The translations under genes were made by a program, and so were the position numbers. From Aquirufa lenticrescens (GTDB lineage: Bacteria > Bacteroidota > Bacteroidia > Cytophagales > Spirosomataceae): a DNA stretch of 64,000 nt. The notes beneath the pieces are model-generated. The model saw only the letters and a list, made by a program, of their open reading frames with translations. It was not told the origin of the DNA and made no database searches. The stretch lies in contig NZ_CP049834.1 in assembly GCF_019916085.1 (NCBI RefSeq), positions 2,246,501 to 2,310,500 of the forward strand, given 5' to 3'. Below are positions 1-64,000 of this stretch, piece by piece (the stretch's first letter is position 1; each line of letters starts with the position of its first letter).

Positions 1-3000
1 TATTCTTAGCGAAAAACCCGGAGGGCTATCAGAATTTGGTCAAATTATGTTCTCTCGGCTTCATGGAGGGGATGTATTCCAAATACCCTCGGATTGATAA
101 GGAGCTCGTTTTAAAATACCACAAAGGTTTAATTGCCACAACCTGTTGTTTAGGGGCTTCTGTGCCTCAGGCCATTTTACGAGATGGTGAGGAAGCAGCG
201 GAGAAGGAATTTAAGTGGTGGTTGGATTTGTTTGGCGAAGATTATTATATCGAGGTACAAAACCACTTTATTCCAGAGCAGCAGACGGTGAATGAAGTCC
301 TATTGCGTTTTGCGAAGAAGTATAATGTGAAGGTGATTGCGTCGAATGATAGCCATTATTTGGACCAAAAAGATGCAAACGCTCACGATATTTTATTATG
401 TATTAATACCGGCGAAAAGCAGTCCACTCCTACTTACAAGGATATAGAAGGCGATTTCGATATGAAGGGAAAGCGTTTTGCTTTCTATAATGATCAATTT
501 TATTTCAAGACGACCGAGGAGATGACCAAATTATGGTCGCATGTCCCCGAAGCAATCGACAATACAAATGAGATCGTGGGTAAAGTGGAAACACTGAAGC
601 TCACCAAAGATGTGATGTTGCCTAATTTTCAAATCCCATCCACTTTCTTAAGTCAGGATGATTACTTGGAGCACATTACGATGGAGGGCGCGAAAAAGCG
701 CTACGTTGATATTGACCAGGTGGTGGAAGAACGTTTGCGTTTTGAGTTGCATACGATTCGGACAATGGGTTTTGCAGGTTATTTTTTAATCGTAGCCGAT
801 TTTATTAGTGCTGGACGTGATTTAGGCGTTTATGTGGGCCCAGGTCGTGGATCCGCGGCGGGTTCAGTAGTGGCTTATTGTTTGGGAATTACAAACATTG
901 ACCCCATAAAGTATAATCTCCTTTTTGAGCGTTTCTTGAATCCAGATCGGAAGTCCTTACCCGATATTGATACGGACTTTGATGATGAAGGCCGCCAAAA
1001 AGTGATCGACTACGTCGTAGATAAATATGGTAAAAACCAAGTAGCGCACATCGCGACCTATGGTACGATGGCAGCGAAAATGTCCATTAAAGACGTTTCT
1101 CGCGTTCTAGACCTACCCTTGCAGGAATCCAATGCCTTAGCGAAACTGGTTCCAGAGAAACCGAAAATTACATTGGACCGTATTTTCAATGCGGCTTTGA
1201 CCGGAGATAAGAGTTTAGCAGACAAGGAGGGACTTAATCCAGAGGAATTAGAGCAAGTAAAGGAATTGCGTCGCATCAAAGAATCCGGTGGATTGCCGGC
1301 GACCGTTATAGAGAATGCGTTGATTTTAGAGGGTTCCGTTCGGGGAACGGGTATTCACGCGGCGGGGATCATCATTGCACCTTCTGATTTAACGGATATT
1401 TTGCCGGTAGCTACTTCGAAAGATGTGAGTCTATTGATTACGCAATACGACGGTTCGGTGATTGAAAATGCGGGTGTAATTAAGATGGACTTTTTGGGCT
1501 TAAAAACCCTCTCTATCTTGAAAGAGGCCGTTCGCCTGATTAAGCAGAACCACAACGAGACGATCATCTTGGATGATCTTCCTTTGGATGATAAAACAAC
1601 CTACGAATTATACCAAAGAGCTGAAACGAACGGTACCTTTCAATTTGAATCCCCTGGGATGCAGAAACACTTGCGTGATCTGAAGCCCGATCAATTCTCG
1701 GATTTGATTGCGATGAATGCCTTGTTCCGTCCAGGTCCGATGGTCTATATTCCGAATTACATTGCCCGAAAACACGGTCGCGAGAAGATTGAATACGATT
1801 TACCAGAAATGGAAGAGTATTTGAGCGATACCTATGGAATTACGGTGTACCAAGAGCAGGTAATGCTTCTCTCTCAGAAGCTGGCGAATTTCACGAAAGG
1901 TGACGCCGACGTACTTCGCAAGGCGATGGGTAAAAAAGACAAGGCCACCATCGATAAGATGAAGGGTAAGTTTATGGAAGGTGGTGCGGCGAATAATCAC
2001 CCCGTGGATAAGTTGGATAAAATTTGGACGGACTGGGAAGCTTTTGCTCAATATGCCTTTAACAAATCCCACTCAACTTGCTATGGTTTAGTGGCTTATC
2101 AAACAGGTTATCTGAAAGCAAACTACCCACCAGAGTTTATGGCGGCGGTGCTTTCGAACTCCTTAGGTAACATTGAGAAGATCACCTTCTTCATGGATGA
2201 GTGCAAGCGGATGGGCTTATCTTTATTAGTCCCGGATGTAAATGAATCCTCTCGCTCGTTTGCGGTGAATAAGAAAGGCCAAATCCGTTTCGGACTAGGT
2301 GCGATCAAAGGTGTGGGTGATGCGGCGGTTGATGCAATTGTGGAAGAACGTCAGAAAAATGGCGAATACAAGGATATTTTTGACTTCGTTTCTCGAATCA
2401 ATGTGCGTCAGGTAAACAAGAAGAGCTTAGAATCGCTCGCACTTGCTGGGGCATTTGATTGTTTTACTGAAGTGGCTCGATCTCATTATTTTGCTATCGA
2501 TTCACAGGATAATACGAATTTTATTGAGAAAATTGTTCGCTATTCGTCCCGTATGGCAGAATTGAAGGCAGAAGCGACAGCCTCTCTTTTTGGTGAATTA
2601 GGAGCTGGAACGGGTAATGACATCGCTCAGCCTAAGATCCCTACTGCTGAACCTTGGTCTGTGATGGAGCAATTGAAGAATGAGAAGGAAGTGGTGGGCG
2701 TTTATATTTCTGGTCATCCTTTGGACGAATACAAAACAGAGATCGCTAATTTCTGTAATTCGAATACGGGTCAATTAGAATTACGTCCGAATGTAGCACA
2801 GACTTTTGCCGGTATCGTTACCAAAGTAAACGTTAGAACCTCTGCGAACGGAAATCAGTTTATGATTTTCACGATTGAGGATTATGCAGGTAACTACGAG
2901 TTTGCCTTGTTCTCGAAAGATTACATCCAGTTTGAACGTTTTATTGCACAGGATCGCCTGTTATTCATTAATGGATCGTATCAATTAAAGAATCGCCACA

Positions 3001-3299
3001 TGGATCAAATGGTCTTTAAGATTCAATCGATCGAATTATTGTCAGAAATCTTATCCGATCGAACAAAAGAGATCAAATTGCGTTTAGACTTAAATCGCTT
3101 GACTCCCGCGTTATTGGATTTATTGCAAGAGACGTTAGAGCGAAATAAAGGCGATAAGAAATTGACTTTAGAGGTGTATGACGAGCACGAGAAAATCGGA
3201 ATGGATTTTTTATCGCGTAAAATGCAGGTTAGCATCGGTAAAGGCTTGATTTCAGAGCTTAAAGAGCTTGAAAATGTGGGCTTTAAGTTAATTTCGTAA
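1..3299 (+). CDS. dnaE: DNA polymerase III alpha subunit, 5'-truncated by window edge
   Basis: Catalytic subunit of the replicative polymerase. The frame is open to the left edge (first whole codon at base 3), so the PHP start and the real start codon lie outside. Visible in order: the end of the PHP domain; the palm with the PDIDTDFDDEGR block (near 960), which carries two catalytic aspartates, and a later VIKMDFLGLK block; the thumb and fingers with NKSHSTCYGLVAYQ; a helix-hairpin-helix stretch (IRFGLGAIKGVGDAA); and a C-terminal OB fold of the kind that binds ssDNA. The roughly 1100 visible residues fit a bacterial DnaE. An in-frame TTG at base 36 is not a start, because the codons before it are also typical of DnaE. 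The gene ends at a hairpin that overlaps the trxA promoter. Very sure. Confidence 0.97.
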   Translation, partial: FLAKNPEGYQNLVKLCSLGFMEGMYSKYPRIDKELVLKYHKGLIATTCCLGASVPQAILRDGEEAAEKEFKWWLDLFGEDYYIEVQNHFIPEQQTVNEVLLRFAKKYNVKVIASNDSHYLDQKDANAHDILLCINTGEKQSTPTYKDIEGDFDMKGKRFAFYNDQFYFKTTEEMTKLWSHVPEAIDNTNEIVGKVETLKLTKDVMLPNFQIPSTFLSQDDYLEHITMEGAKKRYVDIDQVVEERLRFELHTIRTMGFAGYFLIVADFISAGRDLGVYVGPGRGSAAGSVVAYCLGITNIDPIKYNLLFERFLNPDRKSLPDIDTDFDDEGRQKVIDYVVDKYGKNQVAHIATYGTMAAKMSIKDVSRVLDLPLQESNALAKLVPEKPKITLDRIFNAALTGDKSLADKEGLNPEELEQVKELRRIKESGGLPATVIENALILEGSVRGTGIHAAGIIIAPSDLTDILPVATSKDVSLLITQYDGSVIENAGVIKMDFLGLKTLSILKEAVRLIKQNHNETIILDDLPLDDKTTYELYQRAETNGTFQFESPGMQKHLRDLKPDQFSDLIAMNALFRPGPMVYIPNYIARKHGREKIEYDLPEMEEYLSDTYGITVYQEQVMLLSQKLANFTKGDADVLRKAMGKKDKATIDKMKGKFMEGGAANNHPVDKLDKIWTDWEAFAQYAFNKSHSTCYGLVAYQTGYLKANYPPEFMAAVLSNSLGNIEKITFFMDECKRMGLSLLVPDVNESSRSFAVNKKGQIRFGLGAIKGVGDAAVDAIVEERQKNGEYKDIFDFVSRINVRQVNKKSLESLALAGAFDCFTEVARSHYFAIDSQDNTNFIEKIVRYSSRMAELKAEATASLFGELGAGTGNDIAQPKIPTAEPWSVMEQLKNEKEVVGVYISGHPLDEYKTEIANFCNSNTGQLELRPNVAQTFAGIVTKVNVRTSANGNQFMIFTIEDYAGNYEFALFSKDYIQFERFIAQDRLLFINGSYQLKNRHMDQMVFKIQSIELLSEILSDRTKEIKLRLDLNRLTPALLDLLQETLERNKGDKKLTLEVYDEHEKIGMDFLSRKMQVSIGKGLISELKELENVGFKLIS

Positions 3300-3309
3300 A
3301 AATTTTATT

Positions 3310-3339
3310 CCGGGAACTAATTGTTCTGCCGGTTTTGTT
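3310..3339 (+). terminator. Probable dnaE terminator hairpin
   Basis: CCGGGAAC (3310-3317) pairs with GTTC-tg-CCGG (3323-3332), with a 5-base loop and a 2-base bulge, and is followed by TTTTGTTTT. It lies 11 bases after the dnaE stop. Its loop contains the TTG that could serve as -33 box for trxA. Confidence 0.6.
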
Positions 3340-3348
3340 TTAATTTTG
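3321..3348 (+). promoter_or_regulatory. trxA promoter (Bacteroidota type)
   Basis: Perfect -7 element TAATTTTG at 3341-3348, with a TTG at 3321-3323 spaced 17 bases upstream. It predicts a leader of about 20 bases before the trxA ATG at 3372, and so decides against the longer in-frame start at 3321, which would lie inside the promoter. Confidence 0.7.
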
Positions 3349-3371
3349 AATTTTATAAAATATATCAAACA

Positions 3372-3695
3372 ATGGGAAAATACGTAGAGGCAACAGATGC
3401 TAATTTTCAAGAGTTAATCGGCACTGATACACCAGTTTTAGTAGATTTTTGGGCAGAGTGGTGTGGCCCTTGTAAAATGATCGGACCAATCGTGGAAGAA
3501 TTAGCGGGAGATGTTGAAGGTCAAGCGATCGTAGCAAAAATGAATGTAGATCAAAATTCAGCGGTACCTGCTTCATTAGGTATTCGTTCTATCCCTACTT
3601 TAATGGTATTTAAAAAGGGTGAAATGGTAGAACGTTTAGTGGGTGGAAATATCCCTAAGTCCGTTTTAGCTGAAACTTTATTAAAGCACGCTTAA
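3372..3695 (+). CDS. trxA: Thioredoxin
   Basis: Small cytoplasmic dithiol-disulfide reductant, normally recycled by thioredoxin reductase. From the ATG at 3372 it is 107 residues, the usual length. The active site WCGPC is at residues 30-34, the conserved Asp-Phe-Trp of strand 3 precedes it, and the cis-proline (SIPT) is at 74-75. An upstream in-frame TTG at 3321 would add 17 residues unlike thioredoxin and falls in the promoter, so it is rejected. It is transcribed alone from the promoter at 3341-3348. Its stop codon overlaps the stop of the convergent aminotransferase, and its terminator lies inside that neighbour. Confidence 0.96.
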   Translation: MGKYVEATDANFQELIGTDTPVLVDFWAEWCGPCKMIGPIVEELAGDVEGQAIVAKMNVDQNSAVPASLGIRSIPTLMVFKKGEMVERLVGGNIPKSVLAETLLKHA

Positions 3696-4897
3696 TTATT
3701 AAGCGAATAGACTTTATTCATAGCCTGTAACAAGATGTTGCAGGCTATTTTTATTTCCTCTTCCGTGATGGTCAAAGGTGGTGCAATACGAAGTGAATTA
3801 TCGCAGAATAAAAACCAATCAGTTATTAAGCCATTCAGGATACATTCGTCAATCACGGCTTTTACTGTCTTGAAATCCTGCATTTCCATCGCTAGCATAA
3901 ACCCGATTCCTCTCACTTCGTGAATAATGGGATGTTGTAACAGACTTTTGAATAGATCGCTTTTAGCCGGTATTTGAGCCATCAACTGTTCATCCATGAT
4001 ATAGCGTAAGGTTGCTAATGAAGCCGCGCAAGAAACTGGATGACCACCAAAAGTCGTAATATGGCCTAATACGGGCTCAAAACTCAAGGTTCTCATCAAT
4101 GTTTCATTCGCTAAAAAGGCCCCAATCGGCATTCCCCCTCCCATTCCTTTGGCAGTGAGAAGTATATCCGGAACAATATCCATGGGTTGAAAAGCCCAAA
4201 AAGTGCCCGTTCTCCCAAAACCCGATTGGATCTCATCTACGATTAATAAGGTCCCTGTTTTATCACATTGCTTTCGCAAAGCTTGAAAATAGGCTGCTGT
4301 TGCTGTTTTAACGCCGGCCTCTCCTGCTACAATCTCAATGATGACAGCGGCTGTTTTTTCGGTTATTTTAGATAGATTAGCTAGGCATCCGTGGTGAATA
4401 TGGCGAATGTCAGGTAACAAAGGACGAAAGGCATTTTTAAAATTCTCATCTCCCGCGATAGATAAGGCTCCTTGACTTGCACCATGGTAAGCGTTAAAAC
4501 AGGAGATGAATTCAGTTCTGCCCGTATAACGTTTTGCTAATTTCATGGCTCCCTCCACTGCTTCTGTTCCTGAATTCGTGAAATAGACTTGATTTAAGTG
4601 TTCGGATCCGGTGGATTTAACTAATGCTTCAGCGAGTTGTACTTGAGGACTTTGGATATATTCACCATATACCATTAGGTGCATATAGGCATCCACTTGG
4701 TCTTTAATGGCTTTAATGACGGCTGGATTTCGGTGTCCTACATTCGAAACGGCAATTCCAGAGATCAAATCCATATAAGATTTTCCCTGTGTATCGTACA
4801 TATACACGCCTTCCGCCTTGGTTATTTCTAATGCCAAAGGTGCGTCCGAGGTAGGCGCCATAAATTTTTGGAAGAGCTGTCGATGCGTGAATCCCAT
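3692..4897 (-). CDS. Class III (ornithine/acetylornithine-like) PLP aminotransferase
   Basis: 401-residue fold-type I aminotransferase of class III, the family of acetylornithine, ornithine and 4-aminobutyrate transaminases; the substrate cannot be told from sequence. Visible: FTNSGTEAVEGAMKLA (106-121), which binds the PLP phosphate; the AYHG motif near 136; LLIVDEIQSGFGRTG with the PLP-ring Asp at 221; and the Schiff-base lysine K250 in LTAKGMGGGMPIGA. No arg or put genes are adjacent, so context does not help. The start ATG at 4897 sits only 6 bases from a perfect -7 element, suggesting a leaderless or nearly leaderless message. The 3' end overlaps trxA by four bases, convergently. Confidence 0.9.
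   Translation of the reverse strand: MGFTHRQLFQKFMAPTSDAPLALEITKAEGVYMYDTQGKSYMDLISGIAVSNVGHRNPAVIKAIKDQVDAYMHLMVYGEYIQSPQVQLAEALVKSTGSEHLNQVYFTNSGTEAVEGAMKLAKRYTGRTEFISCFNAYHGASQGALSIAGDENFKNAFRPLLPDIRHIHHGCLANLSKITEKTAAVIIEIVAGEAGVKTATAAYFQALRKQCDKTGTLLIVDEIQSGFGRTGTFWAFQPMDIVPDILLTAKGMGGGMPIGAFLANETLMRTLSFEPVLGHITTFGGHPVSCAASLATLRYIMDEQLMAQIPAKSDLFKSLLQHPIIHEVRGIGFMLAMEMQDFKTVKAVIDECILNGLITDWFLFCDNSLRIAPPLTITEEEIKIACNILLQAMNKVYSLNN
3720..3752 (+). terminator. trxA terminator inside the convergent gene
   Basis: A 13-bp stem (3720-3732 with 3736-3748, one G-T pair, loop aga) followed by a short T run. It serves trxA but lies within the last codons of the minus-strand aminotransferase. Confidence 0.65.
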
Positions 4898-4903
4898 AGC
4901 CTA

Positions 4904-4911
4904 CAAAATTA
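4904..4911 (-). promoter_or_regulatory. -7 element of the aminotransferase promoter
   Basis: Plus-strand CAAAATTA is TAATTTTG on the minus strand, a perfect TAnnTTTG. Only 6 bases separate it from the ATG at 4897, so transcription should begin at or next to the start codon. No clear TTG box is seen at the right distance. Confidence 0.55.
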
Positions 4912-4974
4912 CGTTAATTCTTGTTAAGTGCTCGCCGTTCGTCAAATTATTCATTTCAATTAGCCTCTTTCGAG

Positions 4975-4982
4975 TACTTTTG
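4975..4982 (+). promoter_or_regulatory. -7 element of the DUF5686 gene promoter
   Basis: TACTTTTG matches TAnnTTTG. It ends 4 bases before the ATG at 4987, again predicting a message with almost no leader. It also decides the start, since the longer frame from 4921 would begin upstream of the promoter. Confidence 0.55.
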
Positions 4983-4986
4983 TTTT

Positions 4987-7509
4987 ATGAAACCACTTTT
5001 ACTCCTTTTATGTACGTGCATCGGCCTTCAGGCTCAGACACTCAGCGGAACCATTCGGTCAAACAAAGGCGAATTGATGCCATTTTCATCGATTTGGGTG
5101 ACTAATCTTAATAAAGGAACCCTAGCTAATGAGGAGGGCAAATATGCGATTCAATTGCCCAAAGGAGAACACGAGGTGGTTTTTCGTTTTTTGGGACATA
5201 CCCCTAAATCACATAAAGTTAATTTATCAGGAGATTTGTCGCTTGATGTAGTTCTAGCGGAAGAAACTGTAACTCTTCAAGATGTAAATGTTGGCGGCTT
5301 AAAAGAGGATCCAGCCATTGGTATGATGCGCCGGATGATTTCCATGGCCCCATTTCATTTGAAAGAAATTGATCGCTATGCTGCCAAAGGATATGTCAAA
5401 GGTGCCGGTAAAATTACTTCCATTTCTAAAGTGATGAATGCCCTCATAGGAAAGAAGATGGAAAAAGAAGCGGGTATTAAAGTGGGTTCTACCTATGTGT
5501 TAGAAGGGATTAATCAGATTACCTATACTCGTCCAAATAAGATAGACGAGAAAGTATTGTCTAATCGAAATAACCTTCCCGCTGTCCTAAAGAATTCAGG
5601 AGCTCCTAATTTACGTATTACACAAACCAATTTTTATCAACCTAAGGTGTGGGGTTCCTTAATCTCCCCTATCTCACCATCGGCATTTTCGTTTTATCAT
5701 TTTGCCTATTTAGGTAGTTTTCAGTTGAATGGCCAAACGGTTTCTAAGATTCAAGTCAAGCCTAAATCAACTTCAGATGACTTATTTGAAGGTACACTTT
5801 CTATTGTAGAAGACACTTGGAGTATCTATTCCTTTAGTTTAGCTTTTCGTAATTCACAAGGGTATTATACATTTCAACAGCAAAATGCCCTTTTTCAAGG
5901 CGTTTGGATGCCAGTTAATTATGATGTGAATGTCAATTTTGATGCCATGGGTTTTGGGGCAACATTCCGCTACATAACCCAGGTGAAAGAGTATTCTATA
6001 AAAGTAAATCCTGCTTTTGTGGTGAAGCCTACGATTATTGAAGAGCGTTTGCATAAGGATTGGGCGAAAGAAATCAATAAGGAAAAGATTACAACTCCTA
6101 AACTGGCTTTGGGAAAAGAATTGACGCGTAAAAAGCTGAAGAAGGTGTTAAAAGAAATAGATAAAGAAGAGAAAAAAGAGGAGTTTAGTTCGGATTATAC
6201 AATTACGGTAGATTCTTCTGCTGCCATAAAAAAGGAGGAATATTGGGAGGCAGAACGCCAAGTTCCATTGACAGAGGCTGAGGTCAAAGGTTATAAGGAA
6301 GCAGATAGTCTTTCTGTTCAAGATGAGAAAAAGCGTTTAAAGGATTCAGTAAATGCCTTGCCTCGATTCCGCTATGGAGATATTTGGTCTGGTCGTATTT
6401 ATAATTATGGTCAAAAAGGCCTAGGTGCCAGACTAGCACTGAGTGGTTTTCAAAATGGATATAATGCCGTAGATGGTTATTCGTTAGGTCGAGGTGTAGA
6501 CTATCGTTATACCTATAAATTGTCGGATTATTGGGGGTCTGGATTTGATGTTCGTTATGCTTTCTCTAGAAAAGCATGGAACGGATCCGCTTACGTGGAA
6601 CGTAATTGGGATGAGAACCGCCAACGAATACATCTTTCTGGTGGTTCAGCGATTCAACAAATAAATTCAACAGAACCAGTTCCTGCCATCGTTAACCTCT
6701 ATTATGCCTTATTCTTATCACAGAATTATTTGAAGTTGTACCAAAAAGATTTCGTAAAGCTTACCTATGGTATGCAAATGAGTTCTAAGTGGAATCTAAA
6801 TACGACTTTAGAATTTCGATCTCGAACCAGTTTAGAGAATCACGAAGAGAATGGGTTTTTCTACAAAGAACGTCGTTTTGAATCCAACGGCCTTCCTTTT
6901 GCTACAAGTAAGCAATGGTATGGCTCGCTTATTTTTAGATATCAACCTTTCGCCACTTGGAGGAGATATAATGGATCTCGTAGATTGTCTAATGAGGTAG
7001 GCCCTACTATTACAGGTGCATATGAACAGGCTTTTGGAGATGATACATATAATAAAGTATCTCTACAGGTTTCTCAATCAATTTCATTAGCTAACTGGGG
7101 TGAATTTAATTACCGAATCACGGCTGCTCATTTCATTAATAAGCCTTCTTTACTAGTAGATTATCAACATTTTAAGGGGAATGAAGTTAATGTTTCGACC
7201 GTTAGTTCTAGTTTTTTAGCACTTCCTTATTATTCCCTTTCGAATTCTGGAGATCATTTTAAGGCATTTATCACTTGGGAGCCGAGAAAATTTGTGTTAA
7301 CCCAAAATGCTTTTCTATCTCTATATGGGCTAAAGGAAAAAGTGGGCTACTCCTATCTTCAGACTGCTGTTAATTCTCAAGTTATTCATTACCAAGAGTT
7401 TAGTTATGGCTTAACTGGGATAGGTAAAATTTTAGGTCTAGATTTAGTCTATCCAATGGGAAATGTGGTGCCTGAAAAATGGAAAGTTCTAGTCAGATTG
7501 CCTTTCTAA
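4987..7509 (+). CDS. DUF5686 protein with carboxypeptidase-like regulatory domain
   Basis: 840-residue exported protein from the ATG at 4987, with a signal peptide (MKPLLLLLCTCIGLQAQ). Residues from about 18 to 105 form a carboxypeptidase-regulatory-like beta-sandwich (start TLSGTIRSNKGELMPFSSIW), as found at the N-terminus of SusC-type proteins. The rest matches the Bacteroidota family DUF5686, with many aromatic, alternating strands up to a C-terminal Phe, which suggests an outer-membrane beta-barrel (inference). A charged stretch rich in Lys and Glu lies near residues 370-400. The function is unknown. A paralogue without the N-terminal domain lies at 13918-16215. It appears to be its own transcription unit, ending at a hairpin before hppA. 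Confidence 0.85.
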   Translation: MKPLLLLLCTCIGLQAQTLSGTIRSNKGELMPFSSIWVTNLNKGTLANEEGKYAIQLPKGEHEVVFRFLGHTPKSHKVNLSGDLSLDVVLAEETVTLQDVNVGGLKEDPAIGMMRRMISMAPFHLKEIDRYAAKGYVKGAGKITSISKVMNALIGKKMEKEAGIKVGSTYVLEGINQITYTRPNKIDEKVLSNRNNLPAVLKNSGAPNLRITQTNFYQPKVWGSLISPISPSAFSFYHFAYLGSFQLNGQTVSKIQVKPKSTSDDLFEGTLSIVEDTWSIYSFSLAFRNSQGYYTFQQQNALFQGVWMPVNYDVNVNFDAMGFGATFRYITQVKEYSIKVNPAFVVKPTIIEERLHKDWAKEINKEKITTPKLALGKELTRKKLKKVLKEIDKEEKKEEFSSDYTITVDSSAAIKKEEYWEAERQVPLTEAEVKGYKEADSLSVQDEKKRLKDSVNALPRFRYGDIWSGRIYNYGQKGLGARLALSGFQNGYNAVDGYSLGRGVDYRYTYKLSDYWGSGFDVRYAFSRKAWNGSAYVERNWDENRQRIHLSGGSAIQQINSTEPVPAIVNLYYALFLSQNYLKLYQKDFVKLTYGMQMSSKWNLNTTLEFRSRTSLENHEENGFFYKERRFESNGLPFATSKQWYGSLIFRYQPFATWRRYNGSRRLSNEVGPTITGAYEQAFGDDTYNKVSLQVSQSISLANWGEFNYRITAAHFINKPSLLVDYQHFKGNEVNVSTVSSSFLALPYYSLSNSGDHFKAFITWEPRKFVLTQNAFLSLYGLKEKVGYSYLQTAVNSQVIHYQEFSYGLTGIGKILGLDLVYPMGNVVPEKWKVLVRLPF

Positions 7510-7519
7510 TTGTTTATTT

Positions 7520-7553
7520 GCACACATTTACCTAAATTGTGCTAAATTTTTTT
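7520..7553 (+). terminator. Probable terminator of the DUF5686 gene
   Basis: GCACA-c-ATTT (7520-7529) pairs with AAAT-TGTGC (7534-7542) around a 4-base loop and is followed by a run of seven T. It lies 10 bases after the stop codon. No perfect TAnnTTTG was found for hppA just downstream. Confidence 0.55.
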
Positions 7554-7575
7554 GGAATAATCTAAATCAACCTTT

Positions 7576-9762
7576 ATGAATCAAATTGTTTACTTAGTTC
7601 CTGCTTTTGGTTTAGTAGGATTGCTGTACACAGCATGGAAGTTTAACTGGGTATCTAAACAGGATGCCGGTAATGAAAAAATGCAAGAGTTGGCTGGTTA
7701 TATCGCAGATGGTGCGATTGCCTTCTTAAAAGCAGAATGGAAAATTTTAACCTATTTCGCGATTCCAACCGCTATTTTATTAGCTTGGTTAGGATCACAA
7801 GAGGGAACACCGGAAAATCCGATTCACTCCTCCCCTTTAATTGCAGTAGCATTTTTAATCGGTGCAGTTTTCTCTGCTACCGCAGGTTATATCGGTATGA
7901 TCGTAGCTACTAAAGCAAACGTTCGTACTGCTGAAGCAGCAAGAACTTCTTTAGCAAAAGCTTTGAATGTTTCTTTCACAGGTGGATCCGTAATGGGAAT
8001 GGGAGTAGCTGGTTTAGCTATCTTAGGTCTAGGCGGTTTATTTATTGCATTCTACCAAATCTTCGCACAAGGTCAAGCATTGACTTCAGTAGAGATGAAA
8101 ACGGCGATCGAAGTATTAGCTGGATTCTCTTTAGGAGCTGAGTCTATCGCTTTATTTGCGCGTGTAGGTGGAGGTATTTATACGAAAGCAGCTGACGTAG
8201 GTGCTGACTTAGTAGGTAAAGTAGAAGCAGGTATCCCGGAGGATGATGTGCGTAACCCTGCCACTATCGCTGATAACGTAGGTGATAACGTAGGTGACGT
8301 AGCCGGTATGGGAGCTGACTTATTTGGTTCTTATGTAGCGACTATCTTAGCGACTATGGTATTAGGTCAAGAAATTTCTGTTACAGATAATTACGGAGGT
8401 TTCTCTCCTGTCTTATTACCGATGTTAATTGCAGGTGTAGGTTTACTAGCTTCGTTAGTTTCGACTTTCTTTGTTCGTATCTCTAGTGAAACTTCATCAG
8501 TTCAAAATGCATTGAACGTAGGTAACTACACTTCTATTGCGATTACATTCGTAACGTCTTACTTCTTAGTGAAGAATATCTTACCAGAGTATTTAACACT
8601 TCGTGGTACCACTTTCACTTCAATGGATGTGTTTTATGCGATTATCGTCGGTTTAGTGGTAGGTACTTTAATGTCGATCATTACAGAATACTATACAGCT
8701 ATGGGCAAGCGTCCAGTTGATTCAATCGTTCAAAAATCAGGTACTGGTCATGCGACTAACATCATTGGTGGTTTAGCAGTAGGTATGGAATCAACGGTAT
8801 TGCCAATTTTAGTGTTAGCCGCTGGTATCATCGGTTCATATCACTTTGCAGGAATTTACGGTGTGTCAATCGCAGCAGCAGGTATGATGGCTACAACAGC
8901 GATGCAATTAGCAATTGATGCTTTCGGTCCTATCGCTGATAACGCGGGTGGTATTGCTGAGATGTCTCAATTACCAAGTGAAGTACGTGATCGCACGGAT
9001 AACTTAGATGCGGTAGGTAATACGACAGCTGCAACGGGTAAAGGTTTTGCTATTGCTTCTGCAGCTTTGACTTCATTAGCTTTATTTGCAGCGTTCGTAG
9101 GTATTGCTGGTATTAGCCACATCGATATTTATAAAGCAGATGTTTTAGCCGGTTTATTTGTAGGTGGAATGATTCCATTTATCTTCTCTGCTTTATGCAT
9201 CTCAGCAGTAGGTAAAGCAGCGATGGAAATGGTGAACGAGGTTCGTCGTCAATTCCGTGAGATTCCAGGTATCATGGAATACAAAGCGAAACCAGAATAC
9301 GAGAAGTGTGTAGCTATTTCAACTGAAGCTTCTATTCGCCAAATGATCCTACCAGGTGCAATTGCTTTGATTGTTCCGGTTTTAGTAGGATTTACAATGG
9401 GACCAGAAGTATTAGGAGGCCTGTTAGCAGGTGTAACGGTTTCAGGTGTATTGATGGGTATTTTCCAATCGAATGCAGGTGGAGCTTGGGATAATGCTAA
9501 GAAGTCATTTGAGAAAGGTGTGTTGATCGATGGTCAAACGTATAAGAAAGGTTCTGAGCCTCATAAAGCGGCTGTGACGGGTGATACCGTGGGTGATCCA
9601 TTCAAAGATACATCAGGTCCATCTATGAACATCTTGATTAAATTGATGTCCATCGTTTCATTAGTGATTGCCCCTTACATTCACGTAGGAGATAACGATC
9701 ACGCGTCTGCAACGAAGATGGAGAAAGCTCCTATCGTGAAAGCGATCGTGGCGAAGAAATAG
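7576..9762 (+). CDS. hppA: Membrane-bound ion-pumping pyrophosphatase, K+-dependent type
   Basis: Integral membrane pump that couples pyrophosphate hydrolysis to export of H+ or Na+. It has 728 residues and about 16 hydrophobic segments. The pyrophosphate-binding block [11 protein letters not shown] lies near residue 206, followed by [20 protein letters not shown] with its Asp cluster, and the second acidic site ([14 protein letters not shown]) is near residue 450. The segment [10 protein letters not shown] near 480 has Ala and Gly where K+-independent enzymes have Lys and Thr, so this is the K+-dependent subfamily. Whether the ion is H+ or Na+ cannot be settled by eye. Monocistronic, ending at a strong bidirectional terminator. 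Confidence 0.95.
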
Positions 9763-9784
9763 TCTTCTATTTTATTAGGCATAA

Positions 9785-9812
9785 AAAAAGCCCCGCAATT
9801 GCGGGGCTTTTT
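9785..9812. terminator. Bidirectional terminator between hppA and rplY
   Basis: Perfect 14-base arms (9785-9798 and 9799-9812) centred on AATT: a GCCCCGC stem flanked by A5 and T5, so it works for both convergent transcripts. Confidence 0.9.
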
Positions 9813-9847
9813 CTTTATCTATCAATCTGTGAAATCCTTGGAAGTAA

Positions 9848-10414
9848 TTAAGCAGTTAATTTACCTCTTAATGCTCTTGGGATATCGATTGTTGCTACTG
9901 GGTTAGACATTGGATTTAAGATCTCACATCCTTCCACAGCTAATTTATTTACTTTAACAGTTTGACCTAAGTCTAAACCAGAAATATCAACTGTTACGAA
10001 ATCAGGAATGTTTTCTGCTTGACCACGTAAAGTTACTTTACGTAATTTTTGCACCATTTTACCCCCTTTGATAACACCCGGAGAATTTCCAGTTACTTTA
10101 ATAGGCACAGCAATCTTGATTGCTTTTCCTTTTTGAATTTCCAAGAAGTCTACGTGGTAGATCATCTCGTTTACTGGGTGGAACTGTGCATCTTGTAAGA
10201 TCGCACGGTATTTCGTACCCTCAATGTTTAATTCAACTTCGTACACATCCGCAGAATATAATAATTCACGGAAAAGGATCATTGGAACAGCAAAGTGAAC
10301 TTGCTCAGAACCACCGTATAATACACATGGTGCCATTGCTTCGTTACGTAAATCATTTGCGCTCTTCGTACCGAGATTCGCTCTTTTAAACCCTACAATC
10401 TCTAATTTTTTCAT
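9848..10414 (-). CDS. rplY: 50S ribosomal protein L25/general stress protein Ctc
   Basis: Binds 5S rRNA in the large subunit. The long, two-domain TL5/Ctc form: an N-terminal L25 domain (MKKLEIVGFKRANLG, then the R-NEAMAPCVLYGG segment) and a C-terminal beta domain (DISGLDLGQTVKVNKL), 188 residues in all. The start is placed at 10414; an in-frame ATG at 10447 would add 11 residues unlike the family. It follows prs by about 60 bases on the same strand, the prs-ctc order also known from Bacillus, so the two are probably co-transcribed. Confidence 0.94.
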   Translation of the reverse strand: MKKLEIVGFKRANLGTKSANDLRNEAMAPCVLYGGSEQVHFAVPMILFRELLYSADVYEVELNIEGTKYRAILQDAQFHPVNEMIYHVDFLEIQKGKAIKIAVPIKVTGNSPGVIKGGKMVQKLRKVTLRGQAENIPDFVTVDISGLDLGQTVKVNKLAVEGCEILNPMSNPVATIDIPRALRGKLTA

Positions 10415-10475
10415 CTTGTTTTTGTTAATGCTTCTAGTCTTTCGCACATTGGCTATCCCCTAGAAACGGTTGAAA

Positions 10476-11417
10476 TTAATATTTAATAAATAATGAACTG
10501 ATAGATTCGTGATCACGGATACGACCAATCGCCTTTGCAAAAAGCTCTGCTACTGAAAGTACCTTAATTTTGTCACAAGTTTGTTTTTGAGGAATCGTAT
10601 CTGTCACTAATAATTCTGTCAAAACAGAATTAGAAATGTTCTCATACGCCTTTCCTGATAAAACCGGGTGAGTGACAACCGCCCTTACTGAATTTGCTCC
10701 TTTGTCCATAATTAATTGAGCCGCTTTGCACAAGGTGCCACCGGTATCAATTAAGTCATCGACTAAGACTACATCTGCACCTTTAACGTCTCCAATTAAT
10801 TGCATCGAAGCAATTTCATTAGCACGTTTACGGTGCTTATCGCAAATAACCATCTCCGCATTGAAGAATTTAGCCATGTTGCGTGTACGAACAACGCCTC
10901 CCACATCGGGTGATGCGAAAAGGATGTTCTCTAGATTTAAAGATTTCAAATACGGAACGAAGATGGCATTTCCTTCCAAGTGATCTACTGGGAAGTCCAT
11001 GAAACCTTGGATTTGACCAGCGTGCAAGTCAATCGTCATTAAACGATCGGCCCCAGCTGCAGTCAATAAATTGCCAATTAATTTCGCTCCAATACCTACA
11101 CGTGGGCGATCTTTACGATCTTGACGTGAATAGCCAAAATACGGGATAACAGCAGTCACATAGTGAGCCGATGCACGTCTAGCGGCATCAATCATCAATA
11201 ATAACTCCATTAAATTATCCGCAGATGGGAAAGTAGACTGAATGATAAACACATCGCAACCACGAACAGATTCGTCAAAACTAGGTGACATTTCGCCGTC
11301 TGAGAACTTTAACGTGGTTACAGCGCCCAAATCCTTTCCATAATACTTAGCAATATCTTTTGCTAAATAATTAGATGCAGAACCAGAAAATATTTTAACT
11401 GCGTTAATCGCTGCCAT
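10476..11417 (-). CDS. prs: Ribose-phosphate pyrophosphokinase
   Basis: Makes PRPP from ribose 5-phosphate and ATP for purine, pyrimidine, His, Trp and NAD synthesis. 313 residues, normal for class I. Visible: the N-terminal KIFSGSASNYLA; the ATP-binding region with YFGYSRQDRKDRPR (93-106); the metal-binding DLHAGQIQGF (130-139); and the PRPP loop DDLIDTGGT (220-228). The promoter at 11452-11482 is embedded in the terminator of the upstream aconitase gene. It probably forms an operon with rplY. Confidence 0.97.
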   Translation of the reverse strand: MAAINAVKIFSGSASNYLAKDIAKYYGKDLGAVTTLKFSDGEMSPSFDESVRGCDVFIIQSTFPSADNLMELLLMIDAARRASAHYVTAVIPYFGYSRQDRKDRPRVGIGAKLIGNLLTAAGADRLMTIDLHAGQIQGFMDFPVDHLEGNAIFVPYLKSLNLENILFASPDVGGVVRTRNMAKFFNAEMVICDKHRKRANEIASMQLIGDVKGADVVLVDDLIDTGGTLCKAAQLIMDKGANSVRAVVTHPVLSGKAYENISNSVLTELLVTDTIPQKQTCDKIKVLSVAELFAKAIGRIRDHESISSLFIKY

Positions 11418-11447
11418 GGGTTTGTTAGGGCTTATTTTTTATAATAA

Positions 11448-11473
11448 GGGGCAAAATTAAGCAATTTTGCCCC
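11448..11473 (-). terminator. Aconitase terminator hairpin
   Basis: Perfect 11-base arms GGGGCAAAATT / AATTTTGCCCC around a 4-base loop, 9 bases after the aconitase stop on the minus strand. The following sequence (TTATTATAAAAAA on the minus strand) is U-rich at first but not a clean run. Its 3' arm contains the prs -7 box. Confidence 0.6.
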
Positions 11474-11482
11474 TATTTCAAA
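11452..11482 (-). promoter_or_regulatory. prs promoter
   Basis: On the minus strand TTTG (11482-11479), 19 bases, then TAATTTTG (11459-11452): a full match to the Bacteroidota consensus. It predicts a leader of about 30 bases before prs. The -33 box abuts the aconitase stop codon and the -7 lies in the hairpin arm. Confidence 0.7.
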
Positions 11483-13747
11483 TTATTTAACAGATGCACG
11501 GATGATGTTTAAGGCACCACCTGCTTTGAACCATTCGATTTGTTGCTCATTGTACGTGTGGTTCACAGCAAAACTATCTGTGCTACCGTCCGCGTGAACT
11601 AACTCAATCATCAATGATTTTTCAGGAGCAAAGCTTCCTAAGCCCACGATGTTTATCGCATCATCCTCTTGGATTTTGTCGTAATCAGCTTCGTTCGCGA
11701 AAGTCAAGGCTAACATGCCTTGCTTCTTTAAGTTGGTTTCGTGGATACGAGCAAATGACTTCACTAATACGGCACGAACACCTAAGTGACGTGGCTCCAT
11801 TGCTGCGTGCTCACGAGATGAACCTTCACCGTAGTTGGTATCTCCTACTACAATGGTTCCTAAACCAGCCGCTTTGTAAGCACGCTGAGTAGCTGGAACT
11901 GGACCATATTCACCTGTCAATGCGTTCTTCACGTTGTCCGTCTTCTCATTGAAGAAGTTCACTGCTCCGATTAACATGTTATTAGAAATATTATCTAAGT
12001 GACCACGGTATTTCAACCAAGGACCTGCCATGGAAATGTGGTCTGTAGTACATTTACCTTTGGCCTTAATTAATAATTTCAATCCTTTTAAATCAGATCC
12101 TTCCCATGCTGCGAATGGATCTAATAATTGTAAACGATCAGACGTAGCTGAAACCTTTACTTGAACGCCTGAACCATCAGCTGCAGGAGCTTGATAGCCA
12201 GCATCTTCAGCAGCAAATCCTAATTTAGGTAATTCGTCTCCTGAAGGAGCGTCTAATTTCACTTGCTCCCCTTTATCGTTTGTTAACGTATCCGTTAATG
12301 GATTGAAAGTTAAATCACCTGCAATCGCTAATGCTGTAACCATTTCTGGTGAAGCAACAAAAGCAAATGTGTTTGGATTACCATCCGCACGTTTTGCAAA
12401 GTTTCTATTGAACGAGTGAACAATCGTGTTCTTCTCCCCTTTTTCAGCACCTGGACGAGCCCATTGGCCAATGCAAGGACCACAAGCATTCGAGAATACT
12501 GTCGCTCCGATAGAATCAAAAGTGGAGATAAAACCATCGCGTTCGATGGTGTAGCGTACTAACTCAGAACCTGGAGTGATAGTAAATTGCGCTTTCGTCT
12601 TCAAACCTTTTGCCGCTACTTGCTTCGCTAAAGAAGCTGCACGTGCGATATCTTCGTAAGACGAGTTAGTACAAGAACCGATCAAACCTACTTCCACTTT
12701 CGTAGGCCAGCCGTTTTTCTCAGCCATTTCTTTCATCTTAGAAATAGGCGTAGCTAAATCTGGAGTGAAAGGACCATTTAAATGTGGCTCTAATGTATCT
12801 AAATCAATTTCAATTACTTGATCAAAGTATTTCTCAGGGTTTGCATATACTTCAGGATCAGCTGTTAAGTGTTCTTTAACGCCATTCGCTAAAGCTGCTA
12901 CATCCGCACGCCCAGTTGACTCTAAGTAACGAGCCATCGAAGCATCGTAACCGAAAGTAGAAGTCGTAGCTCCGATTTCAGCACCCATGTTACAAATAGT
13001 TCCCTTACCAGTGCAAGACATAGAAGTAGCTCCTTCGCCAAAATATTCAACGACTGCACCTGTACCCCCTTTTACCGTTAGGATACCTGCTACTTTTAGG
13101 ATAACGTCTTTAGGAGACGTCCAACCATTTAATTTACCCGTTAATTTAACACCAATCAGTTTAGGGAATTTTAATTCCCAAGCTAAACCTGCCATGACAT
13201 CGCAAGCATCTGCTCCACCTACACCAATGGCAATCATACCTAAACCACCCGCGTTAACCGTGTGTGAGTCAGTACCAATCATCATACCGCCTGGGAAAGC
13301 ATAGTTTTCTAAAACTACTTGGTGAATGATACCAGCGCCTGGTTTCCAGAAACCGATACCATATTTGTCTGAAACGGACGATAAGAAGTCATAAACCTCT
13401 TTATTTTTATCCACTGCTACTTGTAAATCCGTAGTAGAGGCAACTTTTGCTTCAATTAAGTGATCACAATGCACGGTAGAAGGAACAGCCACTTGTGGAC
13501 GTCCTGCTTGCATGAATTGTAATAAGGCCATTTGAGCAGTTGCATCTTGCATCGCCACACGGTCTGGTGCAAAATCTACATAAGAAGCTCCTCTAGCATA
13601 GGCAGCAGTAGCTGTTCCTTCCCATAAATGGCTATAAAGAATTTTTTCAGTTAACGTAAGCGGTTTACCTGTTAACGCACGAGCTGCAGCAATGCGAGCC
13701 GGCATGCGATCGTAAACAGCTTTAATCATTTCAATGTCAAAGGCCAT
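11483..13747 (-). CDS. acn: Aconitate hydratase, mitochondrial type
   Basis: Isomerises citrate to isocitrate in the TCA cycle using a [4Fe-4S] cluster. The 754-residue length and sequence match the mitochondrial aconitase branch found in Bacteroidota, not the longer AcnA/IRP1 branch or AcnB. Cluster cysteines: [10 protein letters not shown] near residue 359, and [10 protein letters not shown] near 422 and 425. Substrate and swivel regions follow ([10 protein letters not shown]; the [14 protein letters not shown] motif near 640). Monocistronic, with a promoter at 13776-13783 and a hairpin terminator that merges with the prs promoter. Confidence 0.95.
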
Positions 13748-13775
13748 GGTAATAATGTTAGGTAAAAAATGTTCA

Positions 13776-13783
13776 CAAAATTA
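13776..13783 (-). promoter_or_regulatory. -7 element of the aconitase promoter
   Basis: CAAAATTA on the plus strand (TAATTTTG on the minus strand) is a perfect -7. It lies 28 bases upstream of the aconitase ATG. Confidence 0.6.
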
Positions 13784-13917
13784 ATAGATTAGCTTCAATT
13801 TTGCCACTATTTTAAGAGAACATTTCCTTTGTTAGGGAATTATTAAGAACTTTGTTTTATTGCTTGATTTAACCTATTTATTATAGGACTATTTTAACAT
13901 TTTAATACCCTCTCCGT

Positions 13918-16215
13918 TTGAACTTTTTGAAAATATTCCTGTTGATTGGATGTTTTTTTCATTTTTCGCTAAATGAAATTCAAGCGCAATCCCTACCTCC
14001 AGCTTCTGTTTTAGAGCATGCTTTACGTTCTGCCGATGTGCATGGGCAAGCGATTGGATCCTTTAAGATGCGTGTTAAAGTACAAGAAAAGGCACGATTT
14101 AATCAGGTTATTGGGATCGCTCGCAAGAGATTAGCGGCGAAAGAAGGAATTCAAATGGGGCAATGGTATGGAAATCAAACCATCTTAGAGGTACAGGTGG
14201 GGCATTTGAACCAACTGATACACGGAATTGAATCCGTTCAGACCTTTCATAAGAAATACACGAAACCTACTTTGTTTCTTTGGCCTGATTTGTACCAAGA
14301 TTATGTGGGGACCTCTTGTGTGTCTCCGTTGAGCTTTCAAGCTAAATCCTATTATTATTTTAATTTCAAAGGAGATACGCTGGTAGAAGGTAAGTTATGC
14401 CGGCAATTTCAAGTAGAACCTAAAATACGTAGAGATCGCTTATTTAAGGGTGTTTTAACGTTAGATGAAGCGGGTTGGATTGTTCGATTTAAAGGAACTG
14501 TCTTCGCAGATGCGATCGATTATTCGTTTGATTTGCAACATCAGTTCTTTCAGGACAAATGGATCCCGAAGAAAGGGGAAATTAAATTAGTGGCTGGGTT
14601 ATTGGGAAGTGATGGGGAGTATGTTTGGGAGCAAGAGTCCATTGGTCAGCCAGAGGAATGGCGATTCGATTCACGTCTGTTTGACGAGCCTAAAAATCCC
14701 AAAGAGACCTTGAATATATCTCCAGTGGCATTTGATGAGACATTTGCGAATCAATTTTTGACCAATTTACACGGCTCTTTATTGCGCAAATGGAAGCAAA
14801 GGCCTACCTCTAATTTAGTGATGATTGATTCGGTCTATTACAAATCGGCTGAAATTAATAAAGGTTTAGATCCTACGTTTTTTACCGAGGTACCTGGAAT
14901 GAAAAACCGAGAGGTACTCATAGATAGCTTTAGAATTGCCCCTTTTAATCCTACACAGCTTATTTTGAGTAAGTCTTTCTATTTTGGACAATTCAAGCGT
15001 GATTTTTATCCATTTGAGATCTATTATAAATCCCCCGTTTTTGATTCCAATTTTAATACAGTGGAAGGATTTGTGGTTAATACGGCCGTAGTGTTTAGAA
15101 AGCGATGGTCACGATATCAGCTGTTAGAGGCGGAGGTTTTGGGTCGAAGAGCTTTTGGTATTAACCGTAATTCTGGTTTACTGAGATTACGTTATCGCTC
15201 AGATGCATTTGATTTAACGGTAGCAAATGGGGATTATATAGCTCAATATAATCCTGAGAATACGATTTCGCCAGAGATGAACTCGTTGTCTACTTTGTTA
15301 TTGAAGAATAACCAGATGAAAATTTACCGGACTAAGTTTACTTCAATGAACCTGACCAAGCGTTTCTCTGCTCGTTTCTTTTTTAAATCATTGGTTGAAT
15401 ATTCCGAGCGTTCTCAGATGGATAATACGACGGATTATTATTGGATTAATTTCTTGAATCGAGATTTTAAGCCGAATAATCCAACGAATTCAGAATATAC
15501 ACAGGAGGGTTTTGCTACACATAAATCCTTTATTACTCAATTACAAGTAGGTTTTCGACCTTTCTTAACCCAAAGTTACCGAGCGAATACACGGCTGACA
15601 GATTGGGGATCTTCTCCCCTTTTGTTAGCGAAATACCGGGCAGGATGGAAAGACGTGGCTGGGTCTTCTACGGATTTTAATCAAGTGGAATTGTCCTATC
15701 TACATAATATTGAAGTGAATCCTTGGATTAAAATGGGATTGTTGATTAATGCCGGTACATTTATAGGTAATAAGCCATCCTACTTTATCGACTTTAAGCA
15801 TTATAATGGAACGTTAAACCTAGTTCAGGCGGGTGAAATGTTAGCCTCTGAGCGTTTAGTGGGTTATTACCAAAACTTCACCTCAGGTGCTAACCAGCGG
15901 TTGAATGTGAACCATTATGCTAATTCTACCGCTGGAAGCTATGTAGAAGCGCTGAGCTTTTTTCAGTTTTCTAATCTTTGGTTAAAGCCTCTTTTAGGCA
16001 TGAAAAAGCTCTATGTAAAGGAAGTCTTGATTGCCAATGCGAATTATGTCCAGAATCAAAATTTACTCTATAACGAACTAGGTTACGGACTTGATGGCGT
16101 GTTTAAAGTCTTTCGATTAGAGGCGATTGCGAACTTCATTAATGGTCAATTTAGTTACATCGGATTTCGGGTGAATATCAATTCCCGAATTCGCATCGGA
16201 AATATCCCAGAATAA
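13918..16215 (+). CDS. DUF5686 family exported protein, TTG start
   Basis: 765-residue protein with a signal peptide (core FLKIFLLIGCFFHF, cleavage likely after EIQAQ). It resembles the main domain of DUF5686, the same family as the protein at 4987, but lacks the carboxypeptidase-like N-terminal domain. The C-terminal half is full of alternating aromatic and polar strands, consistent with an outer-membrane barrel (inference). The start appears to be TTG at 13918: it is the only start giving a signal peptide, and the next in-frame Met is about residue 50. No perfect promoter is seen; GAACTTTG (one mismatch) lies about 60 bases upstream. Function unknown. Confidence 0.75.
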   Translation: MNFLKIFLLIGCFFHFSLNEIQAQSLPPASVLEHALRSADVHGQAIGSFKMRVKVQEKARFNQVIGIARKRLAAKEGIQMGQWYGNQTILEVQVGHLNQLIHGIESVQTFHKKYTKPTLFLWPDLYQDYVGTSCVSPLSFQAKSYYYFNFKGDTLVEGKLCRQFQVEPKIRRDRLFKGVLTLDEAGWIVRFKGTVFADAIDYSFDLQHQFFQDKWIPKKGEIKLVAGLLGSDGEYVWEQESIGQPEEWRFDSRLFDEPKNPKETLNISPVAFDETFANQFLTNLHGSLLRKWKQRPTSNLVMIDSVYYKSAEINKGLDPTFFTEVPGMKNREVLIDSFRIAPFNPTQLILSKSFYFGQFKRDFYPFEIYYKSPVFDSNFNTVEGFVVNTAVVFRKRWSRYQLLEAEVLGRRAFGINRNSGLLRLRYRSDAFDLTVANGDYIAQYNPENTISPEMNSLSTLLLKNNQMKIYRTKFTSMNLTKRFSARFFFKSLVEYSERSQMDNTTDYYWINFLNRDFKPNNPTNSEYTQEGFATHKSFITQLQVGFRPFLTQSYRANTRLTDWGSSPLLLAKYRAGWKDVAGSSTDFNQVELSYLHNIEVNPWIKMGLLINAGTFIGNKPSYFIDFKHYNGTLNLVQAGEMLASERLVGYYQNFTSGANQRLNVNHYANSTAGSYVEALSFFQFSNLWLKPLLGMKKLYVKEVLIANANYVQNQNLLYNELGYGLDGVFKVFRLEAIANFINGQFSYIGFRVNINSRIRIGNIPE

Positions 16216-16246
16216 TTTTTTTTAGCTTTTCGGTGTATTTTGCCTC

Positions 16247-16274
16247 TTTGTTAAATTTAGAGCCCTTATATTTG
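16247..16274 (+). promoter_or_regulatory. topA promoter
   Basis: TTTG at 16247-16250, 16 bases, then a perfect TATATTTG at 16267-16274. It gives a leader of about 30 bases before topA. Confidence 0.65.
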
Positions 16275-16310
16275 AGGTCATTTTAAGAATTTCATTTTTT
16301 AACCAGCATA

Positions 16311-18800
16311 ATGGCAAAAAATTTAGTCATCGTTGAGTCTCCTGCGAAAGCGAAGACCATAGAAGGATATTTGGGAAAGGATTTCGTGGTGAAGTCTTCT
16401 TTTGGTCACGTACGCGATTTGCCTTTAAAAGGAGATAAAGCCATTGATGTGGAGAACGACTTCGCTCCTACCTATGTGGTATCGGCGGATAAGACAAAGG
16501 TCATTTCTGAGTTAAAAAGTTTAGCGAAATCATCGGAGGAAGTGTGGTTAGCAACGGACGATGACCGGGAAGGAGAAGCCATTTCTTGGCACTTAAAAGA
16601 AGCTTTAGGGTTAAAAGATAACGCGAAACGGATTGTTTTCCGTGAAATTACGAAACCAGCCATTTTGCAAGCCATTACGCAGCCACGTACCATTGATATG
16701 GATTTAGTGAATGCGCAGCAGGCACGCCGGATTATGGACCGTTTGATTGGGTTTGAATTATCACCTGTGCTTTGGTCTAAAGTACAAAAAGGTTTATCTG
16801 CTGGCCGTGTGCAATCTGTTGCGGTTCGTTTGATTGTAGAACGTGAGCGTGAAATTGAAAATCACGAAGCGGTAGCTACTTTTAAAGTAGTGGCTCATTT
16901 TGATCTTCCAGGTAAAAAGGTATTAAAAGCTGAATTGTCGAAGGCATTTGCCAAAGAAAATGATGCATTAGACTTCTTGAAAAAATGTGTAGGCGCTGCG
17001 TTCAGCATCAAAAGCTTAGAAACGAAACCGGCGAAAAAATCACCTGCACCTCCATTTACAACGTCTACCTTACAACAAGAGGCTTCTCGTAAATTAGGTT
17101 TTGCGGTAGCTACGACCATGTCTGTCGCTCAAAAACTCTACGAATCAGGTCGTATTACGTATATGCGTACCGATTCTACGATGTTATCGCAAGAAGCAAG
17201 AGATAAAGCGAAGGCGGAAATTGAATCAGCTTATGGCGCTAAGTTCCACTACAGTCGTCAGTTTAAGACCAAATCTGAAAGCGCACAAGAAGCTCACGAA
17301 GCCATTCGTCCGACAGATTTTGCCAATCACAGCATCACAGGTGATGCGCGTGAGAAGCGTTTATATGAGTTAATTTGGAAGCGCGCCATCGCCTCTCAAA
17401 TGGCGGATGCCTTAATTGAGCGCACGACCGCTTTAATTGATATTTCAACGACACCTGAGTTGTTATCAGCACAAGGTGAAGTGATTGCCTTTGAAGGTTT
17501 CTTGAAGGCCTATTTAGAAGGAAAAGATGACGAGGACGAGGATGAGAACAAAGATATGTTGCCACCTTTGAACGTCGGACAAGTGTTGACATTAGATGAA
17601 ATGAAGGCCCAAGAGCGTTTTACTCGTGCTGCGCCGCGTTATACGGAGGCAAGTTTAGTGAAAGCTTTGGAAGAAAAAGGAATCGGTCGTCCTTCGACCT
17701 ATGCTCCTACCATTTCTACCATTATTAAGCGTGCCTATGTGGTGAAAGAAGATCGTCCAGGTAGAGAGCGCGAATTCCAAACTTGGGTACTTTCAAATAA
17801 CGAGATTTCGGGAACGAAAGCAACAGAAACAGTGGGTACGGAAAAGTCAAAATTATTCCCTACACACATCGGAACACTCGTAACAGATTTCTTAGTTGAA
17901 AACTTCGAAAATGTAGTCGATTATACGTTTACCGCGGAGATGGAGGATGAATTTGATAACATCGCCAAGGGTAAATTAGAGTGGACGGTCTTGATGAAAA
18001 ACTTCTACAAGTCTTTCCATCAAACGATTGAAGATTCTAAATCCATTAACCGCAGTTCTGTGGGTGGTGGACGTGAATTGGGTGTAGATCCTAAGACAGG
18101 GCGTTTAGTTTCGGTTCGTTTAGGGAAATTTGGCCCATTTGTACAGTTAGGTGAATCTTCTGAGGAAGAAAAACCAGTCTTTGCAAATTTAACGAAGACA
18201 CAAGCAGTAAGTACGTTGACTTTTGAAGAAGCTTTGGCCTTGTTAGAACGCCCTAAATTGCCTCGCGAAGTGGGAATTCACAACGATATGCCAGTGATTA
18301 TTGGTGCTGGAAAATTAGGTCCTTACATTAAATATGATGGCAAATTTACGAGTTTGCCTGATACACACGATCCATTCACGATTGAAATGGATCAAGCGAT
18401 TGCGGTCATTGCCCAAGCATTGAAGGACGCGGAAGCTGGTGGTTTAGGATACTTTGAAGATTCCTTGATTGAGACCGGTAAAGGCCGTTTTGGTCCTTAT
18501 GTGAAGCACAATGGCAAGTATTATTCTTTAGCGAAAACAGATAATTTAGCCACCATTGATCAAGCGCGTGCCATCGAATTAATCGAAGCAAAGCGTAAAG
18601 TGGAAGCGAATAAATTCATTAAGGAATTTGCAGAGAATGAGTCTGTTAAGGTAGTGAACGGCATGTACGGTCCGTATATCCAAATCGGAAAACGCAACGT
18701 GAAGATCCCTAAAGGAACGGAACCTGCTGATTTAACCTTAGAGGAGTGTTTAGCCCTAGGTGACGCGGCTCCAGCCCCTAAAAAAGCACGTAAAAAATAA
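16311..18800 (+). CDS. topA: DNA topoisomerase I (type IA)
   Basis: Relaxes negative supercoils by cutting one strand. 829 residues. The TOPRIM domain opens with [18 protein letters not shown] and carries the DDDREGEAI metal site. The active-site tyrosine is in [12 protein letters not shown], near residue 283. The C-terminal half has several repeats of the '[16 protein letters not shown]' kind, a Lys-rich tail, and only one Cys near the end, so the four-Cys zinc ribbons of the E. coli enzyme are absent. folD follows 4 bases after the stop, so they are probably one transcript. Confidence 0.96.
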
Positions 18801-18804
18801 GCAT

Positions 18805-19695
18805 ATGAGTCAGATTATCGATGGAAAGATGGTAGCCGAAACGATGAAAGTCGCTATTGGTGAAGAAGTAAAACAAATGGTTGCCGCAGGCCAAAAAGCC
18901 CCTCATTTAGTGGCCATCCTCGTAGGAAATAATGGCGCATCTGAGACCTATGTAGCGAATAAAGTAAAATCGTGTGAGGAATTAGGCTTTGCGTCTACCC
19001 TGTTACGTTTTGATCCTTCGATCTCTGAAGCTGATTTGTTAGCGGAAGTACAAAAAGTGAATGACAATCCGGAAATGGATGGCTTAATCGTTCAATTACC
19101 ACTTCCAAAGCACATTAATCCAGATAAAGTAATGGAAACGATTCATCCGTCTAAAGATGTAGATGGTTTCCACCCGATCAATATTGGTCGTATGGCCAAA
19201 GGATTGCCGGCATACATCTCTGCCACACCGCAAGGAGTGTTGGATTTATTAGCTTATTACAAGATTGAAACCGCTGGAAAGCACTGCGTGGTAGTCGGTC
19301 GTTCTCAAATTGTAGGTTTACCCATGTCCATCTTAATGCAGCGCAATCACCCAGTGGGTAACTGCACGGTTACCTTAACGCATTCTAGAACGACTAATCT
19401 AGAAGAAATTTGTTCTCAAGGGGATATTGTTATTGCAGCATTAGGTATACCAGAGTTTATTAAGTCTGCCCACATTAAACCAGGTGCCGTGGTTATCGAC
19501 GTAGGTTTAACCCGCGTGGAAGATGCGACAAAGAAATCAGGCTTTGCTTTAAAGGGCGATGTGGATTTCGCTGATGTAGCTCCAAAATGTTCCTACATCA
19601 CGCCTGTACCTAAAGGCGTAGGTCCCATGACCATCGTTTCCTTGATGAAAAATACGCTTTTAGCAGCTAAAGGTGTTATTTATCCGAAAAACTAA
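18805..19695 (+). CDS. folD: Bifunctional methylene-THF dehydrogenase/cyclohydrolase
   Basis: Interconverts 5,10-methylene-, methenyl- and 10-formyl-tetrahydrofolate in one-carbon metabolism. 296 residues. Visible: [17 protein letters not shown] with the catalytic Tyr and Lys; [21 protein letters not shown]; the NADP-binding [14 protein letters not shown]; and [15 protein letters not shown] at the C-terminus. The start is the ATG at 18805, just after the topA stop; an earlier in-frame start at 18760 lies inside topA and adds non-family residues. It is convergent with the methyltransferase gene, with a 4-base overlap of stop regions. Confidence 0.96.
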
Positions 19696-20597
19696 GATTG
19701 ATATAGATAGCGATAAAAGACTCCTAAAGGGAGTTTTTTATCGTATTCATCATTCAAAAAAATCTCTCCCGATTCCGCCTGTTCTGGCACATTGAAAATC
19801 CCTTTCATTAAGTTTTCTACAACCAAGGTTGAAAATCCTAAGGAGTAGACGTTCGTTAATAGAATATGTTCCTTCGGATCTAAAATTTCCTTAACAGAAC
19901 GCAGCATATCATCGATTTGTTCTTCTAATACCCATTTTTCTCCTTCTGGACCACGACCATAGGCTGGAGGATCCAAGAGAATGCCTTGGTAGAAATTGCC
20001 GCGTCTTGCTTCGCGTTTGACGAATTTAAGCGCGTCTTCCGCCATCCAACGGATATTATCTAGCTTGGATACTTCCATGTTTTCTCTTGCCCAGGATAAG
20101 ACGGGTTTCACCGAATCCACGTGTGTCACATCAGCTCCTACCTGCTTGCAGGCTAAACTTGCACCGCCAGTATAGGCGAACAAATTGAGTATTTTAGGCT
20201 TTGGTGTTTTTAATAAGGGAATGTTCTTTGCCAAAAACTCCCAGTTCGACGCTTGCTCCGGAAATATACCTACGTGCTTAAAGGAGGATAAAGATATTTT
20301 GAAATTTAAATTTAAGGTCTCTGATTGATAGGGCATAAACCATTTATCAGGTACCCCCTTCTTTACTTCCCAAACCCCACGTTCCGTACTTCCCTTTTCT
20401 TTTTTGAAGTAGGCATTCGCTTTACTTGCCCAGAATTCTTCAGATAATGATTTTTGCCAAACAGCCTGCGGCTCCGGACGTCTCACCACAAAGGCTCCAA
20501 ACTGTTCCAGTTTTTCGAACCCACCTGAGTCAATTAATTCGTAGTTTTTACCCCAAAAAGCGGGTGTTTCAATGGCAATAGAAGCTGAATTTTTCAA
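19692..20597 (-). CDS. Class I SAM-dependent methyltransferase, RlmI-like
   Basis: 301-residue methyltransferase of the SAM-binding family that includes RlmI (23S rRNA m5C1962). The Rossmann domain shows motif [15 protein letters not shown] (near 140), the acidic end of strand 2 ([14 protein letters not shown]), and the catalytic-loop motif [10 protein letters not shown]. It lacks an obvious N-terminal PUA domain, so the exact RNA target is uncertain. It lies 3 bases downstream of the secreted-protein gene and upstream of nothing on its strand, so it is the last gene of the DUF2452-menB-EVE run. Its last codons contain the folD terminator. Confidence 0.82.
19711..19743 (+). terminator. folD terminator inside the convergent gene
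   Basis: 14-base arms CGATAAAAGACTCC and GGAGTTTTTTATCG (one G-T pair) with a 5-base loop. It lies 16 bases past the folD stop and within the last codons of the convergent methyltransferase. Confidence 0.7.
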
Positions 20598-20600
20598 ATT

Positions 20601-22211
20601 TTAGGGGTTCAATGGGATTTTAGTCAGGAAATATACGGAGCGTCTTCCTTCCTCTGAATTGTTGATAGTTTGGTTGCCAGAAGCGATAAAGTTATTGCTA
20701 TACCAATAGTTAAGGTCTGATTTTTCTTGACGGCGAATTTTATCACCCTCATTTTGTGTGCTCAATTCTTGTACTTTCTCATCGCCAGACTGACCTTCAG
20801 GGCTAATGTATTTAGAGATAATGTTGTTCCCTCTTTGGTAAGATAAAGTCAACACATCACCGTGTAATGAGGTCTTAATCTTTTGAATTAATTTTTCCTC
20901 TTTGATATTATTTAAATCAATAGACTGATCCCAAAGTAGATTCCCTTTTTCATCTAATTCAGCAATCACTGCGTGGGTATAAATCCAACCATCAAACTGC
21001 TGTGAATTGCTATATGAATTATAGCCTCTGTACCCCCAAGGGCTGTAATAACTCGAAAAGGGCGAGTACAATCCATAATTTCCATAACCCCAACGATAGG
21101 GATTATACATCATATTCCAAGGGGAATAGAGTCCACCACCTAGCATTCCCAAAGTTCCTCCAAAAGGCGAGTAATTCACATATTTATAATCTGGATAGAA
21201 AGCTTCTGCCACCACGATATAATGGTCACCCTTTTTGATGATTTCATGCATTAAAAGACGGTAATCTAAACGTAGCTCCTCACCTTTTTCCTCTTTCGAT
21301 TTAATCTTTTTCTCCTGTTTGTTCTTCTGTTTTTCTCCTAAGAAATTAAAGAAGTTCGTAAACTGCGTGAAGCTTGTAAATTTTGACTCTTGTAAATCTC
21401 CATCTAAATAGGAGCTGAAGTATAAGCCTTGTGAACTTGGTCCTTTCGAGGATCCTATAGAGCCTTTATGGCCATAGGTTCCCACCACTATCTGTAATGA
21501 ATCGTTTAGTTGAGTTGATTTGGCATTCATCTGTGCATACTCGTCTTTCGGATTCATGGTAATTTGCCCTAACTGATTCCCATCTTCATCAAAGGATTTT
21601 AAGATTAGTTGGTAGTTTTTTGCCTTTTTCCCTACCGAATAGACCACATTGATTTGCTGTTGTAGTGTGTCTAAATCCATCGATTGGATCTCTGCTTGTC
21701 CGTTCACGACAGCCGGAAGAATGCGGGTTCGCTTTTCACTTAGATTGGTGAAAAGAATGACGGGTGTGCTGTTAATGATACCCCCAATAAATAAGGACTG
21801 ATTTAAGGCTTTAAAGTTCGAAATTTCCATCTTCTCGACCGAAAAGATTTGGAATTTTTCCAATTTACCATCGGTCGGATTGACACGAACGATGTAGTAA
21901 TTATTGCTTTTAAAGCGACTGAACAATAAATAGAGGCGATTCCCGTCGTAACAATGCGTTACATAATCTAGGTTGCCGTCTACGCTTCCTTGGTTTGTCC
22001 AAACCTGCTCTAAATTCGTATTGAATTTTCTAATATTGAATTCCGCTTTACCTATGTGATTTAATACAATCACCCCTTTTTCTCCTAATGGAATGGAAAA
22101 AGTTTCCAATTGACTTGAACCTACTGGGATTTCAATTCGCTTCATTTCTTGGGCGAAAGTAGCGATACTACAAAATGTAAATACAAGTAAAAGGCGGATC
22201 GATTTCATCAT
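20601..22211 (-). CDS. Secreted protein of unknown function with a Gly/Tyr/Pro-rich insert
   Basis: 536 residues with a signal peptide (MMKSIRLLLVFTFCSIATFAQ). I do not recognise a named family. The N- and C-terminal parts have regular short beta strands (for example NRLYLLFSRFKSNNYYIVRV and WIYTHAVIAELDEKGNLLW), suggesting a propeller-like fold (inference). Two oddities: a Lys/Glu-rich run at about 293-312, then a stretch at about 344-403 dominated by Tyr, Gly, Ser, Pro, Trp and Asn (units such as LYSPFSSYYSPWGYRGY). The ATG overlaps the EVE stop by one base (TAATG), so it is translationally coupled to that gene. Confidence 0.7.
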   Translation of the reverse strand: MMKSIRLLLVFTFCSIATFAQEMKRIEIPVGSSQLETFSIPLGEKGVIVLNHIGKAEFNIRKFNTNLEQVWTNQGSVDGNLDYVTHCYDGNRLYLLFSRFKSNNYYIVRVNPTDGKLEKFQIFSVEKMEISNFKALNQSLFIGGIINSTPVILFTNLSEKRTRILPAVVNGQAEIQSMDLDTLQQQINVVYSVGKKAKNYQLILKSFDEDGNQLGQITMNPKDEYAQMNAKSTQLNDSLQIVVGTYGHKGSIGSSKGPSSQGLYFSSYLDGDLQESKFTSFTQFTNFFNFLGEKQKNKQEKKIKSKEEKGEELRLDYRLLMHEIIKKGDHYIVVAEAFYPDYKYVNYSPFGGTLGMLGGGLYSPWNMMYNPYRWGYGNYGLYSPFSSYYSPWGYRGYNSYSNSQQFDGWIYTHAVIAELDEKGNLLWDQSIDLNNIKEEKLIQKIKTSLHGDVLTLSYQRGNNIISKYISPEGQSGDEKVQELSTQNEGDKIRRQEKSDLNYWYSNNFIASGNQTINNSEEGRRSVYFLTKIPLNP

Positions 22212-22615
22212 TATTCAGCTAGGCTTAAAATTATATCGAATTCTGCTTTTGCGACGGGTGTTACGGATAAACGGGATTGTTTGATGAGCGCTAAACCAGA
22301 TAAGCGATCATCTGCTTTCATCGTTTTCAATGTGACCGTTTTAGCGAATTTTTTAACCGGGATTAATTCGACAACGACCCAACGTGGATCTTCCGTAGTC
22401 GGATCAGGAAAGTGCTCCCGTTTTACTTCTGCTAATCCTACGACTTCCATTCCTTCGTTAGAATGGTAAAAAAAGACCCAATCGCCTTTTTTCATCGCCA
22501 TCATATTGTTCCGGGCTTGGTAATTTCGAACGCCGTCCCACACAGATTTCCCTTCCTTAACGAAATCATCCCAAGAATATTTGAAAGGCTCTGATTTTAC
22601 TAACCAATAATTCAT
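22211..22615 (-). CDS. EVE domain protein
   Basis: 134 residues, a single EVE domain of the PUA-like superfamily, which reads modified bases in DNA or RNA. It starts MNYWLVKSEPFKYSWDDF and has the signature VWDGVRNYQARNNMMAMKKGD, with an aromatic cage typical of the family (WVFFYHSNEG). It lies 2 bases after menB and overlaps the next gene by one base, so it is part of the same transcript. No restriction-modification gene is nearby; the house-keeping type (as in many Bacteroidota) is likely. Confidence 0.9.
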   Translation of the reverse strand: MNYWLVKSEPFKYSWDDFVKEGKSVWDGVRNYQARNNMMAMKKGDWVFFYHSNEGMEVVGLAEVKREHFPDPTTEDPRWVVVELIPVKKFAKTVTLKTMKADDRLSGLALIKQSRLSVTPVAKAEFDIILSLAE

Positions 22616-22617
22616 GA

Positions 22618-23442
22618 TTATGGGAATTTAGGGAATTTAGAGAAGTCAGGTTTGCGTTTTTCAAGGAAGGCATTCTTGCCTTCTTTGGCCTCATCCGACA
22701 AGTAATAAAGCAGTGTTGCGTTACCTGCTAATTCTTGGATACCTGCTTGGCCATCTAATTCCGCATTAAACGCAGATTTCAACATGCGAAGCGCTAAAGG
22801 ACTCTTCTCTAACATCTTTTCGCACCAGGCTACCGTAGTTTTTTCCAGCTCTTCTAAAGGAACCACTTTATTCACTAATCCCATTTGTAGTGCTTCAGAA
22901 GCGTCATATTGATCACACAGGAACCATATTTCTCTCGCTTTCTTTTGACCTACGACACGCGCTAAATAAGACGCACCAAAACCACCATCGAAAGATCCCA
23001 CATTCGGTCCAGTTTGGCCAAAACGCGCATTTTCAGCCGCTATTGATAAGTCGCAGATGACGTGTAACACGTGACCACCACCGATAGCCCAACCAGCCAC
23101 CATCGCTACTACGGGCTTAGGAATGGTTCTGATTTGACGTTGTAAGTCTAAAACATTTAAACGTGGAACGGTATCTTTTCCTACGTAACCACCATCACCA
23201 CGGACACTTTGATCCCCTCCAGAGCAGAACGCTTTCCCGCCTTCTCCTGTTAAAATAATCACACCCACTTTCGGATCTTGGCGAGCCAGTTCCATCGCCT
23301 CAGACATTTCCTGAACGGTTAATGGAGTGAAAGCATTGTGTTTATGAGGTCTATTGATCGAAATTTTAGCAATTCCATTGTAGAATTGAAATAAGATATC
23401 CTCGTAGGTTTTGATGGTTTCCCAAGGGAAAGATGAAATCAT
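22618..23442 (-). CDS. menB: 1,4-dihydroxy-2-naphthoyl-CoA synthase
   Basis: Crotonase-fold ring-closing enzyme of menaquinone synthesis. 274 residues. Visible: the oxyanion-hole region [15 protein letters not shown]; the second oxyanion glycine in [38 protein letters not shown], which holds the conserved Asp; and the C-terminal [14 protein letters not shown]. menE is close by but divergent, so the menaquinone genes here are partly dispersed. Confidence 0.95.
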
Positions 23443-23449
23443 AAATGTA

Positions 23450-23896
23450 TTAGTTTGATTCGTTGTATTCTACCTCCCATGTGTGGTCGGCTAATAAAGT
23501 TACTTTGGCTAAAAAACGGCTATATTTAAACGATCGGCCCCATTCCTCTGGCGCTACTAGGGAAAGTAAGTCTGCTCCATTTTCTTTTTCGTATAAATAA
23601 TAGGTCTCACTAATGATGGGTTCGAATCCCATGGCTGCATCATAAATGCGCTCTGAAATTTCTTTACGGTCTGCTAATAATTTTGCCTGACGCGCTAATA
23701 CCTCCATCTGCTCGTACAGTTGGTTCATTTGGCGGTCTGTTTGCTGGCGCATCGCTAGCATAGAACGGCCTTTTACCTTACCCATATCATCCGGTTTGAT
23801 AACTGCACCTCCTGCCGTATGGGCATAAGGAAGTAAACCTGGATTTTCGGCTACTTTATCAGGATTAATGGGATTAAAAAAAGCTTCTTCTGACAT
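23450..23896 (-). CDS. DUF2452 protein
   Basis: 148 residues, no signal peptide or membrane segment. It matches the Bacteroidota family DUF2452 ([24 protein letters not shown] at the start, a central helical segment with [19 protein letters not shown], and an ETYYLYE motif). Function unknown. It is the first gene of the minus-strand run leading to menB, and lies divergent from menE with about 85 bases between. A near-match -7 (TAATTTCG at 23942-23935) could drive it. Confidence 0.85.
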
Positions 23897-23955
23897 AAAT
23901 GGGGCTTAGTAAAGGGTGTACCTTTAATAACCTACGAAATTAGAGAATGTTTGGT

Positions 23956-23963
23956 TAATTTTG
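23956..23963 (+). promoter_or_regulatory. -7 element of the menE promoter
   Basis: Perfect TAATTTTG. It contains the in-frame TTG (23961) that might otherwise be called the start, and so supports the ATG at 23982. Confidence 0.6.
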
Positions 23964-23981
23964 GAAAGATTCTCTAATTAT

Positions 23982-24992
23982 ATGCGTCATCTGGCTTCGC
24001 TCTTCTTGGATTTACCTGTGGCTGAAACAGAATTTGAACGGCAAGTCTTTGCTTTTTGCCAGGCTTGGCGAGCGGGTCAAACAGAGTTCACCTTTCACAC
24101 TTCCGGCTCCACAGGCGAACCAAAGCCTATTGTCATTTCTCGGGAGCGACTGTATTTATCTGCAAAGATGACCGGAGATTGGTTAAAACTGGAAAAAGGA
24201 AATGTGGCCCTATTGTCCTTGCCACCCACCTACATTGCTGGAGCGATGGTATTAGTTCGGGCTTTGGTACATGATTTAGCCTTGATTTTAGTAGAACCTT
24301 GCCAAAACCCTTTAAGCCAAATCCCTCCTCAAAACATTCATTTAGCCTCTTTTGTTCCGACACAATGGGCGACGATGCTCTCTTCAGGAATAGCACTAAA
24401 TGGCTTTTTTCAAGAAGCAAAAGGAGTCTTATTAGGTGGGGCCTCCGTCCCTGAAATTCTGAGAAAAGACTATGGTTTCCCCGTTTACGAAACGTATGGG
24501 ATGACAGAGACGGTTTCTCATATCGCCTACAGAACGTGGAATCAGGCTCATTTTCAAACATTACCGGGTGTCCAAATAGGTCAAAATGACGAAGGTTGTT
24601 TATTAATCTGTGCTCCGGTGACAGATAATAAGTGGATCGAGACGCGCGACGTGGTTGAATGGGTTTCTGAAGGTCAATTTACTTTAAAAGGGCGTTTAGA
24701 CCGGGTAATTAATTCAGGGGGCATCAAGTTGCAGCCTGAGAAAATAGAAACGGTGTATCGATCTCTTACCTCCCTGCCCATCTTTGTAGCCGGAATTCCA
24801 GATGCCTTTTGGGGTCAAAAATTGGTTTTGTTTTTGGAATCTTCATCACCCGTTTCCATTAACCTTGAAACAGCTTCATTAAGCTCAGCAGAGATTCCCA
24901 AAGAAATCATTTACCTTCCTGCATTTATAAAAACCGCCAGTGCTAAAATTGATACGGCGAAAACCGTAGCTTTGTATCTTAATTCCCTTTAG
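23982..24992 (+). CDS. menE: O-succinylbenzoate-CoA ligase-like AMP-binding enzyme
   Basis: Acyl-adenylate/CoA ligase, assigned to menaquinone synthesis by similarity to short Bacteroidota MenE proteins and by lying beside menB. 336 residues from the ATG at 23982, shorter than the 450-490 of typical MenE, with the loss at the N-terminus: the protein begins close to the phosphate loop FHTSGSTGEPKPI. Other core motifs are present: YETYGMTETVSHIAY, RDVVEW, LKGRLDRVINSGGIKLQP and the C-terminal lysine in SAKIDTAK. A hypothetical gene follows with no gap. Confidence 0.82.
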   Translation: MRHLASLFLDLPVAETEFERQVFAFCQAWRAGQTEFTFHTSGSTGEPKPIVISRERLYLSAKMTGDWLKLEKGNVALLSLPPTYIAGAMVLVRALVHDLALILVEPCQNPLSQIPPQNIHLASFVPTQWATMLSSGIALNGFFQEAKGVLLGGASVPEILRKDYGFPVYETYGMTETVSHIAYRTWNQAHFQTLPGVQIGQNDEGCLLICAPVTDNKWIETRDVVEWVSEGQFTLKGRLDRVINSGGIKLQPEKIETVYRSLTSLPIFVAGIPDAFWGQKLVLFLESSSPVSINLETASLSSAEIPKEIIYLPAFIKTASAKIDTAKTVALYLNSL

Positions 24993-25751
24993 ATGAACCC
25001 GAATAAATTATCCCGCAGCTTTAAACTCTTTTATGAGTCGCCCATTAATGTGCCGGCTCCCTATCACTTAGAAGCTGTTTTTACCTTTTTGCAATTTGAT
25101 ACCGAAAAGCCTACTATAGCGATTGAAATTCAATACATCGACCGTTCGGATTTTTCCAGAGAAGAATTAATTGCAGATGGTTTAGTACCGGATGATAGCT
25201 GGACATATGAAGGAGAATTGCCCTTAGTATGGCGAGATCGATTGATGCCTGCTTTTCAAGAATATGTCACAGGATCTTGTTCTCCTAAAGATCAGGAGCC
25301 ATTTATTACTTTAGAAGCGAATGATACAACTCCCAATGTGCCCCTGTATCTAGAGCCACAAGAGTCCTTGATTCAAGAATTTATGCAAGCGATGTTCGAA
25401 ATCGATGGTCGCGAATTACCGCTTTATTTGGGATTTCAATTCAAAGATCGCGCTGGAAATTGGCGTAAGATCGAGGGAGAAATGTCTTTTGCCGCTCTTA
25501 ATTTTACCTACCTTGATAGCGAAGAAGGTCAAAAAACCTTCTCTAATTGGGATGAATTACAGGAATTAATGAACCACGTTTTTATCGCCGAATTTTCTGC
25601 CGAGAAAGCAAATCAGAACTGTAAATCCGCTAGTTTAGCGGTCTATCCTGGAGATGGTTTATGGTATGTAGCAGGACATTCGTTACGTAAACCAAGCGGA
25701 AACAATTATTATTTTGACGAGTTAGAAGAAAAATTACAGTTCATTTTTTAG
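24993..25751 (+). CDS. Conserved hypothetical protein
   Basis: 252 residues, no signal peptide, no membrane segment, rich in Glu, Phe and Tyr. I do not recognise a family. The ATG follows the menE stop directly, and the aldehyde dehydrogenase begins 2 bases after its own stop, so it belongs to the menE transcript. Visible features: a conserved-looking YIDRSDFSREELIADGL, a repeated acidic pattern, and a C-terminal WYVAGHSLRKPSGNNYYFDE. Probably cytoplasmic. Confidence 0.7.
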   Translation: MNPNKLSRSFKLFYESPINVPAPYHLEAVFTFLQFDTEKPTIAIEIQYIDRSDFSREELIADGLVPDDSWTYEGELPLVWRDRLMPAFQEYVTGSCSPKDQEPFITLEANDTTPNVPLYLEPQESLIQEFMQAMFEIDGRELPLYLGFQFKDRAGNWRKIEGEMSFAALNFTYLDSEEGQKTFSNWDELQELMNHVFIAEFSAEKANQNCKSASLAVYPGDGLWYVAGHSLRKPSGNNYYFDELEEKLQFIF

Positions 25752-25753
25752 CT

Positions 25754-27148
25754 ATGGAAAATCAAATTTTAGACGTTCTTAACCTTCAGAAATCCGCTCT
25801 ATTGCGTTTATCTACATCATCTGCTGCGCAGCGTATAGAGAAATTGCGAAAAATCGAAAGCTACTTAATGCAGCATAAAGAGGATTTGTGTGATGCCTTG
25901 TATGCGGACTTTAAGAAGCCTGCTTCAGAGGTTGTTATTGCTGAAATGCTAGGTGTCAAGCGAGAAATAAACCATACCATTAAGCATTTAAAGTCATGGA
26001 TGAAACCCCAATCGGTTTCTACACCGTTAATGCTTTTAGGGACAAAAGGATTAGTTCAATATGAAGCCAAAGGACTTTGTTTGATTATTTCCCCTTGGAA
26101 TTACCCCTTTAATTTATCGATTTGCCCTCTTGTGCATGCGATTGCCGCAGGTAATGCCGTTATTTTGAAGCCATCTGAATTAAGTCCAGCTACGGCAGCT
26201 TTCATTCAGAAGATGATTTCGTCTTTATTTGATAAAAGTGAAGTGTCTGTTTTTGAAGGGGATGCGACTGTATCTACGTTTTTATTAGATCAGAAATTTG
26301 ATCATATTTTCTTTACAGGTAGCCCAGCTATTGGGAAGGTTGTCATGTCAGCGGCTGCTAAGCATTTGACCTCTGTTACGTTAGAATTAGGAGGCAAATC
26401 GCCTGCGATTGTGGGGCCAGAGGTGAATGTGGAAGAAGCAGCGGCGAAGATTGCCTGGGGTAAGTTCTTAAATAATGGCCAAACCTGTATCGCCCCAGAT
26501 TACCTATATCTGCATGAGAAGAATTATTTCTCCTTTTTAAAGGCATTAGAGGCTACTGTTGAAACTTTTTATGGTAAGAACGTGGCGAAAAGTAAAGATT
26601 ATGCCCGTATCGTTAATCGCCGTCATTTTGATCGCATTGTATCTTTATTGGACGATGCGAAAGAAAAAGGAGCCCAAGTACTCTTTGGAGGAAAGACGGA
26701 TGCCGATGATTGTTTTATCGAACCTACGGTATTGATTAACTGTACGCCTGAGATGCGCATTATGCAGGAAGAGATTTTTGGCCCTATCCTACCCGTGATG
26801 TCCTATCAAGATGAAATGGAGGTGACTGCAAATATTCGCCAAGGTGATAAGCCATTGGCTTTGTACGTATTTTCGACGAATACAGAGTTTAATCAATATA
26901 TATTAGATCACACAAGTTCAGGGACATCGGTGGTTAATGATTGTTTGATTCAATTTGGTCACAATGAATTGCCTTTTGGCGGGGTAAATCACTCTGGAAT
27001 TGGTAAATCTGGTGGTCATTATGGTTTTGTCGAGTTCTCTAACCAAAAATCGGTTGTTATTCAACGAACGAATTTATTGAAGAATTTCTATCCTCCTTAC
27101 GGCGTTAAAGTGCGTTGGATGATTGATTTTGTATTAAAATGGCTATAA
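25754..27148 (+). CDS. Aldehyde dehydrogenase (ALDH3-like)
   Basis: 464-residue NAD(P)-dependent aldehyde dehydrogenase. It has no N-terminal extension and resembles the ALDH3/fatty-aldehyde and coniferyl-aldehyde group. Catalytic residues visible: Asn115 (SPWNYP), Glu211 (LELGGKSP) and Cys245 (NGQTCIAPDY); the cofactor region FTGSPAIGK is near 188. The C-terminus is hydrophobic (WMIDFVLKWL), as in membrane-associated fatty-aldehyde dehydrogenases. Substrate not determinable. It overlaps the following lipoprotein gene by 10 bases. Confidence 0.92.
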   Translation: MENQILDVLNLQKSALLRLSTSSAAQRIEKLRKIESYLMQHKEDLCDALYADFKKPASEVVIAEMLGVKREINHTIKHLKSWMKPQSVSTPLMLLGTKGLVQYEAKGLCLIISPWNYPFNLSICPLVHAIAAGNAVILKPSELSPATAAFIQKMISSLFDKSEVSVFEGDATVSTFLLDQKFDHIFFTGSPAIGKVVMSAAAKHLTSVTLELGGKSPAIVGPEVNVEEAAAKIAWGKFLNNGQTCIAPDYLYLHEKNYFSFLKALEATVETFYGKNVAKSKDYARIVNRRHFDRIVSLLDDAKEKGAQVLFGGKTDADDCFIEPTVLINCTPEMRIMQEEIFGPILPVMSYQDEMEVTANIRQGDKPLALYVFSTNTEFNQYILDHTSSGTSVVNDCLIQFGHNELPFGGVNHSGIGKSGGHYGFVEFSNQKSVVIQRTNLLKNFYPPYGVKVRWMIDFVLKWL

Positions 27149-28029
27149 GATTATTCATTTTAGGTTTATTTTTTTTAGGATCTTGCCAAAGTTCTCCCGA
27201 CTCCAAGGGTGAGAAAATTCCTGATCAGCAAGCGATCACCACAGGTCAGCAAGGAGAAAAGAATATTCAGTTTTTAACGCTTCAACTGGAAGATCAGCCT
27301 AGTGCGAATCTGTTTTATTTGCGTGCAAAGAACTATATAAGTCTTCATGCGTATGGTTTAGCTGATCAAGATATCGAAAAAGCCTTGCGTGATAATCCAG
27401 GTGAACCTGATTATTTAGCTCTTTCTGCTATAATTAAGCAGAAAGTAGAGGATTATGCGACTTCTATTGATCGGGCTAAATTAGTCGAAATTACAGACTT
27501 AAATTCTTCTCAAAACACGCTTTTGTTAGTTCAAAATTATTTTGCCACCAAGCAGATGAGTCTTGGTCGCTATTATTTGAAAAAGATCGATCCTAGTCTC
27601 TTACCTGCTTCGGATAAGGCTATTTTAAAAGCGGTAAAGGACTATGCGGTCTCAGATTCTGCTCGACTATATACCTTGATGGATTCAAAGCCGGCTGACG
27701 AATCACCCTTAGTGTACATTTATTATGAGCAGGCCATGCAAAATTTAGCTTCTTTGCGTTACCAGCAATTGATTTTAGCAAGTTTGAAGAAATACCCATT
27801 GGATCCCTATTTTATGCGTTATTGGGCTCGGTTTTTAGTTAAAATGAAAAAATACTCACAGGCAGCTTTAGTCTACAAGCAAGTACTGAAGACCTATCCT
27901 AAGACGAAATCTTTGCAGGCGGAATTAGTCTATTTTGATTTGGCCAAACAAGGCAAATTGCCAATAGAACGGACAGAATCTACTGCTGATTCCTTATCTG
28001 TATCATCCGATTCCTTATCTCAAAATTAA
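27139..28029 (+). CDS. Lipoprotein with TPR-like repeats
   Basis: 296 residues. The type II signal peptide has a lipobox LGSC (Cys 16), so it is a predicted lipoprotein. Residues 45-250 are helical with TPR-like patterns (YISLHAYGLADQDIEKALRDNPGEPDYLAL; KKYSQAALVYKQVLKTYPKT), pointing to protein contacts. The C-terminus is a Ser-rich tail with a repeated ADSLSVSSDSLS pattern. It overlaps the aldehyde dehydrogenase by 10 bases. It ends at a hairpin that runs into the thrS promoter. Confidence 0.78.
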   Translation: MAIRLFILGLFFLGSCQSSPDSKGEKIPDQQAITTGQQGEKNIQFLTLQLEDQPSANLFYLRAKNYISLHAYGLADQDIEKALRDNPGEPDYLALSAIIKQKVEDYATSIDRAKLVEITDLNSSQNTLLLVQNYFATKQMSLGRYYLKKIDPSLLPASDKAILKAVKDYAVSDSARLYTLMDSKPADESPLVYIYYEQAMQNLASLRYQQLILASLKKYPLDPYFMRYWARFLVKMKKYSQAALVYKQVLKTYPKTKSLQAELVYFDLAKQGKLPIERTESTADSLSVSSDSLSQN

Positions 28030-28064
28030 TCAGGCGCTCATTTCAATACATTGCGCCTTAATTT
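28023..28064 (+). terminator. Probable terminator of the menE-lipoprotein transcript
   Basis: AGGCGC (28032-28037) pairs with GCGCCT (28053-28058) around a 15-base loop. An outer AAATTA/TAATTT extension adds 6 pairs across a small bulge and leads into a T-rich stretch. It overlaps the thrS promoter region. Confidence 0.5.
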
Positions 28065-28065
28065 G

Positions 28066-28073
28066 TACCTTTG
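28066..28073 (+). promoter_or_regulatory. -7 element of the thrS promoter
   Basis: TACCTTTG, a perfect TAnnTTTG, 15 bases upstream of the thrS ATG at 28089. It covers an in-frame TTG at 28071, which is therefore not the start. Confidence 0.6.
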
Positions 28074-28088
28074 CACAAATTTTTTAGA

Positions 28089-30029
28089 ATGATCAAAATT
28101 ACATTTCCCGACGGACAAGTAAGAGAATTTGAAAAAGGTATCACTCCTTTTCAAGTGGCCTTGTCTATTTCAGAAGGTTTAGCACGGAATGTGTTAGCGG
28201 CTAATTTAAATGGCGAGGTAGTGGATTCCTCCACTCCTATTGAAGCAGATGCAGCTTTGCAATTATTAACCTGGAATGATGCAGATGGGAAAAAGACCTT
28301 TTGGCATTCGTCTGCTCACTTATTAGCAGAAGCAATCGAGGCTTTGTATCCTGGTACTAAATTCGGTATCGGTCCAGCTATTGAAAACGGTTTTTATTAC
28401 GATATTGACTTAGGAGAGCAAGAATTTGGTTCAGATCAATTCAAGGCGATCGAAGATAAAATGCTTGAATTAGCACGTACGAAAAATGAATATGTTCGTA
28501 CCTCAGTATCTAAAGCTGATGCCATTTCTTATTTCAAAGAGAAAGGCGATGAATACAAATTAGAATTAATCGACGGTTTAGCTGATGGCTCAATCACCTT
28601 CTATAATCAGGGTAATTTCACTGATTTATGCCGTGGACCACATATTCCTAACACAGGATTTATTAAATCTGTTAAATTGCTTTCAGTCGCGGGTGCCTAT
28701 TGGCGAGGCGACGAAAAACGTAAGCAACTAACGCGTATTTACGCGATTACCTTCCCTAAAGCAAAAGAATTAGAAGAATATTTAACTTTATTAGAAGAGG
28801 CTAAACGCCGTGACCACCGTAAACTAGGAAAGGAAATGGAATTGTTCGCCTTTTCTGAAAAGGTGGGAATGGGGCTTCCTTTATGGTTACCTAAAGGTAC
28901 CTTGTTACGTGAGCGTTTAGAAAACTTCCTACGTCGTGCGCAAGTGAGAGCGGGTTATTCTCCTGTTATCACTCCTCACATCGCGAGTAAAGAATTATAT
29001 GTGACTTCAGGTCATTATGCGAAATACGGAAAGGATTCTTTCCAACCTATTCATACGCCAGACGAGAACGAAGAATTCTTCTTAAAGCCAATGAATTGCC
29101 CTCACCACTGCGAGATTTACAAAACCAAGCCTCGTTCGTACAAGGATTTGCCTTTGCGTTTAGCGGAGTTTGGTACCGTTTATCGGTATGAGCAAAGTGG
29201 TGAATTACACGGTTTAACGCGTGTTAGAGGCTTTACTCAAGATGACGCGCACATTTTCTGTCGTCCGGATCAAGTGGAAGATGAATTTATGAAGGTGATT
29301 GACTTAGTGTTGTATGTATTCAAAGCCTTAGGTTTTGACTCCTATTCAGCACAGGTTTCCTTGCGCGATAAAGAGAATAGAGAAAAGTACATCGGTAACG
29401 ATGAAGATTGGGATCGTGCGGAGTCTGCGATTATTCGCTCGGCTGAAGCAAAAGGTCTTCCTACGGTTATTGAATACGGAGAGGCGGCTTTCTATGGTCC
29501 TAAGCTTGACTTTATGGTGAAGGATGCCTTAGGTCGTAAATGGCAGCTAGGTACTATTCAGGTTGATTATCAGTTGCCTCAACGTTTTGAATTAGAATAT
29601 ACGGGGTCAGATAATATGAAACACCGTCCTGTCATGATTCACCGGGCGCCATTTGGTTCATTAGAGCGTTTCGTAGCCATTTTAATTGAGAATACAGCAG
29701 GGAACTTCCCGTTGTGGTTATCTCCTGACCAAATTGCTGTTCTTCCTATTTCAGAGAAATACGAAGATTATGCCAATGAATTATACCTTCGTTTACAAGA
29801 GAAAGATTTGCGTGGTTATGTAGATCATAGAAACGAAAAAATGGGACGTAAAATTCGGGATGCAGAAATCGCGAAAGTACCATTTATGATTGTTGTGGGT
29901 GAAAAGGAACAAGCAGAAGGAATCGTTAGCGTTCGGAAGAAAGGTGATGGTGATGTGGGATCGATGACGTTGGACTCCTTCATAGCGATGGCACAAGAAG
30001 AAATCCAGTCCTTAACCTATGAAAAATAG
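28089..30029 (+). CDS. thrS: Threonine-tRNA ligase
   Basis: Class II synthetase charging tRNA-Thr. 646 residues from the ATG at 28089. N-terminal TGS domain ([10 protein letters not shown]); editing domain with the [10 protein letters not shown] zinc/editing histidines; catalytic core with [10 protein letters not shown] (zinc Cys), VYRYEQSGE (motif 2) and [11 protein letters not shown] (motif 3); and a C-terminal anticodon-binding domain. It heads the conserved order thrS-infC-rpmI-rplT, although infC and rpmI each also have a promoter. Confidence 0.97.
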
Positions 30030-30060
30030 GAGCTTATGCGCTTTTTGCTTGCATTTGCGT

Positions 30061-30068
30061 TATTTTTG
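30061..30068 (+). promoter_or_regulatory. -7 element of an infC promoter
   Basis: TATTTTTG matches TAnnTTTG and lies 42 bases upstream of the infC ATG, giving a leader of about 35 bases. Confidence 0.55.
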
Positions 30069-30110
30069 ATTTAGCTTTCGATTTAATCTATATTAAACCC
30101 ATTTTATTTT

Positions 30111-30671
30111 ATGGCTTTACGCCCGAATAACAATTACAGAGGAAACAAAAGAGAAGAAGAGCCTTACCGCATCAATCAGTTAATTCGTGGTGTAGAGGAG
30201 GTTCGTTTAGTAGGCGAGAATATTGAAGTGGGAGTTTATCCCTTTGCGAAGGCTTTAGAACTAGCTGTAGCTCAGAGTTTAGATCTAGTAGAGATTTCTC
30301 CTAAAGCGGTCCCTCCTGTTTGTAAGATCATTGATTATGCGAAATTCAAGTATGATCAAAAGAAGAAGCAGAAGGAAATCAAGGCAAATGCAACGAAAAC
30401 GGTCATTAAAGAGATTCGTTTCGGTCCTAACACGGATGAGCATGATTTCAATTTCAAATTAAAACATGCGGTTAACTTTCTTAAAGAAGGCGCTAAAGTG
30501 AAAGCTTATGTGCACTTTGTGGGTAGAACAATCGTGTTTAAAGAGCGTGGTGAAATGTTGTTATTGAACTTCGCTAAAGGTCTGGAAGACGTAGGTAAGC
30601 CAGACGATATGCCTAAATTAGAAGGTAAGCGAATGAGCATCATCTTCTCCCCTAAAGCCATCAAGAAATAA
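30111..30671 (+). CDS. infC: Translation initiation factor IF-3
   Basis: Binds the 30S subunit and checks the initiator codon. 186 residues. N-domain with [22 protein letters not shown] and [24 protein letters not shown], linker rich in Lys, then the C-domain with [16 protein letters not shown] and [11 protein letters not shown]. It starts at ATG, not the rare AUU/AUA used for autoregulation in enteric bacteria. The N-terminal extension before RINQ is about 20 residues. Confidence 0.97.
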
Positions 30672-30709
30672 TTTTCATACGGATGCTGGAATTATAGGGT
30701 AATTTTCAT

Positions 30710-30717
30710 TACTTTTG
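30710..30717 (+). promoter_or_regulatory. -7 element of an rpmI promoter
   Basis: TACTTTTG, perfect -7, 43 bases before the rpmI ATG. It would let rpmI-rplT be transcribed independently of infC. Confidence 0.55.
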
Positions 30718-30760
30718 CATTCCAAATTTCAAAATTTAATTTTTACATAATTATCAAACA

Positions 30761-30955
30761 ATGCCAAAAATTAAAACTAACTCTGGAGCGAAAAAACGTT
30801 TCAAAGTAACGGGAACTGGTAAGATTAAGCGTAAACACGCATTTCATAGCCATATCCTAACTAAAAAAACAACTAAACAAAAGCGTAATTTAGTTCACGC
30901 TACTTTAGTTCACCCATCTGATATGGACCGCGTTAACTTATTGTTAGGTCTTTAA
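30761..30955 (+). CDS. rpmI: 50S ribosomal protein L35
   Basis: 64 residues, normal length. Typical basic sequence: [20 protein letters not shown] at the start, [11 protein letters not shown], then the TKQKRNL segment. Its own promoter is at 30710-30717; rplT follows 80 bases later and is probably co-transcribed. Confidence 0.97.
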
Positions 30956-31035
30956 TTAGAATTTAAGTTATTGTTAAACCAGAAAGAAGGCTCAAGTAAT
31001 CAACCGATTCGCCTCATTTCAAAAAACAAAAAATT

Positions 31036-31380
31036 ATGCCAAGAAGTGTCAATCACGTAGCCTCAAGAGCTAGAAGAAAGAAAATCCTTAAGTTAGCTAA
31101 AGGATTCTACGGTCGCGGAAAAAATGTCTGGACAGTAGCAAAAAACAAAGTAGAGAAAGGTTTGCAATACGCATACCGTGACCGTAAAGTTAAGAAAAGA
31201 GATTTTCGTGGTTTATGGATCCAACGTATCAATGCAGCAGCTCGTCAAGAAGGTCTTTCTTACTCAGCGTTCATGGGTAAATTCAATAAATCTGGAATGA
31301 CGTTAAATCGTAAAGTCTTAGCTGACTTAGCGATGAATCACCCAGAAGCTTTTAAAGCAGTTGTGAAGAACTTGAAGTAA
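31036..31380 (+). CDS. rplT: 50S ribosomal protein L20
   Basis: 114 residues, needed early in large-subunit assembly. [20 protein letters not shown] at the start, [19 protein letters not shown], and [16 protein letters not shown] are family hallmarks. The transcript ends at the terminator 31402-31429. I saw no obvious L20-binding leader upstream of infC, but cannot exclude one. Confidence 0.97.
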
Positions 31381-31401
31381 TTCTTGTTTAAACAGAAAGA
31401 G

Positions 31402-31429
31402 AGCCTCGAATTTTTCGGGGCTTTTTTTT
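31402..31429 (+). terminator. rplT terminator
   Basis: 9-base stem AGCCTCGAA / TTCGGGGCT (one G-T pair), 3-base loop, then a run of eight T. Ends six bases before the -7 element of the next gene. Confidence 0.85.
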
Positions 31430-31434
31430 GTGCC

Positions 31435-31442
31435 TATATTTG
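31435..31442 (+). promoter_or_regulatory. -7 element of the cysteine desulfurase promoter
   Basis: TATATTTG, a perfect match. Only 4 bases separate it from the ATG at 31447, so the message should be leaderless or nearly so. The -33 region would lie within the rplT hairpin. Confidence 0.55.
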
Positions 31443-31446
31443 TCCT

Positions 31447-32520
31447 ATGATGCATCAGCCGATCTACCTTGATTATGCAGCGACCACTCCGGTTCACCCG
31501 GAGGTGCTTTCGGCTATGCTCCCCTATTTTACGGAGGTATTCGGTAACGCCGGCTCATCCGCCCATTTATACGGTTGGAGAGCTGCAGAGGCGGTAGAGC
31601 AATCGCGCACATCTATAGCGTCCTATTTTCAAGTCAAACCTTCTGAAGTATTATTTACTTCTGGTGCTACTGAATCTATCAATTTAGGTATTCGTGGTTT
31701 TTTACAAGGAAAGCCGAAGGGACATCTTATTACTAGTGTCTTAGAACACAAAGCTGTGTTAGAAGTGTTTCATTCCTTAGAGGTCGAAGGTTGGTCGGTG
31801 ACTTATTTGACGGATACTGCGGAACTTGAAAAAGCCATTCGCTCAGATACAGTTTTAGTTTCATTCATGTTAGTGAATAATGAATTAGGAACGATTCTTG
31901 ATCACGAAAAGGTATTACGCTTTTGTGAAGAACAAGGTATTTGCTTTCATTCGGATGCAACTCAAGCCATAGGTAAACACTCACTAACTAAACTGCCACA
32001 TCTTCTCAGTTTTAGTGGTCACAAAATCTATGGCCCGAAAGGAATTGGGGCTTTAATTGCGCGCGTTCCCATGAGTCCCATTCTGTACGGCGGTGGACAA
32101 GAACGAGGTTTACGTCCCGGTACTTTACCAGTCCCTTTAATTGTAGGCTTAGCAAAGGCTGTGGAGATGATCCCAGAATGGCTTTCTAGGGCTTCTTTTT
32201 ACCATAATGCCAAAGAACAATTAGCTTCCTTTCTTCCTTTGATTAATTCTCCTGAAAATTCAGTTCCATCCATTCTTAATTTTACGCTAAAAGGGGCTGA
32301 TTGGGAAAAGATGTTTCAAGTATTAAACGGCTTAGCGTTTTCGAATGGTTCAGCTTGTAATGCAAAAACAGAATTACCCTCTCACGTGTTAATAGCCTTA
32401 GGTTATTCGGATGAAGATGCGTTAGCAAGTGGCCGAATAAGTTTAGGCTATTTTACCACAGAAGAGGAAATTGATCGTGTATGCGAAATCCTTTCCCAAA
32501 ATTTACCCAAACTTCTATGA
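31447..32520 (+). CDS. Cysteine desulfurase family protein (NifS-like)
   Basis: 357-residue PLP enzyme that takes sulfur from cysteine as a persulfide. Visible: YLDYAATTPVHP at the start, SGATESINLGI (72-82), the PLP Asp region SDATQAIGK, the Schiff-base lysine K193 in FSGHKIYGPKG, and the persulfide cysteine C304 in NGSACNAKTELPS. The start is ATG 31447 (31450 is also possible); the longer frame from 31384 begins before the rplT terminator. Its stop overlaps the XdhC start (ATGA), and no isc or suf genes are near, which points to a special role rather than general Fe-S assembly. Confidence 0.9.
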   Translation: MMHQPIYLDYAATTPVHPEVLSAMLPYFTEVFGNAGSSAHLYGWRAAEAVEQSRTSIASYFQVKPSEVLFTSGATESINLGIRGFLQGKPKGHLITSVLEHKAVLEVFHSLEVEGWSVTYLTDTAELEKAIRSDTVLVSFMLVNNELGTILDHEKVLRFCEEQGICFHSDATQAIGKHSLTKLPHLLSFSGHKIYGPKGIGALIARVPMSPILYGGGQERGLRPGTLPVPLIVGLAKAVEMIPEWLSRASFYHNAKEQLASFLPLINSPENSVPSILNFTLKGADWEKMFQVLNGLAFSNGSACNAKTELPSHVLIALGYSDEDALASGRISLGYFTTEEEIDRVCEILSQNLPKLL

Positions 32521-33485
32521 AAGAACTTTATACGGTCATTCAGCAAGTAAAGGATTTGCAAAAAGCTGGGTTGAAATTTGTCTTAGCAACCGTGGTTCGT
32601 GTGGAGGGTAGCGCCTACCGTCGTCCAGGAGCGAGAATGTTGATCGCGGAAGATGGGAGCTGGTGGGGTGGAATTTCCGGTGGTTGTTTAGAGGGAGATA
32701 TTTTGAAGAAGGCACAACTAGCCTTGTTTTCGCAGAGCTATAAAACGATAACCTATGACACCCGCGAGGAAGACCCGTTTGCCTTAGGCATTGGATTAGG
32801 TTGTCAAGGAGTTATTGAAATTCATATTAATCCATTTCAGGATCAAATTAATGCGCTTGTCGAGGCACTGGAGAGTCATTTAGCCGGAAATGAAGCGCAC
32901 ACATTAAAGATGCATCTTTCTGCTCATTTTCAAATTGAATTAGCTGATGCGCCTGCCTCACATGGAAGTGAATGGTCGGATGACGTCTTTACGGAGTATT
33001 TGCCGGCACCCATGACTGTTTGGGTTTTTGGAAATCAATTTGATGCACAGGGATTTATTCAGCAAGCCAGTGTATTAGCATGGCGCGTTTATTGGGTGGG
33101 TATTTTGGCTAAAATGAACTCTAATCTTACGGTTATGGGTCGTTACGGATATGAGGATATTTGGCCTATACAATCTTCTGATTTTCTAGTGATGATGACA
33201 CATGATTTGGAAAAAGATGTGAAGATTTTGGAAAAATTGATCTCCGCTCCTGTTACACCAGCCTATGTGGGAATTCTAGGACCCAAGAAAAGATTTGAAA
33301 AGCTCCAAAACCATTTCAAGCAGGATTTAGTTACACTATTACCTATTTCGACACCGATTGGTTTGGATATAGGTGCAGAAGGTCCAGAAGAGATTGCGAT
33401 CTCAATTATGGCAGAAATTTTATCAACTAAAAATAATAGAAACGGCCAGCGATTAAGTTTACGAGATCGCGCCATTCACGAATAA
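32517..33485 (+). CDS. XdhC family molybdenum-cofactor maturation protein
   Basis: 322 residues with the two XdhC halves: an N-terminal domain (GSAYRRPGARMLI, GGISGGCLEGD, GIGLGCQG with conserved Cys) and a C-terminal Rossmann-like domain (VWVFGNQFDAQGF, then VGILGPKKRFEKL). XdhC binds molybdenum cofactor and helps insert its sulfurated form into xanthine-dehydrogenase-type enzymes. The start ATG at 32517 overlaps the cysteine desulfurase stop; the longer frame from 32481 lies inside that gene. No molybdenum enzyme is in the window. Confidence 0.88.
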   Translation: MKELYTVIQQVKDLQKAGLKFVLATVVRVEGSAYRRPGARMLIAEDGSWWGGISGGCLEGDILKKAQLALFSQSYKTITYDTREEDPFALGIGLGCQGVIEIHINPFQDQINALVEALESHLAGNEAHTLKMHLSAHFQIELADAPASHGSEWSDDVFTEYLPAPMTVWVFGNQFDAQGFIQQASVLAWRVYWVGILAKMNSNLTVMGRYGYEDIWPIQSSDFLVMMTHDLEKDVKILEKLISAPVTPAYVGILGPKKRFEKLQNHFKQDLVTLLPISTPIGLDIGAEGPEEIAISIMAEILSTKNNRNGQRLSLRDRAIHE

Positions 33486-33486
33486 T

Positions 33487-34251
33487 ATGAGTACACAAAT
33501 CAACCGCCTAAAAGAACAAATTTCCCCTTTACGTGATGCTTTAGTGCATCATCCAATCAATTCCTTTATTCAAAGTACCGCAGAACTTGAGGTATTTATG
33601 AAGCACCATGTCTTCGCTGTATGGGACTTTATGTCCTTAGTAAAGAAGTTGCAACAGGAATTTACCTCGGTGGATGTGCCTTGGAATCCCAAAGGCCCAG
33701 CAGAAGTTCGTTATTTAATCAATGAGATTGTATTAGGGGAAGAGTCCGATGTGGATCAAAATGGTGTTTACATCAGCCATTTTGAACTTTACTTAAGAGC
33801 GATGGAGGAATTATCTTTTATGCCCTCTCCTTTCTTACATGAGTTAAGATCCTATGCGAATTTGGATGAATTATTGCTAGCTATTCCTAAAGCCAATATT
33901 CCTGAATCCGTTAAAGCTTTCTTGACCTTTACTTTTTCTTCGATTCAAAATAGAAGCATTGAAGAGATTGCGGCTATTTTTACGTTTGGCAGAGAAGATA
34001 TCATTCCAGAAATGTTTCAAGTCATTGTCGATCAATTGAAGCGTGATTCACCAGAAAAAGTAGAAACCTTAGTGTATTACTTAGAACGTCATATTGAAGT
34101 AGATGGTGGTCATCACAGTGAGTTAGCCTATAAGATGATGGAACACCTGTGTGGTGACGATGAGGCTAAGTGGCAGAAAGCGACTCAGGCTGCTGTGGAG
34201 TCATTGCAGGTTAGGCTGAAGTTGTGGGACGGTATAGTCTACAATAGATAA
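33487..34251 (+). CDS. DUF3050 protein, heme-oxygenase-like fold
   Basis: 254 residues of family DUF3050 (LKEQISPLRDALVHHPI at the start; KHHVFAVWDFMSLVKKLQQ; RYLINEIVLGEESD; HIEVDGGHHSELA). All-helical, with spaced Glu, Asp and His that fit a heme-oxygenase-like domain able to bind metals; no enzymatic role is established. It begins one base after the XdhC stop and so is in its operon. A bidirectional terminator follows. Its stop codon TAA is the end of the first 7-base repeat unit of a short repeat array. Confidence 0.85.
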   Translation: MSTQINRLKEQISPLRDALVHHPINSFIQSTAELEVFMKHHVFAVWDFMSLVKKLQQEFTSVDVPWNPKGPAEVRYLINEIVLGEESDVDQNGVYISHFELYLRAMEELSFMPSPFLHELRSYANLDELLLAIPKANIPESVKAFLTFTFSSIQNRSIEEIAAIFTFGREDIIPEMFQVIVDQLKRDSPEKVETLVYYLERHIEVDGGHHSELAYKMMEHLCGDDEAKWQKATQAAVESLQVRLKLWDGIVYNR

Positions 34252-34279
34252 TAGATTAGAGAGTTGAGAGTAAAGATGT
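34245..34279 (+). repeat. Degenerate heptamer array at the DUF3050 stop codon
   Basis: Five consecutive 7-base units: TAGATAA, TAGATTA, GAGAGTT, GAGAGTA, AAGATGT. The first contains the DUF3050 stop. The same unit types recur on the minus strand downstream of the UxaA-family gene (54641-54667). Confidence 0.6.
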
Positions 34280-34284
34280 AGCAT

Positions 34285-34320
34285 AAAAAAAGCCCGATCC
34301 ATGACAGATCGGGCTTTTTT
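34285..34320. terminator. Bidirectional terminator between the DUF3050 gene and dnaK
   Basis: GCCCGATC (34292-34299) pairs with GATCGGGC (34307-34314); flanked by A7 on one side and T6 on the other, so it serves both convergent genes. Confidence 0.9.
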
Positions 34321-34336
34321 ATTTTACCGCTTAGGC

Positions 34337-36226
34337 TTATTTTACTTCTTCAAAAGAAACGTCTTCCGCTCCACCATCAGCTGCTGAATCTGCTGATTGA
34401 GTTGCTTCGCCGCCTTCTGCGCCAGCACCTGCCGCATACATCTCTTGAGATGCTGCTGTCCAAGCTGTATTCAATTTTTCTAATCCAGCATCGATACCAG
34501 CTAAATCTTGTGAAGCGTGAGCTACTTTCAATTCTGCCAAAGCACCTTCGATAGCCGTTTTATTTCCTTCCGATAATTTCTCACCGTATTCTTTCAATTG
34601 CTTGTCCGATTGGAAAATCAACGCATCTGCTTGATTGATTTTTTCTACTTTTTCTTTTTCTAATTTATCCGACGCCTCGTTTGCTTTCGCCTCGTTACGC
34701 ATTTTCTCGATATCCTCGTCAGTTAAGCCGCTAGATGCCTCGATACGGATTTTTTGCTCTTTACCTGTTCCTTTGTCTTTGGCAGAAACATTCAAAATAC
34801 CATTCGCATCAATATCGAATGTTACTTCGATTTGAGGTACACCGCGTTGTGCTGGTGGCAAACCATCTAAGTGGAAACGGCCTAATGAACGGTTATCTTT
34901 CGCCATTGGACGCTCACCTTGAAGCACGTTTAATTCTACTGAAGGTTGGTTATCCGCTGCCGTAGAGAATGTCTCAGACTTCTTCGTAGGAATCGTCGTA
35001 TTCGCTTCGATCAATTTCGTGAATACACCACCCATTGTTTCAATACCTAATGAAAGTGGAGTAACGTCTAATAATAACACGTCTTTCACCTCTCCTGTTA
35101 ATACTCCACCTTGGATAGCAGCTCCGATCGCAACTACCTCATCAGGATTTACTCCTTTTGAAGGCTTTTTGCCAAAGAACTTCTCTACTTCCTCCTGAAT
35201 ACGTGGAATACGCGTCGAACCACCTACTAAGATGACCTCATCGATATCAGAGTTTGTATAACCTGCGTTTTTCATCGCACGCTTACAAGGCTCTAATGTA
35301 CGTTGGATTAAGCTATCTGCTAATTGCTCGAATTTCGCTTTTGATAAGGAACGTACTAAGTGCTTCGGGATACCATCTACCGGCATAATGTACGGTAAGT
35401 TGATTTCCGTTGCAGCACTAGAACTCAATTCAATTTTCGCTTTTTCAGCCGCTTCTTTTAAGCGCTGTAAAGCCATTGGATCTTTACGCAAATCGATATT
35501 CTCGTCAGCGATAAATTCTTCTGCTAACCAGTTGATGATTACTTGGTCAAAGTCATCTCCACCTAAGTGTGTATCACCATCTGTTGATTTCACTTCGAAT
35601 ACGCCATCGCCTAATTCAAGTACGGATACGTCAAACGTACCACCACCTAAGTCGAATACCGCAATCTTCATATCCTTTCCACCTTTGTCTACGCCATAAG
35701 CAAGTGCCGCTGCCGTAGGTTCGTTGATGATACGTTTTACTTCTAAACCAGCGATTTGGCCTGCTTCTTTCGTCGCTTGACGCTCTGCATCATTAAAGTA
35801 AGCAGGAACGGTGATAACGGCTTCGGTTACGGTTTGGCCTAAATAATCCTCTGCAGTTTGCTTCATTTTTGTCAAAATCTGCGCAGAAATCTCTTGTGGA
35901 GTATATAAACGATCACCGATGCGAACACGTGGTGTATCATTATTTCCCTGCTCTACCGAGTAAGAAATTGTTTTTAGTTCAGAGCTAACCTCTGAATATT
36001 TTTTACCCATGAATCGCTTCACAGATGAAATCGTATTCTGTGGATTTGTAATCGCTTGTCTTTTCGCAGGATCACCTACTTTACGTTCGCCGTTCTCTAA
36101 AAATGCAACGATCGATGGAGTCGTACGTCTACCTTCTGAGTTTGCAATAACGACTGCCTCGTTCCCTTCCATTACCGCCACACATGAGTTGGTGGTTCCT
36201 AAGTCAATTCCAATAATTTTTCCCAT
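34337..36226 (-). CDS. dnaK: Molecular chaperone DnaK (Hsp70)
   Basis: ATP-dependent chaperone. 629 residues from the ATG at 36226; a longer in-frame start at 36253 would add nine residues absent from the family. Phosphate-1 motif [10 protein letters not shown] at the N-terminus, [16 protein letters not shown] (phosphate-2), [11 protein letters not shown], the [14 protein letters not shown] linker, the substrate-binding beta domain, and a Gly/Ala/Glu-rich tail ending in EDVSFEEVK. No grpE or dnaJ adjacent and no CIRCE element upstream; two palindromes lie between it and the divergent desaturase. Confidence 0.97.
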
Positions 36227-36294
36227 GATTATTTTTAAATATTTTGACAGCATTTATACAAGGAATGTGCCATATGAGATGGCCAAAGGCTTTT

Positions 36295-36326
36295 GTGACA
36301 TATTGTCACCTTTTGATTTAAAATCA
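36295..36326. promoter_or_regulatory. Two palindromes between dnaK and the desaturase
   Basis: Perfect inverted repeats GTGACA-TAT-TGTCAC (36295-36309) and TGATTT-A-AAATCA (36314-36326), separated by 4 bases. They lie about 70-100 bases upstream of dnaK and about 45-75 bases upstream of the predicted desaturase start of transcription. Candidate operators; the regulator is unknown. Confidence 0.5.
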
Positions 36327-36357
36327 GTGAGCTAACGGAAAAAATGGCGATATGTGG

Positions 36358-36365
36358 TATATTTG
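36358..36365 (+). promoter_or_regulatory. -7 element of the desaturase promoter
   Basis: TATATTTG matches TAnnTTTG, 21 bases before the ATG at 36387. No TTG box at the usual spacing, which often goes with activator dependence. Confidence 0.55.
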
Positions 36366-36386
36366 TATACTAAAAATTAGACAATT

Positions 36387-37385
36387 ATGTCCGAATCAAA
36401 AGATTTTAATTGGGTAGAAGGCCCAGAACCGCACAGAGCGCGTACACGTGCCATTGTGAGAGCGCATCCGGAAGTGAAGAATTTAATCGGAAAGAATCCG
36501 ATGACCTTCGTTTGGATTTTGGCCTGCGTAGGAATGCAGATCGCCATGGCCTATTTCATCAAAGATTATCCATGGTGGGCGATTGTGGGTGTGGCATGGA
36601 TTTTTGGGGCTTTCCCTACGCATACGTTGTTTGTGTGTATACACGAATCAGCGCACAATTTAATTTTCAAAAAGAATTCTTGGAATGTGTTAGCGGGAAT
36701 CATTGCTAACTTCCCTTCCCTATTTCCTACAGCCATTTCCTTCAAAAACTTCCATTTAAAGCACCATGCTTTTCAGGGCGTTCATGAATTAGATGCTGAT
36801 TTACCTGATTATTGGGAGGCTAAATTGATCGATAATTATTTCATCGGTAAGATGATTTGGTTGTTGTTGTTCCCTTTCTTTCAAGGTATTCGTACTATGC
36901 GCTGTATCGAACTAGCGGTGTTTGATCGTCCAGTGATCATGAATATTATCGCTCAAATAGCCTTTGATGCGGTCATTGTTTATTTCTGGGGTTGGTCAGC
37001 ACTAGCCTATATGGGATTAAGCTTCCTATTTTCTGTGGGTTTACATCCACTGGGAGCACGTTGGATTCAGGAGCATTTCTTAGTGTTAGATAAGAACCAA
37101 GAGACTTACTCCTATTATGGTAATTTGAATGGCATTAATATGAATGTTGGTTACCATAATGAACACCATGATATGCCGTCTGTGCCTTGGAATAATTTAC
37201 CAAAGTTAAAGGCAGCCGCTCCTGAGTTTTATGACAACTTAAAGTACCACACTTCTTTTGTGAAGTTATTCTTTACCTTCTTATTTTCTCAAGAACTTGG
37301 TTTATATTCTCGTATTGCACGTAAAGACCGTGATGGGGTGCCATTGACGGATCAATCGATACCAGATATAGAGCTCACTAAGTAA
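36387..37385 (+). CDS. Membrane desaturase of the sphingolipid delta-4 (DEGS) type
   Basis: 332-residue integral membrane di-iron desaturase with three histidine boxes: HESAH (86-90), HLKHH (123-127) and HNEHH (257-261). Hydrophobic spans lie near 41-58, 62-76, 100-118, 153-168 and 186-213. It is not an ordinary acyl desaturase: the N-terminus (FNWVEGPEPH, 7-16, then HPEVKNLIG) and the C-terminal part (ETYSYYGNLN, NVGYHNEHHDMP, FYDNL, YSRI) follow, as I recall it, human DEGS1, which puts the 4,5-trans double bond into dihydroceramide. The length matches too (DEGS1 is 323). So dihydroceramide or a related long-chain base lipid is the likely substrate (inference). Single gene, divergent from dnaK. 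Confidence 0.82.
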   Translation: MSESKDFNWVEGPEPHRARTRAIVRAHPEVKNLIGKNPMTFVWILACVGMQIAMAYFIKDYPWWAIVGVAWIFGAFPTHTLFVCIHESAHNLIFKKNSWNVLAGIIANFPSLFPTAISFKNFHLKHHAFQGVHELDADLPDYWEAKLIDNYFIGKMIWLLLFPFFQGIRTMRCIELAVFDRPVIMNIIAQIAFDAVIVYFWGWSALAYMGLSFLFSVGLHPLGARWIQEHFLVLDKNQETYSYYGNLNGINMNVGYHNEHHDMPSVPWNNLPKLKAAAPEFYDNLKYHTSFVKLFFTFLFSQELGLYSRIARKDRDGVPLTDQSIPDIELTK

Positions 37386-37454
37386 TGGTAAATGGTAAGT
37401 GGTGAATGGTAAATTAAAAATCATTCACCATTTACCATTCATCATTTACCATTC
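37383..37454. repeat. Heptamer repeat array forming an inverted repeat between convergent genes
   Basis: Left half: tandem AATGGTA-type units from the desaturase stop (37383). Right half: CATTYAC-type units, the reverse complement, running to and into the GH65 stop (37442-37444). The halves are about 33 bases each with a short A-rich middle, and can pair with about 80% identity. May act as a bidirectional terminator. Confidence 0.65.
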
Positions 37455-39712
37455 AGTTTGCGTGCTTCCCCATGCACCATCACTGTCAACTCCGGTCCAG
37501 CCAGGTTCGTGATCTCCACTCCCGATTTTTTCACAGCGATGTTTAATTGATTCGCGCGGAAGTTGATTTTGAAGGAGAATTCGTTCCACTGTTTTGGCAA
37601 GAAAGGATTGAAATGCAAAGTGTGATCCTTTAAGCGCATTCCACCAAAACCTTTGATAATCGACATCCAGGTTCCCGCCATACTGGTGATGTGGCAACCA
37701 TCTTCCGTATCGTTATTGTAATCATCTAAGTCTAAACGTGCGGCACGTGTATAGAATTCGTAGGATTTATCTTCTTTACCTAGTTTTGCGGCTAAAATAC
37801 TGTGAACGCAAGGGCTTAATGAAGATTCGTGTACCGTGATGGGTTCATAGAAATTGTAATTGCGCTCTAATTCTTCTAGACTAAAATCGTCTTCAAAGAA
37901 ATAAATTCCTTGCAATACGTCCGCCTGCTTGATGTAGCATGAGCGAAGAATGCGATCCCATGACCATTTTTGGTTGATAGGTCTTTCTGCCGCAATAGTG
38001 TCAACTGGTGCGATTACTTTGTCTAAGAAACCATCTTGTTGCAAATAGATCCCCTGCTTTTCATCGCGTGGGAAATACATGTTTTCGATGATATGCTGGA
38101 ATTGCGCAATTTCCTCTTTTGCAAATGCCGTTGAAGTAATCTTAGCTGCAGCTTCTGCAGGGTAATTCTTTTGAATCTCTGCGTAAACTTCAAGTGTGTA
38201 TTTTAAACACCAAGTGGCAATATAATTAGTATACCAGTTGTTATTTACGTTGTTTTCGTATTCATTAGGGCCAGTAACGCCTAGCATGACGTATTTCTGC
38301 TTGTCTTCTGACCAGTTTACGCGTTGTGCCCAGAAACGCGCGATTCCGACCAACACTTCCCAGCCGTATTCCACTAAATGTTTGCGATCGTCTGTGTAAT
38401 TCACGTAATCCATAATCGCGTAAGCGATGGCACCGTTACGGTGGATTTCTTCAAAAGTGATTTCCCATTCATTATGGCACTCTTCTCCGTTCATCGTCAC
38501 CATTGGATAAAGGGCAGCCCCTTTATTGAAGCCTAGCTTACCTGCGTTTTCAATAGCGCGGTCTAGTTGTTTCCAACGGTAGATTAACAGATTTTTAGAA
38601 ACTTTAGCAGGGGCCGTTCCTAAATAGAATGGAATGCAATAGGCTTCTGTGTCCCAATAAGTTGATCCGCCGTATTTTTCACCGGTAAAGCCTTTAGGTC
38701 CAATATTCAAACGATCATCCTCCCCTGTATAGGTTTGATTCATTTGGAAAATATTGAATCGAATACCTTGTTGCGCGGAAGCGTCACCAGAAATGATGAT
38801 ATCGTTGATGGCCCATTTTTTGGCCCAAGCAGCTGCTTGTTCTTGCAACATTTGCTCAAATCCTTTAGCTGAAATACGTGCTAAGTAATCTATCGCAATC
38901 TTTTCAAAAGAGGCAGTAGGGTGATTCTCTGAGCTGATATTAACCGCATACTTGATGATGGTTAATTTTTCCCCTTGCTTTGCTGATAGCGTGTAAGCAA
39001 GCTCACTGTATTTTTCGCGCGTTGTCGAGGTAGCTTTTGAGTCTACTTTCTGACCATTGGCTAAAATTTCTATTTGTTGAGCTGTAATGACTTCGAAGCC
39101 TGTTTTCTTGGTTTTGGACCAAACAAAATTCGAACCCACTTTTACCTCATCCCAGAATTTCTCATCGTAGTTCGAGTCTTTATTCTTGATGTCTCCATCG
39201 ATAAAGGCTTTCATTTGAATTTCTTCTGTGAAGTTAAGCGGTGTGATAGAATAGGAAATGACACCTGATTCATCATCTGCCATGCTATTTAGGCGAACGG
39301 ATTCGATGGCTAAACGCTTTCCATTGGCTAGGGAGATTTCGCAGGTACGAAGGATATAACCCTCCTTCATGTTCAATTCACGGTAAAATGAATGAATTTC
39401 ACTCGTGTGTAAATCGACCTCTACTCCGCCGATTTGGATAGATAGACCATTCCAGTTAGCGGCATTTAATACTTTGGCAAAATATTCTGGATACCCATTT
39501 TTCCACCAACCTACACGTGTTTTATCTGGATAATAGACGCCCGCTACATAATTTCCTTGAAGGGTTTTACCTGTATAAGTTTCTTCAAATGAACCTCTTT
39601 GCCCCATTCGTCCGTTGCCGAGAGAAAAGATGGATTCGGTGATTTCGTTGTAGGCAGGATGGAATTGGTCTTCAATGACTTTCCATTCATCTATTTTAAG
39701 ATATTGCTTCAT
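37442..39712 (-). CDS. Glycoside hydrolase family 65 phosphorylase, maltose phosphorylase type
   Basis: 756 residues, no signal peptide, so cytoplasmic. GH65 enzymes split alpha-glucosides with phosphate, giving beta-glucose 1-phosphate. Three domains: N-terminal beta-sandwich (SIFSLGNGRMGQRGSFEE), helical barrel with YGGSTYWDTEA (347-357) and the catalytic acid Glu484 in GVTGPNEYENNVNNNW, which fits maltose phosphorylases, then a C-terminal beta layer. pgmB upstream converts the product to glucose 6-phosphate, which supports the assignment; kojibiose or trehalose as substrate is not excluded. The promoter has a -7 at 39743-39750. The last codons (Asn-Gly-Lys-stop) lie within the heptamer array. 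Confidence 0.88.
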   Translation of the reverse strand: MKQYLKIDEWKVIEDQFHPAYNEITESIFSLGNGRMGQRGSFEETYTGKTLQGNYVAGVYYPDKTRVGWWKNGYPEYFAKVLNAANWNGLSIQIGGVEVDLHTSEIHSFYRELNMKEGYILRTCEISLANGKRLAIESVRLNSMADDESGVISYSITPLNFTEEIQMKAFIDGDIKNKDSNYDEKFWDEVKVGSNFVWSKTKKTGFEVITAQQIEILANGQKVDSKATSTTREKYSELAYTLSAKQGEKLTIIKYAVNISSENHPTASFEKIAIDYLARISAKGFEQMLQEQAAAWAKKWAINDIIISGDASAQQGIRFNIFQMNQTYTGEDDRLNIGPKGFTGEKYGGSTYWDTEAYCIPFYLGTAPAKVSKNLLIYRWKQLDRAIENAGKLGFNKGAALYPMVTMNGEECHNEWEITFEEIHRNGAIAYAIMDYVNYTDDRKHLVEYGWEVLVGIARFWAQRVNWSEDKQKYVMLGVTGPNEYENNVNNNWYTNYIATWCLKYTLEVYAEIQKNYPAEAAAKITSTAFAKEEIAQFQHIIENMYFPRDEKQGIYLQQDGFLDKVIAPVDTIAAERPINQKWSWDRILRSCYIKQADVLQGIYFFEDDFSLEELERNYNFYEPITVHESSLSPCVHSILAAKLGKEDKSYEFYTRAARLDLDDYNNDTEDGCHITSMAGTWMSIIKGFGGMRLKDHTLHFNPFLPKQWNEFSFKINFRANQLNIAVKKSGVEITNLAGPELTVMVHGEARKLNGK

Positions 39713-39742
39713 TCAGTTTATTAGGTAATTAGGATAATGTCA

Positions 39743-39750
39743 CAAAAATA
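39743..39750 (-). promoter_or_regulatory. -7 element of the GH65 gene promoter
   Basis: CAAAAATA on the plus strand is TATTTTTG on the minus strand, 30 bases before the GH65 ATG. No TTG box; the motif at 39775-39790 lies 24 bases upstream. Confidence 0.55.
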
Positions 39751-39774
39751 GAAAATTGTAAATTTTGGACATTT

Positions 39775-39790
39775 CTGTGCTAGGCTGTTT
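39775..39790. promoter_or_regulatory. Shared maltose-locus motif, copy 1
   Basis: CTGTGCTAGGCTGTTT, 14 of 16 bases identical to the copy at 40511-40526. It lies between pgmB and the GH65 gene, upstream of the GH65 -7 element. Candidate regulator site. Confidence 0.45.
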
Positions 39791-39792
39791 CT

Positions 39793-40440
39793 TTAAAAAA
39801 GAAGTAAATCAGCTGATTTTATTCCGATAAAGTTCGGAATTACCTTGTTAGCATCGCTCAATACTGACGCTTCTCCTATTCCAATGACCTTCATTCCTCC
39901 ATTTATGGCAGCTTCCACCCCTGCTTGTGCATCTTCGAAAACGATACATTCTGCCGGAGTAAAACCAAGGCCTTCAGCTCCTTTTAAGAATACTTCTGGG
40001 TCTGGTTTGCTTTTGCTTACTTTATTACCATCGATGATTAAATCAAACCAAGACATTAATCCTGTCTTTATTAAGATGATTTCCGCATTTTTACTGGCGG
40101 AACCTAAAGCGATTTTATAGCCCTCTGCTTTGATTTGGCCTAAAAAATCCACCACACCCGGAAGGATTTCGGATGGATTCATATTCGAAATTAACTGCAG
40201 GTAATTGTCGTTTTTCTCTATTAACCATGATTCCTTTTGCTCATCCGTAGCCGAAAAAGAGGCCCAGTCCAAAATGCGATTCAATGATTCTACTCTAGAA
40301 ACGCCTTTTAATTGTTCGTTCTGCTCTTCCGTTAATTGGTAGTTGAAATTCTCTCCTAGCATTTTCCAGGCTTGGAAGTGGTAAATCGCTGTATCAACTA
40401 ATACTCCGTCGAGATCAAAAAGGCAGGCTTTGTAAGACAT
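39793..40440 (-). CDS. pgmB: Beta-phosphoglucomutase
   Basis: Converts beta-glucose 1-phosphate to glucose 6-phosphate. 215 residues, HAD superfamily with a helical cap: motif I FDLDGVLVDTA (nucleophile and acid/base Asp), the TGAS-like LGSASKNA for motif II, Lys in SKSKPDPEVF (motif III) and VFEDAQAGVEAA (motif IV). Paired with the GH65 phosphorylase, as in maltose and trehalose phosphorylase operons. Promoter with both boxes at 40470-40497; divergent from the GH13 gene. Confidence 0.93.
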   Translation of the reverse strand: MSYKACLFDLDGVLVDTAIYHFQAWKMLGENFNYQLTEEQNEQLKGVSRVESLNRILDWASFSATDEQKESWLIEKNDNYLQLISNMNPSEILPGVVDFLGQIKAEGYKIALGSASKNAEIILIKTGLMSWFDLIIDGNKVSKSKPDPEVFLKGAEGLGFTPAECIVFEDAQAGVEAAINGGMKVIGIGEASVLSDANKVIPNFIGIKSADLLLF

Positions 40441-40469
40441 ATTTAGGTAGGGATTGTTTTAAAGATTAG

Positions 40470-40497
40470 CAAAATTATTACATTTACATCTGCCAAA
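40470..40497 (-). promoter_or_regulatory. pgmB promoter
   Basis: Minus strand TTTG (40497-40494), 16 bases, TAATTTTG (40477-40470). Leader of about 25 bases. Confidence 0.65.
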
Positions 40498-40510
40498 AAA
40501 CCTTTTTCTG

Positions 40511-40526
40511 CTGTGCTAGACAGTTT
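40511..40526. promoter_or_regulatory. Shared maltose-locus motif, copy 2
   Basis: CTGTGCTAGACAGTTT, between divergent pgmB and the GH13 gene, 33 bases upstream of the pgmB -7 and 12 bases before the GH13 ATG. Confidence 0.45.
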
Positions 40527-40538
40527 ATTTTAAATTAT

Positions 40539-42296
40539 ATGCGTAAATTTTATCTTGTTCTATTGTCCGCCTTCTTAATGTATCCCCTTATGGCTCAGAA
40601 AACCGTAAAAACTGATAAACATGTTGTGTACCAAATGATGTTTCATCTTTGGGGAAATCAAAATACGAATGTGAAGAGAAACGGTTCTGCTGCTGATAAT
40701 GGGGTAACGAAGTTTAAAGATGTATCTATGAAGGGTTTACAAACCTTGAAAAAGAAAGGCTATTCTCATTTATATACGACGGGAATTTTAGAGCATGCGA
40801 CGATGGAGGATTTTTCCGCTTTCGGATCGCCTTTAGATCATCCACAGGTAGTGAAAGGTCGGGCGGGTTCTCCTTTTGCGATTAAAGATTACTATGATGT
40901 GAATCCTTTTTTAGCTGATAAACCGGCAGAACGCATGCAAGAATTTGCTGCTATGTTAGATCGGGTGCATCAAGCGGATTTAAAATTAGTCTTGGATTTT
41001 GTGCCTAATCACTTAGCTAGAGCCTATCATTCAGATCAGAAGCCAGCAGGTGTTGTTGATTTTGGCCATAACGATAACAAAGACCTCTCCTTCTCGCCTT
41101 CAAATAATTTCTATTATTTACCGGGTACGCAGTTTACTATTCCTACGGGGGTAAATCCGCCAGTCCCTGTGACAGTTCCTTATATTGAGATTCCGGCTAA
41201 AGTGAGTGGAAACAACGTTTTCTCTGCGCAACCATCGATTCACGATTGGTTTGAAACGGTTAAGTTGAACTACGGTGTCGATCTTCAACAAGGAAATCAG
41301 ACTCATTTTGATCCGATTCCGGACACATGGTTGAAAATGACAGATGTGTTAATTTATTGGACCAAAAAGGGTGTGGATGGTTTCCGCTGTGATATGGCGG
41401 AGATGGTGCCAGTAGAGTTTTGGGCTTATGCGATTCCTAAGGTGAAAGCAATTAACCCAGAAGCCGTATTTATCGCGGAGATTTATAATCCACAAGAATA
41501 CCGGAATTATATTTTTAAAGGAGGATTTGACTATTTGTACGATAAAGTAGGCCTTTATGATGTAATTCGTCATATTATGGAGAAGAAACCTGGCGCAACA
41601 ACGGCCGATATTACCCGTGTTTGGCAAAATGAGTCGGGTGATTTTGCGAATCATATGTTACGTTTCTTAGAAAACCATGATGAGACGCGTTTGAATTCAT
41701 CAGGCTTTGCGGCAACTAATTTTTGGTCTACGATTCCAGGGATGGTGCTGACTGCCAGTATGCACGATGGCCCATTAATGATCTACTTTGGTCAAGAGTT
41801 TGGGGAGAAAGCGCAAGAAATCGAAGGGTTTAATGAGGCAGACGACCGTACAACGATGTTTGATTTCTATCGGGTAGATACACACCAGCGCTGGCTAAAT
41901 GGTGGAAAATTTGACGGAGGTAAATTAACTGCAGCTGAAAAGGAAATAGATTCTTTCTATACCGAATTGTTAGCTTTGATTAATTCGAGCGAAGTGATTC
42001 AAAAAGGAAAGTTCTTTGATCTTCAATACGCACAAAATGCAGCCTATCCAAAAGATAAGGTATATGCTTATTTACGCTATACAGATAAAGGACGCAACTT
42101 AATCATTTGTAATTTTGATTCAGTACGTCATGATTTCAACATCGAAATTCCTAAGTTAGCACTGGATATGATGGGAATTAATTCCTATGCGCTTAAGTCA
42201 ATCAAATCGTTCGTCCCTCCTGCTGCTCAAGCGGGAAAAGTCGAAGGAAATCGTATTCAAATTCCCTCCAATTCAGCGATCATTATTTCACTATAA
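40539..42296 (+). CDS. Secreted alpha-amylase family (GH13) enzyme
   Basis: 585 residues with a signal peptide (MRKFYLVLLSAFLMYPLMAQ), so periplasmic or surface. A GH13 barrel with the four conserved regions: DFVPNHLAR (153-161), GFRCDMAE with nucleophile Asp285, FIAEIYNP with acid/base Glu314, and FLENHDETR with Asp381. The C-terminal beta domain is from about 490. Expected to cut starch or maltodextrins to maltose and short oligomers for the transporter 6 bases downstream. No SusC/SusD pair is seen here. It leads a run of seven genes on the plus strand. Confidence 0.92.
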   Translation: MRKFYLVLLSAFLMYPLMAQKTVKTDKHVVYQMMFHLWGNQNTNVKRNGSAADNGVTKFKDVSMKGLQTLKKKGYSHLYTTGILEHATMEDFSAFGSPLDHPQVVKGRAGSPFAIKDYYDVNPFLADKPAERMQEFAAMLDRVHQADLKLVLDFVPNHLARAYHSDQKPAGVVDFGHNDNKDLSFSPSNNFYYLPGTQFTIPTGVNPPVPVTVPYIEIPAKVSGNNVFSAQPSIHDWFETVKLNYGVDLQQGNQTHFDPIPDTWLKMTDVLIYWTKKGVDGFRCDMAEMVPVEFWAYAIPKVKAINPEAVFIAEIYNPQEYRNYIFKGGFDYLYDKVGLYDVIRHIMEKKPGATTADITRVWQNESGDFANHMLRFLENHDETRLNSSGFAATNFWSTIPGMVLTASMHDGPLMIYFGQEFGEKAQEIEGFNEADDRTTMFDFYRVDTHQRWLNGGKFDGGKLTAAEKEIDSFYTELLALINSSEVIQKGKFFDLQYAQNAAYPKDKVYAYLRYTDKGRNLIICNFDSVRHDFNIEIPKLALDMMGINSYALKSIKSFVPPAAQAGKVEGNRIQIPSNSAIIISL

Positions 42297-42302
42297 AAAC
42301 CT

Positions 42303-43628
42303 ATGAAAACATTTACTAAGCCGCGTTTAAGTATTGGCCAAATCTTTAATATGAGTGTCGGATTTTTAGGCATTCAATTTGGTTTTGCATTACAGAATGG
42401 TAATGCCTCCCGCGTACTTCAAAACTTCGGTGCAGATGTGGAGCAATTATCTTGGTTTTGGTTAGCTGCGCCTTTAACAGGAATGATTATTCAGCCGATT
42501 ATTGGATTTTATTCTGACAGAACTTGGAATGGGCTAGGTCGAAGAAAACCTTTCTTCTTGACCGGAGCTATTCTGGCTGCCACAGCTTTGTTCTTTTTCC
42601 CTCATGCGGGTGCCTTAGCGAATTTTATTCCACCTATGATTGTGGGTGCAGGTATTTTAATGATGATGGATGCGTCATTTAATGTGGCTATGGAGCCGTT
42701 TAGAGCATTAGTGGCGGATAATTTACCAGAGGAACAAAACACACTAGGTTTTTCCATTCAGACTTTCTTGATTGGAATTGGAGCGGTAGTAGGTTCTTGG
42801 TTACCCTACATGTTTGGTAATTGGTTCGGTATTTCAAAGGATGCTGTGGAAGGCCAAATTCCTGATAACGTATTATATAGTTTTTATGTAGGGGCTGCTG
42901 TGTTTATTACGGCGATTGTTTGGACGATAGCGACGACTAAAGAATATTCACCTGCAGAGCGCAAGGCGATGGGTTTTGAGGAAGAAGGGACTAAAGATTC
43001 CATTTGGTCTGTTTTCCGTTACATCAAGGAAATGCCTTTCACGATGCGCCAATTAGGTGTGGTGCAATTCTTTTCTTGGTTTGCCTTATTCTCTATGTGG
43101 GTATTCTCCACTCCTGCCATTGCGCACCACGTTTACGGATTACCGATGGACGATCATAGTTCTCCTGAATTCCAAAATGCGGCCAACTGGGTGGGAATAA
43201 TTTTCGGTGTATATAGTGCGGTTTCAGCTGTTTATGCCATCTTTTTGCCACGTATTGCGAAGTCAATCGGAAATAAAGCGACGCATGCAGTTTCATTGAT
43301 AGCCGGTGGTTTGGGATTAATTTCAATCTATTTCATTTCTGATCCACAGATGTTAATTTTCAGTATGGTGGGTGTGGGAATGGCTTGGGCCTCGATTTTA
43401 GCGATGCCTTATGCCATATTAGCTGGTTCTATTCCGATGTCTAAAATGGGTGTTTACATGGGTATCTTCAATTTCTTCATTACGTTACCTCAAATCGTGA
43501 GTGGTATCATTGGAGGATCTTTGGTGAAACATGTGTACGGTGGTAATGCCATTTTCGCTATCGTGGTAGCGGGTTTCTTCTTTATCGCTGGTTCGATTAG
43601 CGTATTGTGGATTAAGGAAAAGGCCTAG
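42303..43628 (+). CDS. MFS sugar transporter, probably maltose
   Basis: 441 residues with about 12 membrane helices. The N-terminus (GFLGIQFGFALQNGNASRVLQNFG) and the loop SDRTWNGLGRRKPFF after helix 2 match bacterial relatives of the SLC45/GPH sugar transporters. Sits between GH13 and the DUF1460 gene; with the cytoplasmic GH65 enzyme the likely cargo is maltose or maltodextrin (inference). Six bases after GH13, so same transcript. Confidence 0.85.
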   Translation: MKTFTKPRLSIGQIFNMSVGFLGIQFGFALQNGNASRVLQNFGADVEQLSWFWLAAPLTGMIIQPIIGFYSDRTWNGLGRRKPFFLTGAILAATALFFFPHAGALANFIPPMIVGAGILMMMDASFNVAMEPFRALVADNLPEEQNTLGFSIQTFLIGIGAVVGSWLPYMFGNWFGISKDAVEGQIPDNVLYSFYVGAAVFITAIVWTIATTKEYSPAERKAMGFEEEGTKDSIWSVFRYIKEMPFTMRQLGVVQFFSWFALFSMWVFSTPAIAHHVYGLPMDDHSSPEFQNAANWVGIIFGVYSAVSAVYAIFLPRIAKSIGNKATHAVSLIAGGLGLISIYFISDPQMLIFSMVGVGMAWASILAMPYAILAGSIPMSKMGVYMGIFNFFITLPQIVSGIIGGSLVKHVYGGNAIFAIVVAGFFFIAGSISVLWIKEKA

Positions 43629-43629
43629 C

Positions 43630-44400
43630 ATGAAAGTCTGGGTATTTTTTCTTCTCCCTTTCATCGCTTTTTCTCAGGTAATTCCTTCAGCAGTTTTGCC
43701 TCGTATTCAAGCAGCGCGAGAAAAGCGTAATCCATTGTTGATAGCGGAGCAATTTTATGGCCTTCCCTATTCCTCTCATGCTTTATCAAAGGAAAACCCG
43801 GAGAAGTTTGTCGTTGATTTTTCTGGTTTTGATTGCGTGACTTTTGTGGAGAATGTGTGGAGTTTATACCGTTCCAAAGGTATTGATTCTACATTTCTGC
43901 GCGAATTAGAACAGATTCGTTATGCTAGAAAACCTATTTCCTATGAAAATAGGAATCATTATTTAAGCGCTACCTTTCTTCAAATGGAGGACAAAGGCTT
44001 GTTTAAACAGGTAATTCCTGCTTCATACCGTGTATTAGCGGTCAAAAAAGTGGATTTTTTATCGCAATTCTTGGCCCCTAAAAAATGGATGATTGTGCTC
44101 CCTGCTATTCAGAAAATGGAAAACGATTTAGGTCCGATGACCTATGTTCCTAGTGCCTACTTTTCCCAAGTGTCTTCTTACCTACAATCAGGTGATGTGA
44201 TTGCTTTTGTCTCAAAGCGGAAAGACCTTGATTACCAACATGTAGGCTTTATTCGCCAACATAAGGGGCAATATTATTTAGTCCACGCTTCTCAAGATCG
44301 CCGAAAAGTGTGTCAATCAGTTGAATCAATTTCCGTATATTTAAAGAATCATCCTTCAATGATAGGATTTAATGTCTTTAGACCGGAATATGCCAAATAA
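43630..44400 (+). CDS. DUF1460 protein, NlpC/P60-like amidase
   Basis: 256 residues, with a short signal peptide (MKVWVFFLLPFIAFSQ), so exported. DUF1460 proteins have an NlpC/P60-like fold that cleaves muropeptides (N-acetylmuramoyl-L-alanine amidase in Bacteroides). Catalytic Cys69 in FSGFDCVTFVEN, His in YQHVGFIRQ, and an acidic partner after it. Two bases after the transporter and overlapping the MalY/PatB gene by 11 bases, so co-transcribed, though not obviously linked to sugar use. Confidence 0.85.
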   Translation: MKVWVFFLLPFIAFSQVIPSAVLPRIQAAREKRNPLLIAEQFYGLPYSSHALSKENPEKFVVDFSGFDCVTFVENVWSLYRSKGIDSTFLRELEQIRYARKPISYENRNHYLSATFLQMEDKGLFKQVIPASYRVLAVKKVDFLSQFLAPKKWMIVLPAIQKMENDLGPMTYVPSAYFSQVSSYLQSGDVIAFVSKRKDLDYQHVGFIRQHKGQYYLVHASQDRRKVCQSVESISVYLKNHPSMIGFNVFRPEYAK

Positions 44401-45538
44401 ACGTTACGATTTCGACCAAATTATTGATCGCCGCCAAACCCATTCGTTCAAATGGGATAATGTGACTTACCCCGTTCATGCAGACATGATACCCATGCCA
44501 GTGGCTGATATGGATTTTTCAGTGGCAGATGAAATATTGGAGGCATTAGATCGTATTACGGCTCACGGTATTTTAGGTTACTCGATTGTTCCTGAAACTT
44601 TAAAAATAGCTGCTCAGCATAAAATTGAAAGCGATTATTCCTGGACCACTTCGCTTGATTCACAAGTATGGATTCCTGGTATTGTTCCCGGAATTACTGC
44701 TGCATGTGCGGCGTTAACGAATGAAAAAGAAGGTATCATTACCGCAGTTCCTGTGTATCACCCCTTTCATTTAGTGGCTGGTTGGGTTAATTGTCCACTG
44801 ATTACGTTTGAATTGATCAAGGAAGGTGATCGTTGGACCTATGATTTTGAAGATTTTGAACGAGGTCTTCAAAAAGGGCCGAAAGTTTTCCTTTTATGTA
44901 ATCCACATAATCCAGGTGGGACGATTTTTAATGAAACAGAAATCTTACGCATTGTCGATCTTTGTGCCAAATACAACGTTACTATCGTTTCTGACGAGAT
45001 TCATGCTGATTTGCGATTATATCCTCAGTCCGAACATCTTTCCATTGGCCGATTTGAGAAACAACCCATCATCAGCTTTTTTGCTACCTCTAAGGCGTTT
45101 AATACAGCGGGATTAGGTGGTGCAGTTGCCGTCATTCCCGATGCAGCACTTCGAGATAAATTCACCAAAGCATCCGCCGGCTTCTTCTCCATGTTATCTA
45201 GACATAGTATTGAAGTGATGTTAGCCACTTATGCTCATGGGGAAGAGTGGTTAGCGCAGCTTTTGCCCTATTTACGTGCAAATCACGATTTACTTTTGGA
45301 ATATGTACGTGAAACTCCCGGTTTATCTATGCAGCCTCTGGAAGGAACCTATTTAGCTTGGATTGAATATGACGAGAATTTATGGGGGGATTTCCAAAAG
45401 AAATGTTGGGATGCTGGTGTTCACGTGTTACGTGGAGAGCAATTCAGGGGTCGGAATTTTATACGGATGAATTTTGCTTGCCCACGCGTTATTCTAGAAA
45501 AAGCAATTGAACGCATGAAATCAATCACACATGGCTAG
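44390..45538 (+). CDS. MalY/PatB family aminotransferase (cystathionine beta-lyase type)
   Basis: 382 residues from the ATG at 44390 (an ATG at 44372 would add six residues). Fold-type I PLP enzyme of the PatB/MalY group, which cleaves C-S bonds in cystathionine or cysteine; in E. coli MalY also represses the maltose regulon through MalT. Visible: RYDFDQIIDRRQTHSFKWD, MPVADMDF, the LLCNPHNPGGT block (168-178), DEIHADL, and the PLP lysine K235 in FFATSKAFNTAG. Its place in a maltose locus is notable, but a regulatory role here is speculation. Confidence 0.88.
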   Translation: MPNKRYDFDQIIDRRQTHSFKWDNVTYPVHADMIPMPVADMDFSVADEILEALDRITAHGILGYSIVPETLKIAAQHKIESDYSWTTSLDSQVWIPGIVPGITAACAALTNEKEGIITAVPVYHPFHLVAGWVNCPLITFELIKEGDRWTYDFEDFERGLQKGPKVFLLCNPHNPGGTIFNETEILRIVDLCAKYNVTIVSDEIHADLRLYPQSEHLSIGRFEKQPIISFFATSKAFNTAGLGGAVAVIPDAALRDKFTKASAGFFSMLSRHSIEVMLATYAHGEEWLAQLLPYLRANHDLLLEYVRETPGLSMQPLEGTYLAWIEYDENLWGDFQKKCWDAGVHVLRGEQFRGRNFIRMNFACPRVILEKAIERMKSITHG

Positions 45539-46169
45539 GTTGTTGAAGTTTTTCTTGTTCGTTCTTTTACTAGGTTTTTTAGCCTATATATTCGTGTACA
45601 TAGGAGAATTAGATGACAAACCAGAAGAAACAGAGATGACAGATGTAGATGTGGTGAAGGCTTATGGAGATTCCCTAGCGCTCATTGCTGCAGATGATAC
45701 CATATCGAAAACGATGGCTACTACACTGACATCTGCCTTTGAAGACTTTACAGTTACTGTAGAGGTAGGAGCCATTCGACTAGAGAAAAGTCATTCAGTT
45801 CTTTTAGAAAAAAAGGTAGCGAATTTCAAGGCATCCACAGTCTTGGCCACTGATTTGAATGGAAATGAGAAGCCAGAATTTTGGGTAGCCGGCTGGCAGG
45901 GTAAAAACTACCGAATCTTTGCTTTTGAATATGAAAACCGGAAATTTCGGGACATTCGCTTTCCGGCTATTATGGGGCGGCAGCGTTTGGGATATGTGGG
46001 GGCAGATAGTTTGTATTTAGAAAAGGCGGCTATTGTGCATTCCTTTGGATATGAAAATGATCCTTATGCCGATATCTCTTCAGGGATTCGCGCTTGTTAT
46101 TATAAATATGGAGCGGACGGCAGTTTTGTCCTCTCTAAAACCTTAGACCTAGAAAAAAACAATGAGTAA
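45531..46169 (+). CDS. Small membrane-anchored protein of unknown function
   Basis: 212 residues. An N-terminal hydrophobic helix (LLKFFLFVLLLGFLAYIFVYIG) followed by a soluble, probably periplasmic domain rich in beta strands (for example VLATDLNGNEKPEFWVAGW, which recalls a single FG-GAP/integrin-like blade). I do not recognise a family. Overlaps both neighbours by 8 bases, so it is tightly coupled in the operon. Confidence 0.65.
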   Translation: MARLLKFFLFVLLLGFLAYIFVYIGELDDKPEETEMTDVDVVKAYGDSLALIAADDTISKTMATTLTSAFEDFTVTVEVGAIRLEKSHSVLLEKKVANFKASTVLATDLNGNEKPEFWVAGWQGKNYRIFAFEYENRKFRDIRFPAIMGRQRLGYVGADSLYLEKAAIVHSFGYENDPYADISSGIRACYYKYGADGSFVLSKTLDLEKNNE

Positions 46170-47877
46170 AGTAAGCCTACGTTCGCAGCAGTGGTTTGGA
46201 AAGACCGGTAAAGATGGATTTATCTACCGTGCCTGGATGAAAAACCAAGGGATTCCAGATGATTATTTCCAAGGAAAACCGGTGATTGGTATTTGCAATA
46301 CCTGGTCAGAATTAACGCCTTGCAATGCGCATTTCAGGGAATTAGCAGAATTTGTGAAGAAAGGCATTATTGAAGCAGGTGGATTTCCGGTGGAGTTCCC
46401 TGTCATGTCTTTGGGCGAAACCTTAATCAAGCCTACTGCGATGTTGTACCGTAATTTAGCGAGTATGGACGTGGAAGAATCGATTCGGGCAAATCCAATT
46501 GACGGAGTGGTGCTGATGTGTGGATGCGATAAAACGACTCCTTCTCTTGTGATGGGAGCTTGCAGTGTCGATTTACCAACCTTGGTTATCTCTGGTGGAC
46601 CCATGATGAAAGGGAAATTTAAAGGAAAGGAAATTGGAACGTCGGATGTTTGGCGTTTCGCTGAAGCGTATAAGCTAGGCGAATTAACGCAGAAGGAATT
46701 TATTGAAGCAGAAGCCTGCATGGCTAGAACGCCTGGTCACTGTGCCGTGATGGGAACGGCGTCTACCATGGCGACGATGGTGGAAGCCTTGGGTTTAAGT
46801 TTACCTCAAAATGCGGCTATTCCGGCGGCTGATGTACGTAGAAAAGTACTTGCGCAGCATTCCGGACGCCGTATTGTGGAGATGGTAAATGAGGATTTGA
46901 AGATGTCCAAAGTCTTAACGCGTCCCGCTTTCGAAAATGCGATTCGCGTCAATGCGGCTACTGGTGGCTCGACTAATTTCGTGATTCACTTGACAGCAAT
47001 TGCGGGTCGATTAGGGGTAGATTTGAAACTAGATGATTTTGATGAATTCTCTCGTAATATTCCACTTTTAGCCAATATTCAGCCTTCTGGAGAACACTTC
47101 ATGGAAGACTTGTATTACGCAGGAGGACTTCCGGCTTTGATGAATCAAATGAAAGAACATTTACATACGTCGATTGTGACAGTAAATGGTAAGACGGTGG
47201 GTGAAAACATCGATAATACGCCTATTTATGACCCAAGCATCATTTCGTCGTTTGAAGCTCCGTTCAAACCCGATTCTGGAATAGCGGTGGTTAGAGGAAA
47301 TTTAGCGCCGAATGGAGCCGTATTGAAGCCATCTGCGGCTTCTAAAGCCTTATTTAAACACCGTGGTAAGGCGGTTGTCTTTGAAAATATTGAGGATTAT
47401 CATGCAAGAATTGATTCTCCTGAGTTAGAGGTAGATGAAAATTCGGTGATGGTTTTAAAAAATGTAGGCCCTAAAGGGTATCCAGGAATGGCTGAGGTGG
47501 GGAATATGGGCATACCGAAAAAGCTTTTGGAAAAAGGTGTGAAGGATATGGTCCGAATTTCGGACGGTCGTATGAGTGGAACGGGTTTTGGTACAGTGGT
47601 ACTTCACGTATCGCCTGAGTCTGCTGCCGGTGGGCCTTTGAATTGGGTGCAAAATGGGGATTACATTGCCTTAGACGTTGAAAATCGTATGATTAATTGG
47701 GAAGTATCAGAGGAAGAGTTGGCGGCTCGTAAGTTAGCACAACCTTTTGAGAAGCCTAAAACGATTCGGGGTTATGTAGGCCTTTTTATTGATCACGTAG
47801 AACAAGCAGATCAAGGAGCTGATTTTGATTTCCTAAAAGGCGGTTCAGGATCTATCGTTACGCGCGATTCTCATTAA
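46162..47877 (+). CDS. IlvD/Edd family sugar-acid dehydratase
   Basis: 571 residues, Fe-S dehydratase. Cluster cysteines lie in ICNTWSELTPCN, MCGCDKTTPS and GHCAVMGTAST. The N-terminal LRSQQWFG..GFIYRAWMKNQG is typical of L-arabinonate/D-xylonate dehydratases of this family rather than of IlvD for branched amino acids or Edd. It removes water from an aldonate to give a 2-keto-3-deoxy acid; which one cannot be told here. It is followed 1 base later by an SDR, which could be the sugar dehydrogenase. May add a second oxidative sugar route beside L-fucose. Confidence 0.85.
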   Translation: MSKVSLRSQQWFGKTGKDGFIYRAWMKNQGIPDDYFQGKPVIGICNTWSELTPCNAHFRELAEFVKKGIIEAGGFPVEFPVMSLGETLIKPTAMLYRNLASMDVEESIRANPIDGVVLMCGCDKTTPSLVMGACSVDLPTLVISGGPMMKGKFKGKEIGTSDVWRFAEAYKLGELTQKEFIEAEACMARTPGHCAVMGTASTMATMVEALGLSLPQNAAIPAADVRRKVLAQHSGRRIVEMVNEDLKMSKVLTRPAFENAIRVNAATGGSTNFVIHLTAIAGRLGVDLKLDDFDEFSRNIPLLANIQPSGEHFMEDLYYAGGLPALMNQMKEHLHTSIVTVNGKTVGENIDNTPIYDPSIISSFEAPFKPDSGIAVVRGNLAPNGAVLKPSAASKALFKHRGKAVVFENIEDYHARIDSPELEVDENSVMVLKNVGPKGYPGMAEVGNMGIPKKLLEKGVKDMVRISDGRMSGTGFGTVVLHVSPESAAGGPLNWVQNGDYIALDVENRMINWEVSEEELAARKLAQPFEKPKTIRGYVGLFIDHVEQADQGADFDFLKGGSGSIVTRDSH

Positions 47878-47878
47878 T

Positions 47879-48595
47879 ATGAAAGTATATATCGTCACCG
47901 GTGCAGGACAAGGGATTGGGTATCAAATTGCACAGCAGTTGATGTCTGAGGGGCATTTAGTGGTTAAAAATGATATTGACTCTGCCCTACTTTCTGGTCC
48001 ATACTCGAAAGCCGGTGACGTTAGTTCTTACGAGTTTATCCAGGAGTTAGTTGCCTATGCGAAATCATTACCCGGTGAGTTAGCCGGTTGTGTGTGTAAT
48101 GCGGGGGTGACGACTTTTGGGAGTTTTTGGGAGTATAGCCCAGCTTCTATGAAATCTTTATTGGATTTAAATATTCAGGGGACTTTTTTCTTGATTCAAG
48201 AAGTGGCGAAAGCCATACGTAATGCGGGTAATCCTGGTTCCATTGTGGTGACATCTTCTGTCACAGGACATCAAGCACATCCGGATTTAGCGGCGTATGG
48301 GATGACAAAGGCGGCCTTGAATCAATTAGTCCAAAACTTGGTCATCGACCTCTCGCCCTTTCAAATTCGCATTAATGCCGTTTCGCCTGGTGCTACGATG
48401 ACCGAAAGAACAGAGAAGGATGCTAGTTATTTGCAGGAATGGAGCCGATTAACTCCTTTGGGTAGACCAGCTGATGTTCAGGATATTTCTGAAGCTGTTT
48501 GTTTCTTTTTAAGTGATAAGGCAAAACATATCACTGGTCAAACATTAATTGTTGATGGTGGCTGGACAAGTATAAGTCCCCCACCTAAAGCCTAA
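47879..48595 (+). CDS. SDR family oxidoreductase
   Basis: 238-residue short-chain dehydrogenase. NAD(P) motif TGAGQGIG (8-15), NAG in CNAGVTTFG, catalytic Ser in VTSSVTG, YGMTK with Tyr and Lys, and VDGGW near the C-terminus. Pairs with the IlvD/Edd dehydratase upstream, so a sugar or keto-deoxy-sugar acid dehydrogenase is the best guess. Overlaps the stop of the convergent dipeptidase gene by 4 bases. Confidence 0.85.
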   Translation: MKVYIVTGAGQGIGYQIAQQLMSEGHLVVKNDIDSALLSGPYSKAGDVSSYEFIQELVAYAKSLPGELAGCVCNAGVTTFGSFWEYSPASMKSLLDLNIQGTFFLIQEVAKAIRNAGNPGSIVVTSSVTGHQAHPDLAAYGMTKAALNQLVQNLVIDLSPFQIRINAVSPGATMTERTEKDASYLQEWSRLTPLGRPADVQDISEAVCFFLSDKAKHITGQTLIVDGGWTSISPPPKA

Positions 48596-49650
48596 GACCA
48601 GGCCTTTTCTAAGAAATTAAGCCAGTTTTGGTGGCAGAATTTTACAATGTCCTCGTCAGAAAATCCACGTTTTAAAAGCATTTCAGGTAGTTTTTGTAAA
48701 TCAGCAATGGTCTCCATGTCTGCTGGACATTGTTCTCTACCAAATCCTCCGTCTAAGTCAGTTCCTAATCCCACGTGATTCGTGTTACCAGCTAAATCAC
48801 AAACGTGGACTAAATGATCTATGAGTGTATTCAGGGTGACGTTCTTATTCAATGGTGTAGATTCCCCTCTCACCCAACCTGGTACCATCATCCAAGCATC
48901 CATCGGCATTCCAATGACCGCTCCACGCGAAATAATCTCCTTCAACTGTTCATCGCTGAATTGACGATTGTGATTAACTAAGGCTCGGCAATTTTGATGG
49001 CTCGCCCATACCGGACCTTGGTGGTATTCCATCGCCTCCCAAAAACTATCATCACATAAATGCGTAGCATCCAAGATGATGTTTAAATCCATCATCTTGC
49101 GCAATAAATCATGTCCCTTTACTCCCATTCCGCCTGTGGCATTGGTTCCTTGCGCATAACGTCCCGGACCATAATGGGCTAGCCCCAAGGCACGTAATCC
49201 AGATGCGTAGGCTATTTCTAAATACTCTAATGAAACGATAGAATCAGCTCCCTCTAGACTTAAGATATAGCCGATGGTATGCCCATCCGCTTCCCATTGT
49301 GTTATATGATCGTGTAATTCGGATCTATTTCGAATAGGACGTAGATCGCCTGTTCTTTCTAAAGCTTTGTAATAGGCTAATTGACCTTGCGTTTGTGCCC
49401 AGGCTTGTTCTGGACTATTCCAGCCAGGTAAAGTGGAGTCAGCGGCTACATAGCGAGCGATTTGAGTGGCCACGACGATGCCTACATTCCCTTTTCTTAA
49501 TTCGTCTAAACTTACAGTCGCATTGCCACGATCTGGTTTATCCGTTAAATGCTTTTCGCGATCATTGATTTCTTGAATACTAGCGCGTAAGTCTCGATTC
49601 CACTCGAGCGCGTTCATACTTAAATCTAAATGGGCGTCGATTAATAGCAT
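48592..49650 (-). CDS. Membrane dipeptidase family (M19) protein
   Basis: 352 residues, amidohydrolase-type barrel. Zinc ligands are visible in IDAHLDLS (His-x-Asp), SLEGADS (bridging Glu), ATHLCDDS and ASHQNCRAL, as in renal dipeptidase. No signal peptide, so cytoplasmic. Last gene of the fucose operon, overlapping the D-threonine-aldolase-like gene by 10 bases. M19 enzymes cleave dipeptides with D- or dehydro-residues; its link to fucose is unknown. Confidence 0.85.
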   Translation of the reverse strand: MLLIDAHLDLSMNALEWNRDLRASIQEINDREKHLTDKPDRGNATVSLDELRKGNVGIVVATQIARYVAADSTLPGWNSPEQAWAQTQGQLAYYKALERTGDLRPIRNRSELHDHITQWEADGHTIGYILSLEGADSIVSLEYLEIAYASGLRALGLAHYGPGRYAQGTNATGGMGVKGHDLLRKMMDLNIILDATHLCDDSFWEAMEYHQGPVWASHQNCRALVNHNRQFSDEQLKEIISRGAVIGMPMDAWMMVPGWVRGESTPLNKNVTLNTLIDHLVHVCDLAGNTNHVGLGTDLDGGFGREQCPADMETIADLQKLPEMLLKRGFSDEDIVKFCHQNWLNFLEKAWS

Positions 49651-50705
49651 AATCTGCGATTTCTAGCTTTTACCTCCCACAAACTACCGTCAATGACTTG
49701 AAGATGCGAATGTAGATTCACTGTAGGACAAATATGGTAAGGTATCATTCGGATGATTTCACCTATAGTATATGCTGAATTATCACCTACTTCTACAATG
49801 CCATGTTCTTCGCTTTGTGATTTAAGTACCCAGCTTGGATGGTCGATAAAACGGACACGGTTATCTATCGGATTTTCTGCCGCAACCGATTTGTGCCCTA
49901 AATCGAGGCAAATTGTCGAATCTGTGGGTTTTGAGATAATTCTAGCGATAATCTCTACTCCAAATTCAAAGGTATTTTCTGGAAATAATGCCGCATAACC
50001 CGCATCAAAGAAGATAAAGGTACCTGGGCTGCAGGTAAATTGGGAATTTTTATGATGCACAAGAAAACTAGGTGTACCAGATACTACTAATTCTAAATCG
50101 CTTGTATCGATTTGTCCTAAAAGCTCGTAGAATGAGGTGAAATCAGTTTCCACATGTTTGGCACGGTCTTCGTATACTTTGTCCCGAATATGACCATCAT
50201 AGGCGTGTAGGCCGCGTAATGTGACGTTAGGTAACGTTTGAATATGTTGAATTAAACCCAAAGCCTTATCGGGTGTAATTCCCGTCCGATTCATCCCCAT
50301 ATTCAGGTCTACATACACTCCTGTTGAAAGGTCTGCAATAATGCGATTGAGTTCAGAAGCGGCAAAGGCATCATCTATGATGGAAGAGAATTTCGTTTTA
50401 GGGTAATGGGCGACTAATTCTTTAAATCGTTCCAAATTAGGTCCGATCAACTGCATTGATATAAGTACATCTGGAGCCTCTGAAAGGGCTAAAAGTTCAG
50501 CCTCTGCAATGGTAGCACATTTGAACTTAGTGATACCCGCTGCTAATAATAAGTCGTTTCCCTCTTTCGTCTTATGTGTTTTGATATGTGGGCGAAGACG
50601 TGCAGGATTGCCATCTACCATTTCAATGACTTTGGCAATATTACGTTTTACACGATCAGGATAAACAATTAATCCCGGGCTTTCAAATGCGTCGAAAGTT
50701 TTCAT
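49641..50705 (-). CDS. D-threonine aldolase/D-serine dehydratase-like PLP enzyme
   Basis: 354 residues, alanine-racemase-type (fold III) PLP barrel of the D-TA group. PLP lysine is in RPHIKTHKT near residue 43; the C-terminal metal site His-x-Cys shows in YHICPTVNLH. D-TA enzymes cleave D-3-hydroxy-amino acids to glycine plus an aldehyde; relatives dehydrate D-serine. It is translationally coupled to the SDR upstream (4-base overlap) and to the dipeptidase, so it is in the fucose operon. Confidence 0.83.
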   Translation of the reverse strand: MKTFDAFESPGLIVYPDRVKRNIAKVIEMVDGNPARLRPHIKTHKTKEGNDLLLAAGITKFKCATIAEAELLALSEAPDVLISMQLIGPNLERFKELVAHYPKTKFSSIIDDAFAASELNRIIADLSTGVYVDLNMGMNRTGITPDKALGLIQHIQTLPNVTLRGLHAYDGHIRDKVYEDRAKHVETDFTSFYELLGQIDTSDLELVVSGTPSFLVHHKNSQFTCSPGTFIFFDAGYAALFPENTFEFGVEIIARIISKPTDSTICLDLGHKSVAAENPIDNRVRFIDHPSWVLKSQSEEHGIVEVGDNSAYTIGEIIRMIPYHICPTVNLHSHLQVIDGSLWEVKARNRRLCY

Positions 50706-51484
50706 GAAATTGCTCGATCTAAGTGAACATAGCCCCCATCTACGTGGATGATTTGCCCAGTGGTGTGACTTGATTTAGGTGACAGTAAAAAGGTAACCAT
50801 ATCCCCTATCTCTTCTTTTGTGGTCATACGCTGTCCTAAAGGTATTTTGCAAGTGATACTGGCTAATTTTTCCTTCGGATTTTCTAACGTCTCAATCCAT
50901 TTCTCATACATAGGTGTGTAACATTCAGCCACGATGACCGAATTAACTCGAATGTTATAATCACGCAATTCTAGCGCCCATTCACGTGTTAAGGCATTTC
51001 TTCCTCCATTCGAAGCGGCATATCCAGAGGTATTTCCTTGTCCTGTTTCTGCTGTTTTCGACCCGATATTAACGATAGCCCCTTTGCTTTTTTTCAAATA
51101 AGGTAACACCGCTTGAGCCATTAAATAATAATGCGTCAAATTCGCATTTATGGATTGTATGAATTTTTCGTAATTCCCCGTTTCTAGGCCCACCCCATCA
51201 TTTAATCCCGCATTATTCACTAATCCATCAATTTTACCAAACATCTTGGCAACTTTATCTACTACTTGTTGGCATTCGGACGGATTACTTAGATCGGCCA
51301 CAAAGGAGAATGCTTGTCCGCCTGTTGCTTGAATTTTTTCGATGCAACGCTGATTATCATCTTCATTTCGTCCTACGATGGCCACCATAGCGGATTCTAA
51401 GGCTAAAGATTCAGAAATTCCTTGCCCAATTCCTTTGGCTCCACCTGTCACGATGATTACTTTCTCTCTTAATCCTAAATTCAT
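50702..51484 (-). CDS. SDR, probable L-fucose dehydrogenase
   Basis: 260 residues. NAD(P) loop VTGGAKGIG (13-21), NNAG, catalytic region SKTAETGQGNTSGYAASNGG with the active-site Tyr, and VDGGY at the end. The REWALELRDYNIRVNSV block and TGQGNTSGYAA resemble, to my memory, bacterial L-fucose dehydrogenases. It would oxidise L-fucose to L-fuconolactone. Note the usual Lys after YxxS is Asn here (YAASNGG), a change to check. Both flanking genes overlap by 4 bases (ATGA). Confidence 0.72.
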   Translation of the reverse strand: MNLGLREKVIIVTGGAKGIGQGISESLALESAMVAIVGRNEDDNQRCIEKIQATGGQAFSFVADLSNPSECQQVVDKVAKMFGKIDGLVNNAGLNDGVGLETGNYEKFIQSINANLTHYYLMAQAVLPYLKKSKGAIVNIGSKTAETGQGNTSGYAASNGGRNALTREWALELRDYNIRVNSVIVAECYTPMYEKWIETLENPKEKLASITCKIPLGQRMTTKEEIGDMVTFLLSPKSSHTTGQIIHVDGGYVHLDRAIS

Positions 51485-52314
51485 AGTGTTTCTAATTGAT
51501 AAAATTCGATAGCGTTCTGACGGTAAATTAGTTCTTTTTCTGACTCATTTAATCCTTTAAGCGCTTCTTGAAACGAAGCAACCCAGCGTTCTACCGTTGA
51601 ATTTACTAAAACAACCGGATAATCACTTCCGATTAGTAGTCTCTGTGGACCAAAAACGTTCAAAGCCATATCCACAATCTCATTTACTTGTTGCTGTGTC
51701 CAAGACTGATCCGCAGCTTCCGTCACAATCCCCGAAATTTTAGCAGAAACGTGTGATAAATTAGCAAACGCTTGAATTTCCTTCTTCCATTCTTGGATAT
51801 TCCCTGATTTTAGTGGGGCTTTGGCCAAATGATCTAATACGATTTTTTGCTCATCGCAAGTTTCACAAAAAGCAATGGCCGATTTGATTTGATGCGGATA
51901 AATCAATAAATCATAGCTTAAATCGAAGCTTGCGAGGGTTTTAACACCTCGGATAAATTCTCTATTAGCTAGAAAATGGGGGTCTTTTTCTCCTTGAACA
52001 ATATGTCTAAATCCTTTGATTGATTCAAATTGTGAGAAATATGCCAGTCTGTCCTCGATATTAGCACTTTGTAAATCGACCCAGCCCACGACTCCTTGAA
52101 TGAATTCGTTTTGTTCTGCTAATGCTAATAGAAACAAGGTTTCCTCTTCTGAAGAATCTGCTTGAACAGCCACGCAGCCTGTAAATCCTTGGTCTCTAAA
52201 AAGTGGTTCGCTGTAGTTTGGGTAAAAATCAGCCCGAAGAACGGACATCTCCGGTGTTATCCAGGTGTCTCGTTCTTCGTTGTAATTCCAAAAATGTTGA
52301 TGTGCATCAATCAT
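51481..52314 (-). CDS. Amidohydrolase family L-fuconolactonase
   Basis: 277 residues, metal-dependent barrel of the COG3618 type that includes L-fucono-1,5-lactonase. DAHQHFWNY at the N-terminus (His-x-His), the VLDHLAKAP segment, and SDYPVV (catalytic Asp) near residue 240. It opens the lactone to L-fuconate. Coupled by 4-base overlaps with FAH upstream and the SDR downstream, which supports the pathway role. Confidence 0.82.
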   Translation of the reverse strand: MIDAHQHFWNYNEERDTWITPEMSVLRADFYPNYSEPLFRDQGFTGCVAVQADSSEEETLFLLALAEQNEFIQGVVGWVDLQSANIEDRLAYFSQFESIKGFRHIVQGEKDPHFLANREFIRGVKTLASFDLSYDLLIYPHQIKSAIAFCETCDEQKIVLDHLAKAPLKSGNIQEWKKEIQAFANLSHVSAKISGIVTEAADQSWTQQQVNEIVDMALNVFGPQRLLIGSDYPVVLVNSTVERWVASFQEALKGLNESEKELIYRQNAIEFYQLETL

Positions 52315-53150
52315 CCCTGATAGGCTATCGCTGTTTGTTGTTGTTCTCCTAATCCATCCATGCCTAAAGTAACTACATCACCTGGTTTTAAATAGATTGG
52401 TGGATTAAATCCTAATCCCACACCGTGAGGTGTACCCGTGCTTATGACATCCCCAGGTAATAAAGTCATGAATTGAGAGATATAGGAAACTACTTGAGGT
52501 ACATTGAAAATCAATTGATTGGTATTACTTGTTTGGAAGCGTTTCCCGTTGACATCTAACCACATATCTAAAGCATGTACGTCTTTGATCTCTTCTTTTG
52601 TCGCTAAATAGGGTCCCAAAGGCGCAAAGGTATCACATCCCTTCCCTTTTGACCAGTTTCCACCCCGTTCTAATTGGTATTCTCGTTCAGACAAATCGTT
52701 GTGCAAGCAATAACCGGCTACATAATCGTAAGCATCTGCTTCTGAAACATAAGAGGCTTTTTTGCCGATCACAATAGCTAATTCAACCTCCCAGTCTGTC
52801 TTTATCGAGTTTTTGGGGATAACGATATTATCATTGGGACCTGAAAGCGCAGTCGTACTTTTGAAGAATAAAATGGGTTCTTTCGGAATTTCAGCGCCCG
52901 TTTCTTTGGCATGATCCGCGTAATTTAAACCTACGCACACAATTTTACTCGGTCTAGCGACGCAAGAACCTAATCGTCCTGTAATGGCAGGGAAATCACT
53001 TGGGTTAAGTTGAGCTAATTCTGCTAATCCATTCTGTTGAAAAAAGGACTCATTAAAATCTGTAAAACGTGATGACACGTCATAATAGGTCCCATCTTGG
53101 TATATACTGGGCTTTTCTGCTCCCTCATTTCCTATTCTTGCTAACCTCAT
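52311..53150 (-). CDS. FAH family hydrolase, probable 2,4-diketo-3-deoxy-L-fuconate hydrolase
   Basis: 279 residues, fumarylacetoacetate-hydrolase fold. Metal ligands in DWEVELAIVIG and the HNDLSER loop; KGCDTFAPLGPYL is typical of the branch that includes L-2,4-diketo-3-deoxy-rhamnonate/fuconate hydrolases. Hydrolysis yields pyruvate plus L-lactate. Lies one base after the SGNH gene and overlaps the lactonase gene by 4 bases. Confidence 0.83.
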   Translation of the reverse strand: MRLARIGNEGAEKPSIYQDGTYYDVSSRFTDFNESFFQQNGLAELAQLNPSDFPAITGRLGSCVARPSKIVCVGLNYADHAKETGAEIPKEPILFFKSTTALSGPNDNIVIPKNSIKTDWEVELAIVIGKKASYVSEADAYDYVAGYCLHNDLSEREYQLERGGNWSKGKGCDTFAPLGPYLATKEEIKDVHALDMWLDVNGKRFQTSNTNQLIFNVPQVVSYISQFMTLLPGDVISTGTPHGVGLGFNPPIYLKPGDVVTLGMDGLGEQQQTAIAYQG

Positions 53151-53151
53151 G

Positions 53152-53826
53152 TTATAATTTTTTAATAACGTCCCACATGGTATCAGCTAAAAACTGATTT
53201 CCTGCTTCATTTAAGTGAACACGGTCAGATGTTAAGATACCTGACGCTTTGTTTTCGATGTTGTTTTTAGACTCATAATCCAAAAAGGCTTTGCGCAAAT
53301 CGATTAATTGTAAGCTATTGTCTTTAGCGATTTTCTTGATGATCGCGGAATAGGCATTTAGGTCTCCGTCGTTCTCGTTTGAGTTATCAAACTTCTCTCC
53401 AATTACCGTAGGTGTACAGATAACTACCTGAGCATTAGCTTTTTGAATCTTCTTAATTAAAGCATTGTAGAATCTTTCAAACTTGTCTGCATCTGTACCA
53501 GTACGTGAACTTGTTTTATGCCAAACGTCGTTAATACCAATGTAAATAATCACTATATTCGGATTCTTAGCCACTACATCTTCTTCATGACGTAGGTATA
53601 AATCGTATACTTTGTTACCACCAATTCCGGCTCCAATTAATTCATATTGATTAGAAAGTCCTTGAGCGGCAATCATTTCGGTCATTTTGGTGATGTACCC
53701 TGTCTTACCTACTCCCGCTTGAGTGATCGAATCACCAAAGAAAATAATACGCTTAGGGCCATCTTTCTTGAATGAACTTAAAGAGGTTCCCAAAATCAAT
53801 AACAGGCAAATCAGTTGTTTTTTCAT
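53152..53826 (-). CDS. Secreted SGNH/GDSL hydrolase
   Basis: 224 residues with an N-terminal signal (KQLICLLLILGTSLSS). Catalytic residues: Ser33 in FGDSIT, Gly in the AGIGGNKV block, Asn99 in GIND, and Asp201/His204 in SDRVHLN. Such enzymes remove acyl groups; in a fucose locus it may deacetylate fucose-containing glycans (inference). It is the only predicted exported product in this minus-strand operon. Confidence 0.85.
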   Translation of the reverse strand: MKKQLICLLLILGTSLSSFKKDGPKRIIFFGDSITQAGVGKTGYITKMTEMIAAQGLSNQYELIGAGIGGNKVYDLYLRHEEDVVAKNPNIVIIYIGINDVWHKTSSRTGTDADKFERFYNALIKKIQKANAQVVICTPTVIGEKFDNSNENDGDLNAYSAIIKKIAKDNSLQLIDLRKAFLDYESKNNIENKASGILTSDRVHLNEAGNQFLADTMWDVIKKL

Positions 53827-53830
53827 AGGT

Positions 53831-54571
53831 TTAGTTGTTTAGATAAATGAATCCACCGTCAATTGGATAATCACAACCCGTGATAAATGCGGCTTCATCG
53901 GAACATAAATATAAAGCTAAATGGGCAATTTCTTGTGGTTTTGCCATTCGACCTATCGGTTGAGTAGCAGAAAGTTTCTCAAACATTTCTTTTTGCTGGT
54001 CTGGGTAGTTTTTAACAATAAAACCATCCACAAATGGCGTATGGACTCTTCCTGGTGAAATACAGTTGCAACGGATCCCTTGTTTTACGTAATCTTTCGC
54101 CACTGATTGTGTCATCGATTTAATTGCCCCTTTTGTCATTGAATAACCAAAACGATCCGGAATTCCTACAGATGCAGCCACCGAGGCCATATTCAATATA
54201 ACACCCGACTTCTGCTCAATCATAGATGGAATAAAAGCATACATGCAGTGATAGGCTCCTTTCACATTGACATCAAAGATGCGTTGGAAATCAGTTGGGT
54301 TCGTTTTTTCCAAATTCCCAATTTGTGGAATCCCCGCATTATTCACAAGGATATCTATCGATTTCAACTTTGCAGCAATGGCCTCTACCGCTTCTAGAGA
54401 TGTTATATCAGCCTGATGAAAGATGATTTCAGCTGGCATAGGCTCGACAGATGGATTTAAGTCTAAAACATGCACCTCTGCCCCTTGAGCTAAGAATGTT
54501 AGCGCAATGGATTGTCCGATGCCAGAGCATCCGCCGGTAATAAGGACTTTTTTGTTAGTTAGTTTGAACAT
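53831..54571 (-). CDS. SDR, probable 2-keto-3-deoxy-L-fuconate dehydrogenase
   Basis: 246 residues. ITGGCSGIG loop (11-19), NNAGIPQIG, catalytic Ser in MASVAASVG, YSMTKGAI with Tyr and Lys, CISPGRVHTPFVDGF, and IDGGFIY at the end. This profile fits SDRs of fucose and rhamnose oxidative clusters that oxidise the 4-hydroxyl of the keto-deoxy acid (inference from context). The first gene after the repeat-filled 120-base gap, so its leader consists largely of repeats. Confidence 0.75.
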   Translation of the reverse strand: MFKLTNKKVLITGGCSGIGQSIALTFLAQGAEVHVLDLNPSVEPMPAEIIFHQADITSLEAVEAIAAKLKSIDILVNNAGIPQIGNLEKTNPTDFQRIFDVNVKGAYHCMYAFIPSMIEQKSGVILNMASVAASVGIPDRFGYSMTKGAIKSMTQSVAKDYVKQGIRCNCISPGRVHTPFVDGFIVKNYPDQQKEMFEKLSATQPIGRMAKPQEIAHLALYLCSDEAAFITGCDYPIDGGFIYLNN

Positions 54572-54577
54572 GTCATT

Positions 54578-54695
54578 CAGTTGTCAGTGGGCAGTTATCA
54601 GTAGTCCGGAGGGAATGAGTCCGAAGGATTCGCCTATACTATCTATACTCTCTACTCTATAATCTATCATTCACCATTTACCATTCACCATTTAA
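54578..54695. repeat. Composite heptamer repeat region between the UxaA-family and SDR genes
   Basis: The whole 120-base gap shows 7-base periodicity. From left: CAGTTGT, CAGTGGG, CAGTTAT, CAGTAGT; a short stretch with the near-repeat AGTCCGGAGGG / AGTCCGAAGGA; CTATACT, ATCTATA, CTCTCTA, CTCTATA; then CATTCAC, CATTTAC, CATTCAC, CATTTAA. The last unit holds the UxaA-family stop codon (54692-54694). No promoter consensus found. Confidence 0.65.
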
Positions 54696-56341
54696 AGCGA
54701 AACCCCTCTCCTCCAGAACATAAAGTCATCCTGTCCTAAATCCATCGCTTTCGTATTAATCTCTCCAGAGGCTAATTGAATGATGTATTCTAAGACTTCT
54801 TCGCCCGTTTGTTCCACTGTTTTTTCACCTGAAATAATAGGACCACAGTCAATATCAATGATTTCAGGTAGCTTTTGAGCTAGTTTCGTATTCGTTGATA
54901 ATTTCACCATGGGGCTGATTGGGTTACCTGTGGGTGTTCCTAGGCCTGTGGTGAATAATTGAATCGTAGCACCTGCACCAGCCATACCTGTGGTGGCTAA
55001 TACATCATTTCCAGGAGTACAAACTAGGTTTAAACCTTTCTTGGTGACATATTGGCCATAGCCTAACACATCCTCAATAGGAGAAGAACCTGCTTTTTTA
55101 GCGGCTCCTGCAGATTTAATCGCATCGGTAATTAAACCATCTTTGATGTTACCCGGAGATGGATTCATATCGAACCCAGCACCCACTAATGCAGCACGTC
55201 TGGCGTATTCTCGCATTAAGAAACCAAAATTATCGGCAATTTCCTTCGTTACAGCTCTGTTTTGAAGTTCTTGTTCAACACCACATAATTCAGGGAATTC
55301 AGCGATCAACACAGTACCACCTAGTCCTACGACTAAGTCTGCGGTATGGCCTATGGCTGGATTCGTTGAAATTCCGGAGAAACCATCAGATCCACCACAT
55401 TTAACACCTACGCGTAAAGCCGATAAGGGAGCCGGTTTACGGGTTTGTTTATTTATTTCCACCAGACCCTTAAATGTTTGTAGAATCACTTCATTCAGCA
55501 TATTCTCTACTCCGCTCCCATTATCTTGTTGTTGCTCAAAGATGTATAATGGCTTAGAAAAGTTAGGGTCTTTTTCTTTTAGCTTTTCTTTAAATACCTC
55601 AATTTGAGAATGTTGGCAACCTAAACTTAAAACGGTGATTCCACCTACGTTCGGATTTAGGCAATAACCCGCTAATAAGGCGCAAAGATTTAAGGAATCG
55701 TCTTTATTCTCGCCACAACCACTTTCGTGCGTTAAGAATTTGATTCCATCTACGTTCGGGAATTGGGCTGATTTATGTACCAAAATCGAAGCAGAGGAAG
55801 CTGTATCTATTTCTAGTGCTTTTCCTTCAGCTAGTTGCTTTCCTAATTGTTGAACCTTTTGAGTGAATGGATCCATCTTTTGGAAGCCCAAACCATTTAA
55901 AAAGGCATTCTTTAATAATTCGATATTTCTGTTTTCGCAGAAAACTAAGGGAATAACTAACCAATAGTTTTGAGTTCCTACTTGACCATCTGCGCGGTGA
56001 TAGCCGTTGAATGTTCTGTTTTTGAATTTGGATACATCAGGTGCTGTCCATTCATACTCTTTTTGTTTTCCGACAAAATCCGTGGCAGCATGATGTAGAT
56101 TAAAGGTATGAATGAGCCCACCTTTGGGAATATCTTGACTAGCTAAACCGACTAAAACGCCATACATGGTTGCTCTGCCATCTTTTGCAATTGCTTCAGT
56201 GGTGAATTTATGCTTAGCTGCAATATCATCTTGAAGCGTAATTTCATTGCCGTTATGTTGTATAATCTTTCCTTTAGGTAGATCTTGTAGGGCAACAAGT
56301 AAATTGTCAGTTGGGTTGATTTGTAAGAATTTTTGGCTCAT
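54692..56341 (-). CDS. UxaA-family dehydratase (altronate/galactarate type), probable L-fuconate dehydratase
   Basis: 549 residues with an N-terminal SAF domain (about 1-85) joined to a full UxaA/GarD domain. Cysteines in THESGCGENKDD, LSLGCQHSQ and VKCGGSDGFSG fit the metal site of the family. Altronate dehydratases share this layout, but the operon is for fucose, and in Campylobacter jejuni UxaA-type proteins are part of the fucose locus, so L-fuconate is the likely substrate. Overlaps the mutarotase gene by 4 bases. The stop codon lies within the heptamer array. Confidence 0.82.
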   Translation of the reverse strand: MSQKFLQINPTDNLLVALQDLPKGKIIQHNGNEITLQDDIAAKHKFTTEAIAKDGRATMYGVLVGLASQDIPKGGLIHTFNLHHAATDFVGKQKEYEWTAPDVSKFKNRTFNGYHRADGQVGTQNYWLVIPLVFCENRNIELLKNAFLNGLGFQKMDPFTQKVQQLGKQLAEGKALEIDTASSASILVHKSAQFPNVDGIKFLTHESGCGENKDDSLNLCALLAGYCLNPNVGGITVLSLGCQHSQIEVFKEKLKEKDPNFSKPLYIFEQQQDNGSGVENMLNEVILQTFKGLVEINKQTRKPAPLSALRVGVKCGGSDGFSGISTNPAIGHTADLVVGLGGTVLIAEFPELCGVEQELQNRAVTKEIADNFGFLMREYARRAALVGAGFDMNPSPGNIKDGLITDAIKSAGAAKKAGSSPIEDVLGYGQYVTKKGLNLVCTPGNDVLATTGMAGAGATIQLFTTGLGTPTGNPISPMVKLSTNTKLAQKLPEIIDIDCGPIISGEKTVEQTGEEVLEYIIQLASGEINTKAMDLGQDDFMFWRRGVSL

Positions 56342-56673
56342 TTTGTTAGGCTAAATATAGTATTGGCTAGTACCCATTTGGCTCCTGCTGGAGTTCCTGG
56401 GATTGTTTTTTGGTAATTCGACATCAAGGTTTCCCAGGCTTGTACGGCTGGGTTAAGGGAATCTATCTCCCCTTTTTTGGCAAAACTAAAATTATCATTC
56501 GCTATAATTTCCATGCAAAGTCTATTCTCAAAACGAAAGATATGCATCGATTCTATACCAGATGAAAGGATACTTTCTTCAATTTCAACAGGAATCGACT
56601 CGTGGTATTTCTCATACTCCTTGATTAATTCAGGATCGTCCTTTAAGTCTAGAAATAAGATAAATCGTTGCAT
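56338..56673 (-). CDS. L-rhamnose/L-fucose mutarotase family protein
   Basis: 111 residues of the RhaM-type mutarotase fold (dimeric alpha/beta barrel). Starts MQRFILFLDLKDDPELIKEYEKYH, with IFRFENRLCMEI in the centre and a C-terminal WVLANTIFSL. It equilibrates sugar anomers so that the dehydrogenase has its preferred form. With FucP next to it, L-fucose is the expected substrate. Overlaps fucP by 1 base and the UxaA gene by 4. Confidence 0.85.
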   Translation of the reverse strand: MQRFILFLDLKDDPELIKEYEKYHESIPVEIEESILSSGIESMHIFRFENRLCMEIIANDNFSFAKKGEIDSLNPAVQAWETLMSNYQKTIPGTPAGAKWVLANTIFSLTK

Positions 56674-57998
56674 TAGTCTTTGATTTCAAATCCTTTGTAA
56701 GCGAAAAATACGATATAAGCGAAACACAGTAATGGTACACTTAAAGCGGCTACTGTACCTACTTTGAATAAAGACGCGGTTAACGGTGGAACAAGGGCAC
56801 CGCCTACAATAGACATAATAATTAAAGAGGATGCTAATTTTGATCCATCTCCAAGGCCTTTACATGACAAGGCGAATATGGTCGGGAACATAATGGATTG
56901 GAAGAAATAAACAGCGATTAAAGCTAATAAAGCAGCTATACCACCTCCAAACATCGCAACGGCTACAGAAATCACTGCTCCTATGGCATATATGCCTAAC
57001 ACTTTGTTTGAGGCAATTCTTCCCATTAAATAGGTTCCTAAGAATCTACCCAGTAAAAACAAGATAAAGGCAAAAGAAGCATGGAAACTAGCGATCTGCG
57101 TGGGGCTCATCGTATCAGATATTTGGTAGATTTTATCTACTATCCACAAATTGTCGTTTTTCGCTAAATCCAATTTCAAATCCACAAAATTTCCCCAAAG
57201 AGAAACCTGTGCCCCTACATTTAAAAACTGCGCTAATATCCCTAAAACTAAATGTTTACGCTTTAATAAACTGGCTATGGTTACTTTGCTAGTTGATTCT
57301 TCAGCCGACTGTAATTCAGGCATTTTTGTGAATACAAATAGGATGGCAACTAATGCGACTACAAGTCCGATGATTAAATAAGGCATTTGTACAGAAGCGG
57401 CTTGGCTTATTCGAATGGCTTCAGCTTCCGCAGCAGGAAGCGCTTGAATCATTTCTCTGGTGTATTCTTTCTCAGAGAAGATGAATAATCCACCAATGAT
57501 GGGTCCTAAAATAATACTCATACCATTGAATGACTGCGCTAAGTTCAATCGGAAATCTCCTTTTTTAGGATCCCCTAATACCGTCACATACAAGTTTGCA
57601 GCTGTCTCTAAAAAGGCAATTCCTGAAGCCATTAAAAATAAGGCCGCTAAGAAAAATCCGTAAATACGTACCTCAGCTGCAGGGTAAAATAAGAATGATC
57701 CGGCAGCATAAAGGACTAAACCCACTAGGATTCCTGCTTTATAGCCCATTTTCTTCATCACATAACCGGCAGGTAGTGCCATCGCGAAATAGCCAAAATA
57801 AAAGGCCGTCTCCACGATATTGGCTTGCCAGCGTTGTAAATCAAGTGCAGTTTGGAATTGCTTGACTAAGGAGCCGTTTAAACTGTTAGCTAGTCCCCAC
57901 AAAAAGAATAAGCTAGTGACTAAGATGAGTGGAATCGTATACGAGGTAGATTCCGAATTCTTTAAAGTAGGTTGATCGTCGTTTAGAGGTAATGCCAT
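56673..57998 (-). CDS. fucP: L-fucose:H+ symporter
   Basis: 441 residues, MFS fold with 12 predicted helices. Matches FucP: LFFLWGLANSLNGSLVKQFQ in helix 1, FGYFAMALPAGYVMKKMGYK, and FLETAANLYVTVLGDP in helix 4-5. Imports L-fucose with protons. It is the first gene of the minus-strand operon. The 82-base gap to the divergent M14 gene shows no perfect TAnnTTTG on either strand. Confidence 0.9.
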   Translation of the reverse strand: MALPLNDDQPTLKNSESTSYTIPLILVTSLFFLWGLANSLNGSLVKQFQTALDLQRWQANIVETAFYFGYFAMALPAGYVMKKMGYKAGILVGLVLYAAGSFLFYPAAEVRIYGFFLAALFLMASGIAFLETAANLYVTVLGDPKKGDFRLNLAQSFNGMSIILGPIIGGLFIFSEKEYTREMIQALPAAEAEAIRISQAASVQMPYLIIGLVVALVAILFVFTKMPELQSAEESTSKVTIASLLKRKHLVLGILAQFLNVGAQVSLWGNFVDLKLDLAKNDNLWIVDKIYQISDTMSPTQIASFHASFAFILFLLGRFLGTYLMGRIASNKVLGIYAIGAVISVAVAMFGGGIAALLALIAVYFFQSIMFPTIFALSCKGLGDGSKLASSLIIMSIVGGALVPPLTASLFKVGTVAALSVPLLCFAYIVFFAYKGFEIKD

Positions 57999-58080
57999 GT
58001 TGATTTATTTTATATAAAAGCCAAAACACTGCTTAATTTACCGCCTTTTATTTAATTTTATTGCAAACCAAATTGACATA

Positions 58081-60507
58081 ATGAAAAATTACATTGCCCT
58101 ATTCCTTCTACTTTGTAGTATTAGCCTATCAGCGCAGATTAAGTCGCCTGAAGAATTCTTAGGCTACCCGATTGGTACAAAATTTACCTACCACCATCAG
58201 ATAGTAGCCTATAGTCGTTATTTAGCTGCACAAAGTAATGGTTTAGCGCAATGGCATGTGTATGGGCAAACAAGCGAGGGGCGTGAGCAAGGACAAATGC
58301 TCATCGCGAATCTACCGACTGGTGTGAGTCTTGAGCAAGTGCAGCAAAATCACCAGAAGCGTATTCAAGGCGAAAAAACCGACCCTTTACTCCCAGTGAT
58401 TATTAATTTATCTTTTAATGTGCACGGAAATGAAGCGGCCGGAAGTGAAGCCGCATTGAATACCTTGTATTCTTTGATTTCTAAACCCAATAAATCCATT
58501 CCTTATGTCATTTTGATTGATCCTTGCATTAATCCGGATGGTCGTGATGCTTATGTCACGCAATACAATCGCCGCAATTACTTACCAGGTGGAAATCCAG
58601 ATCCAAACGATCAAGAGCATTACGAGGGTATCACTTCAGGACGTTATAATCATTTCTCCTTTGACTTAAACCGGGATTGGGTTTGGCAGACACAGAAAGA
58701 AACGCAGCAGCGTTTGAAGTTCTACCGTTCTTGGATGCCCATGATGCATGCGGATTTTCACGAGCAAAGTTTCCAACACTCGTATTACTTCCCGCCGGCA
58801 GCGAAACCCTATTTGAATTTCATCGCTCAGTCAACTAAGGATTTACAAGAAAGTGTAGGACGTTCATTTTCGAAGTTATTTGATGAAAAGAAATGGCCAT
58901 ATTTCACTTCAGAGGTCTATGATTTATTATATCCTGGTTATGGAGATACTTACCCAGTCTTGAATGGCGCATTAGGAATGACCTTAGAGCAAGGGGGAAT
59001 TAGAGGTGGATTAATTTCTGCCAAAATCGACGGCGACACCATTTCACTAGTGGATCGCGTGAAGCATCACTCGGCTCTAGCACTAAATTTAGTAGAATGG
59101 TCTTTAGCGAATGCAGAAAGTTTGAAAACTTCTTTTTATGGTGTGCATGATAAGTCGAGGACGACTCCGTCGAATAAGTTTTCCTATTATTTTGTGCCAG
59201 AAAAGGAATTAGAAAAAGGTCAGGAGTTTATCCAATTATTAGAGAAAAATAATATCACCTATTTGAAAAATATGGGTGTTACAAAGTCAACCCAGGCATA
59301 TGATTATTCTACACTGAAGCAGTTTACATTGTCTGATAAATCTATTGGATTATTAATTCCTGCCAAACAGTCATCTGCGCCATTGATTCAAGCTTTATTG
59401 GACCCTACTATTGCTTTGGAAGATTCTATGACTTACGATATCACAGCTTGGAATCTGTTTCAATTAAATGGCATAAAAGCCTATGGAGTAAATGAAAATG
59501 TGTTTACTGTGGTTAAAGATCATGAAGGAGAAAGGTTGTTAGATCTTGATACGTCAGTGCATATAGCCTATATTGCAACGCCTAAAGTTCCATCCTTAAC
59601 TCAAAAATTAATTCATTCGGCAATTCAAATTGGCGCTTTAGTTACTTTTTCGGATGTGCAAAATGGAGAAATTATTATTTCGTTTACTCATGTGAATAAC
59701 GCAGATCGTGTTAAGTTTTTACAAAAAATGGAAAAGCTTAATATATTTCTAGAATCTCTCGACTCCTACCGTTCAAAAACAAGCTACGACCTTGGTTCCA
59801 CCCACTTTAAACCCATTTTCATCCCTAAGATCGCCGTAGTAGTCGATCCATCAAACGACGTAAATCAACAAGGGGAACTAGCCTATTTCTTAACTCAGAA
59901 ATATGGTTTTAAGCCTTCGTTAATCCCATCGACGCAATTATTCAAGTCGAATCTGTTCAATTACACGCACATCATTTATCCAGATGGCAAGTATGCTGCC
60001 CTCTCGAATACGAATTCGATTCTATTAACTGATTGGGTAAAAAAAGGTGGTAAACTGATTTTAATGGAGGGTGCTCGAAAGATTTTAGACGATAAAGATT
60101 TAGTGGCGAAAGAAGATACAGCAAGGCATACGTCAACCTATGCTATGCGAGAACGGGCAGAATTATCCAATACCACTTCAGGGAATCTATTGCAAGTGGA
60201 AGTGGAAAAGACCCATCCTTTGGCATTCAGAATTAACGATTCGTCGATTTATATCTTAAATCAAGTAACTGATTTTGTGAAGCTTCCGAAAGATTTTACT
60301 CCTGTTTTAAAAACTTCTGCTAAACCGAATATTATGGGCTTTGTAGGGGCAAATAAGAAAGCTCAACTAGCTAATTCTTTATTTTTAGGCGTTAAAGAAG
60401 TGGATAAAGGCAAAATCATTTGGTTTGGTTTTAATCCTTTATTCCGTGCGATTCCTAATCAAGGTCAAACTATTTTTGAAAACTGCTTCCTTTATTCAGA
60501 ATTCTAA
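58081..60507 (+). CDS. Secreted M14 family zinc carboxypeptidase
   Basis: 808 residues with a signal peptide (MKNYIALFLLLCSISLSAQ). M14 catalytic domain: zinc ligands His115 and Glu118 in NVHGNEAAGSE, substrate residues in INPDGRD and NRDW, the third zinc His in MHADFHEQS, and catalytic Glu in MTLEQGG. The large C-terminal part (from about 390) carries a Rossmann-like/DJ-1-type stretch (IAVVVDPSND, YPDGKYAALS) seen in Bacteroidota M14 proteins. Overlaps the fucosidase by 1 base (TAATG); may trim glycopeptides (inference). Confidence 0.87.
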   Translation: MKNYIALFLLLCSISLSAQIKSPEEFLGYPIGTKFTYHHQIVAYSRYLAAQSNGLAQWHVYGQTSEGREQGQMLIANLPTGVSLEQVQQNHQKRIQGEKTDPLLPVIINLSFNVHGNEAAGSEAALNTLYSLISKPNKSIPYVILIDPCINPDGRDAYVTQYNRRNYLPGGNPDPNDQEHYEGITSGRYNHFSFDLNRDWVWQTQKETQQRLKFYRSWMPMMHADFHEQSFQHSYYFPPAAKPYLNFIAQSTKDLQESVGRSFSKLFDEKKWPYFTSEVYDLLYPGYGDTYPVLNGALGMTLEQGGIRGGLISAKIDGDTISLVDRVKHHSALALNLVEWSLANAESLKTSFYGVHDKSRTTPSNKFSYYFVPEKELEKGQEFIQLLEKNNITYLKNMGVTKSTQAYDYSTLKQFTLSDKSIGLLIPAKQSSAPLIQALLDPTIALEDSMTYDITAWNLFQLNGIKAYGVNENVFTVVKDHEGERLLDLDTSVHIAYIATPKVPSLTQKLIHSAIQIGALVTFSDVQNGEIIISFTHVNNADRVKFLQKMEKLNIFLESLDSYRSKTSYDLGSTHFKPIFIPKIAVVVDPSNDVNQQGELAYFLTQKYGFKPSLIPSTQLFKSNLFNYTHIIYPDGKYAALSNTNSILLTDWVKKGGKLILMEGARKILDDKDLVAKEDTARHTSTYAMRERAELSNTTSGNLLQVEVEKTHPLAFRINDSSIYILNQVTDFVKLPKDFTPVLKTSAKPNIMGFVGANKKAQLANSLFLGVKEVDKGKIIWFGFNPLFRAIPNQGQTIFENCFLYSEF

Positions 60508-61889
60508 TGAAAAGATTCACTCTCATATTTGCTCTTTTAAGCTATTCGCTATTTGCTCAAAAGGTAGCCCCTGTCTACCCTGTTCCCTCTGCTAAGCAAT
60601 TAGCTTGGTCGGAATTAGAGTATTATGGTTTCATACATTTTAATATGAACACGTTTACGAATGTGGAATGGGGCGAGGGAAAAGAAAGTCCGTCTTCTTT
60701 CAATCCTACAGCCTTGGATTGTAATCAATGGGCTAGAATTGCAAAGAAGGCTGGAATGAAGGGACTGATTTTGACGGCGAAGCATCATGATGGATTTGCC
60801 CTTTATCCCTCTAAATATACCTCACATTCAGTGGCGAAATCACCATGGAAGAATGGAAAGGGGGATGTGGTGAAGGAATTATCTGAGGCCTGTAAAAAAT
60901 ACGGGTTAAAACTAGGCATCTATCTATCGCCTTGGGATCGTTTCCACCCAGATTATGGAACAGATGATTATAACCAGGTGTATGCCAAAATGCAGGAGGA
61001 ATTATTAACGAACTACGGACCCATTTTTGAGTTTTGGTACGACGGCGCCAATGGTGAAGGACCTAATGGAAAAAAGCAGGTGTATGATTGGAATTTATTC
61101 CACTCAATGGTAAACAAATACCAGCCTACTGCGGTGCAATTCTCCGATGCTGGTCCTGACATTCGTTGGGTAGGAAACGAGCGAGGATATGCTTATGATA
61201 CAATGTGGAGTCCTATTTTACGCGATAAGATCTATCCAGGATGTCCTGATTTTGACAATTATAGAAATGGTCAAGAAAATGGAACCCATTGGGTTTCTCC
61301 TGAAGTGGATGTGTCTATTCGTCCAGGTTGGTACTACCATCCGGAGCAGGATAATAAGGTCAAGACACCTGATTCTTTATTAAAGATTTACGCTGCTTCA
61401 GTAGGCCGTAATGCAAATCTTTTATTAAATATTCCAGTTGATACGCGTGGATTGATTCATAAGAATGATTCCGCTTCCTTGATGGGATTTGCGTCGATTC
61501 GGGCAAAGTCGCTTGTTAATCTTTTGAAGAAAAATATAAATGATCCCTTATTTGATGGGAAGAGCTCTACCTTTTGGATGGCAACTCCTACAAAGAATGA
61601 TATATACGTTGAATTAAAGACCCCTCTTAGCATAAACAACATCATGCTTCAAGAGCCCATTGCCTTAGGTCAAAGAGTAAGTGCTTTTGAAGTAGAATTA
61701 ATCGATGAATCGGGTAATAAAGAAGTGATAAAGGCGGGTACAATAGGTCACAAGCGAATGGTCACCTTCAGGGAGCGGAAACTAAAAAGCTTCCAAATTA
61801 GATTTACAGGTTCAAGAGGTCCTGTTTTAATTTCTAATTTAGAAGCTTATCGGTTTATTTCAACACGTAACGAACCGCTTTTCCAGTAA
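60507..61889 (+). CDS. Secreted alpha-L-fucosidase (GH29)
   Basis: 460 residues, signal peptide MKRFTLIFALLSYSLFAQ. GH29 barrel: WSELEYYGFIHFNMNTF, LILTAKHHDGFALYPS (89-102), GIYLSPWDR, and the nucleophile Asp179 in FEFWYDGANGEG. A beta-sandwich follows from about residue 350 (F5/8-type discoidin-like). Releases L-fucose from glycans for FucP uptake, and is the best evidence that this locus is for fucose. Translationally coupled to the M14 gene. Its last 35 bases overlap the convergent lipoprotein gene. Confidence 0.92.
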   Translation: MKRFTLIFALLSYSLFAQKVAPVYPVPSAKQLAWSELEYYGFIHFNMNTFTNVEWGEGKESPSSFNPTALDCNQWARIAKKAGMKGLILTAKHHDGFALYPSKYTSHSVAKSPWKNGKGDVVKELSEACKKYGLKLGIYLSPWDRFHPDYGTDDYNQVYAKMQEELLTNYGPIFEFWYDGANGEGPNGKKQVYDWNLFHSMVNKYQPTAVQFSDAGPDIRWVGNERGYAYDTMWSPILRDKIYPGCPDFDNYRNGQENGTHWVSPEVDVSIRPGWYYHPEQDNKVKTPDSLLKIYAASVGRNANLLLNIPVDTRGLIHKNDSASLMGFASIRAKSLVNLLKKNINDPLFDGKSSTFWMATPTKNDIYVELKTPLSINNIMLQEPIALGQRVSAFEVELIDESGNKEVIKAGTIGHKRMVTFRERKLKSFQIRFTGSRGPVLISNLEAYRFISTRNEPLFQ

Positions 61890-62295
61890 AGGTAAAGCCG
61901 CTCGCTGTTTGAGTGCTGTAAACAGAATATTTAACGTCAATGAGGGCGGTTGCACCTAATTCTTTGGCCTTTTCAACCATTTGACGAAGGATTTCTTGCT
62001 TTTTATCCTGGTGGTTTCCTCGGTATAGCATCTTCCCATTTTGGGTTTGCTTGTCCTCTAATGGAACTTCTCCTGACATTTTGATGGTTTCGATATCCTC
62101 ATAGCTCTGTTTCGGATGATCATTAAAATACACAACATCAATATCGTATTTCACAGGAACTTCAAAACCTAAACCATCGTGTCGCTCGACCCCACCATTT
62201 TTAAAATCATTCGTATAATAGGTAGAAGGTTTGATGTTCTTAGAACAACCTACCACAGATAATACGAGAAGAAACTTACATGCTTTCTGAATCAT
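61855..62295 (-). CDS. Lipoprotein of unknown function
   Basis: 146 residues. Lipoprotein signal with lipobox VVGC (Cys 17). The mature part contains the pattern QEILRQMVEKAKELGATALIDVKYS, which recalls the YbjQ/heavy-metal-binding-like small alpha/beta fold, but I do not assign a function. Overlaps the GH29 3' end by 35 bases and the Dabb gene by 20 bases, so it is coupled to the latter. Confidence 0.7.
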   Translation of the reverse strand: MIQKACKFLLVLSVVGCSKNIKPSTYYTNDFKNGGVERHDGLGFEVPVKYDIDVVYFNDHPKQSYEDIETIKMSGEVPLEDKQTQNGKMLYRGNHQDKKQEILRQMVEKAKELGATALIDVKYSVYSTQTASGFTFTGKAVRYVLK

Positions 62296-62578
62296 AGATC
62301 AATACTTTATCCCAAAGGTGGGCACAGTTTTTAATAAACTCTAAGTGAATAGGAGCCGTTTGGTAATAATCGTGCCCTTTTTCGTCTTCAAACGTAGTTA
62401 ATAAACAATAATCATACGAGCGATCGATCACGGGACGATCAGTACTAGCCGGTTTCCCTACGCTAAATACATCCACCGTCTCCACGTCAGCTAATGACTG
62501 GACGCCTGCCTCAAAAAGCGCGATATCTTCAGCGCTTAACCCTTTTTTTAACCAAAAATTTACAACGTGTACAAACAT
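62276..62578 (-). CDS. Dabb (stress-responsive alpha/beta barrel) protein
   Basis: 100 residues, one dimeric alpha/beta barrel domain. MFVHVVNFWLKKGLSAEDIA at the N-terminus, with DYCLLTTFEDEKGHDYYQTAPIH typical of the family. Such proteins bind or turn over small molecules; the substrate is unknown. Lies 6 bases after dapA and overlaps the lipoprotein gene by 20. Confidence 0.85.
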   Translation of the reverse strand: MFVHVVNFWLKKGLSAEDIALFEAGVQSLADVETVDVFSVGKPASTDRPVIDRSYDYCLLTTFEDEKGHDYYQTAPIHLEFIKNCAHLWDKVLIYDSESM

Positions 62579-62584
62579 ATTTTA

Positions 62585-63478
62585 TTATTTATTTAAACCT
62601 TCTTGTTGACTAATTTGAGCTAATTTTTGCCCTAACTCTGCGGATGCGCTAGCTAATGGCATGCGAACCTGAGCACCAAACAACCCTTGATTCTCTAATA
62701 ATTTCTTCACTCCTACTGGATTTCCCTCTTCGTATAAATACGGGTCGATGGTCAGGAATTTGCCTAATTCTTTTTGGGCTGAACGATAATCCCCTGCCAA
62801 TGCGTGGTGAATCATCGTGGTAAACTGCTGAGGAAACGCGTTTGCAATCACAGACATAACACCCACACCCCCAATTGAAATGATAGGCACAGCTTGCACA
62901 TCATCTCCAGAGATTAATAAAAAGTCTTCTGGCTTGTGGTAAACAATCTCCATACATTGCTCAATGATGCAAGATGCCTCCTTAATACCAATGATATTTT
63001 TATGTTCCGAAAGCTTTAATACCGTTTCGGCTGACATATTAATCCCTGTTCTACCAGGAATATTGTACATAATGACTGGAACCGGACAAGCATCTGCAAT
63101 TGCTTCATAATGTGCGATTACGCCTCTTGCACTTGGTTTATTGTAATAAGGACAAACAGACAAAATGGCGTCAATTCCATCGAACGAAGTTTGTTTGATT
63201 TGATTAATCAACGACTCCGTATTGTTTCCGCCTAATCCATAAACGATAGGTAAGTTCTTTGTATTAGCCTCTTGAATGGTAGAAACGATTTGTTTCTTCT
63301 CATCTGCTGTGGTTGTCGCAGATTCTCCAGTCGTCCCTTGAACAACTAAATAATCAACCCCTCCGTTACTCACGTGTTGAATTAATTTCTTTAGGCCATC
63401 CCAGTTAATAGAACGATCCTCGTTCATGGGTGTAACTAGTGCTGGCGCAACGCCGTGAAATTTAGGTAATGATTGCAT
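62585..63478 (-). CDS. dapA: 4-hydroxy-tetrahydrodipicolinate synthase
   Basis: Condenses pyruvate with aspartate semialdehyde in lysine and diaminopimelate synthesis. 297 residues. Class I aldolase barrel: VQGTTGESATTT with the Thr pair, CPYYNKPS, VIMYNIPGRTG with the catalytic Tyr, and the Schiff-base Lys in IIGIKEAS. A DapA-like aldolase serves fucose breakdown in Campylobacter, but this gene sits with ligA outside the fuc operon and keeps DapA features, so lysine synthesis is preferred. Confidence 0.88.
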   Translation of the reverse strand: MQSLPKFHGVAPALVTPMNEDRSINWDGLKKLIQHVSNGGVDYLVVQGTTGESATTTADEKKQIVSTIQEANTKNLPIVYGLGGNNTESLINQIKQTSFDGIDAILSVCPYYNKPSARGVIAHYEAIADACPVPVIMYNIPGRTGINMSAETVLKLSEHKNIIGIKEASCIIEQCMEIVYHKPEDFLLISGDDVQAVPIISIGGVGVMSVIANAFPQQFTTMIHHALAGDYRSAQKELGKFLTIDPYLYEEGNPVGVKKLLENQGLFGAQVRMPLASASAELGQKLAQISQQEGLNK

Positions 63479-63480
63479 AA

Positions 63481-64000
63481 TTAAGAAAGAAGGGCAATAA
63501 ACTCGTCCTCCGATATAATTGGTATGGATAATGAATTGGCTTTTTCTAGTTTCGCTGGTCCCATATTTTCACCGGCGACTAGGTAATCTAACTTGGCAGA
63601 AATACTGGAAACGACTTTTCCGCCGTTAGCGATGATTTTTGCCTTTAACCCGTCTCGATCAAAATGGCTAAATACACCCGAAATTACGAAAGTTTTACCT
63701 TCTAAGGCCGTTGTTTCTAAAACTATTTCACTTATTTCTTCGGAAAATTGCACCCCAGCCGTTCTCAGGCGCTCGATGATTGCTCTATTTTCGGAATCCG
63801 CAAAGTATTCCAAAACACTAAGAGCAATCCGCTCCCCTATTTCAGGCACTGCGATTAATTCTTCTAGGTTAGCCTGCACTAAATTCTCTAACGAGTGAAA
63901 ATGAAGGACTAATTTTTCCGCGATGGTTGCTCCCACGTGACGTATACCTAGGCCAAATAGAACTTGTCGAAACGGGATTTGCTTCGATTTTTCTACGCTG
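63481..64000 (-). CDS. ligA: NAD+-dependent DNA ligase, C-terminal part cut by window edge
   Basis: Seals nicks in replication and repair. Only the last 173 residues are here. The frame is open to the right edge (FGLGIRHVGATIAEKL reads on through the GTG at 63936, which is not a start). Seen: the helix-hairpin-helix region (ELIAVPEIGERIALSVLEYF) and the C-terminal BRCT domain (GKTFVISGVFSHFDRDGLK, then DYLVAGENMG). The stop lies 2 bases before the dapA start. Confidence 0.94.
   Translation of the reverse strand, partial: SVEKSKQIPFRQVLFGLGIRHVGATIAEKLVLHFHSLENLVQANLEELIAVPEIGERIALSVLEYFADSENRAIIERLRTAGVQFSEEISEIVLETTALEGKTFVISGVFSHFDRDGLKAKIIANGGKVVSSISAKLDYLVAGENMGPAKLEKANSLSIPIISEDEFIALLS

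What the first reader, a model, noticed from the sequence alone, without database searches (positions are those of the whole stretch)
36387..37385. Bacterial homologue of the eukaryotic sphingolipid delta-4 desaturase DEGS1
Beyond the three His boxes, the protein keeps DEGS-specific sequence at both ends: FNWVEGPEPH and the HPEVKNLIG-type segment at the N-terminus, then ETYSYYGNLN, NVGYHNEHHDMP, FYDNL and YSRI at the C-terminus. Human DEGS1, as I recall it, has ETYSYYGPLN and NVGYHNEHHDFP at the same places. DEGS1 makes ceramide from dihydroceramide. Many Bacteroidota make saturated dihydroceramides, but 4,5-unsaturated sphingoid bases are seldom reported in bacteria. This gene suggests this organism may make sphingosine-type (or desaturated sulfonolipid) bases.
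Basis: partly seen in the sequence, partly recalled or inferred. Interest (0 to 1): 0.82.

Follow-up and report, generated by a model that had tools for sequence, protein, structure and literature searches.

The report
Bacterial relative of ceramide desaturase DEGS1
A freshwater bacterium carries a relative of the enzyme that puts the double bond into animal ceramides, but its genome looks equipped for sulfur-containing ceramide look-alikes (sulfonolipids) and not for ceramides, so the enzyme probably works on those.

Summary
Window 36387-37385 (+) encodes a 332-aa protein with both Pfam domains of the sphingolipid delta-4 desaturase family (Lipid_DES 49.8 bits, FA_desaturase 84.5). The eight histidines of its three boxes are invariant in 60 homologues. 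The nearest named genome is Aquirufa antheringensis (98%).

The main functional suggestion needs changing. No serine palmitoyltransferase (SPT) was found in this genome. Its only long-chain-base synthase candidate is a cysteate fatty acyltransferase (CFAT: 607 bits to Alistipes SulA, 229 to SPT). In its family 45 of 121 genomes carry the desaturase and 26 of 121 carry SPT, with no overlap; CFAT is in 121 of 121. Yet relatives 67-71% identical sit in an SPT operon in 6 of 80 named loci.

Best reading: a DEGS-family enzyme acting on capnine-based sulfonolipids (inferred, about 0.55). Gaps: no CapA-type cysteate synthase recognised; reductase and N-acyltransferase not searched; no lipid data; desaturation versus hydroxylation undecided; the exclusion pattern is weaker by genus (p 0.029).

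The parts
36387..37385 (+). DEGS-family desaturase gene, 332 aa, stop codon included
   Evidence: ORF and translation; Pfam Lipid_DES + FA_desaturase; dN/dS 0.013; AlphaFold mean pLDDT 91.3
36396..36500 (+). Lipid_DES (PF08557) N-terminal domain, residues 4-38
   Evidence: 60 of 60 aligned homologues match PF08557
36642..36656 (+). His box 1, HESAH, residues 86-90
   Evidence: H86 and H90 invariant in 60 of 60
36753..36767 (+). His box 2, HLKHH, residues 123-127
   Evidence: H123, H126, H127 invariant in 60 of 60
37155..37169 (+). His box 3, HNEHH, residues 257-261
   Evidence: H257, H260, H261 invariant in 60 of 60

Best explanation
The gene encodes a DEGS-family, di-iron, O2-dependent membrane desaturase (family: shown by sequence; metal and O2 use: follow from the family, not tested). 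In this bacterium it most likely takes hydrogens from C4-C5 of the long-chain base of capnine-type sulfonolipids, whose base is made by the genome's CFAT, giving a 4,5-unsaturated, sphingosine-like sulfonolipid. Capnine carries the same 2-amino-3-hydroxy pattern as the dihydroceramide base, with a sulfonate in place of the C1 hydroxyl. Shown: family, no SPT found, CFAT-like gene present, relatives in an SPT operon. Inferred: the substrate, the position of attack, whether it acts before or after N-acylation, and desaturation over hydroxylation.
For: DEGS-diagnostic domains. Only two alpha-oxoamine synthases recognised in the genome, a BioF-like protein and P0002; P0002 scores 607 bits to SulA (7U7H) and 551 to a solved cysteate-C-fatty acyltransferase (28EH) against 229 to SPT; 7U7H is the sulfonolipid enzyme SulA. 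Family: desaturase 45 of 121, SPT 26 of 121, overlap 0, CFAT 121 of 121 (overlap recounted). Order: of 68 desaturase-positive genomes only 2 have SPT over the cut-off (25 tested, 43). Copies 67-71% identical, and inside the same 13-row clade (SH-aLRT 99) as the window protein, lie in an operon with SPT, which ties the subfamily to long-chain-base lipids.
Against: No CapA-type cysteate synthase was recognised among five PF00291 places. CFAT is present in all 121 genomes whether or not the desaturase is, and in about 91 of 98 sampled genomes of the class (my count), so its co-occurrence is no evidence in itself. CFAT and desaturase are about 220 kb apart on the contig, and no CFAT was found within 6 kb of the desaturase in the 80 named loci (61 of 80 have both flanks about whole). 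Ketocapnine reductase and N-acyltransferase were not searched. By genus the exclusion of SPT is only p 0.029 and ancestry is not corrected for. A candidate substrate-marker site failed on held-out genomes. RIF-1, a known sulfonolipid of the order, has a saturated base.
Confidence: 0.55

Rival explanations
1. It is mainly a hydroxylase: the same di-iron site puts a hydroxyl on C4 or C5 of the capnine base, or on the amide-linked fatty acid, of the sulfonolipid.
For: Mammalian DEGS2 makes phytoceramides (stated in PMC11765627, passages). A DesA-family desaturase/hydroxylase of Caulobacter is reported to hydroxylate the amide-linked acyl chain of sphingolipids (PMC11324152, passage). RIF-1 carries a 5-hydroxyl on the base and a 2-hydroxyl on the acyl chain.
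Against: The closest motif match is to DEGS1-type sequence, by recall only; the Caulobacter control genome has no Lipid_DES match, so that hydroxylase is not of this subfamily. In the SPT operon a separate PF04116 hydroxylase sits beside the desaturase. No call separates the two activities.
Confidence: 0.2
2. It is a conventional sphingolipid delta-4 desaturase, and the genome makes ceramides through an SPT that was missed or that lies outside the assembly, or P0002 also accepts serine.
For: Relatives in an SPT operon; 8 of 15 desaturase-positive genomes of the class sample have SPT; the genome is 96.41% complete.
Against: One contig of 2.5 Mb; no SPT match at E<=1e-110 in any of the 45 desaturase-positive genomes of the family; P0002 is far closer to CFAT than to SPT.
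Confidence: 0.12
3. It acts on another lipid, for example the 3-hydroxy acyl chain of an amino-acid lipid, or an ordinary acyl chain.
For: The substrate is not known; the gene is unlinked to CFAT; CFAT is present in the family with or without it.
Against: Lipid_DES is described by Pfam for the sphingolipid branch. The genome has three other FA_desaturase-type proteins, none resembling the recalled DEGS1 (best E 0.018). Close relatives lie in an SPT operon.
Confidence: 0.13

Closest known systems
Sphingolipid delta-4 desaturase family (DEGS1/DES1; Pfam PF08557 + PF00487)
   Same: Both Pfam domains, three His boxes, collinear full-length similarity to recalled DEGS1 (38% over 320 positions).
   Different: Bacterial; no SPT found in the genome, so the usual substrate dihydroceramide is not expected.
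Bacterial sphingolipid operon with SPT and a DEGS gene (Saprospiraceae-type loci L194, L195, L196, L198, L199, L203)
   Same: Desaturase 67-71% identical to the window protein and in the same 13-row clade.
   Different: There it lies beside SPT, a GNAT-family protein, a PF04116 hydroxylase and, in 5 of 6 loci each, an epimerase, an inositol-phosphate synthase and PgpA; in the window it stands alone between dnaK-like and phosphorylase-like genes.
Capnine / sulfonolipid pathway (CFAT/CapB/SulA, CapA, CapC/KCR) of Bacteroidota
   Same: CFAT-like P0002 at 607 bits to SulA; published pathway genes lie scattered in the genome (PMC11211663, part 2 of 5), as here.
   Different: No desaturase of this pathway was seen in the papers found; no CapA-type synthase recognised in this genome.
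RIF-1, rosette-inducing sulfonolipid of Algoriphagus machipongonensis
   Same: A capnine-based lipid modified near C4-C5 of the base (PMC3463246, passages).
   Different: RIF-1's base is saturated with a 5-hydroxyl. No locus titled Algoriphagus is among the 80 named loci kept out of at least 579, which does not show absence.

Membership tests
Sphingolipid delta-4 desaturase family (DEGS / Lipid_DES) | N-terminal Lipid_DES domain | tested here: met
   49.8 bits, cut-off 23, residues 4-38
Sphingolipid delta-4 desaturase family (DEGS / Lipid_DES) | Membrane FA_desaturase domain with three His boxes (HX3H, HX2HH, HX2HH) | tested here: met
   84.5 bits; eight histidines invariant in 60 of 60 homologues; confident model with AlkB- and, weakly, stearoyl-CoA-desaturase-like neighbours
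Sphingolipid delta-4 desaturase family (DEGS / Lipid_DES) | Groups with eukaryotic DEGS apart from other desaturases | tested here: inconclusive
   No eukaryotic sequence was available from a database. Recalled DEGS1: 38% to the window, no significant match to the genome's three other FA_desaturase proteins. In the tree those three are on very long branches.
Sphingolipid delta-4 desaturase family (DEGS / Lipid_DES) | Makes the 4,5 double bond of a sphingoid base | not testable with these tools
   Needs lipid analysis or an enzyme assay
Sphingolipid producer (the organism) | Serine palmitoyltransferase | tested here: not met
   P0002 scores 294 bits on NF047600 (cut-off 640, on a slightly shorter reading of the same gene); no match at E<=1e-110 in G000
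Sulfonolipid (capnine) producer (the organism) | Cysteate fatty acyltransferase (CFAT/SulA/CapB) | tested here: met
   P0002 (G000:C1:2501994-2503229): 607 bits to 7U7H SulA, 551 to 28EH CFAT, 229 to SPT; activity not tested
Sulfonolipid (capnine) producer (the organism) | Cysteate synthase (CapA or archaeal type) | tested here: not met
   Five PF00291 places; the CysM-like L167 scores 195 on CapA NF053679 (cut-off 600) and passes CysM; the other four were judged by eye from their sequence and not scanned
Sulfonolipid (capnine) producer (the organism) | 3-ketocapnine reductase and N-acyltransferase | not tested

The most novel reading that the evidence does not exclude
A branch of the DEGS family in Bacteroidota serves as the delta-4 desaturase of capnine sulfonolipids: one enzyme lineage works on SPT-made sphingolipids in operon-bearing Saprospiraceae-type genomes and on cysteate-derived sulfonolipids in SPT-less Spirosomaceae such as Aquirufa, making sphingosine-like sulfur analogues of ceramide.
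Probability: 0.5. Interest if true: 0.75.

Novelty: new variant of a known kind. Interest (0 to 1): 0.6.

Why it matters
If true, it gives a candidate gene for unsaturated sulfonolipid bases, and shows that a lipid modification usually taught as eukaryotic is common in Bacteroidota: 40 of 395 sampled genomes of the phylum carry the Lipid_DES domain, and a species-level genome collection holds at least 579 confirmed places. Sulfonolipids are reported to act in gliding, inflammation and choanoflagellate development (PMC11211663, part 1 of 5; PMC3463246, passages), so a gene for one of their modifications makes those effects testable by deletion. The SPT operon with a DEGS gene gives a genetic handle on possible bacterial 4,5-unsaturated ceramides, and the family bears on where eukaryotic DEGS came from.

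Tried and rejected
Sphingosine-making reading: not the first choice, because no SPT was found.

Residue pair 141-142 as a substrate marker: picked as the most contrasting position of the alignment, prediction noted before looking, then tested on genomes left out of that alignment. As predicted in 4 of 4 f36 and 3 of 3 f23 genomes, but in only 1 of 3 of f24, the one group where SPT state varies. It follows clade, so it was dropped.

Conserved operon everywhere: no. No alpha-oxoamine synthase within 6 kb in 74 of 80 named loci, though only 61 of 80 have both flanks about whole. None of the operon genes within about 8 kb in 20 further loci of other families, two of them cut by contig ends; the desaturase itself was found in 20 of 20. 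In Aquirufa the neighbourhood is conserved at genus level only.

Viral relatives: 27 pattern matches, none confirmed. Plasmids: no match at E<=1e-20. PDB by sequence: none at E<=0.01. BFVD hits at E<=0.001 are six giant-virus proteins, mostly named fatty-acid desaturases, 13-14% identical.

Literature: 10 searches in the CC-licensed PMC library. In the listings and passages I saw there was no bacterial DEGS homologue and no sulfonolipid desaturase. Not seen at all: the primary papers on Cyclobacterium marinus and Flectobacillus major lipids, flavocristamide A and RIF-2 (met only in reference lists or passing mention). That some of these lipids carry a 4,5 double bond is my recollection only and is not used as evidence.

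Full report
What is there. The window carries one ORF at 36387-37385 (+), 332 aa. It stands alone: a dnaK-like gene lies upstream on the minus strand (34337-36253) and a glycoside-phosphorylase-like gene downstream on the minus strand (37442-39712); both names are by eye. Pfam reports Lipid_DES (residues 4-38, 49.8 bits, cut-off 23) and FA_desaturase (62-284, 84.5 bits, cut-off 29.7). NCBIfam gives only weak matches far below cut-off, to a carotene ketolase (24.5 of 350 bits) and a guanitoxin-pathway hydroxylase (19.2 of 380). Against a human DEGS1 sequence recalled from memory the identity is 38% over 320 positions. The GC of the gene (0.409) equals that of the window (0.407), and the A. antheringensis orthologue gives dN/dS 0.013.

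Which organism. The nearest named locus is Aquirufa antheringensis at 98%. The genome held for the window is a single contig of 2,505,188 bases, completeness 96.41%. PF00487 gives five matches there, two of which appear to lie in one 233-aa reading frame, so the desaturase is one of four such genes. In its genus 9 of 10 sampled genomes carry Lipid_DES.

Pathway check. PF00155 finds 14 places. Read by eye, two are alpha-oxoamine synthases (L013). L007 is best matched by the BioF model, below its cut-off (364 of 426 bits). L008, the same gene as P0002, scores 294 bits on the SPT model NF047600 (cut-off 640). Against solved structures P0002 scores 607 bits to 7U7H, 551 to 28EH (named cysteate-C-fatty acyltransferase) and 229 to SPT 3A2B. 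7U7H is SulA of Alistipes finegoldii, which the authors describe as the first enzyme of sulfonolipid synthesis (PMC9304779, abstract start and passages). So the genome looks equipped for 3-ketocapnine and not for 3-ketosphinganine. A gap remains: of five PF00291 places none was recognised as a cysteate synthase. The CysM-like L167 passes its own model (461 of 413) and scores 195 on the CapA model (cut-off 600); the other four were judged by eye only.

Distribution. In 121 genomes of the family, Lipid_DES is found in 45, SPT in 26, all over the NF047600 cut-off, and a CFAT-like protein in 121, one of them a fragment at a contig end. No genome is in both of the first two lists (recounted). If genomes were independent, no overlap would have probability 7.9e-7; by genera (13 and 7 of 36) it is 0.029. 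Neither corrects for ancestry. In 341 genomes of the order, 68 carry Lipid_DES: 25 were tested for SPT (none) and 43 (two over the cut-off, G254 and G407). G143 and G158 have an SPT-like enzyme at 472 bits, below the cut-off. In 395 genomes of the phylum, 40 carry Lipid_DES. 15 of these are in the window's class: all 15 have a CFAT-like hit at E<=1e-110 and 8 have SPT over the cut-off. The CFAT base rate in the class sample is about 91 of 98 by my count, so that co-occurrence says little. The other 25 fall in four families of other classes: 8 in f43, all with CFAT-like hits of 438-462 bits, and 17 in f36, f54 and f62 with none at that limit. In those 17 the best NF047600 hit is 477-526 bits. 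Six enzymes of this score range, from five of those 17 genomes and from G143, were scanned: NF047600 is the best model for each, below its cut-off. The one compared with solved structures scores 396 bits to SPT, 290 to the next enzyme type and 227 to CFAT. So the desaturase occurs with SPT, with SPT-like enzymes, with both kinds, or with CFAT alone; the window is of the last kind.

Operon. Six of the 80 have an alpha-oxoamine synthase within 6 kb of the desaturase: L194, L195, L196, L198, L199, L203. In L196 the order is S-adenosylhomocysteine hydrolase, PF04116 hydroxylase, an alpha-oxoamine synthase, a GNAT-family protein, an NAD-epimerase, the desaturase, myo-inositol-1-phosphate synthase, PgpA. 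The synthase scores 634 bits on NF047600 in L196 (just below the cut-off of 640) and 647 in L198; the L196 copy scores 508 bits to solved SPT and 227 to CFAT. Hydroxylase, SPT and GNAT protein are kept in 6 of 6; epimerase, inositol-phosphate synthase and PgpA in 5 of 6 each. The GNAT and epimerase genes could be ceramide synthase and reductase (Caulobacter has an N-acyltransferase CerS and a dehydrogenase CerR; PMC11324152, passages); this is inference. These desaturases are 67-71% identical to the window protein. In a quick tree of 65 rows (SH-aLRT only) the 13-row set that holds the window protein, support 99, also holds L194, L196, L198 and L203; L195 and L199 were left out as near-duplicates. 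L203 is titled Thermoanaerobaculia but carries the same operon, so it may be a binning error.

How it probably works. The alignment of 60 homologues keeps all eight His-box histidines, and 60 of 60 match both Pfam domains. The AlphaFold model is confident (mean pLDDT 91.3). Its structural neighbours are one chain each of two chloroplast FtsHi-motor complexes (E about 1e-5), alkane monooxygenase AlkB (E 6e-4) and, weakly, human stearoyl-CoA desaturase (E 0.05). From the family one expects O2- and electron-dependent removal of hydrogens at C4-C5 next to the C3 hydroxyl, or hydroxylation as in DEGS2. With no SPT found, the available 2-amino-3-hydroxy base is capnine, so the product would be a 4,5-unsaturated sulfonolipid base. 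I give this 0.55, a hydroxylase on the same lipid 0.2, a missed SPT and true ceramides 0.12, another lipid 0.13. A residue pair that seemed to mark the substrate failed on held-out genomes and is not used.

What is known. A review says that members of this phylum may make either sphingolipids or sulfonolipids but not both (PMC10191378, passages). Genomes here with both SPT and CFAT-like genes (for example five of five desaturase-positive f23 genomes) suggest this may not hold at the gene level. RIF-1 has a saturated 5-hydroxy capnine base (PMC3463246, passages). In the ten searches listed I saw no bacterial DEGS homologue or sulfonolipid desaturase described; the library leaves out most subscription papers. 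Other papers looked into by passages only: PMC5591296, PMC5155239, PMC11334938, PMC10626005, PMC6148460, PMC7237790, PMC11765627, PMC3528130, PMC9859067; PMC11211663 was read in parts 1 and 2 of 5.

Verdict. The functional interpretation moves from sphingosine to sulfonolipid, as an inference. It is a new variant of a known kind, of good but unproven interest.

Noticed in passing
L109:1495-2439, L110:667-1767, L111:1462-2436 (family f43, another class of the phylum): Desaturases of this unnamed family are closer to recalled human DEGS1 (43-49% identity) than the window protein is (38%), and their genomes hold a CFAT-like gene; they may bear on the origin of eukaryotic DEGS.
   Followed up: partly
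L196:1822-8936 and the like loci L194, L195, L198, L199, L203: An operon with SPT, DEGS-type desaturase, PF04116 hydroxylase, GNAT protein, epimerase, inositol-phosphate synthase and PgpA, suggesting unsaturated inositol-bearing sphingolipids in Saprospiraceae-type bacteria.
   Followed up: partly
L203 (contig JAKLJF010000089.1): A contig titled Thermoanaerobaculia (Acidobacteriota) carries the Saprospiraceae-type operon and a desaturase 71% identical to the window protein; probably a binning error.
   Followed up: no
Genomes G510, G619, G665, G765, G780 (f23) and G447, G502, G657 (f24): SPT over the cut-off and a CFAT-like gene in the same genome, against the statement that sphingolipids and sulfonolipids exclude each other in Bacteroidota.
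   Followed up: no
Window genome G000, five PF00291 places: No CapA-type cysteate synthase recognised although CFAT is universal in the family; the source of cysteate is unexplained.
   Followed up: partly
L051:16115-16954 (G000, about 0.9 kb from the CFAT gene): A gene that looks like a diacylglycerol- or sphingoid-type lipid kinase, with a MaoC-like dehydratase between; names by eye only.
   Followed up: no
Window 36358-36365: TATATTTG, 22 bases before the start codon, fits the TAnnTTTG promoter element of Bacteroidota as I recall it; seen in the sequence, not tested.
   Followed up: no
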